DNA of 64,000 nucleotides from Nitrospinaceae bacterium (GTDB lineage: Bacteria > Nitrospinota > Nitrospinia > Nitrospinales > Nitrospinaceae): the NCBI GenBank assembly GCA_029261395.1, contig JAJDBJ010000083.1, positions 1 through 64,000 on the forward strand. The letters run 5' to 3'. The notes beneath the pieces were generated by a model. The model saw only the letters and a list, made by a program, of their open reading frames with translations, ran no database searches and was not told where the DNA came from. Both the position numbers and the translations under genes were made by a program. Shown in pieces: positions 1 to 64,000 of this stretch (positions within the stretch are counted from its first letter, which is position 1; every line of letters starts with the position of its first letter).

Positions 1-1286
1 ACTGAATATCCACCACTTACAGGGTGCATTTTATAGATTCCGGGCTGGAAAGGTTTTTCAAATCCGGGTTTTTGGGAAATCAGCAGGGGCGGGCCGTCAA
101 AATCCCGGAGGACCCGGAAGTAGCGGTTCACGTTTTCCCAGGTGCGGGTCAGTCCCTTTTTCCCCGGAACCACCTCCAGAACAAACGAACTGAGATTGTC
201 TCCCAGCGAATCGGTCACGAAGATTTCGTCCCGGCCGTTGCCGTTGATATCGGCTACATCCACGGAAAGAAACTTGTGAACCCTTTCCTGGAGTTTGACC
301 TGCCCGACTTTTTTGAACTGCCCTTTCTGGTGTCGGTAGATCATCACGCGATGGTCGTCGATGATGACGTAGTCCTTGTGTCCTTTACCCGTGAGGTCGC
401 CCACCGCAAAATCGACCAGTTCAAATTCGAAATCCTGCTTGCCGACAAAACGGAACAGCCCTTTGTCCGCCCGCAAATCGGATTGCACGCTTTGCTCCGG
501 AGCCACCCGGTTCTCCGGCAGGGCAGGAACCAGCACACGCGCTTCCTTCAATACACTACCGTCACTCGCTGACACCAGGTGATAGCTCAATACGGTTTTA
601 CCTTTTATGGAACGGACCTGGGTGAGCAGGATGGCGTCGGATGTGATTTGTTTGCGGAGGCGAGTCAGGTTTTCCGGCCGGGTCAGGGAGGGCAGGGCGA
701 CTTCGTTTTCCAACAGCCAGATGCTCAGATCAAACGTGGGTACTTTAAAGCGGACGTGATGGTTGAGTCGGGATTCGATCTCCAGTCCCAGCGCCTGCGG
801 ATTTCCCGTTACTTCGGGATCTGCCTGAACGGGAGCCACCAGGATATTTACTTTGTTGAAGACACTGCGCACGCCATCGCCCTTTTCCGCCTGCACGCCG
901 GGGGTCATGACCTGGGCGAGAGAGTAATCCTTGCGCACTTCCTTGATCTGGATTTGGCCCAGGTCGGTTTCCTCATGTCCGATGACTTTTTGCGTGACAG
1001 GGTGGGTGATGGGTTTTCCGTAGCGGATCAGCTTGAGGGTTTGTCCCGGAGTGACCGGCTGGCCGCGTTTGAGGTCCACCGCCACGCGGTCGCCTTTCGC
1101 CGAAAGCACGTAACCTTCCAGCACGGGAAACAGAGTTTCGATCTGGCGGACCATGCGCTCGACACCGTCAGCGCGGTTGTCGTCGGCCAGTGTTGCGTCC
1201 TGGCTGAACACGATCAGCAGGGTAATTAAGAGAATATAGAATTTGAAGCAAGGTCCGATTATGGATCGGGACCAGAGGGGGGGCAT
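1..1286 (-). CDS. VCBS/FG-GAP repeat protein, secreted, C-terminus cut by window edge
   Basis: About 428 residues are visible, reading leftward off the window with no stop. The N-terminus has a hydrophobic stretch (about residues 14-32, ending near SQDATLADD) that looks like a signal peptide or anchor. The C-terminal half contains FG-GAP/VCBS-like blades, for example VGDLTGKGHKDYVIIDDH and VADINGNGRDEIFVTDS, with the Asp/Asn-Gly calcium-loop pattern. Such proteins form extracytoplasmic beta-propellers. The start codon lies 2 bases after the moeA stop, so it is probably the last gene of the mobBA-moeA transcript. Its link to molybdenum-cofactor synthesis is unclear and could simply reflect co-transcription. 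The start codon is followed by a run of seven C. Confidence 0.75.
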   Translation of the reverse strand, partial: MPPLWSRSIIGPCFKFYILLITLLIVFSQDATLADDNRADGVERMVRQIETLFPVLEGYVLSAKGDRVAVDLKRGQPVTPGQTLKLIRYGKPITHPVTQKVIGHEETDLGQIQIKEVRKDYSLAQVMTPGVQAEKGDGVRSVFNKVNILVAPVQADPEVTGNPQALGLEIESRLNHHVRFKVPTFDLSIWLLENEVALPSLTRPENLTRLRKQITSDAILLTQVRSIKGKTVLSYHLVSASDGSVLKEARVLVPALPENRVAPEQSVQSDLRADKGLFRFVGKQDFEFELVDFAVGDLTGKGHKDYVIIDDHRVMIYRHQKGQFKKVGQVKLQERVHKFLSVDVADINGNGRDEIFVTDSLGDNLSSFVLEVVPGKKGLTRTWENVNRYFRVLRDFDGPPLLISQKPGFEKPFQPGIYKMHPVSGGYS

Positions 1287-1288
1287 CG

Positions 1289-2503
1289 TCATACATCCAG
1301 AAGTTGGACGGTCACCAACTCTCCATTTTTAAGTTCGTCTTTCTCCAGCGGGAATACCAGAAGGCCGTTGGCATTGACCGTGGACTTGAGCACACCCGAT
1401 CCCTGCTCCTCGGCGGGGGCGACGGTGTACTCGCCGCTGTCCCACGATACGATGGCGCTCATGAAATGCAGGCGACCGGTTTTTTTGTGAATGGTGCGGG
1501 TCAGCTTGGCCTGCACGGTGCGGGGAAGAATTTCTTTGGCGCCCATCATCTTTTTGATGGCGGGCCGCGCAAACTGTTCAAAGGAGACAAAGGATGAAAC
1601 GGGATTGCCCGGCAGGCCGAAGATCGGTCTCTCGCCAATCTTGCCGAAGGCGAGGGGTTTGCCCGGCTTCATCGCCACTTTCCAGAACACCATTTCGTTG
1701 CCCATTTTTTCGAGGGTGGCCTTGACCAGATCGTAATCGCCCACCGACACACCGCCGGAGGACACCACGATATCGCACTTCAGCGCCCACTCGAATTTCT
1801 CCATCAAATCTTTTTCGTCGTCTTTGGCGACGCCCAGGTAAACGGGAACACCACCGGCGGAGCGAATCTGCGCCGCCAGCATATAGCCGTTGCTGTTGTA
1901 GATGCACGGGCCTTCGGGAGTCTCGTCCAGTTCCATGATTTCGTCGCCGGTGGAAAGGATGGCCACCGTCGGTTGCTGGCTGACGTACACGTTGGACCGG
2001 CCCACCACGGCCATCATCCCGATTTGGGCGGGGGTGATGGCGACGCCTTTCTGAATGACCACGTCGCCGACTTTGACGTCTTCCCCGGCGAGGCGGATGT
2101 TTTCGCCGACATCGGCCCGGTCTTTGGCGAGAATGCCCGTGCCGTTTTTATCGGTGTCTTCCTGCATCAATACCGCGTCGGCTCCTTGCGGGATCGGTGC
2201 GCCGGTCATGATGCGGATGGTTTGTTTGTTTTTCAGTGTGAGCGTGGAAACGGACCCGGCGGGGACGTTGTCCACCACTTCCAGTTTTACGGGATTGTCG
2301 GGTGTCGCGGATTGAATGTCGGCGGCGATCACGGCGTAACCGTCCATCGCGGAGTTGTCCATCGGCGGGTTGTTGATCTTCGCTACGATGTCTTCCGCCA
2401 GAATGCGACCCAGAGCGTTGTCCAGAGAAACTTTCTCGACGCCTTTGGTTGCTATTTTGGAGAGGATGATCTCCCGCGCCTCGTCCACTTGAATCATGGC
2501 CAT
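1289..2503 (-). CDS. moeA: Molybdopterin molybdenumtransferase MoeA
   Basis: Full-length MoeA (404 aa). It inserts molybdate into adenylylated molybdopterin, the last step of Moco synthesis in the cytoplasm. Visible signatures are SAMDGYA (51-57), TGDE (185-188), SGGVSVGDYD (249-258), MKPGKPLAFG (about 278) and LPGNPVSS (about 298). The C-terminal beta-barrel domain IV follows. Its ATG directly abuts the stop of the upstream mobBA gene, so the two are probably translationally coupled. A supply of Moco or bis-MGD fits an organism with an Mo-dependent nitrite oxidoreductase. Confidence 0.95.
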   Translation of the reverse strand: MAMIQVDEAREIILSKIATKGVEKVSLDNALGRILAEDIVAKINNPPMDNSAMDGYAVIAADIQSATPDNPVKLEVVDNVPAGSVSTLTLKNKQTIRIMTGAPIPQGADAVLMQEDTDKNGTGILAKDRADVGENIRLAGEDVKVGDVVIQKGVAITPAQIGMMAVVGRSNVYVSQQPTVAILSTGDEIMELDETPEGPCIYNSNGYMLAAQIRSAGGVPVYLGVAKDDEKDLMEKFEWALKCDIVVSSGGVSVGDYDLVKATLEKMGNEMVFWKVAMKPGKPLAFGKIGERPIFGLPGNPVSSFVSFEQFARPAIKKMMGAKEILPRTVQAKLTRTIHKKTGRLHFMSAIVSWDSGEYTVAPAEEQGSGVLKSTVNANGLLVFPLEKDELKNGELVTVQLLDV

Positions 2504-3631
2504 CTAGTTATCTTCCTGCTCGCGTTGAGTGCGGGCGACTTCGTACTCTTCTGGAGTGTTGACGTTGGTGAAATGTGTCCGGTCGGATGGGGTCACGGTC
2601 ACGTGTTTGAACGGCAGTTCCTTGATGATGCGCGTCAGCGACAACTCGCGGCGCGATAACGCTTCAAACAGAGGGACGATGAATTTCGGTTCGTAGATAG
2701 CGCACATCGGTTCCACGCCAATTCCGCCTTTCTGTAAAAAACAGGTGCCGTAGCGCAGTGGATCGCGTTCGGCGACAATGCGCGCGATGGCGTCCTCCTG
2801 AAGGAACGGCATGTCGCAGGCGGTGATCAGCCAGGCTTTGTCGGGATGCGTGCCCATCAGTGTGGCCAGTCCGCCGACCGGGCCGAGTCCATAATGTTCG
2901 TCATTGATGCGTCCGCAATGCGGCAGGCCGCCAATGGTTTCGAGATCCTGTTCCTGCCGGGCTGAGAGATACACCTGATCACAAAAACCAGCAAGCATGT
3001 TCACCATGCGCTCGGTTTCCGACTGGCCCTGGTAGGAAAGCGAAAATTTGGGTTGGCCCATGCGCTTGCTTTGTCCGCCAATGAACACACCGCCGAGTAA
3101 CGGACGGGTGCTGTTGTAAAAGTGATCTTTCACGAACTGGTAGATTTGATCGGCTTCGTCGCGGTGGAACAGGGGAATCCCGTGTTCCGTGAACGAGGTG
3201 TCCTCGACCACGCCTTGATGAACGATGGCCTTGATGCCGGGATCATCGGCAGAGATGGGGAGTTTGCCGTCGGCATCGAGCAGTACAATCTTGTCGAACG
3301 GCGATTTTTTGTAGCCTTCAATCAGGATGCAGTCGCATTGTTCCAGCGCGTGGGTGATGGTGCGTTTCTTAAAGGGGTTTTCGGCGATAACGGCGCAATG
3401 TTCGGGATCGTTGATGGTGACAATGCCCGCTCCCGCCTCGGCACCGCGTTGGGTGTCCTTGCCCTTTTTGTCCATTTGGAACCGGTGGGCATCGTGCTTG
3501 TAATAACCGACGCGGATACGATCCTTTTTAAAGCGGCGGATCATATGTGTCAGCAGGGTGGTTTTACCCACGCCGGAAAATCCTGCAAAGCAGATAAAAG
3601 GGGTTTTGAATCCTTCCCAGTACCGGTCCAT
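2504..3631 (-). CDS. mobA: Fused MobB-MobA, molybdenum cofactor guanylyltransferase
   Basis: Two-domain fusion of 375 aa. Residues 1 to about 172 are MobB-like, with a P-loop (GFSGVGKTT, 17-25), the YYKHDAH segment near 42 and LIEGYKKSP near 102. Residues from about 177 are MobA-like: GGVFIGGQSKRMGQPK (179-194) is the nucleotide-binding signature and ITACDMPFL (about 263) the metal-binding Asp region. MobA attaches GMP to Moco to make the bis-MGD form used by DMSO-reductase-family enzymes such as nitrite oxidoreductase; MobB is an accessory GTPase. The start is supported by AAGGA 8 bases upstream and by a good promoter at 3722-3750. Fusion order is MobB then MobA. Confidence 0.9.
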   Translation of the reverse strand: MDRYWEGFKTPFICFAGFSGVGKTTLLTHMIRRFKKDRIRVGYYKHDAHRFQMDKKGKDTQRGAEAGAGIVTINDPEHCAVIAENPFKKRTITHALEQCDCILIEGYKKSPFDKIVLLDADGKLPISADDPGIKAIVHQGVVEDTSFTEHGIPLFHRDEADQIYQFVKDHFYNSTRPLLGGVFIGGQSKRMGQPKFSLSYQGQSETERMVNMLAGFCDQVYLSARQEQDLETIGGLPHCGRINDEHYGLGPVGGLATLMGTHPDKAWLITACDMPFLQEDAIARIVAERDPLRYGTCFLQKGGIGVEPMCAIYEPKFIVPLFEALSRRELSLTRIIKELPFKHVTVTPSDRTHFTNVNTPEEYEVARTQREQEDN

Positions 3632-3721
3632 AGCAGAAATCCTTTATCTCTTTAAAAAACAAACAGGCGCGGTCCGTCTGAGGAGGTCCGTTAACCCATT
3701 CAAATATCGGAAATTATGTGT

Positions 3722-3750
3722 ATTATTCTCAATTCAGCGGGTGCTGTCAA
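3722..3750 (-). promoter_or_regulatory. Sigma-70 promoter for mobBA-moeA
   Basis: On the minus strand, TTGACA (3750-3745), a 17-base spacer and AATAAT (3727-3722, 5 of 6 to consensus). It lies about 90 bases upstream of the mobBA start and points at it. Confidence 0.6.
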
Positions 3751-3855
3751 CCGGATTTATTGCCCTCTAGCGAGGGAGGCAATTGGTTGACCGTTACTGG
3801 TAAGCGATGATTCCTGGGCGCATTTCCAAGTTCGCTCCTCTTTTTCTAAAGGAGA

Positions 3856-4031
3856 CCTTTGCATAAGAGATTGATTTTGTAGTTACTCCATATATGGGGC
3901 AGAAATTCAAACATAGATCCTTCGTCGCTTCGCTTCTCAGGATGACAATACCTCACTCTTTGTCATTCTGAGCGTTAGCGAAGAATCTGTGTTTAGATTT
4001 TTAAAACCGCTCGATAAATCGAGCAACTACA
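3856..4031 (+). repeat. Dispersed palindromic repeat, copy A (interrupted)
   Basis: It begins with TTTGCATAAGAGATTGATTT. The core runs from TGTAGTT (3878) to the inverted AACTACA (4031), with two internal hairpins, CTCCATATATGGGG and CTCGATAAATCGAG. A second, uninterrupted copy of the same 59-base core is at 9416-9474. Copy A is about 95 bases longer because another palindrome (3911-3994) sits between the two hairpins. Confidence 0.7.
3911..3994. repeat. Palindromic element nested in repeat A
   Basis: Imperfect dyad. The left arm ACATAGATCCTTCG...CTCAGGATGACAA pairs with the right arm TTGTCATTCTGAGCG...GAAGAATCTGTGT. The arm sequence (TGTCATTCTGAGCG, GAAGAATCT) resembles a palindromic repeat I recall as common in intergenic DNA of many phyla. 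It interrupts the TGTAGTT...AACTACA repeat, so it is the younger insertion. Confidence 0.65.
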
Positions 4032-4065
4032 GAATTGAAGTAAGGTTATCACCTCCACCTTGATA

Positions 4066-4086
4066 TGTTGCTTAAATATTGCAATA
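4066..4086. promoter_or_regulatory. Candidate upstream activator site for nirK
   Basis: TGTTGC and TTGCAATA flank an AT-rich centre, giving an imperfect dyad about 90 bases upstream of the sigma-54 -24 element, a usual place for an enhancer-binding protein. A similar motif is at 6732-6754 upstream of the activator gene. Assignment is inferred. Confidence 0.4.
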
Positions 4087-4174
4087 AATTAATGTAACGT
4101 TTCATTGGGCTTTAAGGTCAGCGGCTTGATTTTATAAGTGTATAAAAAATAAGGGTTAACTGTTTTTGTGGCGA

Positions 4175-4191
4175 TTGGCACGATCCTTGTA
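4175..4191 (+). promoter_or_regulatory. Sigma-54 promoter of nirK
   Basis: TTGGCACG, a 4-base gap and TTGT match the -24/-12 consensus TTGGCACG-N4-TTGC with one mismatch. It lies about 50 bases before the nirK ATG. The rest of the 3632-4237 gap holds the mobBA promoter and the nested repeats. Confidence 0.7.
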
Positions 4192-4237
4192 ATAGAGAGT
4201 GTAGGATTTTATAAACTTTAGTGGAATGGAGAACTAG

Positions 4238-5251
4238 ATGAACAAAAAGATTGTGCCCGTCGTGCTCGGCGGCCTACTGATGATATGGGGATTGACCGGA
4301 TGCGGCACCACCAGTGTTGCGCAGGCGGGTGCCTCGGATAAAGAGGAAGGTCAATTGACGACTGCTCCCAATGTACCAGCTCCGTTAACGCGGTCGGGCA
4401 ACAAGACGGTGGTTCTCCATTTCGAAGCCAAGGAATATATCGGTGATATTGCTGACGGCGTCAAATACAATTTCTGGAGTTTTAACGGGACAGTACCGGG
4501 TCCGATGGCACGTGTCCGCGTGGGTGATACGGTTGAGTTTCACCTGAACAATCCGGCTTCGAATACCCAGCAACATAATATCGATATCCATGCGGTGAAC
4601 GGTCCGGGCGGCGGAGCGGCAGTCAGTACCGTTTCTCCCGGCGAGTCGAAAGTATTCACCTTCAAGGCACAGGCACCGGGCTTGTTCATCTACCATTGCG
4701 CGGCGGGATCGATTGTCGATCACATCGCCAACGGCATGTACGGTCTGGTTCTGGTGGAGCCGGAAGGCGGACTGGCCAAGGTGGACCGCGAGTTCTATGT
4801 GATGGAAAGCGAATTTTTCGCCAGCGATCCTGATGAAAACGGTGTAGCCGCGTTTGATATCACCAAAGGCTTGGATGAGCATCCGACGTATGTGGTGTTC
4901 AACGGTCGCGAAGGCGGCTTGATGGGTGCCAATGTTCTGAAAGCCAAAGTGGGTGAGACCGTTCGCATGTATTTCGGCAACATCGGACCTAACGGCATCT
5001 CCTCGTTTCACATTATCGGAGAAATTTTTGACAAGGTGTATCCGGAAGGTGGCTTGGGCGGTACCGTGCACACGGGTATCCAAACCACACTGGTGCCTTC
5101 GGCAGGTGCGACCATCGTCGAGTTCAAGGTGGAAGTTCCCGGTGCTTACACGCTGGTGGACCACAGTATCTTCCGTGTCGCCAAGGGCGCGATAGGTCAA
5201 TTGGTTGTGGAAGGTGCAGAGAATCCTGAAGTGTATCGAGCGGGGAAATAA
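4238..5251 (+). CDS. nirK: Copper-containing nitrite reductase NirK (lipoprotein)
   Basis: Two-cupredoxin nitrite reductase that reduces nitrite to NO outside the inner membrane. The full copper ligand set is visible: type 1 Cu H113, C154, H162 and M167; type 2 Cu H118, H153 and H309; catalytic Asp116 and His258. The signature IYHCA is at 151-155. The N-terminus carries a lipobox (LTGC, Cys22), so the protein is probably lipid-anchored. Length 337 aa is normal for the two-domain class with no extra heme or cupredoxin domain. It has its own sigma-54 promoter and a strong terminator, and is convergent with a PAS sigma-54 activator. GGAG precedes the ATG by 8 bases. NirK is known in several nitrite oxidisers; its physiological direction there is debated. 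Confidence 0.93.
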   Translation: MNKKIVPVVLGGLLMIWGLTGCGTTSVAQAGASDKEEGQLTTAPNVPAPLTRSGNKTVVLHFEAKEYIGDIADGVKYNFWSFNGTVPGPMARVRVGDTVEFHLNNPASNTQQHNIDIHAVNGPGGGAAVSTVSPGESKVFTFKAQAPGLFIYHCAAGSIVDHIANGMYGLVLVEPEGGLAKVDREFYVMESEFFASDPDENGVAAFDITKGLDEHPTYVVFNGREGGLMGANVLKAKVGETVRMYFGNIGPNGISSFHIIGEIFDKVYPEGGLGGTVHTGIQTTLVPSAGATIVEFKVEVPGAYTLVDHSIFRVAKGAIGQLVVEGAENPEVYRAGK

Positions 5252-5291
5252 CTCAGGGTCGTTATTTACTCTGATCCTTTGTTTTTCTCGT

Positions 5292-5336
5292 AAAACCCCC
5301 TGTGGACGCCATAACGTCCGCAGGGGGTTTTTTATT
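5292..5336. terminator. Bidirectional terminator between nirK and the activator gene
   Basis: A-rich stretch, stem ACCCCCTGTGGACG / CGTCCGCAGGGGGT with a short loop, then T6. It can serve both convergent genes. Confidence 0.85.
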
Positions 5337-5342
5337 GGGTTA

Positions 5343-6665
5343 TCAGGTGGAAAGGCCGAACTCTTTCATTTTGCGCCAGAGGGTGATGCGGTGGACGTTG
5401 AGGCGTTCGGCGGCGTGGGTCTGATTATGATCGCAGGCTTCCAGGGCTTCCTTGACGATTTTTTTGGTCAACCATTTGCGTTTTCTTTTGACCTTTGCGC
5501 CATCGCTGTGGTTTTGTAGATAAGCTGGCAGATCGCGTAACTCGACCGCTGGACCGACGGCCTTGATACAGGCGTGCTCGATGGCATTTTCCAACTCGCG
5601 CACGTTACCGGGCCAGGAATGGTCCATCAGTTTACCCAATGCGTCATCGGACAGGTCGGTGATGTGTTTCGGATGTTTCGATTTCCACCGCTCGACAAAC
5701 CGGTCCGCCAGCGGAGGGATATCCTCCTTGCGCTCGCGCAGGGGCGGCATGTGGATGGGGAAGACGTTGAGGCGGTAATAGAGGTCTTCCCGGAACCGGC
5801 CAGCATCGACTTCCTGCTTGAGGTTTTTGTTGGTGGCGGCGATGATGCGGATATCGACCTTGCGGGTACGGTTTTCGCCGACCCGCTCGACTTCCTTCTC
5901 CTGCAGAACACGCAGGAGTTTGACCTGGATATGGGGGCTCATGTCACCGACTTCATCAAGGAAAATGGTGCCATCGCTGGCTTCCTCGAAACGTCCGATC
6001 CTCTCTTGGAGAGCGCCGGTAAACGCACCTTTGACGTGACCGAACAGCTCGCTTTCCAGCAGGCTGTCGGAAAAGGCCGAACAGTTGACCTTGATCAGGT
6101 TCTCGCCGGCGCGCGGGCTTTCATAATGAATGGCGCTCGCCACCAGCTCTTTGCCGGTGCCGCTTTCGCCGTCGATGAAGACGGTGGAATCGTAGAGGGC
6201 CACATTCTGGATGGTCCTGAACACTTCTTTCATTTGCGGACTTTTCCCCACCATGTGGCGAAACGAGTGCGTTTCTTGTAACTCTTTTTTGAGACGCGTG
6301 ACTTCGGTGACATCGGTCAGGGACACCAGAACCTCGGTATTGCCCTGTGGGTCCTTGCGCAAGAGACCGGCCCGAAAATCGCCGAGGCGTCGTGCGCCAT
6401 CCTTGCGGAAGAAGGGGGAATCAAAATTGACCTTGTCGTTTTTAGCGTCCTTGACGGTCATACATAAGTCGCAATTATTCAGGCACAGGCTTTTATCAAA
6501 CAGGGTGGTGCATTTTTGTCCGAGAACATCCTTGCTGAGGTGGCCGGTGATCTTCTCCGCCGCGGCGTTGAAATATTTGATCTCCATGTTCTGGTCGTAG
6601 ACGAACACTGCCTCATTGAGCGTGTTGAAGACCTTGTCGAGATAGTTGTCGGGTTTTGTGGGCAT
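5343..6665 (-). CDS. PAS-domain sigma-54-dependent transcriptional activator
   Basis: 440-aa enhancer-binding protein. Residues about 8-120 form a PAS domain with a cysteine cluster C52, C61, C65 and C68. The AAA+ domain has Walker A GESGTGKE (166-173), the sigma-54 contact loop GAFTGA (213-218) and FLDEVGDM as Walker B. A Fis-type helix-turn-helix lies at the C-terminus (ACDHNQTHAAERLNVHRITL). There is no phosphoreceiver domain, so sensing is probably by the PAS domain. It is convergent with nirK, which has a sigma-54 promoter, and a dyad like the one upstream of nirK lies about 70 bases upstream of its own start. Control of nirK and of itself is inferred. Confidence 0.9.
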   Translation of the reverse strand: MPTKPDNYLDKVFNTLNEAVFVYDQNMEIKYFNAAAEKITGHLSKDVLGQKCTTLFDKSLCLNNCDLCMTVKDAKNDKVNFDSPFFRKDGARRLGDFRAGLLRKDPQGNTEVLVSLTDVTEVTRLKKELQETHSFRHMVGKSPQMKEVFRTIQNVALYDSTVFIDGESGTGKELVASAIHYESPRAGENLIKVNCSAFSDSLLESELFGHVKGAFTGALQERIGRFEEASDGTIFLDEVGDMSPHIQVKLLRVLQEKEVERVGENRTRKVDIRIIAATNKNLKQEVDAGRFREDLYYRLNVFPIHMPPLRERKEDIPPLADRFVERWKSKHPKHITDLSDDALGKLMDHSWPGNVRELENAIEHACIKAVGPAVELRDLPAYLQNHSDGAKVKRKRKWLTKKIVKEALEACDHNQTHAAERLNVHRITLWRKMKEFGLST

Positions 6666-6731
6666 AAGATTGGGGTATTTAAAATTTCAGGAGGAGCGGT
6701 CTCATAGCTAATAATACGCAGGAATGAGAAA

Positions 6732-6754
6732 TGTTGCAATAATTTTTTGCAATA
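6732..6754. promoter_or_regulatory. Candidate operator upstream of the activator gene
   Basis: TGTTGCAAT, an AT spacer and TTGCAATA: two TTGCAA half-sites separated by 7 bases. It resembles 4066-4086 upstream of nirK (5-base spacing there). A weak sigma-70 candidate for the next gene, TTGATT (6992) with TTAAAT (7015), is the only other thing seen in the 6666-7156 gap. Confidence 0.4.
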
Positions 6755-7156
6755 GCGGTCCCCAGGGGTAAAATCAAGCCAGGGTGAACTTCATCAAAAG
6801 TCAGAAATAGAAGGGTAATAGTCACTCCACTCGTGCGTCCATTTTGCCATAAAGCCAAATAGGTCTCTATTTTTAGTAAACCCCAAAAAGGCATCAAAAA
6901 AATATTAAACCCGTGGGGCAATGAAATCAATCAGTAAGCTCGGGTGTATACAAAAATAGATGCATTTCAGGTTAAAACGTGTGAAATTTTGTTGATTTAC
7001 CTTCGTTTTCCATGTTAAATTATAGGGACTCGAAATGATTTATCGTAATGTTTATTTTGATTTAGAAGGACTTGCGCTGTTACGATCTGAGGCCTTCTCT
7101 GAGTGGTATGGAGAGTGCATGAGATTAAGGAACTAGCAGTGAGGAGGGAGTATTTA

Positions 7157-7849
7157 ATGAGAAGTAACCAAAAAATTTATTTAGCGAGTATTGCGTTTTC
7201 TTTCCTGCTGATCGCACCTTCCCTGGCTTTATCCAAAAATGCGGCAGAGCCCAAAGCTGAGATCTCCCAGAAGAAAGAAACTTCCAAAGCCGAGCCGATT
7301 AAAGTAGCGGCGGTGGGCACGACGGGTTTCGGGTTTTCCGAAGCCGCGACCGATTTGAAAATGACCGTGGATCAGGTTCTGGAAATTGTGACCGACGAGA
7401 ACATGAAGAAGGATGTTCGGTCACGCAGGCTGGCTCTGCGCAAGGTGATCGGGCAACGGTTCGATTTCAGGCAGATGGCCAGGCATACTCTTGATAGTGC
7501 CTGGAGTGGTCGCTCCCGGAAAGAGCAGGCACAGTTCACTCAACTGTTCAAAAAGCTCCTGGAGAAATCGTATATGCATATGATTGAGAATTTCCAGGGA
7601 GGCAAGGTGCATTTCCTGAGTGAGCGGGTCAAAGGCAACTACGCTTTTATCAAAACCAATATTGTGAGCTCGGACCGGACGATTGCCATTCACTACAAAT
7701 TGAAGCGGGTGGGTAAACAGTGGCGTGTGTATGATTTCCTGGTGCAGGGAGTCAGCATGGTTCGCAACTACCGTTTCCAGTTTACGAAAGTGATCCGGCA
7801 GGAATCCTTTGAAGGACTCTTAAAACGTCTTGAAGAACAAACTGCCTGA
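7157..7849 (+). CDS. MlaC/Ttg2D-family phospholipid-binding periplasmic protein
   Basis: 230 aa from the chosen ATG, which has AGGAGG 8 bases upstream; an in-frame upstream codon at 7103 lacks this. A signal peptide (about 1-26, LIAPSLALS) is followed by a Pro/Lys/Glu-rich linker and a Tol_Tol_Ttg2 (MlaC) domain: QRFDFRQMARHTL, then LLEKSYMHMIE, and the C-terminal VSMVRNYRFQFTKVI segment. MlaC shuttles phospholipids between the outer-membrane MlaA complex and the inner-membrane MlaFEDB transporter. No other mla gene is adjacent, so it stands alone here. Confidence 0.85.
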   Translation: MRSNQKIYLASIAFSFLLIAPSLALSKNAAEPKAEISQKKETSKAEPIKVAAVGTTGFGFSEAATDLKMTVDQVLEIVTDENMKKDVRSRRLALRKVIGQRFDFRQMARHTLDSAWSGRSRKEQAQFTQLFKKLLEKSYMHMIENFQGGKVHFLSERVKGNYAFIKTNIVSSDRTIAIHYKLKRVGKQWRVYDFLVQGVSMVRNYRFQFTKVIRQESFEGLLKRLEEQTA

Positions 7850-7870
7850 TCCCCCTCGACAGGCAGTTTT

Positions 7871-7913
7871 AAAAAAGACCCATGAGCTCAGGCTCCTGGG
7901 TCTTTTTGTTTTT
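7871..7913. terminator. Bidirectional terminator after mlaC-like gene
   Basis: A6, stem GACCCATGAGC / GCTCCTGGGTC, then T5. It separates two convergent genes; its tail touches the stop of the leftward gene. Confidence 0.85.
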
Positions 7914-9015
7914 AGCGGATGGGTAGTGTTACCACCACTCCCCCCATGACATCCAGCAATTTAAAATCCCGTTTGGGGCTTTTCGGGTGGGCGTTATGGC
8001 ATTCAACGCAAGCCGGGGAGACCGCCAAATCCGCGTAAATGGATTGAAAAAACTGTTTGCGTCCTATTTTGATCCGGCCGGTATAAGGCCGAATAGGATG
8101 GTAATCCACCGTTTCCAGCCCCATCTGCTCAAACTTATTGTCCGGGCTATTTTTCATATTGATGGGCCACAGGCTGATCAATTGAAAGTTAAGGCCCAAC
8201 CCTTGTTCCCGGATCAGGCGGCTGGTATTCATCAGAAATTGCGCCGGGAGCATCAGGGCATGGTTTTGTTCCCAATGTTCGCTGGCGGATAGTATCTTCC
8301 TGCTTTCGAGGCGCTCCACAATATGCTTGGCATAGACGGCTCGATTTGACTCCAGAATGGAATGGACATAGTCCGCCACCACTTCCGGCGGGAACAGAAA
8401 ATGGTCACTCGGTTTTTTATTGAATCGCCTGCCCAGGGGAAGATCAATCACGATCCCGCCCATAACGTCCCCGATTTTGAAATCGGTTTTGGGACTTTTC
8501 GGGTGTTGGTTGTGGCAGGAGACACAGGATTCGACTACGGCTTTATCCGGGTAGATGGCTTCGTAAAACCAGACACCGTTTTTCTGGACGACCCAGGTAA
8601 AGGGTTGGTCGGGGTTTTGCGCCACCTGTTTCAAACCGCGTTTTTCCGTTTGGGAGGGTGGAACATTTTTGGGATTGATGGGCCACAGGCTCATCAACCG
8701 GTAACGCATTCCGATCCCGCGCTGATTCGACATGTGGGAGGACATCATCAAAAATTGCGCCGGCAAGGGAAGGGTGTTTTCCTGTTTCCAATTCTCGGTG
8801 GTTTTAAGAGAGCCAGATTTGCCGAGACGGTCCACAATAGTCTTGGAATAGGTGGTGCGACCGGCTTCAATGACACCATGGACAAAGTCGGCCGTACGCC
8901 GGGCGGAGATTCCGGCAGGTTCCTCCGAAGGGTTGGATTGAACGAGAGTGGAGTGAAGCAAAAAGAGTGCAGTTAAGGTAAAAAGGAGCGGCAACTTGAA
9001 AATCAACCGGTTCAT
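7912..9015 (-). CDS. Tandem DUF3365 (Tll0287-like) secreted heme protein
   Basis: 367 aa from the ATG preceded by a GGAAAGGGGG ribosome site. After a signal peptide (about 1-26) come two copies of the same domain. Each has a DFVH or DYVHS helix, a long AQFLM segment, SLWPIN, and then CXXCH followed by HPKSP...DVMGG. The heme-attachment motifs are C164-C167-H168 and C336-C339-H340. DUF3365 domains are extracytoplasmic c-heme, PAS-like modules often fused to sensors. Here two stand alone with no transducer domain, so the protein may be a periplasmic redox or gas-binding protein. Function is not established. Confidence 0.85.
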   Translation of the reverse strand: MNRLIFKLPLLFTLTALFLLHSTLVQSNPSEEPAGISARRTADFVHGVIEAGRTTYSKTIVDRLGKSGSLKTTENWKQENTLPLPAQFLMMSSHMSNQRGIGMRYRLMSLWPINPKNVPPSQTEKRGLKQVAQNPDQPFTWVVQKNGVWFYEAIYPDKAVVESCVSCHNQHPKSPKTDFKIGDVMGGIVIDLPLGRRFNKKPSDHFLFPPEVVADYVHSILESNRAVYAKHIVERLESRKILSASEHWEQNHALMLPAQFLMNTSRLIREQGLGLNFQLISLWPINMKNSPDNKFEQMGLETVDYHPIRPYTGRIKIGRKQFFQSIYADLAVSPACVECHNAHPKSPKRDFKLLDVMGGVVVTLPIR

Positions 9016-9257
9016 GGGAAACCCCCTTTCCGGTATAAGACCGTGTGGCAGGGCCTGGCGAGACGGAGCCCTACGGTCGATTATTTTGATTGGGAACACC
9101 AAGCGGGGCTTCCCTGTGCAAGTTTTGCCGGAGCAGGGAAACCCGAAGGTTTACGACCTATGGAAAAAATATAGGCCCTTTTTTCAGAAATTCAATGGAA
9201 GAAGGGAATAAACAGGGCGGAAAGAGACCAGCCTCTGGGAGGATCGGCGTATCGCCG

Positions 9258-9300
9258 CCCAGCGTGACGCTGGAACCGATTTTGCTGAGGCTTTATCGCG
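9258..9300 (-). repeat. Dispersed repeat with GCCCAGCGTGACGCTGG core
   Basis: The palindromic core GCCCAGCGTGACGCTGG followed by an ATTTTGCTGAGGCTT-like tail. The same segment occurs in reverse complement at 62026-62070, where it forms the 3' end of dut. Confidence 0.6.
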
Positions 9301-9387
9301 CGTTCAATAAGTTACTTTAGCCAGCGGGGGTTTTAAAGTTACCTGCGGAGGTACTCCGCTCAGCCAGTTGCCTCCCTCGCTGTGGAG

Positions 9388-9474
9388 GCCTTTGCATAAG
9401 AGGTTGATTTGAATTTGTAGTTACCCCATTTATGGGGCTCATTTCAAAACCGCTGGATAAATCGAGCAACTACA
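9388..9474 (+). repeat. Dispersed palindromic repeat, copy B (intact)
   Basis: It shares the TTTGCATAAGAGGTTGATTT lead-in with copy A, then TGTAGTT (9416) ... AACTACA (9474) enclosing CCCCATTTATGGGG and CTGGATAAATCGAG hairpins. Upstream (9340-9390) are further short hairpins. The rest of 9016-9543 contains no gene that I can support. Confidence 0.7.
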
Positions 9475-9543
9475 ATACATGGAATATTTGCCTTATTTGG
9501 AATCTTGGCGTTATGCAAAGCTCTCCCCGCTATGGAGATCCTC

Positions 9544-10155
9544 TTAAAACCGGAAACGGGCGCCGAACAGGAAATCGTGGCTGGTGTATTCCGTTTCGAA
9601 GGGTCCTGACAAGGGAAGGTTGTAAGAGGGGTCGGAGGTGGTGAAATAACGGTATCCGAACGTCAAGGTGGCTTTGGGGCTGATATCAAACCCGATGCCC
9701 GCCATCAACTGAAAAGCTCCCACCACATCGGAATCATCCGCCGTAAACCCGAGATCCTCTTCTACATTGACCACTGCAAATCCCAGTCCTGCACCGACAT
9801 AAGGTCTTATCGGAGAATTGGTGGGAATGTCAAAATAACCGTTACCCATGAAGCTGACCGCTCTAAAAGTGAAATCTTGGGGAAACCCAGCAACATCGGC
9901 TGTATTAGAATGCAAGCCGATTTCTCCTTCGACACGAATCATCGGGTTCAGTTCTACACCGATGGCGCCATTGATCACAAAAGCAGGATCGTTATCAAAT
10001 TTATTTCCAGAAGGTCCGGCTATATCGGCATCCGGTCGAATGCCGAATCCAATATTTCCGGAAAGGTACAAATTGTGAGGACGAGCTTGCGCCCATGCCT
10101 GTGCCGCAAAAAGAAGAACCAGAACTCCGATGACCAGTCCAAAAACACGTTTCAT
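9544..10155 (-). CDS. Outer-membrane beta-barrel protein (OmpW/porin-like)
   Basis: 203 aa from the ATG that follows a GGAGGAG-type ribosome site; upstream in-frame codons lack one. A signal peptide (VLVLLFAAQAWAQA) is cleaved near residue 22. The remainder is alternating beta-strands ending in FLFGARFRF, a C-terminal aromatic typical of barrels inserted by BamA. The segment IRPYVGAGLGFAVVNVEE and GYRYFTTSDPSY resemble the OMP_b-brl/Opa-like eight-stranded barrels. It is a paralogue of the next gene downstream in coordinates. The substrate is unknown. Confidence 0.8.
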   Translation of the reverse strand: MKRVFGLVIGVLVLLFAAQAWAQARPHNLYLSGNIGFGIRPDADIAGPSGNKFDNDPAFVINGAIGVELNPMIRVEGEIGLHSNTADVAGFPQDFTFRAVSFMGNGYFDIPTNSPIRPYVGAGLGFAVVNVEEDLGFTADDSDVVGAFQLMAGIGFDISPKATLTFGYRYFTTSDPSYNLPLSGPFETEYTSHDFLFGARFRF

Positions 10156-10318
10156 ATCGTCTCCTCCCCAAAGTTTAAACATTTTTAAATTGGGTGGATA
10201 ATAGCAAAAGGGCGAGGCTTCCCGCAACCGGATTTAGAAACAGGCCTCTATTGGGTATTTTAAAGGGCTGTTAATCAAAGGATTTAATGGAGTGCGTGAA
10301 GTCCTGTGGAGATGAGGC

Positions 10319-10939
10319 TTAAAGGTTGAACAGGTACCGCATTTTCAGGATGAACTCATGGTTTTCCAGTCCCATCCGCACCCGTTGACCGGCGGGCAAT
10401 ACAAATTCCGGATCAGCCGCGTCGAAGAATCGGTATCCCAGGCTGAATGTGGCCTTGGGGTTGTAGTTCCAGCCGATGCCGGCTTCCAGTTGATAAGCGA
10501 ACACGGATTCATCGGCATCAATCGCCTGGCCCAGTGAAACCGTTTCCAGTTGGGCGGTCGCGACACCGAGGCCTCCTCCCAAATAAAGCTTCAAGCGTGT
10601 TTTAGAGGGAACATCGTAATACCCGTTAAACATCATGGCAGAAGTTACGGCTTGGGGGTCTTCCCCGCCCCCGGTTCGGATGTCATTCTCGCGGTAGGAG
10701 AGTTCCCACTCTGCCCGGAGGCTGTTGCCGAAATCGTAGCCCAGAAAACCTCCGAACGTGTATCCCGGACTGAATTCCATAGTTTCGGTTCCCAGGCTTG
10801 GACTCGAGAGAACGGTATCCGGTCGAAGGGTCGCGCCGACACTGGCTCCGACATAGATTCCACTGCCTTCGGCATACACGTTTGTGGTGAGTGTCAGGAA
10901 CAGTCCAAGGTGGATTAAAAAAGCCAGCTGGCGGCGCAT
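10319..10939 (-). CDS. Outer-membrane beta-barrel protein, paralogue of the previous one
   Basis: 206 aa, start preceded by GGGAGAAAC. Signal peptide ending TTNVYAEG. Barrel features match the neighbour at 9544: LKLYLGGGLGVATAQLE aligns with RPYVGAGLGFAVVNVEE, and FSLGYRFFDAADPEF with LTFGYRYFTTSDPSY. The sequence ends in MRYLFNL. About 160 bases separate the two genes, so this is a local duplication. No partner gene indicates a transport role; a structural barrel is as likely as a channel. Confidence 0.8.
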   Translation of the reverse strand: MRRQLAFLIHLGLFLTLTTNVYAEGSGIYVGASVGATLRPDTVLSSPSLGTETMEFSPGYTFGGFLGYDFGNSLRAEWELSYRENDIRTGGGEDPQAVTSAMMFNGYYDVPSKTRLKLYLGGGLGVATAQLETVSLGQAIDADESVFAYQLEAGIGWNYNPKATFSLGYRFFDAADPEFVLPAGQRVRMGLENHEFILKMRYLFNL

Positions 10940-11067
10940 GTGTTTCTCCCAATTGATAAACAAGGTATTCGAGTTTGCGAATATATATTTCCGCTTACAG
11001 GTTGTCAATAAAAGGTCGTAAAGCCCGCCGACTCCTGACACATTTTTTGCAGGTGCCGGGAAATAAT

Positions 11068-13176
11068 TTAAATTTGCCGGATCAGGGATTGGATATGGTG
11101 TTGTTCACTGGACGAGAAGGGAAGATTGCCAAAGCGGTTTCGTTCGTAGAACCGTGTGATGGACTCTACGGCTTCCCGCTTTTCCGGGGGCAGGCCGGTC
11201 AGTGTATCCAGAAACTCCAGATGTGTTGCGGTATTGGGCTTGAGGATTCCCTGGGACTCCAGACGTTTTAGCATTTGACGATAGATTTGAACTGCGAAGG
11301 GCAACCGGGGTGCCCACGGGGTTCCTCGCCACTGGTATTTTTTGGATCCAAACCTCCATACCAGGAACCCTGTCACGATCAAAAGGAGTACCCAAGGATT
11401 ATTTTTGAGGGTGTTCAGCATGTCCTTAAAGCTGGGGGGCTCCCATTTTTTCCATCGGTCTTTAAACGATTGGGTTTCCCGGCTGAAATAATCCACCAGT
11501 TGCGTCTGGTCCTGCATGGAATATCGAATGATATACCTCTGCCAGTAAAGACGCATGAGATCGAACCTGCGGGACAGCATATTGGGCGAATGGGAAACGG
11601 CTCCGGGATCGGGCGGTGTGGGATCGTAGACCTGCCACCCCTGGCCTGCAACATACGCCTCCACCCAGGAGTGGGCATGAGTCTGGCGGACGATCATGTA
11701 TTGTCCCAGGTCGTTCCATTCCGTACCGGAAAAGCCGTTGATGATCCGTGATGGTATTCCGTTCAGCCGCAAAAGCACTGCCATCGCCGAGGCGAAATAT
11801 TCACAGTGACCTTCCTTGCGCACGAATAAAAATTCGTCCAATGCCGATTCATGGGTTTTCCGTTTCATGTCCAGTGAATATCCGTAATTGTTCTTCAGAT
11901 ACTTGAGGATCTTGCGCGCCTTGACGGTTTCGGGATCGCTATTATCCACCAAATTCTGAGCCAGTTTGCGGGTTCTGGGGCTGATTTTCGGTAATTGCAG
12001 AAACCGGTTGGGATAGATATTGCGTGAATTGACGTGGAGGGGATGAGGATAATTGGTTTTGGGATTCCCTATGTCAGCGATGACGGTGTATCGTCTGGGT
12101 CCAGTGTGCCTGTCCAGGGTTTTCAGAGAATATCCCTGATCCATTTGAATTTTCTTGAAGGTTCCCTCAATTTCAAGGGGGATTCCGTAGGTGAATACCA
12201 CCGGTGAATTGAACGATTCCATATAGATGTCCTGGACGATCATTTCCCTGGGTGCCGGAACGGTGAACAAATGCGCCCCCCGGCCGTGAAGGTTTAAAGA
12301 CTGCCAAGCGGGAGGCATGGTGGAGTACCAGGTTTTGCCGTCATAGTAGTCCAGATTCACGCCCCGCCAGAGAACCCTGGAAGGAGGCCGGTAGATCTGT
12401 CCGTTTTTGCGAAACTCCACCCGCATGACCACGCTGTCGTTTTGTTTGATGCGGCCCACTTCTCCCAGTTCCACCCGGTCGGAAAATCCGCTGACTGGTC
12501 CCCCTCCGGAATCCAGCGACAGAAACCCCAGTCCCAACCGTGGAAAACTGACGAAGATAACCGCAGTCAATAAAAAGCTGGCCAGAATCATGGTTGCGGA
12601 CAGGACGAACAAAGAAAAACCGGTGGCTTCATGCTCCCCCGTGTGGCGAAAACCTGATGGAGGGCAATGGGTTCCCACCCGCTCCACCATCATGTTGTAA
12701 AAGATCAGGCACCAGCACAGGACGAGATAAAATGACAGGAACAGCAGGCCGAAGACCATATCCTGAATGAACAGGGCTCCAATCAGCAGGCAGACGATTG
12801 AGATCAAATAACCGTAAAGATAATCATTGAGTTCGGACTTGAACACAAAACGGGTGAGCAGGATGAAAATCAGAAACCAGACCGTTAAATCGAGGATTGG
12901 GGGTTTCCATATAAAATAAATAAGGGGTAGAATAACCAGACCCGTCAGCCAAATGGAAAATCGGACCGGAGGGTGGACCGGAGTTTTATGATATATTTCC
13001 AGGGTGAAGCACCCCATCAAAACCGTTAAAATCAGGATTCCAGCGGCCAGGGGAATAACCGCGCCAAAAATCAGACAGGCTATCCCCAAAGCCGCGAGCA
13101 GATAGCTGAATCCTACAAAACAGGTGCGCAGGCGGGGGTTGCGATTTCGTATGTCAATTGACAATAAAGTTTCCAT
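11068..13176 (-). CDS. TgpA-like membrane transglutaminase
   Basis: 702 aa from the ATG with AAAGGA immediately upstream. About six N-terminal transmembrane segments (residues roughly 15-220) precede a large extracytoplasmic part with a transglutaminase-like core. The catalytic triad is visible as Cys458 (EGHCEYFASAM), His502 (THAHSWVEAY) and Asp518 (VYDPTPP). Another transmembrane helix (LLLIVTGFLVWRFG) is followed by a cytoplasmic DUF4129-like tail. TgpA proteins are essential in some Gram-negatives, but their substrate is unknown. The usual MoxR ATPase and DUF58 partners are not adjacent here. Confidence 0.88.
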   Translation of the reverse strand: METLLSIDIRNRNPRLRTCFVGFSYLLAALGIACLIFGAVIPLAAGILILTVLMGCFTLEIYHKTPVHPPVRFSIWLTGLVILPLIYFIWKPPILDLTVWFLIFILLTRFVFKSELNDYLYGYLISIVCLLIGALFIQDMVFGLLFLSFYLVLCWCLIFYNMMVERVGTHCPPSGFRHTGEHEATGFSLFVLSATMILASFLLTAVIFVSFPRLGLGFLSLDSGGGPVSGFSDRVELGEVGRIKQNDSVVMRVEFRKNGQIYRPPSRVLWRGVNLDYYDGKTWYSTMPPAWQSLNLHGRGAHLFTVPAPREMIVQDIYMESFNSPVVFTYGIPLEIEGTFKKIQMDQGYSLKTLDRHTGPRRYTVIADIGNPKTNYPHPLHVNSRNIYPNRFLQLPKISPRTRKLAQNLVDNSDPETVKARKILKYLKNNYGYSLDMKRKTHESALDEFLFVRKEGHCEYFASAMAVLLRLNGIPSRIINGFSGTEWNDLGQYMIVRQTHAHSWVEAYVAGQGWQVYDPTPPDPGAVSHSPNMLSRRFDLMRLYWQRYIIRYSMQDQTQLVDYFSRETQSFKDRWKKWEPPSFKDMLNTLKNNPWVLLLIVTGFLVWRFGSKKYQWRGTPWAPRLPFAVQIYRQMLKRLESQGILKPNTATHLEFLDTLTGLPPEKREAVESITRFYERNRFGNLPFSSSEQHHIQSLIRQI

Positions 13177-13279
13177 TCCTTTACAATGGCCCGGTTGCCA
13201 ACCCTCCATTGCCTTTTGATCGATGTTGAGATTGCGGTGGGGTATATTGAATAGTCTAAATCATTTTTTCGGGGGTTCC

Positions 13280-13828
13280 ATGCGAAAGATCATTATTCTG
13301 CTTTGGATTGCGATTCTGGCAGGAGGAGCAGGTTCAGCATTTGCAGGTGAAATTGCCGTTATCGAAACCAAGTTTGGAAATATCGAATTGGAATTTTTTG
13401 AGGACAAGGCCCCCGGTCATGTTAAAAACTTCAAGACCCTCGCTAAGACGGGATTTTACAACGGGACTCTGTTTCATCGGGTGATCCCCGGTTTCATGGT
13501 TCAGGGCGGAGACCCCAATACCAAAAATCCGGATCGCTCCATGCACGGTATGGGTGGGCCCGGCTATAGCATCAATGCCGAGTTCAACGATACCAGGCAC
13601 GAACGGGGTGTGCTCTCCATGGCCCGCTCGTCGGATCCAAATAGCGCAGGATCGCAGTTCTTCATCGTGGTCAAGGATGCCAATTTTCTGGACGGTAAAT
13701 ACACAGCGTTCGGCAAAGTGATTAAAGGGATGGACGTGGCGGATAAGATTGTCAGTGCACCACGAGATGGGAATGACAATCCTCACGAACCCATCAGGAT
13801 GAAAGTTACCATTCAATCTAAAAAATAA
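13280..13828 (+). CDS. Cyclophilin-type peptidyl-prolyl isomerase, periplasmic
   Basis: 182 aa from the ATG after GGGGG; earlier in-frame codons only lengthen a poor leader. The signal peptide is MRKIIILLWIAILAGG... ending SAFA. The cyclophilin core is complete: FHRVIPGFMVQGGDP, GSQFFIVV and AFGKVIKGMDV. It catalyses proline cis-trans isomerisation in the periplasm. It is followed 23 bases later by a leaderless paralogue, so the pair serves both compartments. Confidence 0.93.
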   Translation: MRKIIILLWIAILAGGAGSAFAGEIAVIETKFGNIELEFFEDKAPGHVKNFKTLAKTGFYNGTLFHRVIPGFMVQGGDPNTKNPDRSMHGMGGPGYSINAEFNDTRHERGVLSMARSSDPNSAGSQFFIVVKDANFLDGKYTAFGKVIKGMDVADKIVSAPRDGNDNPHEPIRMKVTIQSKK

Positions 13829-13851
13829 TTTTAAAGCCAAAGGAGCTTTTT

Positions 13852-14340
13852 ATGAGTAAGGAAGTCGCAGTCATCGAAACCACGCACGGAACCATTAAAC
13901 TTGAGCTTTTTGAAGACAAAGCTCCCGGTCATGTCAAAAATTTCAAGGACCTGGCCAATAAGAATTTTTATGACGGCACCACGTTTCACCGCGTCATTCC
14001 CGGCTTTATGATTCAGGGTGGCGATCCCAATTCAAAATCCGACAACCGTTCCAGTCATGGCACGGGCGGACCGGGACATACCATCGACGCGGAATTCAAT
14101 GACACCAAGCACGAACGGGGTGTGCTCTCCATGGCGCGGTCGCAGGATCCGAACAGTGCCGGGTCGCAGTTTTTCATCTGCGTCAAGGATGCGTTTTTTC
14201 TGGATGGCCAGTACACGGCGTTCGGCAGGGTTGTTGAGGGCATGGACGTCGCGGATAAAATCGTCAATGAACCCCGCGACTCCAACGACAACCCAGAGGA
14301 AAAGATGGAAATGAAATCCGTTACCATCGTCGAGGAGTAG
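13852..14340 (+). CDS. Cyclophilin-type peptidyl-prolyl isomerase, cytoplasmic
   Basis: 162 aa, no signal peptide. FHRVIPGFMIQGGDP, GSQFFICV and AFGRVVEGMDV mark a complete bacterial cyclophilin. It is close to its upstream neighbour throughout and clearly arose by tandem duplication. The AAAGGAG ribosome site is well placed. Confidence 0.93.
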   Translation: MSKEVAVIETTHGTIKLELFEDKAPGHVKNFKDLANKNFYDGTTFHRVIPGFMIQGGDPNSKSDNRSSHGTGGPGHTIDAEFNDTKHERGVLSMARSQDPNSAGSQFFICVKDAFFLDGQYTAFGRVVEGMDVADKIVNEPRDSNDNPEEKMEMKSVTIVEE

Positions 14341-14373
14341 GATTTTCGTCAGAATCTCTTGAAGGAAGGAACT

Positions 14374-14745
14374 ATGGAAAACGAATTAATTGTTAATGTG
14401 TACAAATTTATGGGGAATGACTTATTGACGGGTCGTACCTCAGACGATGGCTCTCCTTCGGCCGAGTCTCTCAGAAAACATGTTCTGGAGAACTGGGATA
14501 AGTACGAACGGATTTCCATATCGCTCGATAACATAATGCAGATGACTCGTCCTTTTCTGGACGAGGCCTTTGCCAAACTGCTGGAAGACCATACTTTGGA
14601 CGAGTTTAATCAGAAAATTTATCTGCCCGATGCGAAAGAAAACATTGTTAAGGATTTAAACAACGCATTTAAAATTCGCCAGAAAATAATCCAGTCGCAA
14701 AAAGCAAGAGAGGAAGAAGGTAAGGGAGACGAGCTTGGACTTTAG
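14374..14745 (+). CDS. STAS-like DUF4325 domain protein
   Basis: 123 aa from the ATG following GAAGGAAGGA. The core is SLDNIMQMTRPFLDEAFAKLL, the alpha/beta STAS-like pattern of DUF4325: an Asp-rich turn, then a serine/threonine-bearing helix, then an Arg/Lys-rich amphipathic C-terminus. Such domains occur in regulatory and partner-binding proteins. It follows the cyclophilins closely and probably shares their transcript. Its partner is unknown. Confidence 0.65.
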   Translation: MENELIVNVYKFMGNDLLTGRTSDDGSPSAESLRKHVLENWDKYERISISLDNIMQMTRPFLDEAFAKLLEDHTLDEFNQKIYLPDAKENIVKDLNNAFKIRQKIIQSQKAREEEGKGDELGL

Positions 14746-14750
14746 AGGGA

Positions 14751-14779
14751 TGCGGCTCTGCCTCAGTGAGGCAACCGCA
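14751..14779. terminator. Hairpin between convergent genes
   Basis: TTGCCTCA / TGAGGCAA-type stem extended by GCGG / CCGC. There is no U-run, so it may be a weak terminator or a fragment of the dispersed hairpin repeats seen at 9.3 kb. Confidence 0.35.
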
Positions 14780-14810
14780 GGCAGTCCCTTCTTGTAAGGC
14801 CAGGGTTCTC

Positions 14811-15410
14811 TTATTTTACTTTAGTGAGCATTACCGCCTCGATGATGGCTTCGGTAAACTCTTCGACCGCTTCAGCCCCTACCGCAGTGATGATCCGTTC
14901 GTGGATCACCATGTTTTCGTCCGCTATGATGGCGGCGGCTTTCTCCAGTTCTGGGAGGGTGTGTTTGTCCTGTGGCGCGGCCACTTCGATATTTTCCAGC
15001 AATCCTGCAATTCCCAATGCCGGAACGCCCTGTCCGATGGCGGCGATCACCATGTCACTTTTAAAACGATCCAGTATCAGCAAACGTGTCAGCTTGTCGG
15101 GCCACACATATTTTCGGGCTCCGCGTCCGCCGATGACTACCACAGCATGGTACACACCGACGACTTGGCGCGTCCCCTTGCCCCCGGTCACATAACTGTC
15201 TCCCGTAATACCTTCGATGGCGTCCACGATCAGAAAGTCTGGCATGATCCTCCCGGATTTCATACCTACGGCTTCCTTGAGTTTGGAGGAGGCGATACGT
15301 ACATCCGCTCCTTCCTCGCGGAATTTTTTTAGAGGGAACTCCAGTTCCGCTTCGTCGTAATAATCTTTTGGAATAATAATCAGTATGTTTTTACCTTCCA
15401 AACGTGCCAT
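14811..15410 (-). CDS. DJ-1/PfpI superfamily protein lacking the nucleophile cysteine
   Basis: 199 aa, start at MARLEGKN with AGGAG upstream. It has the class I glutamine-amidotransferase-like fold of DJ-1/PfpI: ILIIIPKDYYDEAELEFPL at the N-terminus, a Glu on the first helix, and AVVVIGGRGARKYVW. The nucleophile elbow, usually AICHG, reads AAIGQG here, so both Cys and His are replaced. It is therefore unlikely to act as a deglycase or protease; it could be a binding or regulatory paralogue. It stands alone between convergent and same-strand genes. Confidence 0.75.
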   Translation of the reverse strand: MARLEGKNILIIIPKDYYDEAELEFPLKKFREEGADVRIASSKLKEAVGMKSGRIMPDFLIVDAIEGITGDSYVTGGKGTRQVVGVYHAVVVIGGRGARKYVWPDKLTRLLILDRFKSDMVIAAIGQGVPALGIAGLLENIEVAAPQDKHTLPELEKAAAIIADENMVIHERIITAVGAEAVEEFTEAIIEAVMLTKVK

Positions 15411-15503
15411 CGCTGTATGTCTCCTGTCCCTTCCCATAGCCTGAGGCCGGGCGGGTGCCTGCTGGATTTAAAAGAAGGTTTGAATTATAGATGAAAACCG
15501 CGA

Positions 15504-17408
15504 TTAGTCCAATACCAGTTGGACCAGGAAGAAATTATCTTTCTGCTTCAGCAATTGGGCGTGATTTTTCAGAAACCCGCTCAGCGCGGCCTGGTGGTCT
15601 GGAGAAAATGCGGTTTCTTTCCCGAATACGTATTTGCGGTCAAACATCAGGTGGGTCATGCCCAGAGATCGCAATTGACGACGGATGCCCTCGGGCGAGG
15701 AGTCCTGTGTCAGAAGAGTCTGCAGAGTGTACGCCTCAAACACGCTGTCACTATGGAAAGGCCGCTCTGCCAAATAACCCAGATTACGCATATAGACGAA
15801 CAACACCTTGGACTCGGGGGGCAGTTTGTTCATCGCCTGATACATGGGGTAACGGGGGACGTTCCGGGCAAGATACTGGTCGCGGGTTTCCTCCCCGGTT
15901 ATAAATTTGCCCGGCGCCTTTTCCTTCCATACGTCCCAGATCAGATAAAGATTGAACGACACCGCACAAGCGGCCATCCCCAGTAGTACTTGGCTCAGCC
16001 AGCGCGGCGTGGAACCTCCCTCGGATTTTGGACGGGTGATCTTTGCCAGCCCGGCGACGCTCAGCAAGGTCAGTATCGTAAAAGCGGGTGCCAGGAACCG
16101 GACGTATTGGAAGTAAACGAACCAGAAGAAAATCAACACCGCGAAAACTACAGCCAGGGAGGTCTCTCGGGATGAGCGGGATTTCCACAAGCCGACGATC
16201 AGCGCGGGAATCAGGATGAAGAAAGCGATGCCGATCTGCCCGTCGAACCTCAAAGTATGCGGTTGGGCATGAAAGGTGAGGTTGTAGGGTAGCAGTATCA
16301 AATCCCACAAGCCTCTTCCCATACCGAAGAGTTTTACATAATGATCGAAATCCAAAGCCCGGTTGGGGTCCCAGTTGACACGCTCCGCCCCGCCCAGAAA
16401 CTGCATCAGCAGTGGTAGAAAAGGGTTGCCGGAGTATTGATAATTCCGCCACCACCAGGGAGCCATGAACAGAAAGACGATGCCGGAGAAAATCACGATA
16501 TGTTTCAGTACCCGTGCCGGATTGTTGTCCTTTTTCCCCTCCAGAGCGATACCCAGTATCACCAGAGGGAGCACAATCAGTCCGGTCAATTTGGTGCCCC
16601 AGGCCGCGCCGGCGAACACCGCCATGTAGAAAAACCAGAAGGGCAGGCGGGTTTCCCGCCACCGGTCCCAGGCATAAAATGTGAAGAATATAAATCCCGC
16701 CAGCGCCAGATCGATATAGGCGGAAGCGGAAATCTCGAAAAAGGTCGGCGTGCTGAAAAACAATACCGGCACGAACCAGGCCAGACGCGGCGACAGGTAC
16801 TGGTGGAAATAAACCCCCAATCCCAAGAGAAGAAGAAAGGCCATTCCCAGGCCGCACAGGGCGGGAAGAGACTCCACACCGAACATCATGGCAAACAGAA
16901 ACACCATATCGAACAGCAGGGGGAAAAAGGAGTACATGTTGTTGGGCAGGTTGACGATGCCGTGGTGTTCGAGATAAGCCTTGGGGATCGCCAGATGATA
17001 GACCAATGCGTCGGTTTTCACCGGCGGAGCCAGCGCCAGTATCAGCGCCAGCACTACCAGTATCGCGAGGATCATAATGGCGAATCCCTGAAACCCCCGG
17101 TCGGGCTGATCTTTACCGAGAAATTTTCCAAGTGAAGGCTGGAAGGCAGAAACCTCCTGCCAAAGGGAAGGCCCGATTTTTGCGGAACCCAACACAATCG
17201 ATCCGATAATGATCCACCCGGTCACCGGATAAATACCTCCGGCAAAAGCGAGAATGGTGGTCAGCAGTGCCACCGCCACCAGGCCCAGCAGGGTATGAAA
17301 CACCAGCCGTTCCAGGAAGTGCGCATAAACGGGTTTCCAAAAGGAAGCCAGGATTTCACCTGCCAGAAAAAACGCCAGAAAAAGTATCGTGAAGAGGAGA
17401 AGGTCCAT
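15504..17408 (-). CDS. GT-C family multi-membrane glycosyltransferase-like protein
   Basis: 634 aa with roughly 12 hydrophobic segments and a C-terminal soluble domain. The first periplasmic loop has KTDALVYHLAIPKAYLEHH, the acidic/His motif typical of GT39/ArnT/PMT-like GT-C enzymes that use polyprenyl-phosphate sugar donors. YIDLALAGFIFFTFYAWDRW is a further conserved helix. Substrate unknown. No polysaccharide operon is adjacent, so its target could be a protein or lipid. Confidence 0.75.
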   Translation of the reverse strand: MDLLLFTILFLAFFLAGEILASFWKPVYAHFLERLVFHTLLGLVAVALLTTILAFAGGIYPVTGWIIIGSIVLGSAKIGPSLWQEVSAFQPSLGKFLGKDQPDRGFQGFAIMILAILVVLALILALAPPVKTDALVYHLAIPKAYLEHHGIVNLPNNMYSFFPLLFDMVFLFAMMFGVESLPALCGLGMAFLLLLGLGVYFHQYLSPRLAWFVPVLFFSTPTFFEISASAYIDLALAGFIFFTFYAWDRWRETRLPFWFFYMAVFAGAAWGTKLTGLIVLPLVILGIALEGKKDNNPARVLKHIVIFSGIVFLFMAPWWWRNYQYSGNPFLPLLMQFLGGAERVNWDPNRALDFDHYVKLFGMGRGLWDLILLPYNLTFHAQPHTLRFDGQIGIAFFILIPALIVGLWKSRSSRETSLAVVFAVLIFFWFVYFQYVRFLAPAFTILTLLSVAGLAKITRPKSEGGSTPRWLSQVLLGMAACAVSFNLYLIWDVWKEKAPGKFITGEETRDQYLARNVPRYPMYQAMNKLPPESKVLFVYMRNLGYLAERPFHSDSVFEAYTLQTLLTQDSSPEGIRRQLRSLGMTHLMFDRKYVFGKETAFSPDHQAALSGFLKNHAQLLKQKDNFFLVQLVLD

Positions 17409-17582
17409 GGGGTCAGTAAAGAGGCTCTCGAAAAACAGTTGGGGCTCAAATGCGGGATATACCGCTAAAATTAACCTTAGCGCTTATTTTATATCCATTT
17501 ACAGGATAACCTGAAATCCCGATAAGTAAATGGGGCGGGCAGGATCGATTCTTCCAAATTAGCCAATCCGGGAAATTTGGAG

Positions 17583-17610
17583 TTGACACATGCCTCAAAT
17601 TTAATATAAT
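17583..17610 (+). promoter_or_regulatory. Sigma-70 promoter for the cytochrome gene
   Basis: TTGACA, 16 bases, TATAAT: both hexamers match consensus exactly. The leader to the cytochrome start is about 145 bases. Nothing else was seen in the 17409-17762 gap. Confidence 0.75.
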
Positions 17611-17762
17611 TTAGCCCTCTTTTTTCGCTGGTAAACTTCGCGGTATCTGAAGGCTGTTTATCCTGCATACGGCTCATACGGCTCATAAGTTTGATTTTCC
17701 CGGTTTTAATTTTTACCGTTTGGTTTTGATATACCTTCATTCAATTTGAAAGGATTACACCG

Positions 17763-18197
17763 ATGAAAAAATCTGTACTGTTTCTAGTTTTTGTCATTCT
17801 GACTTTGTTCACGGTAAGCACCGCCGTTGCTGGTGCCGCCAAGTGTCCTCAAAAGCGCAAAACCAAAAAAGCACCCTCCAGCCTGTACAACAAGGATGAG
17901 ACCGGTAAAGCCGATGCCGCGAAGGGTAAAGCTATTTACGAAAAAAAAGCCAAGCCAATGGCCTGTAAAATGTGTCATGGTCCTAAAGGTGACGGCGGTG
18001 GTAAACTGGGTGCGGCTTTGAAACCGAAGCCCCGCAACTTCGCCTGTGCGAAAACCATGAAAGATGTTACTCCAGGTCAAATGTTCTGGATCATCAAGAA
18101 CGGCTCCAAAGGAACCGGCATGGCTCCCTTCAAAACTTTGAAGGACGGCGAAATCTGGGATGTTATCAAATACATCCGCACGGATTTGATGAAGTAA
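17763..18197 (+). CDS. Small periplasmic monoheme cytochrome c
   Basis: 144 aa. Signal peptide 1-23 (VSTAVAG). The heme motif is C68-K-M-C71-H72 and the axial ligand is probably Met120 (GTGMAPF), giving a His/Met class I cytochrome. The N-terminal part is Lys-rich, so the protein is basic, as expected of a mobile electron carrier. Two extra cysteines (28 and 95) might form a disulfide. It has its own consensus promoter and a strong terminator, and sits next to the NxrC-like gene, so it could carry electrons from nitrite oxidation to a terminal oxidase. That role is inferred. Confidence 0.88.
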   Translation: MKKSVLFLVFVILTLFTVSTAVAGAAKCPQKRKTKKAPSSLYNKDETGKADAAKGKAIYEKKAKPMACKMCHGPKGDGGGKLGAALKPKPRNFACAKTMKDVTPGQMFWIIKNGSKGTGMAPFKTLKDGEIWDVIKYIRTDLMK

Positions 18198-18211
18198 ATT
18201 TTTAAGTTTTT

Positions 18212-18248
18212 AAAGGGGCAGGGCGCTTTGGCGCTTTGCCCCTTTTTT
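18212..18248 (+). terminator. Terminator of the cytochrome gene
   Basis: AAAGGGGCA...GCGC / GCGC...TGCCCCT stem with a four-base loop, then T6. The 18249-18541 stretch beyond it holds no supported gene. Confidence 0.85.
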
Positions 18249-18541
18249 ATATGTCTGTTGCAGAAGTCGTATATTGGCAATGACCCGCCCCCAAGTTTCA
18301 CCTCTGAAATGTCTGGTCGGCTGAATCTCATCTCCTCGCCGGAACCGATTGAAGCGGAACCGGATCAGCCGGAACTTATGAGTTCCCGGCTCCTGGCTCA
18401 ATCTTTGTAAGTGATTGAATTATAGAAAGTTGGGGGAGGTGGCGGTGTTTGATATATTCTTTTCTTTGATCTGGAAAGTGTGATACTTTGAGACTTAGGC
18501 TTTAATTGACGTATTGGGGGTGAATTCAAAGGAGCATTGAG

Positions 18542-19033
18542 ATGAAAGCGCGTTTTCTTCTTGGAATGATTCTGGTTCACATGGTGTGGATACATAGTCC
18601 GGCTCACGCTCAGGACTCGTTCCCTTCGTTATCCCAACGGTCCGATGAAGTTCAAATTCCCACAGAGCCGGGGTGGGGACAGCCTTCCTACCGCGGATGG
18701 GAACTGGTCAGCATTCCGGGTTTGATCGCCACCTATTACGATCTGGATTTGGATGGCAAGCTCGACTATCAGGTCATTCGCAAGATCATCCGCAAGGGGT
18801 CGAGCGAGAAGATGACCATTCAGGATGCCATCCAGAGTGCGAGAATCGACCACCTGACGGTGTACGTTTCCAAACCGGTGATTTATTTCACCTCAAAGTA
18901 TCCCTTATTTTATTGTCTGGGGGTCGACTTCAGGCGCAATTGCACGAACATCTGGATCGACATCGCTGAAGATGGTTTGAATGGTAATGAAACCTTATAT
19001 ACATTATCGAAGCCCCGAATACAGGTCCGTTAG
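18542..19033 (+). CDS. Secreted protein of unknown function upstream of the NxrC-like gene
   Basis: 163 aa with a signal peptide (to about residue 23, SPAHAQD). I recognise no family. The mature part has an acidic EF-hand-like loop YYDLDLDGKLDY and two cysteines (CLGVDFRRNC). AAAGGAG sits upstream of the ATG. Its last 53 bases overlap the start of the NxrC-like gene in another frame, so the two are probably translationally coupled and may work together. Confidence 0.7.
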   Translation: MKARFLLGMILVHMVWIHSPAHAQDSFPSLSQRSDEVQIPTEPGWGQPSYRGWELVSIPGLIATYYDLDLDGKLDYQVIRKIIRKGSSEKMTIQDAIQSARIDHLTVYVSKPVIYFTSKYPLFYCLGVDFRRNCTNIWIDIAEDGLNGNETLYTLSKPRIQVR

Positions 19034-20570
19034 ACGTTTTTTCCTGTCGAGTCTTCTGGTCACCGCCCTCATCCTTGGTTTTACAGGATCGGATGGCGGT
19101 CGGCTGTATGCCCACACCGACGATCCCGGCGATCATAAAGGCCACGGAAGTCAAACCAGTAAAACCATCGGCGCCACCGTGTACAAGCACATGTGCACGT
19201 TCTGTCACGGTGAAGACGGCAACGGCGGCGGCAAGGCCATCGACTACCTGTACCCGTGGCCGCGCGATTTCCGCAAGGGCGTGTTCAAGCACCGCTCCAC
19301 CCCGTCCGGTTCCCTGCCGCTCGATTCCGATATCTTCAAAACCATCAGCAAGGGCATCAAAGGCACCGCCATGCCGGCTTGGGGATCGGCATTGACCGAC
19401 GACGAAACCCAGGCAGTCGTGGAATACATCAAAAGTTTTTCGAGCCGCTTTCAAACTGAAAAACCCAAAAAACCGATCAACCCCGGTCCCATTCCGCCCA
19501 CCACCCCCGAATCCATTAAAAAAGGCGAGCAGGTGTATCAGGAGATGCGGTGTTCCCGCTGTCACGGCACCGACCTCAAAGGCGGCGGAACGATGGCCGA
19601 TTCCCTGTACGACATATGGGACCACCGGGTATTTGTCTACGACCTGACCAATCCCAACATCAATAAATTCGGTTACGAAAAACGGGATTTGTTCATGACC
19701 CTGACCACCGGCATCGACGGCACTCCCATGAAATCGTTCAGCCATCTGACCGATGCCGAGCGCTGGGACCTGGTGTCCTATGTCCGGTCCAAAATTCAGA
19801 TGGACCGGCTCCAGAAGGCCGAGTATGAAATCGATCTCTATTCCAAAACAACTGATCAGAAAATTGTAAACGATCCCGAGAGCCCGATCTGGAAGGACGT
19901 CCCCAGCTACGACGTGCAATTGATCGCGCTCAACGCCCGCAAAAATCCCATCAACCGGGTGCGGTTTCAATCGATCGTCAACGATAAGGAAGTCGCCATC
20001 CGGGTGGTGTGGGACGACCCGACCGCCAACCGGACCTCCAGCCGCCATCAGGATTTCAAGGACGCTATCGCGCTGGAGTTTGCCCTGGGCGACGTGCTAC
20101 TGCACACCCACGGTCATAACGAGCCGTTTTTTGGAATGGGCAACCGGTCCAAGCCGGTCAACATCTGGCAATGGCGCGCCGACTGGCAATCGGAGATCGA
20201 AACCAAAGAAGAGTTGGAATACGCGACCAAGGGCATGGATATGGACGTCATGATTTTCGGCGGCGAGGTGAACCCGGTCGAATCCCTGAATCCGTTCCGG
20301 AGCGTGCCCATTGAAGAATTGAATGCCGAAGGGTTTGGCACCCTGACGCCGCAACCGAAGACCAAACAGAACATTATCGGACAAGGGATTTGGAAAGAGG
20401 GCCAGTGGCATGTGGTCTTCCGCCGCTCTTTAAAGTCTCTCAACAAGTGGGACGTGAAGTTTATAAAGAAACAGCCGATCCTGATTGCCTTTGCGGTGTG
20501 GGATGGGGCCTATCAGGACCGCAATGGTAGAAAGATGGTTTCCATGTGGCAGCGGTTGAATTTACCTTGA
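18981..20570 (+). CDS. NxrC-like diheme cytochrome c with ethylbenzene-dehydrogenase-type heme domain
   Basis: 529 aa. A leader with R18-R19-F-F-L could be a Sec or Tat signal. Cytochrome domain 1 has C72-C75-H76 with Met131; domain 2 has C191-C194-H195 with Met250. From about residue 275 on, the sequence resembles the gamma/heme-b subunit of DMSO-reductase family enzymes (EB_dh): IWKDVPSYDVQLIAL, VAIRVVWDDPT, and FFGMGN...VNIWQWRADW near the expected heme ligand. This architecture matches the candidate NxrC subunits described for Nitrospina. It would pass electrons from the periplasmic NXR to cytochromes. The nxrA and nxrB genes are not in the window. The start overlaps the preceding gene. 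Confidence 0.82.
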   Translation: MVMKPYIHYRSPEYRSVRRFFLSSLLVTALILGFTGSDGGRLYAHTDDPGDHKGHGSQTSKTIGATVYKHMCTFCHGEDGNGGGKAIDYLYPWPRDFRKGVFKHRSTPSGSLPLDSDIFKTISKGIKGTAMPAWGSALTDDETQAVVEYIKSFSSRFQTEKPKKPINPGPIPPTTPESIKKGEQVYQEMRCSRCHGTDLKGGGTMADSLYDIWDHRVFVYDLTNPNINKFGYEKRDLFMTLTTGIDGTPMKSFSHLTDAERWDLVSYVRSKIQMDRLQKAEYEIDLYSKTTDQKIVNDPESPIWKDVPSYDVQLIALNARKNPINRVRFQSIVNDKEVAIRVVWDDPTANRTSSRHQDFKDAIALEFALGDVLLHTHGHNEPFFGMGNRSKPVNIWQWRADWQSEIETKEELEYATKGMDMDVMIFGGEVNPVESLNPFRSVPIEELNAEGFGTLTPQPKTKQNIIGQGIWKEGQWHVVFRRSLKSLNKWDVKFIKKQPILIAFAVWDGAYQDRNGRKMVSMWQRLNLP

Positions 20571-20693
20571 TCGAAACCCCAGTATGGGATATTAATACAG
20601 TTACACTAACGATTTTATTTTCACCGGTTATAGAGGACCCTTGTGTTTTCGGCCGGTTGAACCATTTATTAAGTTTTAAAAGAGGTGGGTTCA

Positions 20694-22205
20694 ATGTCTG
20701 AAGACCATGTCAACAAGGAAGAAGAGCTTAATGATGAGGCCCTCGAAGTGGCCGAAGAAGTAGAAGAAGAAATTGAAGAAGATGCCCTCACCGAAGATGA
20801 AATGGATGAGATCGACGAGGTTGACGTCGCGGATGAGGAAGCAGAGAAGGAAATCGGCGCGAAGATGGTCATCGGCCAAAGTGATTTTTCCGTACGTGAT
20901 GCCAACCGCGGAGCCGACGATCCCGGCGACAACACTCTTTCCGAACCGCAATTCGTTTGCCGCTACGGCGACATGTTATTTGTAAGCGACTGGGGCAACC
21001 ACCGGGCATTGGTCTGGAACCAGTTTCCTGAAGAGAACGGCGAACCTGCCAGCATTGTACTGGGTCAGGAGGATTTTTCCGACAGTCTGGAAAACCGCGG
21101 CATCAGCACCACACTCGACGAAATGACTTCCGGCCTCGGTGACGAAAATCTGGAAGGCTTCACCATCAGTAAACCGGAAGAAGACACCATCTCTTCACCG
21201 GCGGGACTTGCCGTCATTGACGGAAAATTGTATTTGTCCGACAGCGGCAACCACCGTGTACTCCGTTGGAACGGCCTGCCCTCCGAGGACGGCGAAGTTC
21301 CGGGTCTCGTGTTGGGTCAGGACAATCTGGAGTGTGGCGAGGCCAACCGGCGCGGCTTGGTCGGGTCGGGCTCCCTGTTTTTCCCATACTCCATTCGTTC
21401 CGGGGATGATCAGCATGTCCTCGTGGCGGACAAGGACAATCACCGGATTCTGATCTGGAAGAAAATTCCTTTCAACGACGGCTGGAATGCCGATGTCTGC
21501 CTCGGCCAATTTGGTATGGACGAGCGCGAACCGAACCGCGGCGATTTTGACAATGTGACCCCGGAAACGCTGAGTTTTCCCACCTCTGCTTTTTACGATG
21601 CGGAAACCGGAAAAATATTCGTAGTGGATCAGGGCAACAACCGCGTTTTGATCTGGAACAAAATGCCCTCGAACAATGGCGTTCCCGCAGACCTGGTACT
21701 GGGTCAAAAGGATTTCTACAGCCGCGAGGTCAATGGCGGGCTGGGGATGAAACGGGCTGACTCCGTTGGAATGTATTTCCCCACCGATGTGGTCTTCGGC
21801 CGCAAAGGACTGTTCGTGTCGGATTCCGGTAACCACCGGGTACTGGTTTGGAAGGAACTGCCGACCGAGAACGGCCAGCCAGCGGATATGGTGATCGGCC
21901 AGAACTCCTTCGCCGGATACCAATACAACCGGGGCGGCGAGGTATCCGATTGTACCCTGAACGATCCGTACGGAATGTTTATCGACGAAGATCTGGAAGA
22001 CGAAGATGATATTGGCAAACTCTTCATCTGTGACCGTGGAAACTCACGGGTCGTAATCTGGGAAGAGCTTCCGGACTTCAGTAAAGAAGGCAAGCATGAA
22101 GAGATCGATCATCCTGCCATCGAGGATCCCGAACTGCTCATGGGCCACGATGACGACTTTATGGACGATGACGACGACGATGAGGATCCCAAAGAGCTGG
22201 CATAG
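20694..22205 (+). CDS. NHL-repeat beta-propeller protein with acidic N- and C-termini
   Basis: 503 aa from the ATG with AAGAGGTG upstream. Residues up to about 60 are almost entirely Glu/Asp-rich. Then come six or so NHL blades of the form VLGQ.DF....NRG and FVSDSGNHRVLVWKELP..NGQPADMV. The tail after about residue 475 is again poly-Asp (DDDFMDDDDDDEDP). There is no signal peptide, so it is predicted to be cytoplasmic, as are most proteins of the 27-37 kb cluster. NHL propellers bind proteins or RNA. It follows the NxrC-like gene by 120 bases. Function unknown. Confidence 0.8.
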   Translation: MSEDHVNKEEELNDEALEVAEEVEEEIEEDALTEDEMDEIDEVDVADEEAEKEIGAKMVIGQSDFSVRDANRGADDPGDNTLSEPQFVCRYGDMLFVSDWGNHRALVWNQFPEENGEPASIVLGQEDFSDSLENRGISTTLDEMTSGLGDENLEGFTISKPEEDTISSPAGLAVIDGKLYLSDSGNHRVLRWNGLPSEDGEVPGLVLGQDNLECGEANRRGLVGSGSLFFPYSIRSGDDQHVLVADKDNHRILIWKKIPFNDGWNADVCLGQFGMDEREPNRGDFDNVTPETLSFPTSAFYDAETGKIFVVDQGNNRVLIWNKMPSNNGVPADLVLGQKDFYSREVNGGLGMKRADSVGMYFPTDVVFGRKGLFVSDSGNHRVLVWKELPTENGQPADMVIGQNSFAGYQYNRGGEVSDCTLNDPYGMFIDEDLEDEDDIGKLFICDRGNSRVVIWEELPDFSKEGKHEEIDHPAIEDPELLMGHDDDFMDDDDDDEDPKELA

Positions 22206-22232
22206 TCCTTATCGTTAAGCAAAAAAACTCAG

Positions 22233-22275
22233 AACGGCGGAATCCTGATAATCCTCAGGGTCCCGCCGTTTTTTT
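22233..22275. terminator. Terminator after the NHL gene
   Basis: AACGGCGG / CCCGCCGTT outer stem with an inner CCTGA / TCAGG stem and T7. An A7 run on the left side allows use by the convergent gene too. Confidence 0.8.
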
Positions 22276-22299
22276 GTGTGGGTTTTAGAATAGTTTGGA

Positions 22300-23685
22300 T
22301 TAACGCAAGGTCATGTGACCGAAGGCGATGGCCTGGGTGGTGCGGTCGAAGGCGGCTTTTAAATCGCGTTCGCCGTAGCCGAGTTTTTTGAGGCGACCGG
22401 AGGCGTCGGCGACTTCGCTGGCGGTGATGTAGGCCACGGTATCCGGCACGCCAGTGGCGCTGAGGTTTTTGGCCAGCTCGGCGATCTGTTTTCTCTGCTT
22501 CTTGGGGGTGCCGGGCATGGGCGGATAATCCATTTTGCCTTTGTAAGGACTCCGGTAACTTGCATTCAACGCCTGCAGGGTCTGGAGCATCAACAGGTCC
22601 GCGTCCCACGGCTCCATGCGCGAAATTTTCGGGTGCACCTGCACCAGTTCCAATGCGCTCAATACTTTCTCCGTCAGGTTGCGCCCAACAAAATCGTGTT
22701 GATGCTCCAACTGCACGTCGGCAAACCCCACCGCCTGGGCCACCTCCGCGATCAACGGGAAATTGACCATCGACGTGTACTGCCCGCCGTACAGTTTGTA
22801 ATAAGGACGGCCCCGCCAGTTGAGTTCGTGATCCGACAACATACCGTAATCGAATGAAGTGTACCCCAAGTTATTTTCGGCGAGCAATTGCTTCGCCCGC
22901 TCGACAGTTTGAAACGCGCCGGTATTGATCGGGATGGGCGTTTCGTCCGCCAGCCGGTTCAGGTGGTTCAGGATGACGTCGCCCTGCGGCCAGTCGGAGA
23001 TGTCGGTGCGTTGGAAACTGCGCTCCCACACGATCTGTTCCAGAAACGGCGGATTGCTTTTCAGCGCGTCGAGATTCTTTTCGGTGAACTGGTCGATGAA
23101 CTCCTCCCACGTCACGTTTGGGATGTTGCGCGGCAGGAGTGGTTGCAGGTATTCCTCGTACAGCATGCCGTTGTTTTTGAGCAGGACGCTGGTCGCGAGA
23201 TCGTCCCAGATTTCGTTGGAGATGATTTTATGCACCGAATGCGGCTCGAAGTCGTCCTGCGTTTCCGCGTTGACGTGCTTCAAGAAAGTGCGGCCTTCAT
23301 GTTCCTGCAGATTCAGGTTGTCGCGCACGCCGTTCAGGATTTCCTCGGAGTAGTCACACAGCGTGTAGTGAATGCGCGGGTAGAACGTTTGATCGGTGTC
23401 GGCAGATTTCAGGCGCGACAGGAACCGCGCCGCCAGGTTGCCGTTGCCGACTCCCCACTCTTGGACGTGTATGGGGCCGTCGGTGGGGCCGTGTTCTTGG
23501 ACGCCATTAAGAAATTCATCCGCCAGCGCGTGGGCGAGACGGTAGTCCCGGCTGACGTAGGTTTGGAAATGGTGGTGAATGGCGGGACCCTTGATCCCGT
23601 AGAAGATGGCGTTGACGTGCGTCTGCCACTCATCTGAGGGTTTAAAGTCGCCGAGGGGCAGAAGTTGTGATTCCGGACGAGCCAT
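22300..23685 (-). CDS. MidA-like SAM-dependent methyltransferase
   Basis: 461 aa. SAM-binding motif I is VQEWGVGNGNLAARFL (about 71-86); YTLCDYSEE and SNEIWDDLA follow as in the PF02636/MidA (NDUFAF7) family, and LLPRNIPNVTWEEF is a longer insertion. Mitochondrial NDUFAF7 methylates a complex I subunit; bacterial members are poorly characterised. An arginine or protein methylation role is inferred from the family. It is a single gene flanked by a terminator and by a repeat-rich gap. Confidence 0.75.
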   Translation of the reverse strand: MARPESQLLPLGDFKPSDEWQTHVNAIFYGIKGPAIHHHFQTYVSRDYRLAHALADEFLNGVQEHGPTDGPIHVQEWGVGNGNLAARFLSRLKSADTDQTFYPRIHYTLCDYSEEILNGVRDNLNLQEHEGRTFLKHVNAETQDDFEPHSVHKIISNEIWDDLATSVLLKNNGMLYEEYLQPLLPRNIPNVTWEEFIDQFTEKNLDALKSNPPFLEQIVWERSFQRTDISDWPQGDVILNHLNRLADETPIPINTGAFQTVERAKQLLAENNLGYTSFDYGMLSDHELNWRGRPYYKLYGGQYTSMVNFPLIAEVAQAVGFADVQLEHQHDFVGRNLTEKVLSALELVQVHPKISRMEPWDADLLMLQTLQALNASYRSPYKGKMDYPPMPGTPKKQRKQIAELAKNLSATGVPDTVAYITASEVADASGRLKKLGYGERDLKAAFDRTTQAIAFGHMTLR

Positions 23686-23771
23686 GAAACCTTTGTGTCA
23701 GTGAAGAGGGCAGGGTTACGGGATAGAATTTACCACAGAGGGCGCAGAGGACACAGAGAAAACCAAAAGCA

Positions 23772-24006
23772 GACAGGATAACGGGATAAAATCAGAAAAA
23801 CCCGGAACAAGGACTGCTCCGCGCGGGAGGTGGAGTGCCTCTACGGGTAATATAAACCGCCTTATGGACGAGGTAAGAACAGAACTCAAGAGTGGATTTA
23901 TTTGATAGATTTTGGGAGTTTGGCAAAGCTCTCTTCTTGAAAGAGGCCAAAGGAAGCCTATGATAAATCCCTTCCTTTAACCTGTTTTTATCCTGTTATC
24001 CTGTCA
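23772..24006. repeat. MITE-like inverted-repeat element
   Basis: 20-base terminal inverted repeats: GACAGGATAACGGGATAAAA at 23772 and TTTTATCCTGTTATCCTGTC ending at 24006, with one mismatch. About 195 bases lie between, with no coding capacity. Just outside is CCACAGAGGGCGCAGAGGAC (23732-23751), which resembles another repeat common in intergenic DNA. The 23686-24039 gap holds nothing else. Confidence 0.6.
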
Positions 24007-24039
24007 ATTTTTTTTTGAATAGAAGCGGGGGCTACCCCG

Positions 24040-25146
24040 CTACTCGCCCGCAGTATCGCCGGTTGTGGACACACCACCGGGAACGCCTGAGAACTCAGCT
24101 TTACCGCCGCCGGGTGCCTTTTCCTTGGTCAGCATTTCATATTTCTGGAACGCCTTGGTGGAGTCTTCTGGCCGTCCTATTTCTTTATAAGAATGGTACA
24201 GGTTCAGCCAGGCATGCGCATCGCCGGGGTTGAGGCTGGTGGCTTTTTTGAATTCCTTGATGGCACTTTCAACCCGCCCGACGGTTCCGTACAAACTGCC
24301 CAGATTGGTATGAGGGAGTGAATATTCAGGGTCTATCTCGATTGCTTTCTGGAATGCCTGTATCGCTTCTTCCACCATGTTCTGAGCGGAATAGATACTG
24401 CCCATATTACAGTAGGCCTGCGGGTCCTTCTCATCCAGCTCGATGACGCACAGAGCGCTGGTGAGTGCTTCGTCGAAATCGCCCAAATGAAAATAAGCAT
24501 TACTCAGAGCGGAGCGCAGTTCTTTGTTTTCCGGATCGAACATCAGGACTTTTTTCAACGTCCGGATTTCTTCCAGATGACTTTTCTGCATGGTGTATGC
24601 GGCCGCTAGGTTGGCGTAGGCGGTGGTATCCGACGGGTCCAGATCAACAACCTTTAGGAATTCCCGTTCGGCGAGGCCAAACGAATCCTGTAGCATGTAC
24701 ACTCCGCCGAGGTTGAAATGAGTTTCTATATCATCGGGGTCCAGTTCCGCGGCGCGGTTGAGTTCCCGGACAGCTTCGTCTTCCTGATTGCTGAGTGCGT
24801 AGCCGGTGCCGAGGACTTTACGGGCGCGGGCATGCTTGGGATCTTTGCTGACCACGGCCTGGACTATTTTGATGGCGTCTTCGTAGTTGCCGCCGTCAAT
24901 GTAAAGGGCGCTCAACTCTACCTGCTTGTCCAGATTGTCGGGATCGGTCCGAAGTTCCTTTTTGATCTGCCGGGTTTTTTTCATGATGGCGGTTTCCAGC
25001 TTGATCTGTTCCGGATCGCGTACTCCCAGCTCATCCCAGATTTCAGGATGGATTTTCATCGTGATCAAATCCGACTCTTTTTTGCTTTCCTGCTTGTCTC
25101 GGAACTCCTGAGGATTGAAATCCTCATTGACATCAATATCCGCCAT
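24040..25146 (-). CDS. Tetratricopeptide-repeat protein
   Basis: 368 aa, no signal peptide. From about residue 62 there are eight or so TPR units with the canonical G/Y/A spacing, for example ETHFNLGGVYMLQDSFGLAEREFLKVVDLDP and QAYCNMGSIYSAQNMVE. The C-terminal tail is Gly/Lys-rich. The N-terminus is acidic (DVNEDFNPQEF). TPR arrays bind protein partners; none is identifiable. It is downstream of the B12/radical SAM gene, with a GCGAT...ATCGC hairpin between them. Confidence 0.85.
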   Translation of the reverse strand: MADIDVNEDFNPQEFRDKQESKKESDLITMKIHPEIWDELGVRDPEQIKLETAIMKKTRQIKKELRTDPDNLDKQVELSALYIDGGNYEDAIKIVQAVVSKDPKHARARKVLGTGYALSNQEDEAVRELNRAAELDPDDIETHFNLGGVYMLQDSFGLAEREFLKVVDLDPSDTTAYANLAAAYTMQKSHLEEIRTLKKVLMFDPENKELRSALSNAYFHLGDFDEALTSALCVIELDEKDPQAYCNMGSIYSAQNMVEEAIQAFQKAIEIDPEYSLPHTNLGSLYGTVGRVESAIKEFKKATSLNPGDAHAWLNLYHSYKEIGRPEDSTKAFQKYEMLTKEKAPGGGKAEFSGVPGGVSTTGDTAGE

Positions 25147-25280
25147 AACTTCGGTCCTCTCAAATACTCAAAAAATTAAATAAACTTGGATGGATACGAT
25201 TTTAGGTTATCCATTGGGTGCGTGTCAAATGCGATTACCCCACTATGGGGCCGATCGCCTAAAGATACAATCGGGAATTT

Positions 25281-27092
25281 TCAGGCCCCCACGGTTTCGG
25301 TCACCGTATCGTCTTGTGCCATTTTCAACAGCTCTTCCCGTCCAAACCGGTCCAGATAGAGCAGAAAATGCTCCCGCGACAGGTAGTTCCATATCTTGCG
25401 GGAGGGGAATTGCTCCTCCAGCACCCCATCGAATCGTTGATACACTTCCATGATTTCATCGCGTGGCATGCCTTTTTGTATCTCGTAATCGAAGATAATA
25501 GCCATGTCGCGGTCGGGATCGCGCAGGATGCGGTCGATTGAGAATTTTTGCGGGTTGTGGTAGATGGCGGAATCTTTTTCCAAAGTAAAGGTCGATTGCC
25601 CGACCGAATGGACGGAACCCGTTCCCCGTTCTCCATGGTCGATGGTGAACTGGATGGTGTCCTCTGCCTCTTCCCGTTCCTCCGTGGGAAAACCGAAGAA
25701 CAGGTACAGATGGTTCCAGATGCCGGCGCGCGAACTGTTTTCGAGGACCATTTCTTCGGTTTTCTGGTCACAGCCTTTGTCGATGATCGACAGGATGCGG
25801 TCGTTGGCGCTCTCCAGCCCGAAGAACAGCATGATGAATCCCGCATCAAACATATTCTTAAACAAGTCTTCGCTTTCGACGGTGTCGGCCTCGAACTTGA
25901 TCATGCCCAGCGCTCTCATGTCCACCTTGTGCTTGAGCACAGAATAGGACATGCGTTTGAACGCGTTGGGTGAGATGGCTTCATCCGAGAAGGTGAAGTA
26001 GCGTGTGCCGTACCGTTTGCCCAGATAATCGAGATCGAGCGCCACGCGCTCCTCGTTATCCTTGCGGTAATAGGAGTCGTAGATGTGGCTGTGAGTGCAG
26101 AAGGTACATTTGCCCCAGTAACAGCCCCGGCTGGCCATGTACGGCAGAACCGGGTAGGGCATCAGGTATTTTTCGAGCGGAAGCTGGTCGAACGTCGGCC
26201 GCACCAGTTGGTCGTAAGGCAGAGATTCAGACTTGGCGTTGGTGGTCACCTTGCCCTGGTCGAGATGCGTCAGGTTCGGGACCTCGCTCAAAGAGCCGCC
26301 GGATTTGAGTTGCTCCACCAGCTTCAATAGAGGGTGCTCCCCTTCGAACTGGATGATGCTGTGGAAGATTTTTTCAAACAGCGCCTGCTTGTTTTCCATG
26401 ATGCCGGAATGCCGGGTGAACACACTGCCGCCGATGCAGATGTGAAGGTGCGGGTATTTCTCGCGGAGCAAACGGGCCAGCGTTAAACCGGCAATCACCT
26501 GCCCGACGTGAATGATTGAGATACCCACCAGGCCGTACTCGTCCCAGGACACCTTGGACAGCATTCTGTTTTCAAACAAAGTGAGGTACGGGTTGGTGAC
26601 CGGGTCCGTCGTGGCCTGCAGAATCCCTTCCATGTTTTCCTCTGGATTGCCCTGCATGAAATACGACTCCAGATCTATCTTGGTCGGGTAATGGGCGTAG
26701 GAGATCAACTGCATGGCCACCTTCAGGGTGGTATAAGCCTGCTTGTAAACCGGGAACTGGAAAAACATCTCCTCGGTTCTCATTGCATTTTTGGCATCCT
26801 CCACGCCGTTCAGAACGGATTCCAGAAAATCGGTGTCGCCCAGAATTTCCCGGTACACGCCTTTGACCTCATTTTCCTCCGGGGTGTAGGCGGGCCGGTT
26901 GAGGCGTCCTGTGATTTTTTCCAGGCATTCCTCCAGATAGTCGCGGCTGAGGAACGTGTCGTAACTTTCGATATTGAAATCGAATTGATCCACCGCGTGG
27001 CCGTGGTGCTGAAGAAAAGCGGTCAGCGTGGGCAGAGCCAGGTAAGGCTGACTGGGGAACCATTGCGGTGGGAAAATCAAGGCTGTCTTCAT
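25281..27092 (-). CDS. B12-binding-domain radical SAM protein
   Basis: 603 aa. The N-terminal Rossmann-like part (to about 225) has LVGISIIHVGQVIAGL...HICIGGSVF, typical of B12-binding radical SAM enzymes, but no clear DxHxxG cobalamin-ligand motif. The cluster motif is C324-X4-C329-X2-C332 (RGCYWGKCTFC), the CX4CX2C variant used in several RiPP- and B12-type radical SAM families. TIM-barrel segments follow (MLFFGLESANDRIL, LYLFFGFPTE). It probably modifies a small molecule or peptide; the target is unknown. No RiPP precursor was found nearby. Confidence 0.8.
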   Translation of the reverse strand: MKTALIFPPQWFPSQPYLALPTLTAFLQHHGHAVDQFDFNIESYDTFLSRDYLEECLEKITGRLNRPAYTPEENEVKGVYREILGDTDFLESVLNGVEDAKNAMRTEEMFFQFPVYKQAYTTLKVAMQLISYAHYPTKIDLESYFMQGNPEENMEGILQATTDPVTNPYLTLFENRMLSKVSWDEYGLVGISIIHVGQVIAGLTLARLLREKYPHLHICIGGSVFTRHSGIMENKQALFEKIFHSIIQFEGEHPLLKLVEQLKSGGSLSEVPNLTHLDQGKVTTNAKSESLPYDQLVRPTFDQLPLEKYLMPYPVLPYMASRGCYWGKCTFCTHSHIYDSYYRKDNEERVALDLDYLGKRYGTRYFTFSDEAISPNAFKRMSYSVLKHKVDMRALGMIKFEADTVESEDLFKNMFDAGFIMLFFGLESANDRILSIIDKGCDQKTEEMVLENSSRAGIWNHLYLFFGFPTEEREEAEDTIQFTIDHGERGTGSVHSVGQSTFTLEKDSAIYHNPQKFSIDRILRDPDRDMAIIFDYEIQKGMPRDEIMEVYQRFDGVLEEQFPSRKIWNYLSREHFLLYLDRFGREELLKMAQDDTVTETVGA

Positions 27093-27283
27093 AAGATGAT
27101 CGGCTCAATGTATGGAATTTATTGAAGATCATCATAGTGGAGGGGGCTCCACTCTGTCAATCAAGGGTTTGGGTTTTGGCGTTTTCCGCCTTTTGGCTGA
27201 CGATGTATAAAGTATGAAGAGGCAAGGGTTTTTACATGGAACCCCATTGTGAAAAACCTGAGGAAAAGAGGGGGCTTATTGTC

Positions 27284-27313
27284 TTGACACTCTCGACGAT
27301 ATCCATATATAAT
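27284..27313 (+). promoter_or_regulatory. Strong sigma-70 promoter of the 27-38 kb cluster
   Basis: TTGACA, 18 bases, TATAAT, both perfect. It lies about 100 bases before the TTG start at 27410, within a leader that contains a CGGAAGTACTCCG hairpin. The rest of the 27093-27409 gap is empty. Confidence 0.75.
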
Positions 27314-27409
27314 CCGGTTGATTCCACGAAAATCGTCTAAACCGTTAATTTTGAATATATTTTCGGAAGTACTCCGGCGGATTATTGTTTTTTTGAAGGA
27401 GATAAGGCA

Positions 27410-28024
27410 TTGAGTGAACAAGAGACCAACACAGAAGAAGCTGAAAGCCAGCAAGGGGCCGAAGGTACCGAGGGCAATCAGCGGCAGGATGATCCCATTG
27501 GTGATCTTTCCGAGCTGGAAAAAATAAAAAAAGAACTGCAGGCCGAGAAAGCCAAAGCGGCGAAAGAACTGCAAGAGGGAGAAGATGAGGATGAAGATCT
27601 CCGTGAGGTCGATTATCTCCAGAAGCTCGTTACCTTGTCCGTTCAGTTTGACCATCATGTCGGTGTTTACCTGATGGCCGGTTACATTGACTGCGGTTTG
27701 AAATACAACCACATGCTGGCGGAAGCCTATCTCAAGCATCTGGGTTCCATTCAGGGTTTCCTGCGTCTGCTGGAAAAAGTGGATGGCGTGACCCGCGAGA
27801 CGGTTACCAAAGATTGTATTATCCGTGTCCGTAACGTGATTCAGGAGATCCATAAAAATCTCGTCAAGCCGGTGTACAAGGAAGTCAGCTTGATGAAGAA
27901 AAAGCCCAACATGGAGAACCTGGATAACTTTCAGCGTGAATGGAATGAGCGTCTGAATGAATTGCAGAATGCCTGTGACTTCGAGTACCAGATTCTGGAT
28001 GTGAAAAAGTTCATGGTGGAATAA
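27410..28024 (+). CDS. Acidic coiled-coil protein of unknown function, first gene of the cluster
   Basis: 204 aa with a TTG start; GAAGGAGA is placed correctly for it and no better start exists. Residues 1-65 are Glu/Gln/Lys-rich and predicted coiled coil (LSELEKIKKELQAEKAKAAK). The rest looks helical, with YLMAGYIDCGLKYNHMLAEAYLKHLGS as a central amphipathic helix pair. No signal peptide and no known family. It opens the cluster behind a consensus promoter, so it may set up or scaffold what follows. Confidence 0.7.
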   Translation: MSEQETNTEEAESQQGAEGTEGNQRQDDPIGDLSELEKIKKELQAEKAKAAKELQEGEDEDEDLREVDYLQKLVTLSVQFDHHVGVYLMAGYIDCGLKYNHMLAEAYLKHLGSIQGFLRLLEKVDGVTRETVTKDCIIRVRNVIQEIHKNLVKPVYKEVSLMKKKPNMENLDNFQREWNERLNELQNACDFEYQILDVKKFMVE

Positions 28025-28215
28025 GGCTGGAATAGGCAGTCCTGAAGGTATTTCCCATGACGGGTGTGGCTATATCAATATGGGCTTGTAGTTGAGCCGA
28101 GAACACATAATCAATGCGGAAGCCTTCACCGGCTTCCGTTTTCGTTTAGAAGAGTCTTTAGCAATCAGCGTAAGGCCACGCCGTTCACCGGTGTCGGTCA
28201 CAGGAAATATACCCA

Positions 28216-29247
28216 ATGGCGCAAGATGATTTAGAGCAGAACTCAGCACAGCAGGGAAGCACAGCAGAAGCCGCTACCGGTGCTCTGGAGGTGATCGAGG
28301 GAGCGGAAGGAGTTCTTCCTGAGGAACAACCCAAGTGGGCGGATGTCGACCACTCCCAATTGTATGTCTGGATTGCAGACTCCGGGAACGACCGTATCCA
28401 GAAGTTCGACGGTAATGGTAAATTTCTATTTCAGTTTGGTAAATCCGCCGGGACCCGTCCCCCTTATCGCGAAGGATTGTTCAAAGGGCCTTTCGACGTG
28501 GCCGTGGACAAGGAAGGGAATGTCTGGGTGGCGGACACCGGTTGCCATCGTATCCAGAAGTTCGATCCCGAAGGTGATTTCATCCTCGCGGTTGGCACCG
28601 AGGGTTGGGGGCAGGAAAAGTTCTACTGGCCTGAAGCCATCCTGGCCGAGCCCGGAGGAACCATCCTTGTGGCCGATACTCACAACCATTCCCTCAAGCG
28701 GTACGACGACGACGGCGAATATCTACTGGGATTCGGTTTTCCGGGAGACTTCGACGGATTCTGTAAATTCCCCACAGGGGTCGCCGTGGATCAGGAAGGC
28801 AATATTTATGTGGCCGACCGCGACAACCAGCGCGTCCAGATTTTCAACGAAGACGGGCAGTTTCTATCCAAGTTCGGCGAGTACGGATTTGAGGAAGGGC
28901 GCTTCAATTTCCCCTGCGATATCACCGTACGCAACGACGGCACCCTGCTGGTGGTGGAAAAAAGCCAGAACCGGATGCAATTGTTCGACCGCGAAGGAAA
29001 CTTTATCCGGGTCGTTGGCGAATTCGGAAAACGCGATGGCCAGTTCAACTGCCCGATGGCGGTGGTTGAAGACCCCTACGGTTTTGTCTTTGTCGTCGAC
29101 ACACTGAATCACCGAATTCAAAAGTTCGATCCGGACTTGAATTTTGTCGCCAAATGGGGATCGGTGGGTAACGAAGAAAAACAGTTTAGCAATCCCTCTG
29201 GGGTGTGCCTGTCCTGGGAGCCTGACTGGGCTCCGATGGACGAGTAG
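28216..29247 (+). CDS. NHL-repeat beta-propeller protein
   Basis: 343 aa. After an Ala/Glu-rich leader of about 45 residues come six NHL blades with the pattern VWIADSGNDRIQKFDGNGKF / VWVADTGCHRIQKF / IYVADRDNQRVQIF / VFVVDTLNHRIQKFD. These are the peptidylglycine-amidating or TRIM-NHL-like type and differ from the VLGQ-type blades of the protein at 20694. No signal peptide, so it is probably cytoplasmic and used for protein or RNA binding. It is followed directly by the first DUF1566 gene. Confidence 0.85.
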   Translation: MAQDDLEQNSAQQGSTAEAATGALEVIEGAEGVLPEEQPKWADVDHSQLYVWIADSGNDRIQKFDGNGKFLFQFGKSAGTRPPYREGLFKGPFDVAVDKEGNVWVADTGCHRIQKFDPEGDFILAVGTEGWGQEKFYWPEAILAEPGGTILVADTHNHSLKRYDDDGEYLLGFGFPGDFDGFCKFPTGVAVDQEGNIYVADRDNQRVQIFNEDGQFLSKFGEYGFEEGRFNFPCDITVRNDGTLLVVEKSQNRMQLFDREGNFIRVVGEFGKRDGQFNCPMAVVEDPYGFVFVVDTLNHRIQKFDPDLNFVAKWGSVGNEEKQFSNPSGVCLSWEPDWAPMDE

Positions 29248-29263
29248 GATGAGGAGCCAACGC

Positions 29264-29932
29264 ATGGCAGAGATCGACCCGATTCAACGGCAGACCCTGT
29301 CCACGTTGGCAATCGTCTTTCTGGCGACAGCCTTGGTGATTGCTCCTTCTGCCGGTCTGGCAGGCGAGACGATGGATAACCCGACGGCGCAACAGGCCAA
29401 GGAAGACAAGACGGATTATGAATTCGGCGGGCAGATTTTAACGCTGACCGAGCCGAAAAAAGACGTTGCTCCCGCTTCCGATAATCCCCGGTTCCAGGAC
29501 AATAAAAACGGAACCGTGAGTGATCTCGAAACAAAACTGATCTGGGTCCAGATCGATTCGTATCAAACCCTCAAGCAGTGGATCAATTGGAACAAGGCCC
29601 AGGATTATATTCGCGAGTTGAATGAAGCCAAATTTGGGGGAGCGAGCAACTGGCGCCTGCCCACCCGCGAGGAACTGGCCGCTCTGTTTGATGAAACGCA
29701 GTCGATCCCCTGGAGCTATTACTGGACCAAAAACGAACTGCATATCGACCCCATATTCGGCAAGAGCCATTGCTGTTACTGGTCCAGTGAAGAGGCCAAG
29801 GGGGATATGGCCTGGGGGTACAACTACATCCGGGGCAAGTCTTATTTGAGCATGAAGGGGGGCATCCAGCACTCTCTCAGTGTGATTCGCGCGGTGCGCG
29901 ATAACAACGGTTCGCAACAGGCCAAAAAATGA
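29264..29932 (+). CDS. DUF1566 (Lcl_C) protein with N-terminal membrane segment
   Basis: 222 aa from the ATG preceded by GAGGAG at 7 bases; a longer frame upstream overlaps the NHL gene and has no ribosome site. Residues about 10-30 (LSTLAIVFLATALVIAPSAGLAG) form a signal peptide or anchor. The domain follows: FQDNKNGTVSDLETKLIW, NWRLPTREELAALFD, HIDPIFG and YWSSEEAKGDMAWGY, then SVIRAVRD. It is the only DUF1566 protein of the cluster with an export signal. The fold is C-type-lectin-like; some members bind glycans. Its stop overlaps the next start (ATGA). Confidence 0.82.
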   Translation: MAEIDPIQRQTLSTLAIVFLATALVIAPSAGLAGETMDNPTAQQAKEDKTDYEFGGQILTLTEPKKDVAPASDNPRFQDNKNGTVSDLETKLIWVQIDSYQTLKQWINWNKAQDYIRELNEAKFGGASNWRLPTREELAALFDETQSIPWSYYWTKNELHIDPIFGKSHCCYWSSEEAKGDMAWGYNYIRGKSYLSMKGGIQHSLSVIRAVRDNNGSQQAKK

Positions 29933-30735
29933 ACCCAGAAGATAAAGAAGAAAACACTGTTCCGGAGCAAGAGGCCGCGACTGAAGAAGAGACCGATCTC
30001 AGCCCGCAGGATGAGGACGAGGACGAGGCGGCCCTCGACAAGCTTGAGAAGGAAGGCGGGGATCTGGCAGAGTTCGATCTGGAGGCGCAGATCGAGGAGT
30101 TTCGTGCGGCCCTTGAAGAAGAACCGGATAATTGCGTTCATCATTACAACCTGGCGGAAGCCCTTGAGGAGCTGGGGGATCGGGAAGAGGCTAAAGTTGA
30201 ATACGAACACGCGCTTGAATGCGATACGGAGCAGGACTTCCATGCTATCATTCACTATGGAATGGGCAATCTAATTTTCCATCAGCTACTGTCGGGAATT
30301 CAATCCGTGGTGGTGAAGAGCTCCGTCGGTTTGCATTCCGCTCATAAGCCGGGCGATTCCATCGTAGATGTTTTCGAGGAAGATTACACGATTCCAATTC
30401 ATCACTTCCAGAAAGCGATGGAATTTCTTCCGCAGTTAAAAGCTGATGAGGAACTGGTGGACTACATCGGCAAGGAAGCACCGGTTCAGCTGGCCAATAT
30501 TTATTACAAATGGGGATCGGATCTCATCGATAAATCTCGGCAGATTGCCAAGTATGGGGGCGAAATTCAGGATGTTCAAAAAGCCCTGAAGCTGATTAAG
30601 AAGACACTGGAAATAGACCCCAGTCATTCCCAAGCCAATTTGATGGTCAAATATGCCAAGAAAATGCTGGCCGAGGGGTGGAAGGCGTATGACGAATACG
30701 GATTTGAAGCCAAAGACATCGAAGGCTTGGGGTGA
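29929..30735 (+). CDS. Acidic TPR protein
   Basis: 268 aa, starting in an ATGA overlap with the DUF1566 gene. Residues 1-50 are strongly acidic (DLSPQDEDEDEAALDKLEK). TPR units follow: CVHHYNLAEALEELGDREEAKVEYEHALE, a less regular middle, and ALKLIKKTLEIDPSHSQANLMVKYAKKML. No signal peptide. It is probably a cytoplasmic scaffold for neighbouring products. Confidence 0.8.
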   Translation: MNPEDKEENTVPEQEAATEEETDLSPQDEDEDEAALDKLEKEGGDLAEFDLEAQIEEFRAALEEEPDNCVHHYNLAEALEELGDREEAKVEYEHALECDTEQDFHAIIHYGMGNLIFHQLLSGIQSVVVKSSVGLHSAHKPGDSIVDVFEEDYTIPIHHFQKAMEFLPQLKADEELVDYIGKEAPVQLANIYYKWGSDLIDKSRQIAKYGGEIQDVQKALKLIKKTLEIDPSHSQANLMVKYAKKMLAEGWKAYDEYGFEAKDIEGLG

Positions 30736-30774
30736 GCTGAATTTAATTTCAACGAAAATAGAAATAGGCTATTC

Positions 30775-31170
30775 ATGGCGGATATAAAAAAACTGATTAA
30801 AACACATCTGAGCAAAGACGGGCAAGTGCTCAACCTCAAGGCAAAATATATTCGTGAGGTTGGCGCGAAGGAACTGGCTCAATGCGAAGAATTGTCCACC
30901 TTGCGTGCGTTGGACCTATCGCAAAACGATATCGGCGATGTGGGAGTCAAGGCGATTGCCGAGTCACCCATCTTTTCCAATTTGAGAACGATAAACCTGA
31001 AGTCCAATCGTATCACCGATGTGGGTGCGGAATTTCTTGCCGGTTCCACCACCTTGACCAGTTTGAAATCGATCCAGTTGGTGGTCAACGACCTGACTGA
31101 GGAGGGGGAGCGTATTCTGATGAACTCCACATGCTTGATAAACTTGACCTCCCTCAAATTTCAGGTCTGA
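30775..31170 (+). CDS. Small leucine-rich-repeat protein (ribonuclease-inhibitor type)
   Basis: 131 aa. Three RI-type LRR units are visible: LRALDLSQNDIGDVGVKAIAES, LRTINLKSNRITDVGAEFLAGS and LKSIQLVVNDLTEEGERIL. A basic helix (KKLIKTHL) caps the N-terminus. No signal peptide. Such a short LRR protein is probably a binding module. It is the third protein-interaction fold in this cluster after NHL and TPR. Confidence 0.8.
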   Translation: MADIKKLIKTHLSKDGQVLNLKAKYIREVGAKELAQCEELSTLRALDLSQNDIGDVGVKAIAESPIFSNLRTINLKSNRITDVGAEFLAGSTTLTSLKSIQLVVNDLTEEGERILMNSTCLINLTSLKFQV

Positions 31171-31469
31171 GAAGGAGGTTGTGGGGGCTGTCTGGCCTCG
31201 GCGGAAGTCTTTGTTTTTTAGGGCCTTATAATTCAAGGATTGTGTTAGAATTAATACCTTGACTTGGTAGGCAGGTTTTGATATTTTCCCTTCCATACAA
31301 GACCAGTGGTGGGCTCTCACAAGGAGCGGGCCATGGGAGCGGTGTATAACGGGCGGGTTTTGAAGGATGTTCGAACCGTATCAAAAAAGAGTTTTTGAGT
31401 CCTATCGGCTTTTTTACATATATAAAAGTAAAGTTCTTAAAACATAACTAATTTGAAAGGGGGAGCACA

Positions 31470-31961
31470 ATGGTAAGAAAATTTATTGCCGTCCTGTCCG
31501 TGGCTTTCGTTCTGTTGGCCTTCACGTCTTTGGCCTCAGCAAATGAAACCACCCTGAAGTCAGGGCAAAGCTCTGTTTGTGAAAATGCTTCATGGATCGC
31601 CTACAACACCAGTGAAGATCAAGACACTGCGTTGGTATTCAACCTGGGTCCCATGGCTTATGGTTGGGGTAAAGATGTAACCCGCCAAATTGCACCGGGC
31701 GGTTACCAGGCTAACGCTATGGCCAAGAAGACTGTTTTCACCAACAAAGGTCCGGGAGACGTGGTTGTTAATTGTCAGCGTCAGCGATTTGACCGACATG
31801 ACTGGAGAATTGATGCAGGTTCCGGGAAAACCTATCAGTCCAATTACCACATTGACCATGTTCGCCCCAACACCTACATTGAGCCTGGCTTGGGTATTCC
31901 TGAAGGTACCGAGCGGGGTATTGGCGCTGTTACAGGTCATCGCTCTGAGGCCAATCGCTAA
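31470..31961 (+). CDS. Secreted protein of unknown function
   Basis: 163 aa with a clear signal peptide (VRKFIAVLSVAFVLLAFTSLASA) and GGGGGAG before the ATG. The mature part has two cysteines (VCENASW and VVNCQRQ) that could form one disulfide, and is rich in Gly, Asn and His. No family recognised. A candidate promoter (TTGAGT 31395, TATATA 31419) lies upstream and a strong terminator downstream, so it seems to be an independent transcript within the cluster. Confidence 0.75.
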   Translation: MVRKFIAVLSVAFVLLAFTSLASANETTLKSGQSSVCENASWIAYNTSEDQDTALVFNLGPMAYGWGKDVTRQIAPGGYQANAMAKKTVFTNKGPGDVVVNCQRQRFDRHDWRIDAGSGKTYQSNYHIDHVRPNTYIEPGLGIPEGTERGIGAVTGHRSEANR

Positions 31962-31985
31962 GCTTTAAAATTACATTAGTCTTAT

Positions 31986-32023
31986 AAAAGCCGGAGGGTT
32001 TCGACCTTCCGGCTTTTTTTTTT
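31986..32023 (+). terminator. Terminator after the secreted protein
   Basis: AAAAGCCGGAGGGT, TTCG tetraloop, ACCTTCCGGC, then T10. A very strong intrinsic terminator that splits the 27-38 kb cluster into at least two transcripts. Confidence 0.92.
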
Positions 32024-32094
32024 GAACCGAATGTCCAGGGACCTTATCTAAATACTGAAGCGAAACTCATGCGATAGGGTTTGAAGGGGGCACT

Positions 32095-32589
32095 ATGGAA
32101 GAACGATATATAGACAATGGCGACGGGACCGTCACCGACAATAAAAGCAAGCTGATGTGGATGCAGGGCGATTCCTATAACATATTTAAAAGGTTTCTCG
32201 TCTTTTCTGCCGCCAAAAAATTCGTCATTAAAATGAATGAAGAGTCCTTCGCCGGATACAATGACTGGCGAATGCCCAGTAAGGAAGAAGCCCATTCTCT
32301 CTACTACCGGGAGAAGGAAAAATCCATCTTCGACAAGTACGAAATGCCCCTGTATATCGATCCCGTGTTCACCGAAGGCGGTGGATATGATACCTGGACC
32401 AACAATTCACGGGGCAAAATCACCGCGTATGTGTTTTCGTTTGGTAGCGGAACCGGAGGCCATAAAGAGGTGGATGACACCCTGGATACCAGCATTCGCC
32501 TGGTGCGCGGAACGATGGACGAGGCAACAAAGTCTACCCTGGGTAAAATTCCCCCCAAGAAAGGCATGTACATCACCGATCAGCGTTAA
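32095..32589 (+). CDS. DUF1566 (Lcl_C) protein, cytoplasmic
   Basis: 164 aa, single domain starting at residue 4 with no signal peptide: YIDNGDGTVTDNKSKLMW, YNDWRMPSKEEAHSLY, YIDPVFTEGGGYDTWT and SIRLVRGTMD. A 25-residue basic tail (KKGMYITDQR) follows. The start has GGGGGC about 6 bases upstream. It is the first of seven consecutive leaderless DUF1566 genes, broken only by a glutaredoxin-like gene. Confidence 0.85.
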   Translation: MEERYIDNGDGTVTDNKSKLMWMQGDSYNIFKRFLVFSAAKKFVIKMNEESFAGYNDWRMPSKEEAHSLYYREKEKSIFDKYEMPLYIDPVFTEGGGYDTWTNNSRGKITAYVFSFGSGTGGHKEVDDTLDTSIRLVRGTMDEATKSTLGKIPPKKGMYITDQR

Positions 32590-32793
32590 TTTCAAAGCGT
32601 TTGCCGAAAAAGGGCGGCTCGGCGATTTTGCCTCGGTTAGGTGTTGAAAAATGCATGTGTGGGTGATACTTTAACATTAAACTTTCTTAAAATTTAGGGT
32701 GTTATAGAGGCCGCCCTCGAAGGGGGTATGGCCGCTCTGAAAAACTCACAAGAACCCAGGCGAGAAGTTGGTTTTGGGTTTTGGTAACTTAAT

Positions 32794-33234
32794 ATGTCAA
32801 GCTGGGAAAATCTGTTTAAAGATAACGGTAACGGAACCATCGCTCAAGTGGACGAGGATTTGATCTGGTCCAAAAAGGATTCCCGGCAAGAATTGGGCAA
32901 GTGGCTCAATTGGGACGAGGCCAACGCCTACCGGGATGCCTGTAACGAGCAGAAGTATCTGGGGATTTCCGACTGGCGATTGCCTACGAAAAGCGAAATG
33001 CGAGGCCTGCTCAAAGCGAAGGAAGCCTATGAGGAGCTGTTCGTGAACCTTCCCTCAAAAAAAAAACGTTCCGTTGCCAATTATCAGGCAGGAGGAGAAT
33101 GGAGTTACTGGACCTCGGAAACGCGGTACGACTCCTATGCCTGGAAATGCTATTTCCCTGTCATCAAAGAAGTGTGTGTGGATCAACAGGTCTCGACCAC
33201 GGGAACTTCGGTCCGCCTGGTAAGGGACGCTTGA
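32794..33234 (+). CDS. DUF1566 (Lcl_C) protein, cytoplasmic
   Basis: 146 aa: FKDNGNGTIAQVDEDLIW, ISDWRLPTKSEMRGLL, WSYWTSETRYDSYAW and SVRLVRDA. More diverged than the others; the IDPxF motif is missing. The coding sequence holds a run of ten A (33057-33066) encoding KKK, a possible slippage site. There is no obvious ribosome site before the ATG, and the preceding gap is about 200 bases. Confidence 0.8.
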   Translation: MSSWENLFKDNGNGTIAQVDEDLIWSKKDSRQELGKWLNWDEANAYRDACNEQKYLGISDWRLPTKSEMRGLLKAKEAYEELFVNLPSKKKRSVANYQAGGEWSYWTSETRYDSYAWKCYFPVIKEVCVDQQVSTTGTSVRLVRDA

Positions 33235-33282
33235 AATCGTAACCCGCCGCCCCAAATCTGATCGGCGAAAAGGAGAATCATC

Positions 33283-33933
33283 GTGTCGGAAGAAGAAGTG
33301 AAGGACCCCTCGGGAGAAAAAAAGATCCCCGGTGAGGAAGCCAAAAAGACCCTGCCGAAGGATGACGGCTTCGAAGATGATGAAGGCTTCGATGTCGATG
33401 AGTGGATCGGCGATGACGATTGGGAGGAAATTGAAGAAGACGAGTCGGAAGAGGAACCCGACGTCCCTCAGTTTGTCGACAACGGTAATGAGACGATCAG
33501 CGATTCCAGATCCAATCTGATGTGGAAAAAAAGCGACTCCTTTGCCGATTTCGGGTACGGCATCAATTGGTTTGAGGCCAACGACCATATTGAAGAGTTG
33601 AACGAAAAGAAATTCGCCGGCTTTGACGATTGGCGGCTACCTGGGTTTGATGAATCCAAATCGCTGTTCGCGTTTGCCGTGTCCAACCGGGACAAGGATG
33701 GCGCGGAAATCCATATTGACCCCATGTTTACATCCGGTGGCGGACACAATACCTGGACGTATGAGGAAAAGCCGGGCTACCAGCAATACGCCATGATATT
33801 CAGCTACATTACCGGCAATGATATGTGGGAACACAAGGACAACGAATTTTGTCATGTCCGGGTGGTTCGTGATGAACTGAAAGAGTCTTGGGAACCGGAT
33901 TGGCGGAGCGAGACCAAAAAATTTGAAGGTTAA
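33283..33933 (+). CDS. DUF1566 (Lcl_C) protein with acidic N-terminal extension
   Basis: 216 aa with a GTG start (AAAAGGAG upstream). Residues 1-62 are a Glu/Asp/Lys tract (DDWEEIEEDESEEEPDV) without a signal peptide. The domain from about 63 has FVDNGNETISDSRSNLMW, FDDWRLPGFDESKSLF, HIDPMFTSGGGHNTWT and HVRVVRDEL. The acidic leader resembles those of the NHL and TPR proteins of this region, suggesting a shared environment or partner. Confidence 0.83.
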   Translation: MSEEEVKDPSGEKKIPGEEAKKTLPKDDGFEDDEGFDVDEWIGDDDWEEIEEDESEEEPDVPQFVDNGNETISDSRSNLMWKKSDSFADFGYGINWFEANDHIEELNEKKFAGFDDWRLPGFDESKSLFAFAVSNRDKDGAEIHIDPMFTSGGGHNTWTYEEKPGYQQYAMIFSYITGNDMWEHKDNEFCHVRVVRDELKESWEPDWRSETKKFEG

Positions 33934-33972
33934 AGTCCGGGGCTTGATGAAAGCCCGAAGAGAGGTGTTGTT

Positions 33973-34188
33973 GTGAGTCACTACATGATATTTGGGAAAG
34001 ACGATTGTCCTTACACCACTAAGGCCCGTCAGGATTATAAGAAACAGTGCAAGCCTTTTATCTATGTCAATGTGGATAACAATCCGCAGGGTCTTGAGAA
34101 AATGCTGGAATATTCCAACGGCGATTATGTGGTTCCGGTGATTGTCAATGTTGATGAGGACAACGTCGAGATCGGTTATACCGATTAA
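33973..34188 (+). CDS. Glutaredoxin-like small protein
   Basis: 71 aa with a GTG start after AGAGGTG. MIFGKDDCPYTTKARQDY is a glutaredoxin-type active site with a single Cys in CPYT; the cis-Pro region is VVPVIVNVDEDNVEIG. The usual second cysteine is absent, so a monothiol, Grx-like disulfide, Fe-S or glutathione role is possible. It is embedded among DUF1566 genes. Confidence 0.75.
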   Translation: MSHYMIFGKDDCPYTTKARQDYKKQCKPFIYVNVDNNPQGLEKMLEYSNGDYVVPVIVNVDEDNVEIGYTD

Positions 34189-34203
34189 GGGAGAAGTTAC
34201 GCT

Positions 34204-34713
34204 ATGGCAGACGAAGAAACCAAACCGGTTGTTCATGATGCGCAAGCCGACAAACTGGAAGTTGTTGATGAAGGCCCCAAGCGGTTCGTGGCGCACGGAC
34301 CCTTTGTCGTTCATGATACCGTTACAGGATTATACTGGCTGAAAAAAGACTCCTGGCAGGATCGAGGGAAATATTACAACTGGCACGAAGCCAAGGAGTT
34401 TGCCGAAAGAAAAAATGTTCGTAAAATCGGTGGATTTTCAGACTGGCGCCTGCCGACCAGCGAAGAGGCGGCCACTCTGTACGACGCGGAATGGAAGAAT
34501 ACCAGCAAAACCGGTGAGGTTCTTCATATCGACCCTCTGTTTCCCGAAGGTTCATTCAAAATGCAATGGACTATGGCAGACACCTCCACACGGCGACCTC
34601 GATTCGATTACACTCAGGGGCAAGTCGCCAGCGCCGATGAATATGCTTTCGGGTCCGTAAGGATCTGTCGAAAAGACCCGGTCAAAACCGTGGGTCGCAG
34701 AAGAAACACTTGA
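34204..34713 (+). CDS. DUF1566 (Lcl_C) protein, cytoplasmic
   Basis: 169 aa, 15 bases after the glutaredoxin-like gene, with AAGGGAGAAG upstream. About 30 leader residues precede the domain: FVVHDTVTGLYWLKKDSW, FSDWRLPTSEEAATLYD and HIDPLFPEG, then AFGSVRICRKD. The initial DNGxGTV motif is replaced by VVHDTVTG. No signal peptide. Confidence 0.82.
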   Translation: MADEETKPVVHDAQADKLEVVDEGPKRFVAHGPFVVHDTVTGLYWLKKDSWQDRGKYYNWHEAKEFAERKNVRKIGGFSDWRLPTSEEAATLYDAEWKNTSKTGEVLHIDPLFPEGSFKMQWTMADTSTRRPRFDYTQGQVASADEYAFGSVRICRKDPVKTVGRRRNT

Positions 34714-34726
34714 GGAAAACCTTATT

Positions 34727-35617
34727 ATGAGTGGAACCAAAGTTAAAACCAGATTTGTTGACAACGGTGATGAGACCGTCACCGATACGCGAAGAAACCT
34801 GATGTGGGCCAAGGACGATACCTGGGTGAAGCTCGGTAAACTGGTGTCGTGGTGGCAGGGCCAGGAATATATCAAAGAACTGAACGAAAAAAAATTCGCC
34901 GGACACTCGGACTGGCGATTCCCGAACAGGCAGGAAGCCCACGAGTTGTATGATCCCGAATTCAGCAATACCGACATGGAAGGGTGTGAAACCCACATTG
35001 ACCCGGTATTTACCTCCGGTTGCGGGTATACGACCTGGACCACCGAAACCCGTGGCGCTAAGGCGGCGATGGGTTACGATTACCGCGCTGACTACGAATA
35101 TTGGCTGGCCCGCGAAAATGAAGGATTCCCGAGCGGCATCCGTCCTGTTCGCTCCATAATCGACGCATCAAAATTACCTCCGGAGGAACGCTATGTGGTT
35201 CACAACAATGGCACCGTCAGCGATCTGGAAACGGGATTGATGTGGAAGCTGGATGATTCCTTCCTGGATTTGGACAAGTGGATCAGCTGGTCCGAAGCCA
35301 AGGTTCAGGTTGGAATACTCAGTAAAGAAGAATTCGGCGGTCACACTGACTGGCGGTTGCCCACACGTAAAGAGGCGCAATCCATCCACGATCCCAACAA
35401 CCCCGTAGTCGATACTTATGGCGATACCCTGTATCTGGTTTCAGTGTTTCCTCCCGGTGCCGGACAGACCACCTGGACCAAAACGCTGCATAAAACCGAC
35501 AACACGATAGCCATGCGATTCAACTATTTCAGTGGGGATTATAAGTTTCATAAAAAAGGCTTGCGAAGCCATGGTGTGCGCGCGGTTCGCACACTGCGTC
35601 CCGAGGAAAAAGAGTGA
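34727..35617 (+). CDS. Two-domain DUF1566 (Lcl_C) protein
   Basis: 296 aa with two full domains in tandem. Domain 1 (about 9-145): FVDNGDETVTDTRRNLMW, HSDWRFPNRQEAHELYD, HIDPVFTSGCGYTTWT and GIRPVRSI. Domain 2 (about 155-292): VVHNNGTVSDLETGLMW, HTDWRLPTRKEAQSIHD and TTWTKTLHKTDNTIAM, then GVRAVRTL. It is a fusion of two units like its neighbours, so it probably arose by local duplication. No signal peptide. Its stop overlaps the next GTG. Confidence 0.85.
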   Translation: MSGTKVKTRFVDNGDETVTDTRRNLMWAKDDTWVKLGKLVSWWQGQEYIKELNEKKFAGHSDWRFPNRQEAHELYDPEFSNTDMEGCETHIDPVFTSGCGYTTWTTETRGAKAAMGYDYRADYEYWLARENEGFPSGIRPVRSIIDASKLPPEERYVVHNNGTVSDLETGLMWKLDDSFLDLDKWISWSEAKVQVGILSKEEFGGHTDWRLPTRKEAQSIHDPNNPVVDTYGDTLYLVSVFPPGAGQTTWTKTLHKTDNTIAMRFNYFSGDYKFHKKGLRSHGVRAVRTLRPEEKE

Positions 35618-36078
35618 CGACCCCTTCCGAATCGACTCCCGGCCCCACAGCCGGTTCGGAGCGGTTTGCTGAGGCGGATGAGCATACGGTGATTGATCTC
35701 AAACGGAAGCTGGTTTGGCTCAAGCAGGATACCTATCAGATGACCGGTAAGTGGCTCAACTGGGTTCAGTCCCGCGATTACGCGAAGGAGATGAGTCAGT
35801 CTCATTTTGCCGGTTACAACGATTGGCGGCTTCCCACGACGGAAGAAGCGAAAAGTTTGTACGATAAGACCCAGGTCAATAAGGACCATATGGGGCAAAA
35901 GGCGTATTTGCATACTCTTTTCCCCGGAGGGTTCGGGTTTTTGTGTTGGACCAGCGACGTGCGGAATAAAATTCAGGCCGTTCGCTTTGGATACCGCAAG
36001 GGCGGAATGATGTACGACGATGTCTACCGGATTTCGAGGGGTTCTACCCGTCTGGTACGCGATATGAACAAAGTTTGA
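35614..36078 (+). CDS. DUF1566 (Lcl_C) protein, cytoplasmic
   Basis: 154 aa with a GTG start that overlaps the stop of the two-domain gene (GTGA), so translation is coupled. Domain: FAEADEHTVIDLKRKLVW, YNDWRLPTTEEAKSLYD and HTLFPGGFGFLCWTSD, then STRLVRDMN. No leader signal. Confidence 0.83.
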   Translation: MTTPSESTPGPTAGSERFAEADEHTVIDLKRKLVWLKQDTYQMTGKWLNWVQSRDYAKEMSQSHFAGYNDWRLPTTEEAKSLYDKTQVNKDHMGQKAYLHTLFPGGFGFLCWTSDVRNKIQAVRFGYRKGGMMYDDVYRISRGSTRLVRDMNKV

Positions 36079-36099
36079 TCGGACGGATAAGTACTATCG

Positions 36100-36528
36100 A
36101 TGGCAAAGCGCTTTAAAGATAACGGGGATGGAACCGTCACTGATACGGAAGAAGGTTTGATGTGGAAGCAAACCGACGGGTTCCAGGACCAGAGCATGTA
36201 TCATACCTGGTATAAAGCCGAGGATTATATCCGGGAATTGAACAATACAAAGTTTGCCGGCTATAACGATTGGCGTATGCCCAATCTGGAAGAAGCGGAA
36301 AGCCTGTTTGACGAGGAAGTATCTATTCGCGACTGCGACCGGTTTGAAATATTTATCGACAAAGCGTTTTCGCCGGGAGGCGGCCATACCGTCTGGACAT
36401 GCGATCTGAGACCCCATAACGGCGCGGTAATTTTTTATTACCGCTACGGCCATGCCAATATCAATAACCGGGACGATCCATCCAAGGATTCCATCCGGGC
36501 AGTGCGGACCATTGCGGAAGAAGAGTGA
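36100..36528 (+). CDS. DUF1566 (Lcl_C) protein, cytoplasmic
   Basis: 142 aa, almost nothing but the domain: FKDNGDGTVTDTEEGLMW, YNDWRMPNLEEAESLFD, FIDKAFSPGGGHTVWT and SIRAVRTIAEEE. The last of the DUF1566 series. It is most like the copies at 32095 and 33283 in the first and fourth motifs. Confidence 0.85.
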   Translation: MAKRFKDNGDGTVTDTEEGLMWKQTDGFQDQSMYHTWYKAEDYIRELNNTKFAGYNDWRMPNLEEAESLFDEEVSIRDCDRFEIFIDKAFSPGGGHTVWTCDLRPHNGAVIFYYRYGHANINNRDDPSKDSIRAVRTIAEEE

Positions 36529-36612
36529 GCCCTGGAATTAATGTCGTGAAGAAGGAGAAGCGTCATCGAAGCGTATAGTGTTGTCAATAATCAAGAGAGC
36601 CTGAACTCGGTC

Positions 36613-37401
36613 ATGACTTACCGGTTTGAGGAAGAGGACTTCAAGAGTCTCTACGTTTTAGAGGACTACTATTGCACCAATCCTTTTTGTGATTGCAATC
36701 ATGTCACCATTTCTCTTTGTGATAAGGAGGACGATGATAATCGGTTTTCCTTTCTGTTGAATTTCAATAAAACGCAGGGGATTCTGCCCAATCATCCCGA
36801 GTTGACCGCCTCCCAAAAATCCATCCTCGACGAATTCATGCAGGAAGTGACGGATGAGATGATCATCCTGTTTAAGCAGAGGTATATGGAGGCCAAGGCT
36901 TATGGGGAGAATAACCCCATGTCCTATCTCGTGTTCGAGTCGGGACGCTACGTCAATTATATGGAGTTGTTTCCCCGCGCGAAGCAACTGTTGGACTTTA
37001 AATATAATGAGGAAAAGCATTTCGCTGAAGAGGCCTACGAGCTGGATCCGCGCACTGACAACAGAAGTGTTCACCTGACGTTTTACAAGTTCGATGCCTC
37101 CGAGGATCGCCCGCCTCCCATTTTCTCCTACACCTATTACTTCAATGAAGAACAACGGGAAGAAGAGGAGGCCAAGCTCGAGCCGGCCAATAGTGAACTC
37201 CTTAGAGGATTTATCCAGTTTATTCCCAATCTCAACGATACTCTGAAACAGCGTTACAAGGAAGCCAAACAGATTGGTGAGGAGTTGTTGAAGTCCTCTC
37301 CCAAAATGGAAGCCACGCCCCACAAGGTCCAACGCAATGAAGTCTGTCCTTGCGGGTCCGGGAAAAAATTCAAAAAGTGTTGTGGTTTGAAATTAAATTG
37401 A
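36613..37401 (+). CDS. SEC-C-motif protein
   Basis: 262 aa from the ATG. The C-terminus has a SEC-C zinc motif: NEVCPCGSGKKFKKCCG (C-X-C...C-C), as in SecA and many accessory proteins. The N-terminal part has a second cysteine group (YYCTNPFCDCNH) and a mostly helical acidic core. No good ribosome site precedes the ATG. An AAGGAG 7 bases before an in-frame ATC at 36565 would give 16 extra residues if ATC is used as the start. SEC-C domains bind zinc and often proteins. The role in this cluster is unknown. Confidence 0.8.
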   Translation: MTYRFEEEDFKSLYVLEDYYCTNPFCDCNHVTISLCDKEDDDNRFSFLLNFNKTQGILPNHPELTASQKSILDEFMQEVTDEMIILFKQRYMEAKAYGENNPMSYLVFESGRYVNYMELFPRAKQLLDFKYNEEKHFAEEAYELDPRTDNRSVHLTFYKFDASEDRPPPIFSYTYYFNEEQREEEEAKLEPANSELLRGFIQFIPNLNDTLKQRYKEAKQIGEELLKSSPKMEATPHKVQRNEVCPCGSGKKFKKCCGLKLN

Positions 37402-37434
37402 TGGATATCAATTCAAAATAAAGGCAGGAAAGCT

Positions 37435-37986
37435 ATGAGTAACCCAGAGAAGAAAGTCAAAAAAGTCCAAGCCCGTCACATCCTGGTCGCGACCAAGGAA
37501 TTGGCGGAGGAAATACAGAAAAAATTAGATGACGGTGCCGAGTTTTCCAAAATGGCCGAAGAGTACAGTGAGTGTCCCTCCAAAAAGCGCGGCGGCGATC
37601 TTGGCTGGTTCGGCAAAGGCGCCATGGTCCGTCCCTTTGAGGTAGCGGCGTTCAGTGCGCAGGAAGGGGACGTCGTGGGTCCCATCAAAACCGAATTTGG
37701 CTGGCATTTGATCTACGTTTACGAAGTCAAGGACGACATCAATCCCGATGAAGGCCCACCCACCGGCGACGAAGACGCGGACGATAAAACCCTGCGCCTG
37801 GTGGCCGAAAATTACGCCCACGAATTTATGATGCTCGGGTATTCCAGCAAAAAGGTAATGAGCCTGTTCACCAGCGCCCACTTCAAGTCGGCCAACGCCG
37901 TATATAATATTTTAGGTGAGAAGGCTATTAACGAGGTCATTGCTCAAACATTCGGGCAGACAACTGAGGCCGGGGAAAAGAAGTAG
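37435..37986 (+). CDS. Parvulin-type peptidyl-prolyl isomerase, cytoplasmic
   Basis: 183 aa. Residues about 8-105 form a PpiC/rotamase domain: KVQARHILVATKELAEEI, YSECPSKKRGGDLGWFG, MVRPFEVAAFSA and VGPIKTEFGWHLIYV. The remainder is an acidic linker and a helical domain of unknown type. No signal peptide, unlike SurA or PrsA. It closes the cluster before a strong terminator and could assist folding of the neighbouring products. Confidence 0.9.
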   Translation: MSNPEKKVKKVQARHILVATKELAEEIQKKLDDGAEFSKMAEEYSECPSKKRGGDLGWFGKGAMVRPFEVAAFSAQEGDVVGPIKTEFGWHLIYVYEVKDDINPDEGPPTGDEDADDKTLRLVAENYAHEFMMLGYSSKKVMSLFTSAHFKSANAVYNILGEKAINEVIAQTFGQTTEAGEKK

Positions 37987-38026
37987 AGCTTTTCTGATGG
38001 ATGCCGGAGCAGTCCGGCGTTTAAAA

Positions 38027-38068
38027 ATAAAAAACCCGCTCCCTTTTGGAGAGCGGGTTTTGTTGTTT
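38027..38068. terminator. Bidirectional terminator between parvulin and serA
   Basis: AAAACCCGCTC / GAGCGGGTTTT stem with a short loop, followed by T-rich sequence on both sides. A second GCCGGAGCAGTCCGGC hairpin lies just before it. Confidence 0.85.
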
Positions 38069-38078
38069 GCGCGGTTTG

Positions 38079-39659
38079 CTAGAGAACGACCGAATGGACC
38101 TCAACCACATTGGGTGTTTCCCGCAATTCCCGCAAGGTCTCGCTGGTCGGCGGCGAATCAATATTAACCACCGACACCGCATTCCCCGTTTTTTCCAGGC
38201 GGCCCAGATGAAACCCGGCGATGTTGATGTTGTGCTTGCCCAACACATTACCGAGATTGCCGATAACTCCTGGAACGTCCTTGTTGCTCAAAATCAACAT
38301 GTGTTTGGAGATGACCGCTTCGAAGTGATATTCATCGAACCTCACGATGCGCGGGTCGCCTTTACCGAAGATACTTCCGGTGATATCGCGAGAGCCCTGA
38401 TTCGTGGTCACCTGCACCTGGATGGTGCTGGTGTAGTCCTTGATCTCGTTGCTCTTCAACTCCTGCACCTCAATGCCGCGCTCCTTGGCGATGAACGGTG
38501 CATTGACCATGTTGACCCCTTCCAAAGAACGCGTCAACAACCCCTTCAAAACACAAATCGTGATGGGTTGAACATTCAGGTTCGACACGTCACCATTGTA
38601 CTGAACTTTGACTTGAGTGATGGGGCCTTCGACCAATTGTGAAGCCAGTTGTCCCAGATCCGATCCCAAGTCCAGATACGGCTTGATCTGTTTCAGCGTT
38701 TCTTCGTCGATGGAAGGCATGTTGACCGCGTTGCGGATGCTTCCGTATTTCAGGAAATCGATCATCTGATCGCAGATGGCGATGGCCACCTTATCCTGCG
38801 CTTCGCCCGTTGATGCACCCAGATGCGGCGTGCAGATGATTTCGGGAACATCCATGAGCGGGCTGTCGGGACTGAGCGGTTCTTTAGAGTACACGTCCAG
38901 AGCTGCCTGGGCTACCTTGCCATCCTTGATAGCCTGGATGAGGGCCGCTTCGTCGATCAATCCACCGCGGGCACAGTTGATGATGCGAACCCCCGGCTTG
39001 ACGCTGTTCAGTTCATCCTTGCCCAACAGGGGTTTGTCGCCCACCTTTGGCGAGTGCAAGCTGATGAAGTCGGCGCGTTGGAGCAAATCCTTCAACTCCA
39101 CAATCTCCACCCCGATTTTCTCCGCCTGCTCCTTGGACACAAACGGATCGTAGGCGATGATCTTCATGGCGAACCCCTTGGCACGGTCGGCAACGACAGA
39201 GCCGATGCGGCCCAGACCGATGATGCCCATCGTTTTTCCGTACAACTCGACTCCCATAAAGACTTTCGGAGACCATTTTTTGTCCTGTTTGACGGAAGCG
39301 TTGGCCTGTGGAATGTTGCGGGACATGCTCAACATCAGTGCCATGGCATGTTCGGCGGTGGTGATCATGTTGCCGTCCGGCGCGTTCATCACGATAATGC
39401 CTTTTTTGCCTGCCGCTTCGAGGTCGATGTTGTCGACCCCCACTCCGGCGCGGCCCACCACCTTCAGGTTTGTCGCCGCCGCAATCACATCCGCGGTGAC
39501 TTTGGTTGCGCTTCTCACGATCAATCCGTCGTATTGCGGGATGATCTTGATCAACTCTTCCTTCGCCAGACCGGTATTGACGTCAACCTCAATGCCGGCT
39601 TCCTTTTGTAATATTTCCACACCCAGTTTGGACAGATTGTCACTGACCAGAATTTTCAT
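38079..39659 (-). CDS. serA: D-3-phosphoglycerate dehydrogenase SerA
   Basis: 526 aa, first enzyme of serine synthesis (3-phosphoglycerate to 3-phosphohydroxypyruvate, NAD-dependent). NAD-binding motif GLGRIGSVVADR (about 146), catalytic Arg in NCARGGLIDE, Glu and His in TPHLGASTGEAQ. The intervening ASB domain and the C-terminal ACT domain (HMLILSNKDVPGVIGN) make it the long, serine-regulated form. It is followed on the same strand by a class V aminotransferase, which may take the next step. Confidence 0.95.
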   Translation of the reverse strand: MKILVSDNLSKLGVEILQKEAGIEVDVNTGLAKEELIKIIPQYDGLIVRSATKVTADVIAAATNLKVVGRAGVGVDNIDLEAAGKKGIIVMNAPDGNMITTAEHAMALMLSMSRNIPQANASVKQDKKWSPKVFMGVELYGKTMGIIGLGRIGSVVADRAKGFAMKIIAYDPFVSKEQAEKIGVEIVELKDLLQRADFISLHSPKVGDKPLLGKDELNSVKPGVRIINCARGGLIDEAALIQAIKDGKVAQAALDVYSKEPLSPDSPLMDVPEIICTPHLGASTGEAQDKVAIAICDQMIDFLKYGSIRNAVNMPSIDEETLKQIKPYLDLGSDLGQLASQLVEGPITQVKVQYNGDVSNLNVQPITICVLKGLLTRSLEGVNMVNAPFIAKERGIEVQELKSNEIKDYTSTIQVQVTTNQGSRDITGSIFGKGDPRIVRFDEYHFEAVISKHMLILSNKDVPGVIGNLGNVLGKHNINIAGFHLGRLEKTGNAVSVVNIDSPPTSETLRELRETPNVVEVHSVVL

Positions 39660-39739
39660 TATTTCAAAACTCCAAAAATTTAAAATTAGTTTTATTTGTA
39701 CTTGAGAAGATTTTCGTCCGTTGGCCGACCGAAAACCTT

Positions 39740-40885
39740 TTAGTATGCTTCGAGCAAAATCTCCTGCGCCGCCGCAACGCCTTTGCCCATTTCCACGGCA
39801 TGGCCGAATTTTTTGAGCGCCATCTCAATGGCCGCAATGGCGACGATGGTATCGAACGTATCCACATAACCGAGATGCGCGATGCGGACGACTTTACCTT
39901 TCCATTGATCCTGTCCACCTGCCATGGTGACCCCAAAGTCATCCCGCAGGCTTTTGACGAACTTGCCGCCGTCAATACCGTCGGGAAGAAACACGCCGGT
40001 GAGGCTGTCGGCGGGCGCGTCGGGTGCGACCATCTTCAGTCCCAACGCCTGGGTTGCCGCACGGGTGGCACGCGCCAGACGGTTGTGACGTTTGTGCACG
40101 TTCTCAATTCCTTCTTCCTTAAAGCTTTTCAGTACGGCACGCAGTCCGATCACCAGAGAGACTGCAGGCGTGTAGGCCGAGGTTTGGGCAGCCAGGTTTT
40201 TACGTTCTTTCTTGAGGTCGAAATAGAAATGCGGACACTTGGACTGGTCGGCAAACTTCCAGGCCTTGTCACTCAACGCTACCAGGGCGAGGCCCGGTGG
40301 CAGTTGCAGTGCTTTTTGGGAACCGGTGACAAGGGCATCGATCCCCCACTCGTCCATCGGCAGAGGAAACACACCCACGCCGGTAATGCCATCGACTACC
40401 AGAAGAACATCATCCCGGTCACGGGTCAGTTTCGACAAGGCTTCGATCGGATGCGCCACGGCGGTGGAGGTTTCGCTGGCCTGCACCAGGACCGCGCGGA
40501 TGTCCTTGTCTTTATCCAATGCTTCTTTCACTTTGTTGGCGTCGACCGCCTGTCCCCATTCGACATTGATCCAGACTGGTACGAGGCCGTACGATTCGCT
40601 GATTTTGCCCCAGCGTTCCCCGAACTTTCCGCCGTTGACGACCAGGACCTTATCGCCCGGTGAGAACAGGTTGGTGATGCAACTCTCCATGCCGCCGGTG
40701 CCGGTGGCCGCCAGAATGATGACGTCCTGTTCGGTTTGGAACAGGTACTTGGCGTCTTCGGCCGCTTCGCCGAAGATCTTGCTGAATTGCGGAGTCCGAT
40801 GGTGCACCATCGGTGCGGCCATTTCGAGATTAATGGTTTCTGGGACCGGAGTCGGTCCTGGGGCCAACAAATACGTTTTTTTCAT
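39740..40885 (-). CDS. Class V aminotransferase (serine-glyoxylate/phosphoserine type)
   Basis: 381 aa from the ATG with AGGAA upstream. PLP-dependent aminotransferase of fold type I: LLAPGPTPVPE, HHRTPQFSKIF, LAATGTGGMESC, LLVVDGITGVGVFPL and the PLP lysine in TGSQKALQLPPGLA. It belongs to the alanine-glyoxylate/serine-pyruvate group. Because it precedes serA on the same strand it may transaminate phosphohydroxypyruvate or work in glyoxylate metabolism; sequence alone does not decide. Confidence 0.88.
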   Translation of the reverse strand: MKKTYLLAPGPTPVPETINLEMAAPMVHHRTPQFSKIFGEAAEDAKYLFQTEQDVIILAATGTGGMESCITNLFSPGDKVLVVNGGKFGERWGKISESYGLVPVWINVEWGQAVDANKVKEALDKDKDIRAVLVQASETSTAVAHPIEALSKLTRDRDDVLLVVDGITGVGVFPLPMDEWGIDALVTGSQKALQLPPGLALVALSDKAWKFADQSKCPHFYFDLKKERKNLAAQTSAYTPAVSLVIGLRAVLKSFKEEGIENVHKRHNRLARATRAATQALGLKMVAPDAPADSLTGVFLPDGIDGGKFVKSLRDDFGVTMAGGQDQWKGKVVRIAHLGYVDTFDTIVAIAAIEMALKKFGHAVEMGKGVAAAQEILLEAY

Positions 40886-40912
40886 TGAGTCTGATTCCTG
40901 CAATATTAAGGT

Positions 40913-41377
40913 TTATGAAGTCGCGGGCCCTATCACCAGAGTCCCGGCAATTTTATCGTGCCAAGCTTGATTCTTTTTATCCACCAGAGCCCAGTAACAT
41001 CCCAGGCCCAATGGCAAGAGCGAAACGGGATAACCGATGAAACACCGGACCGATGCGGCCTCCCAATCCACAGGCGTTCCGTTTTCATTAACAACGTGCA
41101 AGCCCATGATTCTTTTTCCGGGAGTTTGTCCGCAGATAGCGGTAAACCCGACAAAATACATGCCCCACAGCAATCCCAAGAGCAAGACGTACAATGCCAC
41201 CAGCCAAACACCCTCCGGGCTGATCTTTCCCATGGCAAACCAGCGGATCAGGATCTTCGCCAGATTCTGGTCCGTTAGATTGACCAGAGGCATGGTGGTT
41301 AATACACCCAGTATTTCCAAAAAAGAGATATCCAGCAAAAACGCGATATAACGACGTCCGAAACGAGCTGGCATCAT
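40913..41377 (-). CDS. RDD family membrane protein
   Basis: 154 aa from the MMPARF start; a longer in-frame start at 41473 exists, but neither has a clear ribosome site. The RDD signature is seen in MPARFGRRYIAFLLDISF and GQTPGKRIMGLHVVNENG. Three transmembrane helices are predicted. Family function is not firmly known; some members are transport-related. It lies directly upstream of the aminotransferase on the same strand. Confidence 0.8.
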   Translation of the reverse strand: MMPARFGRRYIAFLLDISFLEILGVLTTMPLVNLTDQNLAKILIRWFAMGKISPEGVWLVALYVLLLGLLWGMYFVGFTAICGQTPGKRIMGLHVVNENGTPVDWEAASVRCFIGYPVSLLPLGLGCYWALVDKKNQAWHDKIAGTLVIGPATS

Positions 41378-41691
41378 TGAGGATATCAGGAAAAGGTGAA
41401 ATGGAAATGCTGGAACCAAAAGCTTCCCAGTCGCCAAAGGTGGATGGTGTTCTCGACGTTTGCTCCTGAACAATCTGGAATCGCCAATTTCCTTTGGAGA
41501 CGGATTTGTTTAGGTTAATTTATAAATTAAAATCGACTCAAAATCCAATGTTTTCCCTTAAATGGGGGAAAAGAGTCTTTTTAGCGTAAAATTAAGGGGA
41601 ATCCGAATTTCCTGGAGAATAAGTAGAGTTTCTATTTAGGGGGTCGTACCGCAAGGGGTCGAAAGAGACTACAAAATAGGAAGTGGGGGGG

Positions 41692-42783
41692 TTACTTCTT
41701 TAACTCTTCATCTTCGGGGTCGTCGGGGGTTTCCATTTCCAATTCCAGTCCATCGAAATCCATATCCATGGAGGGCTTCTCACCGTCGGTTTCTGCTTCA
41801 GGAACCTCATAGGTGACTTCTTCCGGCTCGTCTAAATCCACGTCATCGAGATCGAATTCTATTCCACCCTCATCTTCCAATTCGGCCGATTCGTCCATGG
41901 GGGAATCGGTTAATTCGGGTTCTTCAGAAACGTCCATCAGTTCCGGTTCTTCAGCAAGATCAAAGTCCTCGGAAAGTTCCAGAGAGGGTTCCTCTTCGAA
42001 AGTATCCGATTCTCCCCTATCCAGGTCAGGTTCCTCAGAAAGTTCCAGGGAGGGCTCTTCAGAAAGCTCCAAAGAGGGCTGATCGTCGTCCATATCTAAA
42101 TCTAATCCCGATTCGTCGGAAAGTTCCAAAGTGGGTTGGTCATCATCGATGTCCAATTCCGGCTCGAGGGAAATCTCAGGTTCCAAATCGGTATCCAAGC
42201 TGATTTCTGCGGTGCCACCTTCTTGGGCCTCTTCAGTGGGAGATTCGTCGTCTCCAAATCCCAGGCCTTCTACTTCATCAAACTCGTCCTCAAAATCGAG
42301 GTCCACAGCATCATCTGCCGGTTCAGTTTCCAGGGTTCCCATAGAAGTCGCTTCGCCATCGGTGAGATCGTCGGAAAGACCCATGTCAAAATTATCAGGT
42401 CCGGCACTTTCCATGGAAGGCGTGTCATCCATGCCTGAGGTGTCAAATTCAAAATCATCAACGCCCATAGCCCCGGTGGCGGCACCTATACCAAAACCTT
42501 CGGCTTCCGCATCGCTCAGGTCGAGGACATTTTCATCCACGCCATACTCGGTTTCGCCGGTATCAAAATCATCGGTAAAATTATAATCCTCAACCCCGGC
42601 GTCCGTCCCGGTCGTTCCCATGCCGCCCGAAACTCCACCCTCACCGGGTGCCATCTCGAAGATGGTGAACAGGTTTTCCTGTCCCAGATCAAAAGCGGAC
42701 TGAGCCGGCGCATAAGGCGCACTACAACAAGCGCACTTTTTGGAAGGCTGAAAGAATATGTAACCACAATTATCGCACTGCAT
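41692..42783 (-). CDS. Zinc-ribbon protein with long acidic repeat region
   Basis: 363 aa. The N-terminus is a four-cysteine zinc ribbon (CDNCGYIFF...KCACCS). The rest is very acidic and low in complexity, with degenerate repeats of the type LELSEEPSLELSEEPDL between about residues 200 and 300. There is no signal peptide or membrane segment. It is probably intrinsically disordered. A role in binding basic proteins or metal is a guess. It stands alone in its transcriptional direction. Confidence 0.7.
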   Translation of the reverse strand: MQCDNCGYIFFQPSKKCACCSAPYAPAQSAFDLGQENLFTIFEMAPGEGGVSGGMGTTGTDAGVEDYNFTDDFDTGETEYGVDENVLDLSDAEAEGFGIGAATGAMGVDDFEFDTSGMDDTPSMESAGPDNFDMGLSDDLTDGEATSMGTLETEPADDAVDLDFEDEFDEVEGLGFGDDESPTEEAQEGGTAEISLDTDLEPEISLEPELDIDDDQPTLELSDESGLDLDMDDDQPSLELSEEPSLELSEEPDLDRGESDTFEEEPSLELSEDFDLAEEPELMDVSEEPELTDSPMDESAELEDEGGIEFDLDDVDLDEPEEVTYEVPEAETDGEKPSMDMDFDGLELEMETPDDPEDEELKK

Positions 42784-42939
42784 ATTTAAAGGATAGGGGA
42801 TGAAGGAAATAACGTCAAGAAAAATAATGCATTAGCCCAAGGGAGGTGGATCAGGACAGAATCGGGTTTCGATTTAAGAAACCTCAAGGCTCTCCTTAGC
42901 AAAAGGGCGATCCTTTGGCACGGTCCTGAAATGATTTCT

Positions 42940-44142
42940 TTATCCTGTCAGCGGTTCTATTTTTTGGCACACATATTCGGCAAATGGAAAGGCGCAGGTG
43001 AAGGCGGGGGAGACGGCGTTCAGTATATGCATCGATTCACCATCACTTTCTACAACGAAGTCCATTTCAAGTTTTTTTCCTCTGAGATCCAATAATTGGG
43101 CCCGGATTCCCGGTGGCCCCCATTGTTTGTACTGGCTCTTGCGGACGCCCTGGAGCAGGTTGGAAGCAAGGGATACCAGATGGCTTCGTGAATATTTTTG
43201 GATTTCTTCCCAGGCGAGTCGTTTGAAATCAAAGTTGGAGGAAAAAAAGAGGCCGGCCTGCCGGAACAGAATTTCAATCAGCTCGGAAGAGTTGAAATTT
43301 TCCACTCCCTTATATTGTTCCCGCCAGAAAGCCGGGATCGCCGTCGGCCCGATCTTGACGGCGCCCTTTGCGGTTACGGTAAAGTGAACGCCCAGGAAAG
43401 GGTTGCGCAGGTCGGGCACTGGATAGATGTTGGTGCGGAGCGATCCCGCCGGCTCATTGGAATACAGATACAGGCCCTTGAACGGCAGAATGCGGTAGTG
43501 CTTGGAGAATCCGAAATCGCGTCCGATGGTGTCGGCGTACAACCCGGCGCAGTTAATAATGTAGCGCGCATTATAATCTCCTGCAGTGGTTCGAATGCCG
43601 GTCGCAGTCCGTTGCAGGTAACGCACTCCCAAATGAACGTCCACGCCCTCGGCCAGTGCGTCTTTATGGAGATGCGCCATGACTTCGCCGGGGTCCACCG
43701 ATGAGGTGGTCGGGGAGAATAGAGCACGCTGGAAAGTTTTGACCCGGGGCTCAATCGACTCCGCTTCTTTTTGATCCACAATTTGCAGGGCGACGCCGTT
43801 TTTCTCCGCCCGGCTCATCAATTCATCCAGCCACTGCAATTCGCTTTCGTTCTGGGTCACCACCAGTTTGCCGCATTTGTTGATTTTGAGGTCGTGGGAT
43901 TCGCAATATTCGGTGAGTGCCCGGTTGCCATCGCGGGTGAAGCGGGCCTTCAGGCTGTCGGCGGTGTAGTAGAACCCGGCGTGCAGAACGCCGCTGTTGC
44001 GTCCGCTGGCATGCTCGCCACAATGATCTTCTTTTTCGATCAGGACCACCTTGGACCCGTGAAAACTTTTGCGGAGTTCGCGGGCGATGCTCAGCCCCAT
44101 CACGCCGCCGCCAATGATCAGAAAGTCGGATTCGAGAGTCAT
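42940..44142 (-). CDS. lhgO: L-2-hydroxyglutarate oxidase LhgO
   Basis: 400 aa from the ATG with AAGGAATCT upstream. FAD-binding DAO-type Rossmann motif DFLIIGGGVMGLSIAREL, then ASGRNSGVLHAGFYY (flavin-proximal), YIINCAGLYADTIGRDFG and the C-terminal HILNAVSPAFTCAFPFAEY. It oxidises L-2-hydroxyglutarate to 2-oxoglutarate, passing electrons to the quinone pool in known members. It is divergent from dgt, with a palindromic repeat in the gap. Confidence 0.88.
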   Translation of the reverse strand: MTLESDFLIIGGGVMGLSIARELRKSFHGSKVVLIEKEDHCGEHASGRNSGVLHAGFYYTADSLKARFTRDGNRALTEYCESHDLKINKCGKLVVTQNESELQWLDELMSRAEKNGVALQIVDQKEAESIEPRVKTFQRALFSPTTSSVDPGEVMAHLHKDALAEGVDVHLGVRYLQRTATGIRTTAGDYNARYIINCAGLYADTIGRDFGFSKHYRILPFKGLYLYSNEPAGSLRTNIYPVPDLRNPFLGVHFTVTAKGAVKIGPTAIPAFWREQYKGVENFNSSELIEILFRQAGLFFSSNFDFKRLAWEEIQKYSRSHLVSLASNLLQGVRKSQYKQWGPPGIRAQLLDLRGKKLEMDFVVESDGESMHILNAVSPAFTCAFPFAEYVCQKIEPLTG

Positions 44143-44307
44143 AGATTCCTTAATAGAGTGGCTTTGATCCGTTATAAGACTGCGAATGGAGCGCAGACGT
44201 GGCGTCCACCTTAACAAAATCCCGAATCAGTTGCCAGAGTGCGGCGAAGGACATTGAAAATCGGCCTGAATCCGATACAATGCCGATGAGCTCGTATAGC
44301 GGATTTG

Positions 44308-44370
44308 CTGTCATGATGAGTTTGTCGAAGCATGACGCGTTGTCCCTCTTCGACAGGCTCTTAGTGACAG
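44308..44370. repeat. REP-like palindromic repeat
   Basis: CTGTCATGATGAGTTTGTCGAAG pairs with CTTCGACAGGCTCTTAGTGACAG across a short spacer. The TTTGTCGAAG / CTTCGACAGGCTC arms look like a palindromic repeat found in many bacterial genomes. It lies immediately upstream of dgt. Confidence 0.6.
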
Positions 44371-44403
44371 TATTCTTTTTAGCTCTCTTATTTAAGGTGA
44401 AAA

Positions 44404-45552
44404 TTGATCAAGCGTCAGGATATTGAAAAGCTGGAGAACGAATACCTGGCTCCGTTTGCCGTCAAAAGCGGGGAGAGCTGGGGTCGCGCGCATAAGGAAG
44501 ACGAGCATCCCTACCGCACGTTGTTTCAACGCGACCGTGACCGGGTCATTCACACGTCCGCGTTTCGCAAGCTGGAACACAAGACGCAGGTGTTCGTGTA
44601 TCACGAAGGCGATTATTACCGGACGCGCCTGACTCATTCGCTGGAAGTGGCGCAGATCACCCGCTCCATCTGCAAATCCCTGCAATTGAACGAGGACCTG
44701 GCGGAGGCCATCGCGCTGGCACACGATCTGGGGCATCCACCCTTCGGGCATACCGGACAGGATGTATTGAACAAACTGATGAAAGACGATGGCGGATTCG
44801 AGCACAACAAGCAGAGCTTGCGGATCGTCAAGGTGCTCGAAAAACGCTACCCGGAGTTTGAGGGATTGAACCTGACCTGGGAAGTGCAGGAAGGCTTCAG
44901 CAAACATTCCCGGGATACCGATAACCCGCTTTTCAAAGAAGCCAGTCACCGCTATCCCTCGCTGGAAGGGCAGGTGGCCGATTTCGCCGACGGCATCGCC
45001 TACAACGCGCACGATCTGGACGACGGCATCACTTCCAACCTGATCGACTCGGGCCAACTGCAGGAAGTTGCGCTCTGGCAGGAAAATGAAAAACTGCTGG
45101 AGCAGAAATACACGAACCTGGATTTTGACCTCAAGAAATATCAAATCGTTCGAAGCATCATCAACGACCTCATCACCGATTTCCGAAAAACCACTCAGTC
45201 GAATATCGAGCAGTACGGTATCCAGTCGGTGACCGATGTCCGGTCCTGTCAAAAACGTGTGGCGGGATTCAGCAAAGAGGTCGCTGAAAAAAACAACGAG
45301 CTGAAAAAGTTTTTATTCAAAAATATGTATCATCACCGCCGGGTGCGGCGCATGGAATTCAAAGCCGAACTGTGCCTGACAAAACTGTTCGAGGCATACA
45401 CCCGAATCCCCCAACTCCTGCCGGAAAGCGTGCTGGCCAACGAGCATCAGGGGTCTCTACCGCGGCGTATTTGCGACACCATCTCCGGCATGACCGATCG
45501 CTCCTCCATCGACGAATATCGCAAGCTCTACAGCCCCGACGAGAAGGACTGA
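44404..45552 (+). CDS. dgt: Deoxyguanosinetriphosphate triphosphohydrolase-like protein
   Basis: 382 aa with a TTG start preceded by AAGGTG. HD-domain metal ligands are visible in RLTHSLEVAQ and AHDLGHPPFGHTG, plus the family motif FQRDRDRVIHTSAFRKLEHKTQVF. It cleaves dGTP, or other dNTPs in related proteins, to nucleoside and tripolyphosphate. The C-terminal KRVAGFSKEV...YHHRRVRRMEF region is also typical. Confidence 0.92.
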   Translation: MIKRQDIEKLENEYLAPFAVKSGESWGRAHKEDEHPYRTLFQRDRDRVIHTSAFRKLEHKTQVFVYHEGDYYRTRLTHSLEVAQITRSICKSLQLNEDLAEAIALAHDLGHPPFGHTGQDVLNKLMKDDGGFEHNKQSLRIVKVLEKRYPEFEGLNLTWEVQEGFSKHSRDTDNPLFKEASHRYPSLEGQVADFADGIAYNAHDLDDGITSNLIDSGQLQEVALWQENEKLLEQKYTNLDFDLKKYQIVRSIINDLITDFRKTTQSNIEQYGIQSVTDVRSCQKRVAGFSKEVAEKNNELKKFLFKNMYHHRRVRRMEFKAELCLTKLFEAYTRIPQLLPESVLANEHQGSLPRRICDTISGMTDRSSIDEYRKLYSPDEKD

Positions 45553-45625
45553 GATGCCATAAACAAATGGGCCATCCCAAAGGATGACCCATCGTGAAAT
45601 TCAGGTGCAGATAACACTCTGCCTG

Positions 45626-45730
45626 TTATTCCATATTCTTGCCAAGAAAAAACATAAATCCTCCCGCCGCTAAAACGGCCAGGGCTCCCAGCAAAAATCC
45701 TCCAGTGGTTCCAACTTCAATCCATTCCAT
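45626..45730 (-). CDS. 34-residue single-span membrane peptide
   Basis: ATG at 45730 with a textbook ribosome site (TAGGAGGT, 6 bases upstream), stop at 45626. Sequence starts MEWIEVGTTGG and ends FFLGKNME, enclosing about 20 hydrophobic residues, so a single transmembrane helix with charged ends. A hairpin ATGGGTCATCC / GGATGGCCCAT (45569-45592) lies downstream on this strand. Its sequence resembles small accessory subunits of membrane complexes, but I cannot name a family. Confidence 0.6.
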   Translation of the reverse strand: MEWIEVGTTGGFLLGALAVLAAGGFMFFLGKNME

Positions 45731-45959
45731 GGGTGCACCTCCTAGGAATCAGAGAATTTCAGAGAATCCTCCGGGTCCCCGACTTAGGGAGCCGGCTTCT
45801 TTAATGGAATATGGGAGCCTGGAGCAGATCTGTCAAGGGATGCCTATGCAACTTATTGTAAGTAAATGAGTTTTATGTCGATGTCCCGCCTGTTCAACGG
45901 ACCTGAAAAGGGCTACAATGGTCCCCTTTTAACCTGCTTGATACTGTGCCGAGAGTGAA

Positions 45960-46538
45960 ATGAAACACATTCGTTCGATATGCGTGTTTTGCGCCTCCAG
46001 TAATGCCGTCGATGCCGTGTACCTGGACGCCGCGACCGATCTGGGTCGGCGCATGGGGCAGGCGGGGATCGATCTGGTCTATGGCGGCGCGTCCATTGGC
46101 CTGATGGGCGCGGTGGCGCGGGGCGTGCACGAAAATGGAGGCAAGGTCACTGGCGTCCTGCCTAAATTCTTCAAGAAAGTAGAGATCGAATACGGCGAGG
46201 CCGATGAATTGATCGTCACCCGCGATATGCGGGAACGCAAGGCCATCATGGATGAGCGGTCGGATGCGTTCATTGTTCTGCCGGGCGGGGTGGGGACTCT
46301 CGAGGAAGCGATGGAGATCTTTACTCTGATCCAGTTGAAGCAAACTCTCAAACCTTTAGTGTTTATCAATACCGAGAGATTTTACGACGGCATCGTCCGC
46401 CATTTTGAAAAGCTGGTGAAGTTGAAGTTTGCGAAAGAGGAAACGTTGAAGATGTACGCGCTGGTGGAGTCGCCGGAAGAGGCGATGGAGTTTATTGAAA
46501 ACTTCCGGCCGCCGGAAGTGCACAGCAAGTGGATTTAA
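45960..46538 (+). CDS. LOG family protein (nucleotide 5'-monophosphate phosphoribohydrolase)
   Basis: 192 aa. Rossmann-like Lysine-decarboxylase-like/LOG fold with the signature LPGGVGTLEEAMEI and MRERKAIMDERSDAF. GGASIGLMGAVA is the N-terminal glycine loop. Family members release ribose 5-phosphate from nucleoside monophosphates (AMP or cytokinin). Its stop codon overlaps that of the convergent nfu gene by two bases. Confidence 0.9.
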   Translation: MKHIRSICVFCASSNAVDAVYLDAATDLGRRMGQAGIDLVYGGASIGLMGAVARGVHENGGKVTGVLPKFFKKVEIEYGEADELIVTRDMRERKAIMDERSDAFIVLPGGVGTLEEAMEIFTLIQLKQTLKPLVFINTERFYDGIVRHFEKLVKLKFAKEETLKMYALVESPEEAMEFIENFRPPEVHSKWI

Positions 46539-47128
46539 ACGGTCGAGGTGTCGACGGTTTCAACTTTCAGGTCTTTGCTGAGGGTGTCCTTGAGGAAATT
46601 CTCGATGAACTCCAGGGTTCCCGTGGTGGAACTCGGGCAGGTGCCGCAGGCGCCTTGGTAGTGTACCCGCACCAGGTTTCCCTCAACACCCAACAGGGTG
46701 ATGCCGCCGCCGTCGTTCGCAAGGGCAGGGCGGACCGCATGATCCAACATGGCATCAATCACTTCCGATTTTTGCGCATCGGTCAGGTTCGGAAAATCTT
46801 CCACTTCCACCTTTTCCAGAATATTGGCCGTCTCCGTTTCGGGCTGGGCGTCCTCATCGCAGGTTTCGTAAAAGGTCGTGTGTTGTTCCAGCGCATTTTG
46901 GATCGGCTCCATCACGGTGGTCCACGCCACGACCGGTGATTTGGTAATGGTCACGAAGTTTTCCTTGATGAATACATTTTCCACGCCGTAAATTTTGAAC
47001 AAAGCTTCGGCCAGAGCATCCCCCTTGGACAATTCCGGAGAAGAAAATGTTTTCGTGCCTTTTTTCATTACATCCCCGCTCATAATGAACTGGGCCGCCT
47101 CCGGGTTGGGCGTGTGATGAAATGTCAT
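46535..47128 (-). CDS. nfu: Nfu-type iron-sulfur scaffold/carrier
   Basis: 197 aa from the ATG; an in-frame GTG at 47149 with AAGGA is also possible. The N-terminal Nfu_N domain starts MTFHHTPNPEAAQF; the C-terminal NifU-like domain has RPALANDGGGI and the cluster-binding CGTCPSS. Nfu proteins receive a 4Fe-4S cluster and pass it to target apoproteins. It fits a cell with many iron-sulfur and heme proteins. An acidic linker joins the domains. Confidence 0.9.
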   Translation of the reverse strand: MTFHHTPNPEAAQFIMSGDVMKKGTKTFSSPELSKGDALAEALFKIYGVENVFIKENFVTITKSPVVAWTTVMEPIQNALEQHTTFYETCDEDAQPETETANILEKVEVEDFPNLTDAQKSEVIDAMLDHAVRPALANDGGGITLLGVEGNLVRVHYQGACGTCPSSTTGTLEFIENFLKDTLSKDLKVETVDTSTV

Positions 47129-47363
47129 GACCTTGAATCCTTTGATCACGGTGAAATCCTTGTGCGCAGGTTTAGAAAATTAATTGCAACTCATTATACT
47201 TGGATTTTCCTTGAAATTATAGTGCGCTGTTTGTCTGTGATAACCGGATTAGGGTCGGCAGTCCGTTATTACTTACAGAAACCAACATTACTCTTTATAT
47301 TTCATAGGCTTAGAGGCAGAGCAGCAAATCTTTTTTAAATAGGGTTGTTTATACCGAAAACGT

Positions 47364-48317
47364 TCACAAACCAGAGGGCTCATGTGCCAGAGAGACATCC
47401 TTTTCTCCCAAAGCGAACTCAATGGATTTTAAAATTCCCAATGGTTTGATACTGGGAAAAACGGTTCGCGCCCAATCGTTGTGAACGACAGTCGGGGTTT
47501 TAATACTTTCAATCAATCTTCTACCCACTCGCGCGTACAAGGGTGTGACCAGTGACAGCCACAAACTGGAAAGCCAGGGGGTTAAAACCGGAACCGGGAA
47601 CAGCCATCGTTTCAGCTTTCGTTGTCTGGAATATTCTGCAATCAAATCCTTATAGGAGACCTGATCCGGGCCTCCAATTTCAAAAATTTCATTCTGGCGG
47701 GTTTTAAGTTCAACGGCCTTGACCAAATAATCCAAAACATCCTGAATGCAAATAGGTTGAGATTTAACGTTTGTCCATTGCGGCATGATCATGATCGGTA
47801 ATCTTTCAGAGAGTGTTTTTATCATTTCATAAGACAGACTGCCCGAGCCCAGTATAATCGATGCCTGAAATTCGATGACTTGGACACCCGAAGCTCTTAA
47901 AATATTCCCAACCTCTTTGCGGCTTTTAAGATGAGGGGATAAGGGTCCTTCCTGAGGGTTTCCCAATGCGCCCAGAAAAATGATCCTCCGGGTTCCCGCC
48001 TCCTTGCAGGCCTCGGCAAAGTTTTTCGCCGCTTTGTATTCTTTTTTTTCAAAGTCCTGCTTTGCGTCCAGGCTGTGAGCCAAATAGAAGGCGGTTTCGA
48101 TTCCGTGTAACGCCTTAACGAGGCTTTCGGAGTTCAGCAGATCACCATGCACCACATCTACCTTGCTGTCGAATAGTCCTTTCTTCAATCGTTTTTTTCG
48201 AGAGAGACACCGTACTGGATATGACGATTGCACTAAACGCCGGATCAGGTTTTTCCCAACATATCCGGTTCCACCTGCAACGAGAATCGTTGGAGCAGTT
48301 ATTGTTTTTGGTTGCAT
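47364..48317 (-). CDS. Atypical short-chain dehydrogenase (NmrA/NDUFA9-like)
   Basis: 317 aa. NAD(P)-binding motif ILVAGGTGYVGKNLIRRL (about 11-28) and the YKAAKNFAEACKEAG helix that replaces the YxxxK catalytic region in these atypical SDRs. IGGPDQVSYKDLIAEY and the C-terminal substrate-binding part follow. Function could be quinone- or lipid-related. It is the last gene of the light-sensor operon that begins at 50697, and SDRs are reported among LitR-type regulons. Confidence 0.8.
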   Translation of the reverse strand: MQPKTITAPTILVAGGTGYVGKNLIRRLVQSSYPVRCLSRKKRLKKGLFDSKVDVVHGDLLNSESLVKALHGIETAFYLAHSLDAKQDFEKKEYKAAKNFAEACKEAGTRRIIFLGALGNPQEGPLSPHLKSRKEVGNILRASGVQVIEFQASIILGSGSLSYEMIKTLSERLPIMIMPQWTNVKSQPICIQDVLDYLVKAVELKTRQNEIFEIGGPDQVSYKDLIAEYSRQRKLKRWLFPVPVLTPWLSSLWLSLVTPLYARVGRRLIESIKTPTVVHNDWARTVFPSIKPLGILKSIEFALGEKDVSLAHEPSGL

Positions 48318-48346
48318 GAATTTAAACCTGAGTATTGTGTTGCCCG

Positions 48347-48766
48347 TTATTGGATTAGCCTAACAAAAACCACGGCCACTATGGTCAATTGAAACGTATT
48401 CAAAACGACGCTGGCGCGATGCATTCTTTCAAACAGTTTTATGGATGATGAGTCTCCGGCCAGTTGGGCATCCCGGTACTTGTTGATCACCGGCATCAAT
48501 ACTTTCCATCCGAAAATAAACATGGCAAAGACGAGAAATAAAAGCAGTGAGCTAGGCGTTCCCAAAAAAATCACTCCCGATATAAAAGCCAGGGCGGCCA
48601 TAACCAGGCTGTAAACCGGGAACGCTTCCCGTATGAAAGGCCCGGAGATTTCCGGCGGGAGTTTGGTGAAAACGAGAGGGGTCATGATGCATGCAAAAAA
48701 CATCATTCCTCCCAGAACCAATGCAACGAGGACCAAGCCTAATACATTTATGAATTCGACGCTCAT
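48347..48766 (-). CDS. DUF4149 membrane protein
   Basis: 139 aa with four hydrophobic helices. The DUF4149 (TMEM205-like) pattern is seen in the N-terminal VALVLGGMMFFACIMTPLVF and the C-terminal LFERMHRASVVLNTFQL. The RBS for MSVEF is GGTGCC-type and weak. It lies between the SDR and a small gene in the same operon. Function unknown. Confidence 0.75.
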   Translation of the reverse strand: MSVEFINVLGLVLVALVLGGMMFFACIMTPLVFTKLPPEISGPFIREAFPVYSLVMAALAFISGVIFLGTPSSLLLFLVFAMFIFGWKVLMPVINKYRDAQLAGDSSSIKLFERMHRASVVLNTFQLTIVAVVFVRLIQ

Positions 48767-48817
48767 GTGGCACCTCTGATAAATTGATGAATAAATATTG
48801 TGATCCGCTCAGCGGAG

Positions 48818-49000
48818 TCACGGTTTTCTCTGGTAGATATCCCAACTCATATAAGTCTGTTTATCTGCCTTCTCTTCTGATTCATAAAAGAATAGTTTAA
48901 TTTCATTGAAAGTTCTCCAATGGATTTTGCTCAGCTCCTGCGTTGAAACCACCTTCTTTAGATCGCCTTTAGGGGTCAATATTCGAACTTCGTAAAACAT
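48818..49000 (-). CDS. Small protein of unknown function
   Basis: 60 aa starting at MFYEVRIL, with AAAGGATGG placed correctly; a second start 9 bases upstream is too close to that site. It contains RILTPKGDLKKVVSTQEL and a basic, Tyr-rich C-terminus (YMSWDIYQRKP). No signal or membrane segment. It is in the operon between the B12-sensor gene and the DUF4149 gene. Confidence 0.6.
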   Translation of the reverse strand: MFYEVRILTPKGDLKKVVSTQELSKIHWRTFNEIKLFFYESEEKADKQTYMSWDIYQRKP

Positions 49001-49030
49001 GACGGCCATCCTTTCTTTGTAGAAAATAAT

Positions 49031-49972
49031 TTACATTTTCGCGGGATCGTTGAGCCATTTGTAAAATTGATTGAAATCGTCAATAACCTTTATCCCATCG
49101 AGATTGTCAGGAGCCCCGCCGCCTCCCACCACCACATCCGTTTTTTGGCTCAACTCTTTTCGGAGTCTCCACAGAATAGGTTTGGCTCGGGATGCTCCAT
49201 ACCAGCCAGATACGCTGACACAAAGGAGAGGCGCGCCACACTGGTTAACCGTTGCGACAATGTCTTCTTCCGGTGTGTCCAGGCCTAGCGAAACAATTTT
49301 CCAGTCGGTGGTCGACATCACCACCGCACACATTTGGAGTCCCAGAATGTGGCTTTCCCCCGGGAGTGTTGCAATAATCGCCGTTTTGCCGGGTTTGCGT
49401 TCATTCTGGCGTCGCCAGCGGGTGCCCAGAAAATTGCTCAATAATTCCGTGGCAAAATGCTCCTGAGCTACCGTAAAGTCGCCGCACTCCCACTTCTCCC
49501 CGATTCGAGTTACCAAAGGGCTTGCCAGGTTTGTGATGAAGGCAAGAGGTCCCAGTAATCCCCATTCCCGATGCATTTCAAAATTCAAATTCTCTTCGTC
49601 AAAATGACCAATCCAATCGAGCCACTGATTGATTTTGGAATCGTACTGGCTTTGTAGAAAATCAGATTGAGCAGAGGGCGATACCTTGGAGGAGCGTTTC
49701 GATTCAAAACCCATGAGGTTGTGCAGTTCCTCCAAAGTACCACCCACAACTTTACCCGCTCGAAATCCCAATTTAATAACCCGTGCAACCGCCCGCAGTC
49801 GCTCGATCTCTTTCGGGAGATAACGCCGATGCCCGGAAGGCAGTCGGATCGCCTTCGGGGAATCGTACCGTTTCTCCCAGATTCTCAGCGTGTGCGTGGT
49901 GATCCCGGTTCTTCGGGAGAGTTCGCCGATCGTGAGTAAACTTTCAGTCTGTTCTTCTACATCAGCTAACAT
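49031..49972 (-). CDS. CarH/LitR-like B12-dependent photoreceptor, MerR family repressor
   Basis: 313 aa. N-terminal MerR helix-turn-helix (YTIGELS-type, here LLTIGELSRRTGITTHTLRIWEKRY). The middle four-helix domain has the W-X9-EH signature: W161, then E171-H172, which in CarH surrounds adenosylcobalamin. The C-terminal B12-binding domain has E206-X-H208-X2-G211, where His is the lower cobalt ligand in the dark-state tetramer, and VVVGGGGAPD. Known CarH proteins repress their targets in the dark and release DNA on light cleavage of AdoCbl. It is second in an operon behind an operator-rich promoter, so autoregulation is likely. Confidence 0.88.
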   Translation of the reverse strand: MLADVEEQTESLLTIGELSRRTGITTHTLRIWEKRYDSPKAIRLPSGHRRYLPKEIERLRAVARVIKLGFRAGKVVGGTLEELHNLMGFESKRSSKVSPSAQSDFLQSQYDSKINQWLDWIGHFDEENLNFEMHREWGLLGPLAFITNLASPLVTRIGEKWECGDFTVAQEHFATELLSNFLGTRWRRQNERKPGKTAIIATLPGESHILGLQMCAVVMSTTDWKIVSLGLDTPEEDIVATVNQCGAPLLCVSVSGWYGASRAKPILWRLRKELSQKTDVVVGGGGAPDNLDGIKVIDDFNQFYKWLNDPAKM

Positions 49973-50010
49973 AATGTGTATCCAGGTAAAGGTTGTTAAA
50001 GATGCTTCTA

Positions 50011-50697
50011 TTACATATTGGTTTGGCTTGAATTCATTTGAGCCACTTCATTGTTGGAGAGGCCCATGATTCTCAAGCCGCCACTGGTGCGCTCGGCCAT
50101 CGTGGTTTGACCGTTGATCACCGTGTGAAACTTGTTCCCTATCTTGATGTTGTAGTCTTTCAATAATTTTTGTTCGAAACGGTTGAGTCCAACGAAAACC
50201 ACCTCTTCTGAACCCAGACGTTGTGAAATTCGATTCTGTGTGGATTCACCGAAAGACCATTCGTAAGGTAGCCGGGAATGGTCATGGCCGGAATGGTTGG
50301 CGCTACCGGTAGAAATCCGGGAGATCCAATTCAAGGTCCGGATGGGGAGTTGTTCATTGACAGTAATATTCATCGTGCCGCTATCCATGATTTGAATACC
50401 CGCAGAGGTTCGTTTGACATAAGCGTTGAGGCCATCCATCTGGGCGGTGAAGATATTGCCGGACCGAATGCCATAACGGTTCAAGGTCTTTTGCCCATGA
50501 GCTGAGAGTCCTACATAATGGCCGGTCTCTTTCAGAGTCCCCCGGTCTTGAATCTTGGCCTCAACTTTTTTGGAAAATTTCCATTGGAGAGAAAGTTTGG
50601 AGTGATCATGCTCGCTGTGAGCGGAGGCTAGGCTGGCGCAAAGAAACAAGCTGGCGGTGACTACTGTCAGTGTTTGGATCATTTTTGTCGTTTTCAT
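50011..50697 (-). CDS. Secreted protein with internal duplication, first in the photoreceptor operon
   Basis: 228 aa with signal peptide (SLFLCASLASAH). The mature part is two repeats of about 80 residues: HDHSKLSLQWKFS...YVGLSAHGQKTLNRYGIRSGN and HDHSRLPYEWSFG...FVGLNRFEQKLLKDYNIKIGN, each ending in a RTSxGxxIMxS/N segment. Each repeat starts with an HxxHDHS His cluster that might bind metal. No family recognised. It is separated by 38 bases from the B12-sensor gene and probably shares its transcript, so it should be light-regulated. Confidence 0.75.
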   Translation of the reverse strand: MKTTKMIQTLTVVTASLFLCASLASAHSEHDHSKLSLQWKFSKKVEAKIQDRGTLKETGHYVGLSAHGQKTLNRYGIRSGNIFTAQMDGLNAYVKRTSAGIQIMDSGTMNITVNEQLPIRTLNWISRISTGSANHSGHDHSRLPYEWSFGESTQNRISQRLGSEEVVFVGLNRFEQKLLKDYNIKIGNKFHTVINGQTTMAERTSGGLRIMGLSNNEVAQMNSSQTNM

Positions 50698-50741
50698 TTT
50701 GAATCCCCTTGTTTGTATTTATAAATTATCAGAGTTAATAG

Positions 50742-50815
50742 TTAGACGCAATGTCTAAGTACAATATTAGACAATTATCTAGTTTTGTCAATATAAAATC
50801 TAAACATTTTGTAGA
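50742..50815 (-). promoter_or_regulatory. Promoter with repeated TAGA/TGTC operator half-sites
   Basis: On the minus strand, TTGACA (50791-50786), 16 bases, TAATAT (50769-50764), about 65 bases before the first gene. A perfect dyad TTAGAC-N5-GTCTAA (50742-50758) sits at +6 to +22, and further TAGAT/TTGTC-type half-sites recur at about 11-12 base spacing over the promoter. That arrangement resembles CarH operators. The region 50816-51018 further upstream is AT-rich with no gene. Confidence 0.55.
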
Positions 50816-51018
50816 ATTTTTATATTCTATTTAACTATTTGTTTTTAAAGGAGTTTATTTTGATGGATGTGGAGGATAAGGTGAGATTTATAACAAAAAC
50901 TTTAAAATACTGGAAAAAATGAAGGGAATTTTGACTAAATTTAGGGAGCGGAGGGATCCGGGATTGGCAAAATAATACTTCACGTTAGTTTAATTATTGA
51001 AACAGGCTCAATACCCGC

Positions 51019-52467
51019 TCAGTTTTTCAGTCCGAGCCGTTTGATGCGGGAGGCGAGGGTGGTGGGGCGGGTATCGAGCAGTTCGGCGGCGCCGTTTTTA
51101 CCAAACACCTTGCCGCCGGTTTGCTTCAGGGCCGCGAGGAGGTTGTTGCGGTCCAGTTGCTTGATTTCTTCAAAGGTAAGAACTCGGGGGTGTTCTTCCG
51201 TCACCGTTGTCCCGCGGCCGGGGGATGGGTCCCCTTGGGCCGATTGGCCAGCGGGCAGATCAAAGTGGAGTTTATTGGATTGTGAAGTGATGATCGCACG
51301 CTCAATCACGTTCTGCAGTTCCCGGACATTTCCCGGCCAGCTATAGTTTTGCAGTTGGTTCATGTTGGCCTGGCTGAGTTTCGGTTTGGGATGCTTGAGT
51401 TTCTTCGCCGTCAGTTCCAGAAAATGAGCGGCCAACAGTGGGATGTCCTCTTTGCGTTTGCGGAGGGGAGGCACTTCGATGGGAAACACATTCAGCCGGT
51501 AATACAGATCTTCGCGGAACCGGCCCTCCTCCACTTCCCGCTTGAGGTCGCGATTGGTGGCGGCAATGATCCGCACATCGGAAATGCGGGTTCTCTCGTC
51601 ACCCACCCGCTCAAACGTTCCCTCCTGTAACACCCGCAATAATTTACTCTGCAGTTCGAGAGGGATCTCGCCGACTTCATCCAAAAACAGGGTGCCCTCA
51701 TGCGCCAGTTCGAACCGTCCGGAACGATCCTTCACAGCCCCGGTAAAGGCGCCCCTGACGTGGCCGAAAAATTCACTTTCATACAGTTCTCTGGGAATCG
51801 AGGCGCAGTTGACGCGAATCATGCGTCGCGCACTGCGATCACTTCGGGTATGCATGGCATGGGCGATGAGTTCCTTACCCGTTCCCGATTCACCGGTGAT
51901 GAGAACGCTGGCATCGGTTGGGGCGACCATTTCGATCTGTCTTACAATATTCTGCAGGGCGGGACTCTTCCCGACAAAATCGCCAAACGTCCGCAGTTCC
52001 GAAACCTCTTCCTGCAGATACTCATTTTCCAATTCGAGCTGATTGCGCAAGCGGCAGATTTCCTTGTAGGAGTGGGCTCTTTCCTCTTCACTCTTTTTGC
52101 GCTCGGAGACATCCCGGTTAAACGCCACGGCGTACTCCCGACCTTTATATTCGATAAAATTTACTTTGGTTTCCAGCGGAACCAAGTGGCCGTCACGGGT
52201 ACGATGATCGTCTTCAAACGCGATAACCTTTTTCTTCTGCAGTTCTTTCCAGAATTTCGCCCAGGTTATTGGAGTGGAGTTGGGATTGATATCCTGAATG
52301 GTCAGCCCCAGCAGTTCCTCCCGGCTGTACCCCAACAGATCGCAGGCGGCCGGATTGACGTGCTGAATACGCGCGTCACAGTCGTGCCAGATGATGGCAT
52401 CGTCCGCCCGTTCAATGGTGAACTGGGCCAGCCCCGGATCATTTTCGATTTGTAGTTTCTTCGCCAT
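51019..52467 (-). CDS. PAS-domain sigma-54-dependent transcriptional activator
   Basis: 482 aa. PAS domain (about 20-120) and a coiled-coil linker (SEEERAHSYKEICRL...) precede the AAA+ domain: Walker A TGESGTGKE (191-199), GAFTGA (239-244), FLDEVGEI. A Fis-type HTH closes the protein (AALKQTGGKVFGKNGAAELL). It is not orthologous to the activator at 5343. It is divergent from a gene set that has a sigma-54 promoter and a large dyad between, so it almost certainly controls that operon. Confidence 0.9.
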   Translation of the reverse strand: MAKKLQIENDPGLAQFTIERADDAIIWHDCDARIQHVNPAACDLLGYSREELLGLTIQDINPNSTPITWAKFWKELQKKKVIAFEDDHRTRDGHLVPLETKVNFIEYKGREYAVAFNRDVSERKKSEEERAHSYKEICRLRNQLELENEYLQEEVSELRTFGDFVGKSPALQNIVRQIEMVAPTDASVLITGESGTGKELIAHAMHTRSDRSARRMIRVNCASIPRELYESEFFGHVRGAFTGAVKDRSGRFELAHEGTLFLDEVGEIPLELQSKLLRVLQEGTFERVGDERTRISDVRIIAATNRDLKREVEEGRFREDLYYRLNVFPIEVPPLRKRKEDIPLLAAHFLELTAKKLKHPKPKLSQANMNQLQNYSWPGNVRELQNVIERAIITSQSNKLHFDLPAGQSAQGDPSPGRGTTVTEEHPRVLTFEEIKQLDRNNLLAALKQTGGKVFGKNGAAELLDTRPTTLASRIKRLGLKN

Positions 52468-52500
52468 CTCGCGCTCCTGATTAAGCTGTTATTGTATACG

Positions 52501-52552
52501 CAAAATCGTATTACTACTATTCAAAATCATTAATTACGATTTTGAGTAGTAT
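52501..52552. promoter_or_regulatory. Large dyad, candidate activator binding site
   Basis: CAAAATCGT (52501) inverted as ACGATTTTG (52536), overlapped by TACTACT...CAAAATC inverted as GATTTTGAGTAGTA. The whole spans 52 bases, about 65-110 bases upstream of the sigma-54 promoter and close to the divergent activator start. Binding by the activator is inferred. Confidence 0.55.
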
Positions 52553-52614
52553 CTGGAAATGGTTTTAGTGCTATTAACTCATTGCAAATAAAGCAATTAA
52601 TTGTTTCTCTGCAT

Positions 52615-52631
52615 TTGGCACGGGCTCTGCA
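52615..52631 (+). promoter_or_regulatory. Sigma-54 promoter of the CDGSH-pirin operon
   Basis: TTGGCACG, 4 bases, CTGC: the -24 GG and -12 GC are present and the spacing is correct; one mismatch to the TTGC box. It lies about 55 bases upstream of the first start. Confidence 0.7.
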
Positions 52632-52686
52632 ATGTAATCAATAGAGCAAGTACTACGAGCCCATTTAAATAGTGAAGGAGAGCACC

Positions 52687-52917
52687 ATGCCCTACAACAA
52701 TGAACCAACGGTGGTTGACGAAACAGAAGGTATCAAACATTATTGCACTTGTGGGGAATCGTCCAACAAGCCTTACTGCGATGGGTCCCATGAAAAGCTG
52801 AACACCGGCAAATTACCCAAGGAATTCAAGATCACCGAGGCCAAACAAGTCGCGATTTGCGACTGCGGCAAAACCGGAACAGGTCCATTTTGTGACGGCT
52901 CCCATTTGAAAGGTTGA
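52687..52917 (+). CDS. Double CDGSH iron-sulfur protein
   Basis: 76 aa from the ATG after GAAGGAG. Two CDGSH motifs are present: CTCGESSNKPYCDGSH and CDCGKTGTGPFCDGSH. Each binds a redox-active 2Fe-2S cluster through three Cys and one His. Two-domain, soluble and without a signal peptide. Such bacterial proteins are thought to act in redox or iron sensing and electron transfer. First gene of the sigma-54 operon. Confidence 0.93.
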   Translation: MPYNNEPTVVDETEGIKHYCTCGESSNKPYCDGSHEKLNTGKLPKEFKITEAKQVAICDCGKTGTGPFCDGSHLKG

Positions 52918-52976
52918 ATGAAGTCTGAAAAACAAATAGCACCGTATTTTTCTTGTATAAAAGAAAGGATAATAAA

Positions 52977-53396
52977 ATGAATAAAATTTCAAGTGAACCT
53001 AAAATACAACTCGACGGTATCAATCATTTTGCCTTGAACGTTCGCAATATGGAGCGGTCGCTGGAATTCTACAACAGACTCCTGGGGTTTCCGGTGATCA
53101 CGCGGACTGAAACCCGGGCCGGGCTGAAGCATGTGGAAGTGGATGCCGGTAATGTGGCCATCGCTCTGTTTGAATCTCCGGACCTTGATTTAACGGCGGC
53201 GCAGAAAACCATGACCGATGACGGCTATTTGCATTTTGCATTTACCGCTTCGTATGACCGGTTCGATGCCACCCTGCAGGCTCTCAAAGACGGTGGAGTG
53301 ACAATGGACGGCGAACCGCGTGACTGGGGTGAAGGGGTTTCAATTTACTTTCCCGATCCCGACGGTCACCAGATCGAAATTCATTTTGATAAATAA
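52977..53396 (+). CDS. VOC (glyoxalase/dioxygenase) family protein
   Basis: 139 aa from the ATG that follows AAAGAAAGGA. Two beta-alpha-beta-beta-beta modules; metal-ligand positions are in GINHFALNV (His), DGYLHFAF (His) and HQIEIHF (Glu). DPDGHQIEI is the classical C-terminal signature. It resembles fosfomycin-resistance/glyoxalase-I-type members. The substrate is unknown, but the context suggests detoxification or stress. Confidence 0.87.
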   Translation: MNKISSEPKIQLDGINHFALNVRNMERSLEFYNRLLGFPVITRTETRAGLKHVEVDAGNVAIALFESPDLDLTAAQKTMTDDGYLHFAFTASYDRFDATLQALKDGGVTMDGEPRDWGEGVSIYFPDPDGHQIEIHFDK

Positions 53397-53438
53397 CATT
53401 TTTTCTTAAGGGCTGAGAAAGCCATCAAGGGGAAAATC

Positions 53439-54236
53439 ATGAATACAAAAACGAAATCACTCGAAATAAGTGTTTATCCGCCAGAAGCACAGGCAGTTGG
53501 CCAGTTCGACGGTGGGCGCATCACTGAAATCAAACCCATCGGGTTCCCGCAGGACGGCCCTGCGCCGAAAAACCTGGGTCCATTGTTTTACTGGGCGTGG
53601 GCGACGGCGAAGGGCTATGGCAAGATCGGACTCCACCCGCATCAGGCGTTTGAGATTATGAGTTACGCCATTGAAGGGGAGATCGGTCATTACGACACGC
53701 TGGGAACCAAAAGCCGGGTGAAAGCCGGTGGCGCCCAGGTCATGCAAACCGGTTCGGGAGTTTCCCACGAAGAAGAAACGGTAGCGGATCATAACGAATT
53801 TTTCCAAATCTGGTTCGAGCCGAATCTGAGCGAAGCGATCACCCAACCTCCCACCTACCGGGAATTCAGTCACGAAGATTTTCCGACCGAGACCCGCGAC
53901 GGGGTGACTCTCAAGCACGTTATCGGCGAAGGGGCACCGGTCACAATCGAAACGGAAGCGGCCATGCAGGATATTCTTATTGAGCCGGGTCATCGTTATG
54001 TCCGCGAGCTTCCTGCAAACCGCGCCCTTGCTATAGTCGTAATCCACGGCAAAGGCGTGCTGGTGGATGAAACCACGATGGGTAAACATTACCTGGAGTC
54101 TCGCTACTTTGCTGTGGTTCATGCCGGGGAATTGGGGGCGGTTTCCATTCAGGCGGAAGCGGACAGCCCGTTGCGTATCGCCTTGATCGAAGTTCCATCC
54201 AAGGTGAGTTATTCGTTGTATCGAGAAGGTAGATAG
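53439..54236 (+). CDS. Pirin family protein
   Basis: 265 aa bicupin. Metal-site residues of the first cupin are in GLHPHQAFEIMSYAIEGEI and the later HEEE pair (SGVSHEEETV). Pirins include quercetin 2,3-dioxygenases and transcription or respiration modulators. The second cupin (PANRALAIVVIHGKGVL) is intact but without obvious metal ligands, as usual. GGGAAAATC upstream is a moderate ribosome site. Confidence 0.88.
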   Translation: MNTKTKSLEISVYPPEAQAVGQFDGGRITEIKPIGFPQDGPAPKNLGPLFYWAWATAKGYGKIGLHPHQAFEIMSYAIEGEIGHYDTLGTKSRVKAGGAQVMQTGSGVSHEEETVADHNEFFQIWFEPNLSEAITQPPTYREFSHEDFPTETRDGVTLKHVIGEGAPVTIETEAAMQDILIEPGHRYVRELPANRALAIVVIHGKGVLVDETTMGKHYLESRYFAVVHAGELGAVSIQAEADSPLRIALIEVPSKVSYSLYREGR

Positions 54237-54248
54237 GAGAAATAGATC

Positions 54249-55268
54249 ATGTTTGAAAAATTATTCGTAATGATGGTCGCTGGTTTTTTCTTTTTTGGGT
54301 GCAACTCCATGCCTGTCGCTGAGAAAACTGAAAATGCCAAACCGGCAGAGGAGAAAAAGGAAAACCTGGTGTGGGATGCCGGGGCGGTACAGCTGGAATA
54401 TCACAAGCTGGCTCCGGGGGTGTATGCCTATTATCCGACCGATGCCCGGGAAAAAAACTCTAAGGGATACCCTGCAGCTACCGCCGGCGGTTTTGTCGTC
54501 GGTGATGATGCCGTATTGGTCGTCGAGTCGATGGTGAACAAGCGGCTTACCGACCAGGTGTTGGGTTTCATCAAGGAAGTCACCGACAAACCTATTCGTT
54601 ATTTGGTTAACACCAGTTACCACGGCGACCACAGTTACGGGAATTATGTGGTTCCCAAGAGCGTTTCGATCATCCAGCATCGCGAGACCCAAGAGTTTAT
54701 GGACAATCAAGAGGGATTTGAAGCGGACAAAAAATTCATGGTCCAGTACTTCGGTGCCAACCGTGGCATTGAGGACGTCGTTGCGCGAACGGGGGACATT
54801 ATTCTGGAAGATGGCGCCCGGTATGAAGTCGATCTTGGCAACAAAAGGGTAGAAATCCGTCATTTCGGCTTTGCCCAAACCGAAGGCGACCTGTTCATCT
54901 GGGTGCCGGAAGACAAAGTGTTCTGGACGGGGAATCCGGTTGTGGCCCAGCCTCCCGCTCTCCCATGGTTGTTGGACGGAAGACACCAGGAAGCCTTGGC
55001 CACACTGAAGAAAGTCCGCGCGTTTCTTCCAGAGGATGCGATTGTTGTCCCTGGTCACGGGGTTCCTATTAAGCCCATGGATATTGATTTTAAGATTCGA
55101 TATCTGGAAACCTTACACGAAGAAGTGAAAACCGCTGTAGCACAAGGAATGACCGTCGAAGAGGCCCAGAAAGCCATCACCCTGCCTGAATTCCAAGGTT
55201 ATGCTTTATTCGGTTGGGTTCATTCAGGAGTCAACGTGCCCAACACCTATAAAGACCTCTTAAAATAA
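54249..55268 (+). CDS. Metallo-beta-lactamase fold hydrolase, lipoprotein
   Basis: 339 aa. Lipobox FFFGC (Cys18) predicts a lipid-anchored, periplasm-facing protein. MBL motif reads NTSYHGDHSYGNY: the first His of HxHxDH is Ser, as in several periplasmic relatives. EIRHFGFAQTEGDLFIWVP and VVPGHGVP carry the later Asp and His ligands. Family members hydrolyse esters, thioesters or lactams; this subgroup is often near sulfur- or quinoprotein genes. Overlaps no neighbour; 12 bases after pirin. Confidence 0.85.
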   Translation: MFEKLFVMMVAGFFFFGCNSMPVAEKTENAKPAEEKKENLVWDAGAVQLEYHKLAPGVYAYYPTDAREKNSKGYPAATAGGFVVGDDAVLVVESMVNKRLTDQVLGFIKEVTDKPIRYLVNTSYHGDHSYGNYVVPKSVSIIQHRETQEFMDNQEGFEADKKFMVQYFGANRGIEDVVARTGDIILEDGARYEVDLGNKRVEIRHFGFAQTEGDLFIWVPEDKVFWTGNPVVAQPPALPWLLDGRHQEALATLKKVRAFLPEDAIVVPGHGVPIKPMDIDFKIRYLETLHEEVKTAVAQGMTVEEAQKAITLPEFQGYALFGWVHSGVNVPNTYKDLLK

Positions 55269-55294
55269 ACATACAATAAAAAAGGAAATGTGTA

Positions 55295-55918
55295 ATGGAA
55301 TTTTCAAAGATTGTTCAGCAGCGCCGCAGTATCAAATCCTATGACCCTCAAAAAACCATCAGCGACGCGGAACTCAAAGAGTTGTTTGATGAAGTGGTCC
55401 TGAGTCCCAGCGCATTCAACTTACAGCACTGGATCTTCATCGCGGTCAAGGATGCCGACATGAAGAAACAGTTCCGGAAAGCGGCGTGGGGTCAACCGCA
55501 GGTGGAGGAGAGTTCCGTGCCGATCCTGGTGTGCGGCAAGCTGGATGCTTTCAAGGATGCTATGAAAATTTACAAGGAGACTCCCGAAGACGTCCAGCAA
55601 AGGATGGTACCTATGATTCACGAATTCTACGAAGGCAAAAAACAGCTGCAACGCGACGAAGCCATTCGTGGCGCCTCGCTGGCGGCAATGTCGTTGATGT
55701 ATGGCGCGGCGAATCGTGGCTGGGCGACGGGTCCGATGATCGGATTCGATCCGGAAGCGGTTTCAAAACTTTTAAAACTAACTCCCAATATAATTCCCGT
55801 AATGATCGTCGTGCTGGGTCACCAGAAAGACGCGCCCCGGCCAAGGGCCTACCGTCACCCGGTAGAGAATGTCGTGCGCCTGAACACTCTCGACGGACCG
55901 GGACTTAAGGGGGCGTGA
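55295..55918 (+). CDS. Nitroreductase family protein
   Basis: 207 aa. FMN-binding nitroreductase: MEFSKIVQQRRSIKSYDP, then LSPSAFNLQHWIFIAV (FMN phosphate region) and IPVMIVVLGHQKDAPRPRAY. It reduces nitroaromatics, quinones or related electrophiles with NAD(P)H in known members. Last gene of the sigma-54 operon. Confidence 0.9.
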   Translation: MEFSKIVQQRRSIKSYDPQKTISDAELKELFDEVVLSPSAFNLQHWIFIAVKDADMKKQFRKAAWGQPQVEESSVPILVCGKLDAFKDAMKIYKETPEDVQQRMVPMIHEFYEGKKQLQRDEAIRGASLAAMSLMYGAANRGWATGPMIGFDPEAVSKLLKLTPNIIPVMIVVLGHQKDAPRPRAYRHPVENVVRLNTLDGPGLKGA

Positions 55919-55981
55919 AGCCTCCGTTTGGGTCTCAACAATTACATAATATTTTTTGAAGGAAACACATTGGGTATGTCA

Positions 55982-56203
55982 CTAGGGGAGGGTGTTCCCC
56001 GTGGAATCTTCTAGGTGATTTTTAATATCTTTCAGATCATTTGCTATATGAGCTCCAATTTTGCGGACTGTCTCAAGGTCTACTAAAATAGATTCTTGAA
56101 AAGCCTCGATCCGTCGACAAACTAATAATAGAAGGATTACGATAAAACACAGAAGTGCCACTACGATAGCAAGCACCCATCCTAATAAACTCAAAGATCC
56201 CAT
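55982..56203 (-). CDS. Small membrane-anchored coiled-coil protein
   Basis: 73 aa from the ATG following GAGGAGG at 9 bases. One N-terminal transmembrane helix (LLGWVLAIVVALLCFIVILL) and a cytoplasmic helix with heptad leucines/isoleucines (VRKIGAHIANDLKDIKNHL). Last of a run of leftward small membrane protein genes. Family not recognised. Confidence 0.6.
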   Translation of the reverse strand: MGSLSLLGWVLAIVVALLCFIVILLLLVCRRIEAFQESILVDLETVRKIGAHIANDLKDIKNHLEDSTGNTLP

Positions 56204-56287
56204 ATAAAAATACCTCCTCGTCAAGTTTTATGATTTTTTTTTGACAGGACCCGGTCCCGAACTAAGGGGAGTAGGTTGATACAGGTT

Positions 56288-56698
56288 CTATTGGCGCTTT
56301 CGTTTCGTTTTAGCCAGTAACTCCCGCCGATATTCCTCCTCCAAACTCAAGCCTTCCGGTTCCATGTCGATCGCTGTGGTGTCCTTATTTTCTTTTGCCC
56401 GAGTTCGGATTATAAAGCCATGAGCCAGGCCGATAATGATCCAAAAGGCGACGTTGGCCATCGTTGGCGCCAAGGTGTATTTGTCCGGGCCCCCGAATTT
56501 AATGCCCCATATCCCAGCATTAATCCCAGCTGTAAGGGTCGCCGCGAACTCCTGTTTAGAAAGCTCTTTCTCCAGCAAAATACCGATAAAGTTTTTGGAA
56601 CCCCTAAACACATTCAAAACCAACCAATAAAAGAACCAGGAAAATAATGAAGCTCCAAGAACCTCTGTCAACAGGTACTCAAAAACGACTTGAGACAT
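56288..56698 (-). CDS. Small membrane protein of unknown function
   Basis: 136 aa with GAGGAGG before the ATG. Three or so hydrophobic segments (LTEVLGASLFSWFFYWLVL, ATLTAGINAGIWGIKF, MANVAFWIIIGLAHGFII), then a Lys/Arg/Glu-rich tail of about 40 residues (YRRELLAKTKRKRQ). Composition is more AT-rich than most of the window. No family recognised. Confidence 0.6.
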   Translation of the reverse strand: MSQVVFEYLLTEVLGASLFSWFFYWLVLNVFRGSKNFIGILLEKELSKQEFAATLTAGINAGIWGIKFGGPDKYTLAPTMANVAFWIIIGLAHGFIIRTRAKENKDTTAIDMEPEGLSLEEEYRRELLAKTKRKRQ

Positions 56699-56719
56699 AT
56701 TCCCTCCTCAAAAACTCCA

Positions 56720-56944
56720 TTATGTTTCATCCTTTTCCGAATCAGGTCTCCGACCAAGCGGTTTTCCTCCGTATTTCCAGAGAACCATACCGACAGCGCC
56801 CACAACACAAACCAAGCCCCAATTAAGAACTTGATCCTTCATTAAAAACCCAGGGCTCTCATAATCGAAGGACCACCAAATTCAAAACGCCCACGCGAAA
56901 AATGGGATTGAAAGCGCCCTAAAAAGTATCCACTTACTAATCAT
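56720..56944 (-). pseudogene. Two-helix small membrane protein interrupted by an in-frame TGA
   Basis: From an ATG at 56944 with AGGAGGGGGAA upstream, the frame reads 20 codons (MISKWILFRALSIPFFAWAF), then TGA (56884-56882). The same frame stays open for 53 more codons (IWWSFDYESPG...) to TAA at 56720. The second part begins at an internal ATG (56842) and encodes a second hydrophobic helix (VLNWGLVCVVGAVGMVLW). Reading TGA as Trp would give one 74-residue two-span protein. Alternatives are a real nonsense mutation, a sequence error, or two separate peptides. Confidence 0.5.
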
Positions 56945-56960
56945 TTCCCCCTCCTCTCCT

Positions 56961-57041
56961 CTAGTTACTGGATAGGGTCCGGTCGCCATCGTTGAGCCCG
57001 AGTAGCATTTTGGAGATGAGCTTCTTTTCCAGTTCTTTCAT
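56961..57041 (-). CDS. 26-residue peptide between small membrane genes
   Basis: ATG one base after the stop of the 57043-57822 gene, with AAGGAGGGTAGC upstream, and TAG at 56961. It reads MKELEKKLISKMLLGLNDGD, a positively charged amphipathic helix. The strong ribosome site and tight spacing suggest translation, possibly by coupling. No family can be named from a peptide this short. Confidence 0.45.
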   Translation of the reverse strand: MKELEKKLISKMLLGLNDGDRTLSSN

Positions 57042-57042
57042 G

Positions 57043-57822
57043 CTACCCTCCTTGAAATTTTCTAAAATCATCAATCATTATATAGTCTTTCATCCTAGGG
57101 CCTTCGTCGGTATCATATTTTAACGGGTTTGAAAAGAAAGTCTCTTTTTTGAAATCCTGATGATTGTAACAACAAGCAAATTGATATACTCTTCCAAGCA
57201 AACTTTCATATCCAAAAATAAATTCAATTTTTTTATCTGAGTTGCCGCTATATACAATTTGAATAAGAGTCTTTTCATTTTTTTTTACAGCGAAATTTGG
57301 AGTTACCCGACAACCTATTTTTTCTGATTTGTTTTTTACGAACAGGTTTGCAGCTGTTTCTCCCAAATTAACTATGTGAATGTCAATTCTAGAATTACCT
57401 GCCCCCGAACTGGCGGCCGGGTTTTCGCAAACAAATTTTGGTTTATGCGCTATTTCAAATTCTGCCTGCATTATTTTTGCCTGTGTTGAGGCTTGTTTGA
57501 CGAGGGCTTGTGCTTCTTCTACCTGTGCGTTCATTACCTCGCGTTGAAGTTTCAATTCTTCCCTTTGTAGTTTAAGCTCAATTCTTTGCATCAATATCGC
57601 GCAAATCACGCCGACAAAAGCGAGGCCTGAAAAAAGAGAGTTTATCCCGCCAAACATATCCCCAAACAAGCCTCTGTCGTCCCAACCTTTGCCGTCGGGG
57701 TTCGGGAAATAGTTGGTCACGGAATACCAGTACAAAACCCACAAACCGATTACGACGGCCGAAATAAGAAAGAACGTTTTGATCGAAAATGTTTGTTCTT
57801 TTGATTGAGGCTCAGAGTCCAT
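57043..57822 (-). CDS. Membrane protein with coiled-coil linker, first of small-gene cassette
   Basis: 259 aa. Two N-terminal transmembrane helices (residues about 15-35 and 60-80) frame GWDDRGLFGDMFGGINSLFSGLAFVGVI, a pattern I recognise from a widespread uncharacterised membrane family often seen in variable regions. A coiled coil follows (MQRIELKLQREELKLQREV), then a C-terminal beta-rich domain with Cys152-type residues. AT-rich relative to the flanks, which supports recent acquisition. Confidence 0.7.
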   Translation of the reverse strand: MDSEPQSKEQTFSIKTFFLISAVVIGLWVLYWYSVTNYFPNPDGKGWDDRGLFGDMFGGINSLFSGLAFVGVICAILMQRIELKLQREELKLQREVMNAQVEEAQALVKQASTQAKIMQAEFEIAHKPKFVCENPAASSGAGNSRIDIHIVNLGETAANLFVKNKSEKIGCRVTPNFAVKKNEKTLIQIVYSGNSDKKIEFIFGYESLLGRVYQFACCYNHQDFKKETFFSNPLKYDTDEGPRMKDYIMIDDFRKFQGG

Positions 57823-58094
57823 TGCCTTACCTCTTTAAAATGAGTTTCTGTATGAGTTTAGCGTTCGACTTTATGCCGATACATTATATTTGGTACGTCG
57901 AAGAATATCATTAGAATACGCCCAAAATTTACATAGGTAAATTAGTGCGGTGTAGAGCTTTTCATGAGGTATCTTGAGATTAAGTTATTGAATATTCAGG
58001 TAAATAGGTGCATCTTCCTCAATTTTGGTGTAGGCCTCGGACGAAAATTCATTTAAAATGGGACTCTAAAGTCAACTCGCCTTCAGGAGTCCCA

Positions 58095-58598
58095 GTGAGC
58101 GATTCGGTCATTCCCAGTCATAATAAAAAAGTTTTTTCCAACCCTGCTGATCTGGTGCCCGTGCTGGAGGAGCACCGCAAGGCGGGCCGCAAAGTGGTGT
58201 TCGCCAACGGCTGTTTCGAGATTCTGCACGTCGGGCACCTGCGCTACCTGTTCGCCGCCAAGGCGCTGGGCGATATTCTCGTAGTCGCCATCAACACCGA
58301 CGCGTCGGTCAAGCGCATCAAACCGGACCGCAACCCCGTCAACCCGGATTACGAGCGGATGGAAATCATCTCCGCCATTGAGGCAGTCGATTACGTAGTG
58401 CCGCTGGAGGACAATCACCCCGGCCCGTTGTGTGCTTTGCTGAAACCCGACATCCACACCAAAGGAACCGACTACGCCGACCGCCTGGAGCAAATGCCGG
58501 AGTATCCCATCGTGAAAGCTTACGGCGGCGAGGTGGTGACTGTCGGCGATGCCAAAGACCACAGCACGACCGAAATTCTTTCCAAACTGAAACAATAA
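58095..58598 (+). CDS. hldE: D-glycero-beta-D-manno-heptose 1-phosphate adenylyltransferase (HldE C-domain/RfaE2)
   Basis: 167 aa with a GTG start preceded by AGGAG at 5 bases; upstream in-frame codons are in AT-rich non-coding sequence. FANGCFEILHVGHLRYL is the nucleotidyltransferase HxGH motif region (GCFxxxHxGH), and HTKGTDY and DHSTTEIL follow. It makes ADP-heptose precursor for LPS core. Only the transferase domain is present; the HldE kinase domain is not. Directly upstream of waaF. Confidence 0.87.
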   Translation: MSDSVIPSHNKKVFSNPADLVPVLEEHRKAGRKVVFANGCFEILHVGHLRYLFAAKALGDILVVAINTDASVKRIKPDRNPVNPDYERMEIISAIEAVDYVVPLEDNHPGPLCALLKPDIHTKGTDYADRLEQMPEYPIVKAYGGEVVTVGDAKDHSTTEILSKLKQ

Positions 58599-58599
58599 T

Positions 58600-59628
58600 A
58601 TGAGCAATCCCGTCGAGAGGATTCTGATCCGCTTTCCCAACTGGGTGGGCGATGTGGTGATGGCCGAGCCGGTCATCCGCATCCTCAAAAACAATTACCC
58701 CAAGGTACGCATCGTTGTCGCGGTGCGCAAGTACGCCGCCAAAATTCTGGTGGGGCATCCCGATATCGACCGATTGATTCCCTTCAATGACAAAGGTCTG
58801 GGCGGCATGCAGGAACTGGCGTCAGCGATTCGTGACGAGTCGCCGGACCTGGCCATCCTATTGCCCAATTCCTTCCGGTCGTTTTTATCCGTGCGCTGGG
58901 GCGGCGTGAAAAATATCGTCGGCTACCGCCGGGGGTTCCGGAAGTTTTTCGTCCAGGGGCCGAATCCCATCATGGAAAACGGACGCTACCAGCCGGTGCC
59001 GATGACGGATTACTATCTGAATATTCTGCATTGGATGGGACTGAAGATCGAAGTTCCGGTGACGCCGCAGTTGTACCTGACGGCTGAAGAATCTGCGCGG
59101 GGAGATGAGCTGTTAAAAAAATACGGGATACAGGTGCAGGATCACGTTGTCGCACTCAACCCCGGCGCGCAGTTTGGATCGTCCAAATGCTGGCCGCCGA
59201 AACATTTTGCGGCATTGGCGGAACAGGTTCAGGATCAATATAAAAGTAAATTACTGTTACTGGTGGGACCGGGAGAAGACAATATTGCTGACGAAATCGT
59301 TCAAACTTCAAAAGCGGAAATCATCAATACCGGTCCGGACAAAGTCGATCTCGGCGTATTGAAGGCCCTGGCGCGGCGCACGGACTTACTGGTGACGAAT
59401 GACACCGGGCCGCGCCATTATGCGGTGGCGTTCGGTAAACCGGTGGTGGTGCTGATGGGCCCGACCGATCCGCGCCACACCAACTGTCACTTGGATAGGA
59501 CCGTTATCCTGCGCGAGGATTTGCCCTGCGTGCCGTGTCACAAGAAAGTGTGTCCCATTGATCATCCCTGCATGATCGAGATGACGCCGGACAAGGTGTT
59601 TCATGCCGTTCAACAGATTTTGAATTGA
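58600..59628 (+). CDS. waaF: LPS heptosyltransferase II (WaaF, GT9)
   Basis: 342 aa, one base after the adenylyltransferase stop. GT9 fold: RILIRFPNWVGDVVMAEPVIRIL at the N-terminus, LNPGAQFGSSKCWPPKHFAAL, LLVTNDTGPRHYAVAFGKPVVVLMGPTDP near the donor site. It adds heptose to the LPS inner core from ADP-heptose, in line with its upstream partner. Cysteine-rich C-terminus (CVPCHKKVCPIDHPCM) as in other WaaF proteins. Confidence 0.92.
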   Translation: MSNPVERILIRFPNWVGDVVMAEPVIRILKNNYPKVRIVVAVRKYAAKILVGHPDIDRLIPFNDKGLGGMQELASAIRDESPDLAILLPNSFRSFLSVRWGGVKNIVGYRRGFRKFFVQGPNPIMENGRYQPVPMTDYYLNILHWMGLKIEVPVTPQLYLTAEESARGDELLKKYGIQVQDHVVALNPGAQFGSSKCWPPKHFAALAEQVQDQYKSKLLLLVGPGEDNIADEIVQTSKAEIINTGPDKVDLGVLKALARRTDLLVTNDTGPRHYAVAFGKPVVVLMGPTDPRHTNCHLDRTVILREDLPCVPCHKKVCPIDHPCMIEMTPDKVFHAVQQILN

Positions 59629-59638
59629 GGAGGTGTCG

Positions 59639-60574
59639 GTGAGCGTTCATCGGGTACTGATCGTCGGAGCCAGACGGCGTAAACAGGGATTGGGCGAGTT
59701 CATCGCCCAATATTTTCACGAGCAGGGCGCGGAGATCTGCGGCATCGTCGGCACCTCGTCCCACTCGGTAGAGGAAGCCGCACAACATCTGCATCTGCAG
59801 TACGGTATTTCCACGCAGGGATATACAGATTTAGCCACGGCTATCAGGCAAACCCATCCGACCGTCGTCGTCATCGCGTCACCGACCGGGGTGCACCGCC
59901 AACATCTGGAGACGGTGGCGGCATTCGGAATTTCCTGTTTGTGCGAAAAGCCGTTATTCTGGGAGGGCGGTACAACCTGCGAACCGGAGGCAGTGGAACG
60001 CTTGGTCGATCGGTTTTGCGGCGAGGGACAACTCCTGCAGTTGGTGACCCAATGGCCGGAAACCCTCGACGAATACTACTCGCTTTACCCGGAAATGAAG
60101 GATCAGCCGGTCGAACGGTTTGGCATGTTGTTGGGACCGGCGTCGTCCGGCATAAATATGGCGATCGACGCATTGCCTCACGTGCTGAGCATGGTACACT
60201 GTTTAACGGGCGTCGGTGAGGTTCACAAGGTCGAGGCAACGCACAAAAGTCACGATCATCTGAACATCACATTCGACTACTGGCATGCTCAGGGTCGCCT
60301 GGAGGTGGCGGTGGATTTGATTCAATCGCCCAAAAGTCCGCGGCCGGCGGGTTATGCCATCAACGGCCATGAGGTCCGGCGCTCCATCCAACTCCCCGAA
60401 TATCAAATGATGTTCACCGACGAGTCGGGGAATCAAATAGCGGTGGAAGATCCGCTGAGGAAACTTGTACGGCGCACCCTGGCCGATCTCGAAAACGGGA
60501 AGCCAACCGATAAAAAACAACTCATCGCATCCATGATTGATTTAAAGATCCTGGTGGAGAATCTCCAAATATGA
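59639..60574 (+). CDS. Gfo/Idh/MocA family oxidoreductase
   Basis: 311 aa from the GTG with GAGGAGG; an alternative GTG lies 6 bases before. NAD-binding region VHRVLIVGARRRKQG is an unusual glycine loop (GARRRKQG); the typical EKP motif appears as CEKPLFW, and VVIASPTGVHRQHLE is intact. Family members act on sugars or sugar nucleotides. It is between LPS-type and radical SAM genes; the 3' end overlaps the next gene (ATGA). Confidence 0.85.
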   Translation: MSVHRVLIVGARRRKQGLGEFIAQYFHEQGAEICGIVGTSSHSVEEAAQHLHLQYGISTQGYTDLATAIRQTHPTVVVIASPTGVHRQHLETVAAFGISCLCEKPLFWEGGTTCEPEAVERLVDRFCGEGQLLQLVTQWPETLDEYYSLYPEMKDQPVERFGMLLGPASSGINMAIDALPHVLSMVHCLTGVGEVHKVEATHKSHDHLNITFDYWHAQGRLEVAVDLIQSPKSPRPAGYAINGHEVRRSIQLPEYQMMFTDESGNQIAVEDPLRKLVRRTLADLENGKPTDKKQLIASMIDLKILVENLQI

Positions 60575-61812
60575 ATACTGCTGAAAAACAGAAAGTTGCA
60601 CTGTCTTCCATTCATGATTTTGCCGCCAAACTCCGCCAGCCGGACACCCTGCCGCGCGTTAAGGAGTACGTGAAGTGGCTGGCCAGCGGCGAGAACCGCA
60701 ATCCGGAAGCCATGCCCGACTTTGCGCCGGTGTCGATCAATCTCGACCTCACCACCGCGTGCAACTTCGCCTGCGACCATTGCGTCGATAAAGAGATTCT
60801 CAATCTGAACATACGGTACGATCACCAGCGCTTGCTCGATTCGTTGCAACTGATGGCCGAGAAGGGCCTCAAGTCCGTCATCGTCATCGGCGGCGGCGAG
60901 CCGACCACCTATCCGAAGTTTGAAGAGACCATCCGCTTCATGAAGGAACTCAAACTGCAGGTGTCCATCGTGTCCAACGGGGCGGGCAACAAAAGAATTC
61001 TCAGTATCGCCGATTGTCTGGACGCGGGCGACTGGGTGCGGCTGTCGTTGGATTCGGGGACCGATCCCACGTTTCAGGCGATGCACCTGCCGAAAATTAA
61101 AATCACGCTGGAAGAAATCTGTTCGCACATTCCGGCCATCAAGGCGGTCAATTCAACTTTTAAAGTGGGATTTTCGTATATCGTGACGTGGAAGGGCGCC
61201 AACATCTTCGATGAAGATATCGTCGAGAACATGCACGAGATGGCCGAAGCCGCCGCGCTGGCAAAGCGTAACAAGTTCGATTACATCGCCTTCAAACCGT
61301 TTCTGACCCGCGCCGAAGTCAACAATGCGGAGGTGATCGACCTCGAAGCGTCGGACAAACGGTACAAGCAAATCGTTAAAGTCATCAGCAAACAGTTAGA
61401 CAAAACCACTTCGCTGGAAGATGATAGTTTCAAAGTCCACCGCGCCACCAATCTCAAGATGCTGTTGAGCGGGGAGAAGTCGACCGACAACGTCGGTCAG
61501 CCGCAGAGATGCCACATGCAGTTTTTCCGGCAAATCTTGAGTCCGCTCGGCACCTACAACTGTCCGGTGTACCGCAACCAGCCGCACGGTCAACTCGGCG
61601 AGAAGGACGGTTACGCCGACGCCCAAGGCTACGCCGGCGTGCGCGACACCTGCACCAGCATGATCCACGAATTTAACGCCACCAAAGAATGCGAAAACGT
61701 GACCTGCCTGTACAACCACGTCAACTGGTGGTTCGAAGACCTCATCAAACACCCCGAAAAACTCGACGCCCTCATCCCGCACACACCCGAAGAAGAAGAT
61801 TATTTTTTGTAG
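60571..61812 (+). CDS. Radical SAM protein with C-terminal cysteine-rich (SPASM-like) region
   Basis: 413 aa. Cluster motif C64-X3-C68-X2-C71 (TACNFACDHC) in the SAM barrel, GGGEPTTYP as the SAM-binding motif, and a C-terminal region with at least five cysteines (RCHMQFF, NCPVYR, TCTSM, ECENVTC) that may hold a second cluster. Start is coupled to the Gfo/Idh/MocA gene (ATGA). Because of the pair and the LPS context it may modify a sugar or small metabolite; no peptide substrate gene was found. Confidence 0.85.
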   Translation: MNTAEKQKVALSSIHDFAAKLRQPDTLPRVKEYVKWLASGENRNPEAMPDFAPVSINLDLTTACNFACDHCVDKEILNLNIRYDHQRLLDSLQLMAEKGLKSVIVIGGGEPTTYPKFEETIRFMKELKLQVSIVSNGAGNKRILSIADCLDAGDWVRLSLDSGTDPTFQAMHLPKIKITLEEICSHIPAIKAVNSTFKVGFSYIVTWKGANIFDEDIVENMHEMAEAAALAKRNKFDYIAFKPFLTRAEVNNAEVIDLEASDKRYKQIVKVISKQLDKTTSLEDDSFKVHRATNLKMLLSGEKSTDNVGQPQRCHMQFFRQILSPLGTYNCPVYRNQPHGQLGEKDGYADAQGYAGVRDTCTSMIHEFNATKECENVTCLYNHVNWWFEDLIKHPEKLDALIPHTPEEEDYFL

Positions 61813-62025
61813 TTTTAATTGGACGGGATCACTGGATTACCAGAAAAGCCCGCATTAGGGAGGTCATTCTTTTTTTCAGCAGGAAAAATCAAGTAGGAAA
61901 ATAACTGAGGAAGGGTAGGGGAGTCGTTCGTTGCCTCTCCTCGTCAGAGGACCGCTCCGCGAGGACCGATTGTGGCCGGGCGAACTTTAAACCTTGGGAT
62001 GCGAGGTCAACGTTTTAATTCCTGA

Positions 62026-62070
62026 AATCAGCCTCGGCGAAATTGGGTCCAGCGTCACGCTGGGCCGGTG
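62026..62070 (+). repeat. Dispersed repeat, reverse copy, forming the dut 3' end
   Basis: Contains CCAGCGTCACGCTGGGC preceded by a CAGCCTCGGCGAAATTGGGT segment; read on the minus strand this is the same as 9258-9300. The dut stop (TGA at 62057-62055) falls within the palindrome. The 61813-62025 gap holds another small hairpin (GCCTCTCCTCGTCAGAGGA) and no gene. Confidence 0.6.
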
Positions 62071-62492
62071 GAGCCGAAGCCGGAGCCTGCGCGGTCGGTG
62101 TCGTCGAGGTCGTCGACGGGTAGAAATTCCACGGTCTCGACTTTTTGCACGAGGAGTTGCGCGATGCGGTCGCCTTTTTGGATGAAGTGTTCGCCATCGG
62201 AGTGATTGAACAGGAGGACTTTGACTTCGCCGCGGTACTGGGAATCGATTACCCCGGCACCGCAATCAATGCCGTGTTTGACGGCCATGCCACTGCGCGG
62301 CCAGATGAGGCCGACGTGTCCAGCGGGTAAGGCGAGTCGGATACCGGTGGATACCAGCATTTTGCCGCGAGCGGGGATGACGATATCGACGGCGGAGCAC
62401 AAGTCCGCTCCCGCATCACCGGGATAGGCGTAGGCGGGGGTGATCCCACCTGCTACCCGGCAAACGGTTTTCGTTTTGTCGAGTGTATCCAT
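62055..62492 (-). CDS. dut: Deoxyuridine 5'-triphosphate nucleotidohydrolase (dUTPase)
   Basis: 145 aa from the MDTLDKT start; a longer frame to 62552 would run into the structured element. Trimeric dUTPase motifs in order: AYAYPGDAGADLCSA (1), WPRSGMAVKHGIDCGAGVIDSQYRG (2/3, split over 20 residues), HFIQKGDRIAQLLVQ (4) and AGSGFGSTGPA (5). The last motif and stop are supplied by a dispersed repeat. It hydrolyses dUTP to keep uracil out of DNA. The ribosome site is weak. Confidence 0.92.
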   Translation of the reverse strand: MDTLDKTKTVCRVAGGITPAYAYPGDAGADLCSAVDIVIPARGKMLVSTGIRLALPAGHVGLIWPRSGMAVKHGIDCGAGVIDSQYRGEVKVLLFNHSDGEHFIQKGDRIAQLLVQKVETVEFLPVDDLDDTDRAGSGFGSTGPA

Positions 62493-62506
62493 CTTAATAT
62501 AAAGAA

Positions 62507-62647
62507 GCCCCGTCGGAAGATGCAAAAGAACGTTGGCATTTGGGCTGGTCAAACCCCTTGAAGTCAGACGACCGTCCTGTCCCTGGCAGTAAACAGGATT
62601 GTATTGGAAGAGTGTAAGCAGACGTGCTTTTACTCTGCCGACGGGGC
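62507..62647. other. Structured inverted-repeat element, candidate small RNA or dut leader
   Basis: A 10-base perfect stem GCCCCGTCGG (62507) / CCGACGGGGC (62647) encloses an inner pairing AAAAG-a-ACGT / ACGT-g-CTTTT and an apical hairpin TCCTGT / ACAGGA (62575-62598). The long stem, central bubble and apical loop resemble the 6S RNA plan but at 141 bases are short for it. It lies 15 bases upstream of dut and could also be its leader. A GGCGGGTTACTTT (62664) / AAAGTAACCCGCC (62894) pair surrounds the next 200 bases. From 62895 to 63351 I see no gene, and open frames there look spurious. Confidence 0.4.
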
Positions 62648-62663
62648 GAAATAAAGAAAGGGT

Positions 62664-62894
62664 GGCGGGTTACTTTTCGACCTTGGCTCGTTCCGTTAAG
62701 AACGAACGGTGACCATAAAAAACGCTTCCATCTAACGCCGCTTGGAATGAGCTTTTTTGCCGATTGGTTATGCAGGTCTCGGCCGGCGCTCAATACATTT
62801 GAGGATTTAGGAAGGGGCATTACCTGCATCTCAAACCCCAAAGGGTTTAAAAGATACATGGGGGAAAAGGAAGCTGTTCTTAAAGTAACCCGCC
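62664..62894. repeat. Inverted repeat pair of 13 bases
   Basis: GGCGGGTTACTTT (62664-62676) and its exact inverse AAAGTAACCCGCC (62882-62894). The enclosed 205 bases encode nothing convincing, so it may be a decayed mobile element or part of a structured RNA. Confidence 0.4.
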
Positions 62895-63351
62895 GGGGGG
62901 GGCAGGGGAAAACTGTATTTTTAATCGCAGGTCCGAACATTCGGTTCCCAAAATTTGAGGTTGATCTCATCAATCCAAAATAACAGGCTAGAAACTACAT
63001 ACCTTCATATTGTATAGCTATGGGAAAATACCACCATATATTGTAGTGTGTCAAGCAGATTAGTTGAATATTTAAGGCGTGGCCTGTAAATCACAATAAA
63101 TCAACAGTTTATAGTTCAGTTGAATTTGGGTTTCATTTACAATTAATAACAACCACAACATATGGGGGGAGGAATTTTTTAATCTGGCCATATGATGGGG
63201 CCCTAACAGAGAGGAACTCCTTTGAGGAATTTTCCTATTAAATAGGCCTGTATCAGGCTAAAAATTATAGAATAGAATTAACTTGTTGATTTTAAAAGGG
63301 CAGAAAAACACTATAAATATTCGCCTGAATGGACTGCATAAGCAATAAAGG

Positions 63352-64000
63352 CTAGTTTTCGTTTTTCCGAAAATGATCCAGCGAGTCGGGGATTTCGCTC
63401 AGGGCGTGGTCCTTGATCGGGTACAAGGTGGGGTCGCCGGTCAGTTGGCTGTAGAGAAGCAGGGTGCCTGTTGCCTGTTGGCCGATTTTAAGTTGGCCCA
63501 GGGAATTACTGCTACGGTCGAGCAGGGTGAGAGTCAGGCGGGGTTTCCCCAACCCGGTGTCTTCAGTCACCTCGGTCGGGTTCAGGCTGGTTTCGTATTC
63601 CAGATTGTTCAGAGTCCACAAAATATCTTTACCGACAAAGGGTTTGAGGTCATCCATCTCCTCCGGTTGGGTGAGTACCCATTGTTTATCCTGTTTCTCC
63701 AGCTCAAAAGCCTTGTCCGGATATTTGATTCGGATACGGGCGACCTGTTCCGGATCAAACTTCAGCAGTTTTTTATCTTTGAAATCTTCGCGGGAGCGGA
63801 ACACTTTTTTCACGGTGTCGGTGTCCAGTTCGAAAACCGATTGGTCCACGCTTCGGGTGACAAATGAATGCTGTTTGTTTTTGTCGGTATTTCCCAATCG
63901 GAGTGTTTCCTGCGACCCGTCTTTTTTGAACACGGTCAGCTCTTTTTGAGGGGTATCCAATCCAAACAGCTTCAATTGTTTGCTCGGGGCGAATTTCTGG
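63352..64000 (-). CDS. DUF4340 domain protein, N-terminus beyond the window
   Basis: About 216 residues visible, reading in from the right edge; the frame is open at position 64000. The DUF4340 pattern is present: LFGLDTPQKELTVFKKDG, FVTRSVDQSVFELDTD, KFDPEQVARIRIKYPD. In other genomes DUF4340 genes usually sit downstream of ABC transporter or gliding-type (GldF/GldG) permease genes; that neighbour would be past the edge. Ends about 450 bases from the structured element upstream of dut. Confidence 0.8.
   Translation of the reverse strand, partial: QKFAPSKQLKLFGLDTPQKELTVFKKDGSQETLRLGNTDKNKQHSFVTRSVDQSVFELDTDTVKKVFRSREDFKDKKLLKFDPEQVARIRIKYPDKAFELEKQDKQWVLTQPEEMDDLKPFVGKDILWTLNNLEYETSLNPTEVTEDTGLGKPRLTLTLLDRSSNSLGQLKIGQQATGTLLLYSQLTGDPTLYPIKDHALSEIPDSLDHFRKNEN

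Follow-up and report, generated by a model that had tools for sequence, protein, structure and literature searches.

A CarH/LitR-type regulator paired with a predicted exported repeat-protein family in a putative AdoCbl-controlled operon of Nitrospinota

The CarH regulators described in Thermus thermophilus, Bacillus megaterium and Myxococcus xanthus combine a MerR domain with a two-part B12 domain. Their W-x9-EH motif contacts the adenosyl group and, paired with E-x-H-x2-G, distinguishes AdoCbl-using CarH from the B12-independent CarA (PMC9304148). His132 is the upper ligand of the (bis-His) light state in Thermus CarH and is present in many, but not all, CarH proteins (PMC9304148); the Thermus H132A variant is mostly tetrameric still after light exposure (PMC10442372). 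CarH boxes are three or four tandem 11-bp direct repeats with the published half-site TnnACA, overlapping the -35 and -10 regions. The class II LitR regulators of Pseudomonas, such as PplR1 and PmlR2, have a box of the form T(G/A)TACA-N12-TGTA(C/T)A over the -35 (PMC9758184), and Pseudomonas LitR operons carry PhrB, SDRs and RudS, a TudS-DUF1722 protein reported together with photolyase and LitR in light operons (PMC11417400). A full B12 (Rossmann) domain is missing from class II LitR, which acts together with a LOV protein.

The light sensitivity of nitrite oxidisers has been invoked to explain where nitrite gets oxidised. To our knowledge, light sensing in Nitrospinota is undescribed, and a literature search for Nitrospina together with CarH found no paper. 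Among known oceanic nitrite oxidisers, the Nitrospinota are the most abundant (PMC8026999). In Nitrotoga, another nitrite oxidiser, nitrite oxidation is stopped by light (PMC8415719); this lends plausibility to a light response, without being evidence for the operon described here.

We analyzed a 64,000-nucleotide stretch of a Nitrospinaceae genome (contig JAJDBJ010000083.1, positions 1 to 64,000), referred to below as the window. Five closely spaced genes on its minus strand (50697-47364), with gaps of 38, 21, 51 and 29 nt, encode a predicted exported protein that we call SEC, a MerR-B12 regulator, a small ORF, a DUF4149 protein and an NmrA-type SDR (Table 1). Since the gene upstream of SEC encodes a sigma-54 activator and SEC has its own promoter, the operon most likely begins at SEC. 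In contrast to the known CarH systems, it contains no carotenoid genes and starts with a predicted exported protein, SEC, with no equivalent among the genes described for the Pseudomonas clusters.

Table 1. Features of the SEC operon and its upstream region (window coordinates)
Feature	Position	Strand	Basis or content
Core promoter/candidate operator	50763..50791	-	TTGACA-N12-TGTCTA
Downstream boxes, TTAGAC-N5-GTCTAA dyad	50742..50758	-	TAGACA 50752-50757, CGTCTA 50743-50748
SEC, first operon gene	50011..50697	-	ORF, 228 aa; two homologous ~85-aa repeats; predicted export
CarH/LitR-type regulator, 313 aa	49031..49972	-	Pfam, phmmer to TtCarH structures, key residues, orthologues
63-aa small ORF, in-frame fusion	48818..49009	-	Sequence families; blastn vs. 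L046 and L047
DUF4149 membrane protein	48347..48766	-	Pfam PF13664, 1.1e-9
NmrA/atypical SDR, last operon gene	47364..48317	-	Pfam PF05368, 1.6e-19

The initial annotation had placed a small protein, a DUF4149 protein and an SDR after the regulator. The latter two hold up in Pfam, but the small protein is a deletion scar: its first half matches a family that we call SMALL, its second half corresponds to the C-terminus of another, X155, and the window DNA aligns with that of the related locus L046 to either side of a ~1,047-base gap, with a short matching sequence at the joint (blastn). This alignment shows that the ORF arose by in-frame fusion through a ~1.05-kb deletion, which removed a CbiX-like gene and most of X155 from the operon in the window's lineage; a CbiX-like gene is found elsewhere in the same genome (G000:C71). 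The fusion ORF matches no Pfam or NCBIfam family and should carry no functional inference. Among relatives, the genes following the regulator vary, and include a CbiX-like protein, the exported X155/X174 family, a SMALL or treble-clef ORF, DUF4149, TIGR01777 or NmrA SDRs and, in one case, a CobW-family protein. The DUF4149 gene is retained in the operons of L046, L047, L056, L057, L060 and L061, and the NmrA-type SDR gene in those of L046, L051, L057 and L067. A 454-aa downstream gene of relatives, considered as a candidate photolyase, was rejected, as it encodes a TIGR01777 SDR with a polyketide-cyclase domain.

The regulator comprises a MerR DNA-binding domain (MerR_1, PF13411, 1.4e-12), a four-helix B12-binding_2 domain (PF02607, 2e-7, 31.8 bits vs. 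a cut-off of 23) and a Rossmann B12-binding domain (PF02310, 4e-7, 30.3 bits, slightly below the cut-off of 32.1). Solved Thermus CarH structures match it with an E-value of 3e-21 (phmmer) and were used for alignment (3whp/5c8d). The two motifs reported in the initial annotation, W-x9-EH and E-x-H-x2-G, are found at residues 161 (WECGDFTVAQEH) and 206 (ESHILG), respectively, and its assignment of the protein to the CarH/LitR type is supported by the structure match, the domains and both motifs. RIWEKRY at residue 30 matches a DNA-recognition helix of the RxWERRY type. The score against the NCBIfam CarH equivalog NF052513 (99.6 bits vs. a cut-off of 400) makes the regulator a relative and not the named equivalog itself.

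Of the residues known from Thermus CarH, W131 and H142 occur in every one of the 37 full-length homologues compared, and E141 nearly always. The His132 position, however, is Glu in the window regulator and most homologues, and the salt-bridge residue Arg176 is Ser; in the B12 motif, the GG is present and the middle S-x-T/V is replaced by S-V-S. The lower axial His is lost in five homologues (Tyr in L061, L065, L069 and L103; Gln in L109), in all of which the operon and promoter persist. The substitution of His132 and the axial His variants mean that the light switch, if present, cannot plainly copy the Thermus one. As many but not all CarH proteins have His132, its absence is not decisive for family membership, although it weakens the case for a copied light mechanism. 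Such naturally occurring substitutions, with Glu in place of His132 or Tyr in place of the axial His, could also serve to test the current CarH photochemical model. The Glu, the Ser and the S-x-S of the B12 motif were counted against the reading that we favor below, as were the five homologues that keep the operon without the lower axial His and the lack of a photolyase in the window's genome.

The search proposed in the initial annotation, for the secreted family beside other CarH genes, yielded the main comparative result: 33 of the 37 SEC copies found across the order sit just upstream of such a regulator. In 32 cases the regulator follows SEC on the same strand at a distance of at most 1.3 kb, often of 30-40 nt, and in the 33rd (L072) the contig end falls just inside the regulator gene. 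SEC lacks both regulator and promoter at L075 and L112, while a similar TTGACA...GTCTA promoter is kept at L074 and L076, a contrast that we count in favor of the reading given below. Phylum-wide, SEC occurs in 27 of 77 genomes, all from this order, with none found in the other orders sampled by these 77. The regulator orthologues are 39-86% identical across the order. Among 41 genomes, 17 have both SEC and the regulator, one SEC only, two the regulator only and 21 neither (Fisher p 2e-8, with the caveat that related genomes are not independent). SEC and regulator distances are also correlated (Mantel r 0.81, 0/999 permutations), as expected if the two travel together, with common genome descent contributing. 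These comparisons support a tie between the SEC family and CarH-type regulators.

The element conserved throughout the order upstream of SEC is TTGACA-N12/13-TGTCTA(AT), followed by a TAGACA/TATACA box. In the window, TTGACA is both the -35 hexamer and the left TnnACA arm, and the right arm, TGTCTA, overlaps the -10 region AATATT; this core has a single copy in the window's genome. Over 35 upstream regions, inverted TnnACA pairs were observed 12 times with N12 spacing (0.1 expected) and 23 times with N13 (0.2 expected), a total of 35 TnnACA-N12/N13-TGTnnA arrangements vs. about 0.3 expected. TGTCTA/TAGACA was counted 57 times vs. 3.1 expected from dinucleotide shuffles, over 37 regions including two tandem copies. 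Half-sites at intervals of about 11 bases, as described in the initial annotation, are indeed enriched (18 direct spacings of 10-12 bases vs. about 1.2 expected in the 35 regions), but the inverted pairs dominate. Its TTAGAC-N5-GTCTAA dyad is likewise real, but is conserved only within the genus and is not the order-wide operator: the TAGACA/TATACA box is widely conserved, whereas only the window and one sister show the full dyad clearly, others having a decayed form. The half-sites themselves, whose lack of conservation would have spoken against the proposal, are conserved over the -35 and -10 across the order. The locus thus shares with CarH the TnnACA half-sites overlapping the promoter, but as inverted N12/N13 pairs instead of tandem direct repeats, and the arrangement matches the published LitR/PplR box, including its position over the -35.

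We built a promoter model from the SEC promoters, which matches its own members by construction; the sites at L154 and L060 are not in the model. It gives a single hit in the window's genome; in G008, a single-contig genome, the hits are its three SEC operons and one 117-aa exported ORF. In G026, a further hit is the divergent promoter that separates a CbiX-like operon from a second copy of the regulator. No box was found upstream of separate photolyase genes, so that photolyase is placed in the regulon only by its position at L064, where it lies just upstream on the same strand (one case). Other genes associated with light responses recur nearby: a TudS-type desulfidase is divergent at L050, L104 and L106, a full RudS adjoins L058 and TudS or RudS also lies near the L056 regulator. 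A second, more distant CarH-like gene in the window's genome (L073) is followed by RudS, as in the RudS light operons, although RudS is absent from the window operon. The presence of TudS/RudS, TIGR01777 SDR and, once, photolyase genes near such regulators supports a link to light. In line with the initial annotation, which saw no carotenoid or photolyase gene, all CrtI-type matches in the window's genome and 20 relatives fall below the cut-off, and the window's genome contains no PF00875 photolyase.

The anatomy of the locus gives good support to an AdoCbl-dependent repressor controlling its own operon, in which we infer both AdoCbl binding and repression. In the dark, with AdoCbl available, the holo-repressor would bind the paired TnnACA boxes, including the -35 hexamer, and block transcription from SEC through carH to the SDR, its own gene included. 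Cleavage of the AdoCbl Co-C bond by light, or loss of AdoCbl, would then release the repressor, allowing SEC and the membrane and redox proteins to be made as one component of the response to photo-oxidative or near-UV stress. AdoCbl could be made from salvaged B12, since the genome has a PF01923 adenosyltransferase. We consider light to be the likely natural signal, and give this reading, i.e. AdoCbl-dependent, probably light-released, autoregulated repression of the SEC operon by a CarH/LitR-type regulator, a probability of roughly 0.6. More broadly, the order-wide pairing of SEC and regulator and the conserved boxes point to a stress response that is under light or B12 control and involves no carotenoids. 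The defined regulator, boxes and short gene list make light sensing in Nitrospinota testable.

The main rival, which we take seriously but consider unlikely, is that the regulator senses B12 status, repressing when AdoCbl is plentiful and derepressing when B12 is scarce, with light incidental and the operon serving corrinoid or tetrapyrrole salvage or B12-free metabolism. For cultured Nitrospinae, B12 auxotrophy with BtuB/BtuCDF is predicted (PMC8026999), and this auxotrophy, together with the adenosyltransferase and the missing light-state ligand His132, is what keeps the explanation in contention. The CbiX-like, chelatase-family protein found after the regulator in many relatives, and the CobW-family protein in one, would also fit. 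However, the CbiX-like protein falls far short of the NCBIfam chelatase cut-offs (40 vs. 120 bits) and has been deleted from the window operon, none of the operons compared shows a corrinoid transporter or a B12-independent isozyme, and it is light-associated genes that recur beside these regulators.

The persistence of operon and promoter in the five homologues with Tyr or Gln for the axial His, and a box geometry that is that of class II LitR, would be consistent with a regulator that is independent of B12 or controlled by a partner (CarA/CarS-like, or class II LitR with a LOV protein), its B12 domain being a relic or docking site while another protein senses the signal. We think this improbable for the window protein, which keeps both diagnostic motifs and has the Rossmann B12 domain that class II LitR lacks; in passing, no LOV or CarS candidate stood out in the loci. 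Least probable is a metal-stress operon, in which a His-rich exported protein and a MerR-type regulator would answer Zn, Cu, Co or Ni. The MerR DNA-binding domain, the HDHS clusters of SEC and the metal-handling CbiX and CobW families are compatible with such a role, but the sensor is a B12-binding domain and not a MerR metal-binding loop, the operons contain no metal transporter, and the divergent SEC of L075 has no His clusters.

SEC itself was described in the initial annotation as a secreted two-repeat protein with HxxHDHS clusters, and we arrive at the same picture: inspection by eye shows an apparent signal peptide, and the aligned repeats open with HSEHDHS and HSGHDHS. Sequence searches of Pfam, NCBIfam, PHROGs, PDB and plasmids gave it no match; the few, scattered weak matches to DUF6797, Ig-like and Csm4_C domains are attributable to chance. 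Its nearest named relatives are from Nitrospinaceae and Nitrospina MAGs, and a profile built from a subset of sequences found Nitrospinota records only, in a genome contig scan of limited reach. A single repeat is predicted to fold as b-a-b-a-b-b-b (mean pLDDT 87). The best VIA-align matches of this model are RsmE PUA domains (62-65 residues, 2.6-3.2 A) with Z of 5.9-6.0, where values below 8 may reflect chance or a common arrangement, and the list is dominated by PUA, ASCH and YTH domains, all PUA-superfamily barrels; Foldseek matches have E-values above 0.05. The predicted fold may thus bear some resemblance to PUA-like barrels, with other folds still compatible with these weak matches. The repeat has no sequence similarity to these domains (RsmE N-terminal, ASCH, YTH), which act on RNA inside the cell, whereas SEC is predicted to be exported. 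We tentatively suggest that SEC could be a periplasmic ligand- or metal-binding protein made of tandem PUA-like domains with His clusters. It is doubtful that SEC represents a new lineage-specific exported tandem PUA-like family serving, in B12-auxotrophic nitrite oxidisers, as the dedicated output of a B12 photoreceptor that lacks the His132 switch, and giving them a light response that is neither carotenoid- nor photolyase-based. Across the 27 aligned family members the HDHS clusters are near-invariant, and W14, G37 and Y49 are invariant in the alignment of 54 repeat sequences.

The lower axial histidine of the B12-binding site is replaced in five regulator homologues, by tyrosine in four and by glutamine in one, and the operon coupling the regulator to the exported two-repeat protein is retained at all five loci despite this replacement. 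In the window, comparison with the sister species shows that the 63-aa ORF is an in-frame fusion originating from a deletion of about 1.05 kb.

Coordinates of the features (L, compared loci)
Feature	Position
Regulator homologues, axial His replaced (Tyr x4, Gln x1)	L061:6483-7424; L065:2267-3226; L069:1126-2097; L103:3973-5001; L109:3427-4371
Fusion ORF	window:48818-49009
CbiX-like protein	L050:6284-6817
CarH-type promoter and exported-protein ORF (genome G008)	L154:6269-6767
Second CarH-like regulator, this genome (G000:C12)	L073:3280-5171

A CbiX-like family of about 175 aa, scoring far under the chelatase cut-offs, follows the regulator in many genomes; one member also lies within a photolyase cluster (L132, genome G007).

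In G008, a CarH-type promoter distant from every regulator gene precedes an ORF for a 117-aa exported protein, possibly an additional regulon member.

This genome also encodes a second CarH-like regulator, with a gene for RudS (TudS-DUF1722) downstream of it. The divergent promoter of this regulator, with FGE-sulfatase-like genes and a cytochrome c on the other side, carries a box (TGTCAAA...TTGACAAACATT) unlike that of the two-repeat protein operon; similar boxes occur at L077 and L129.
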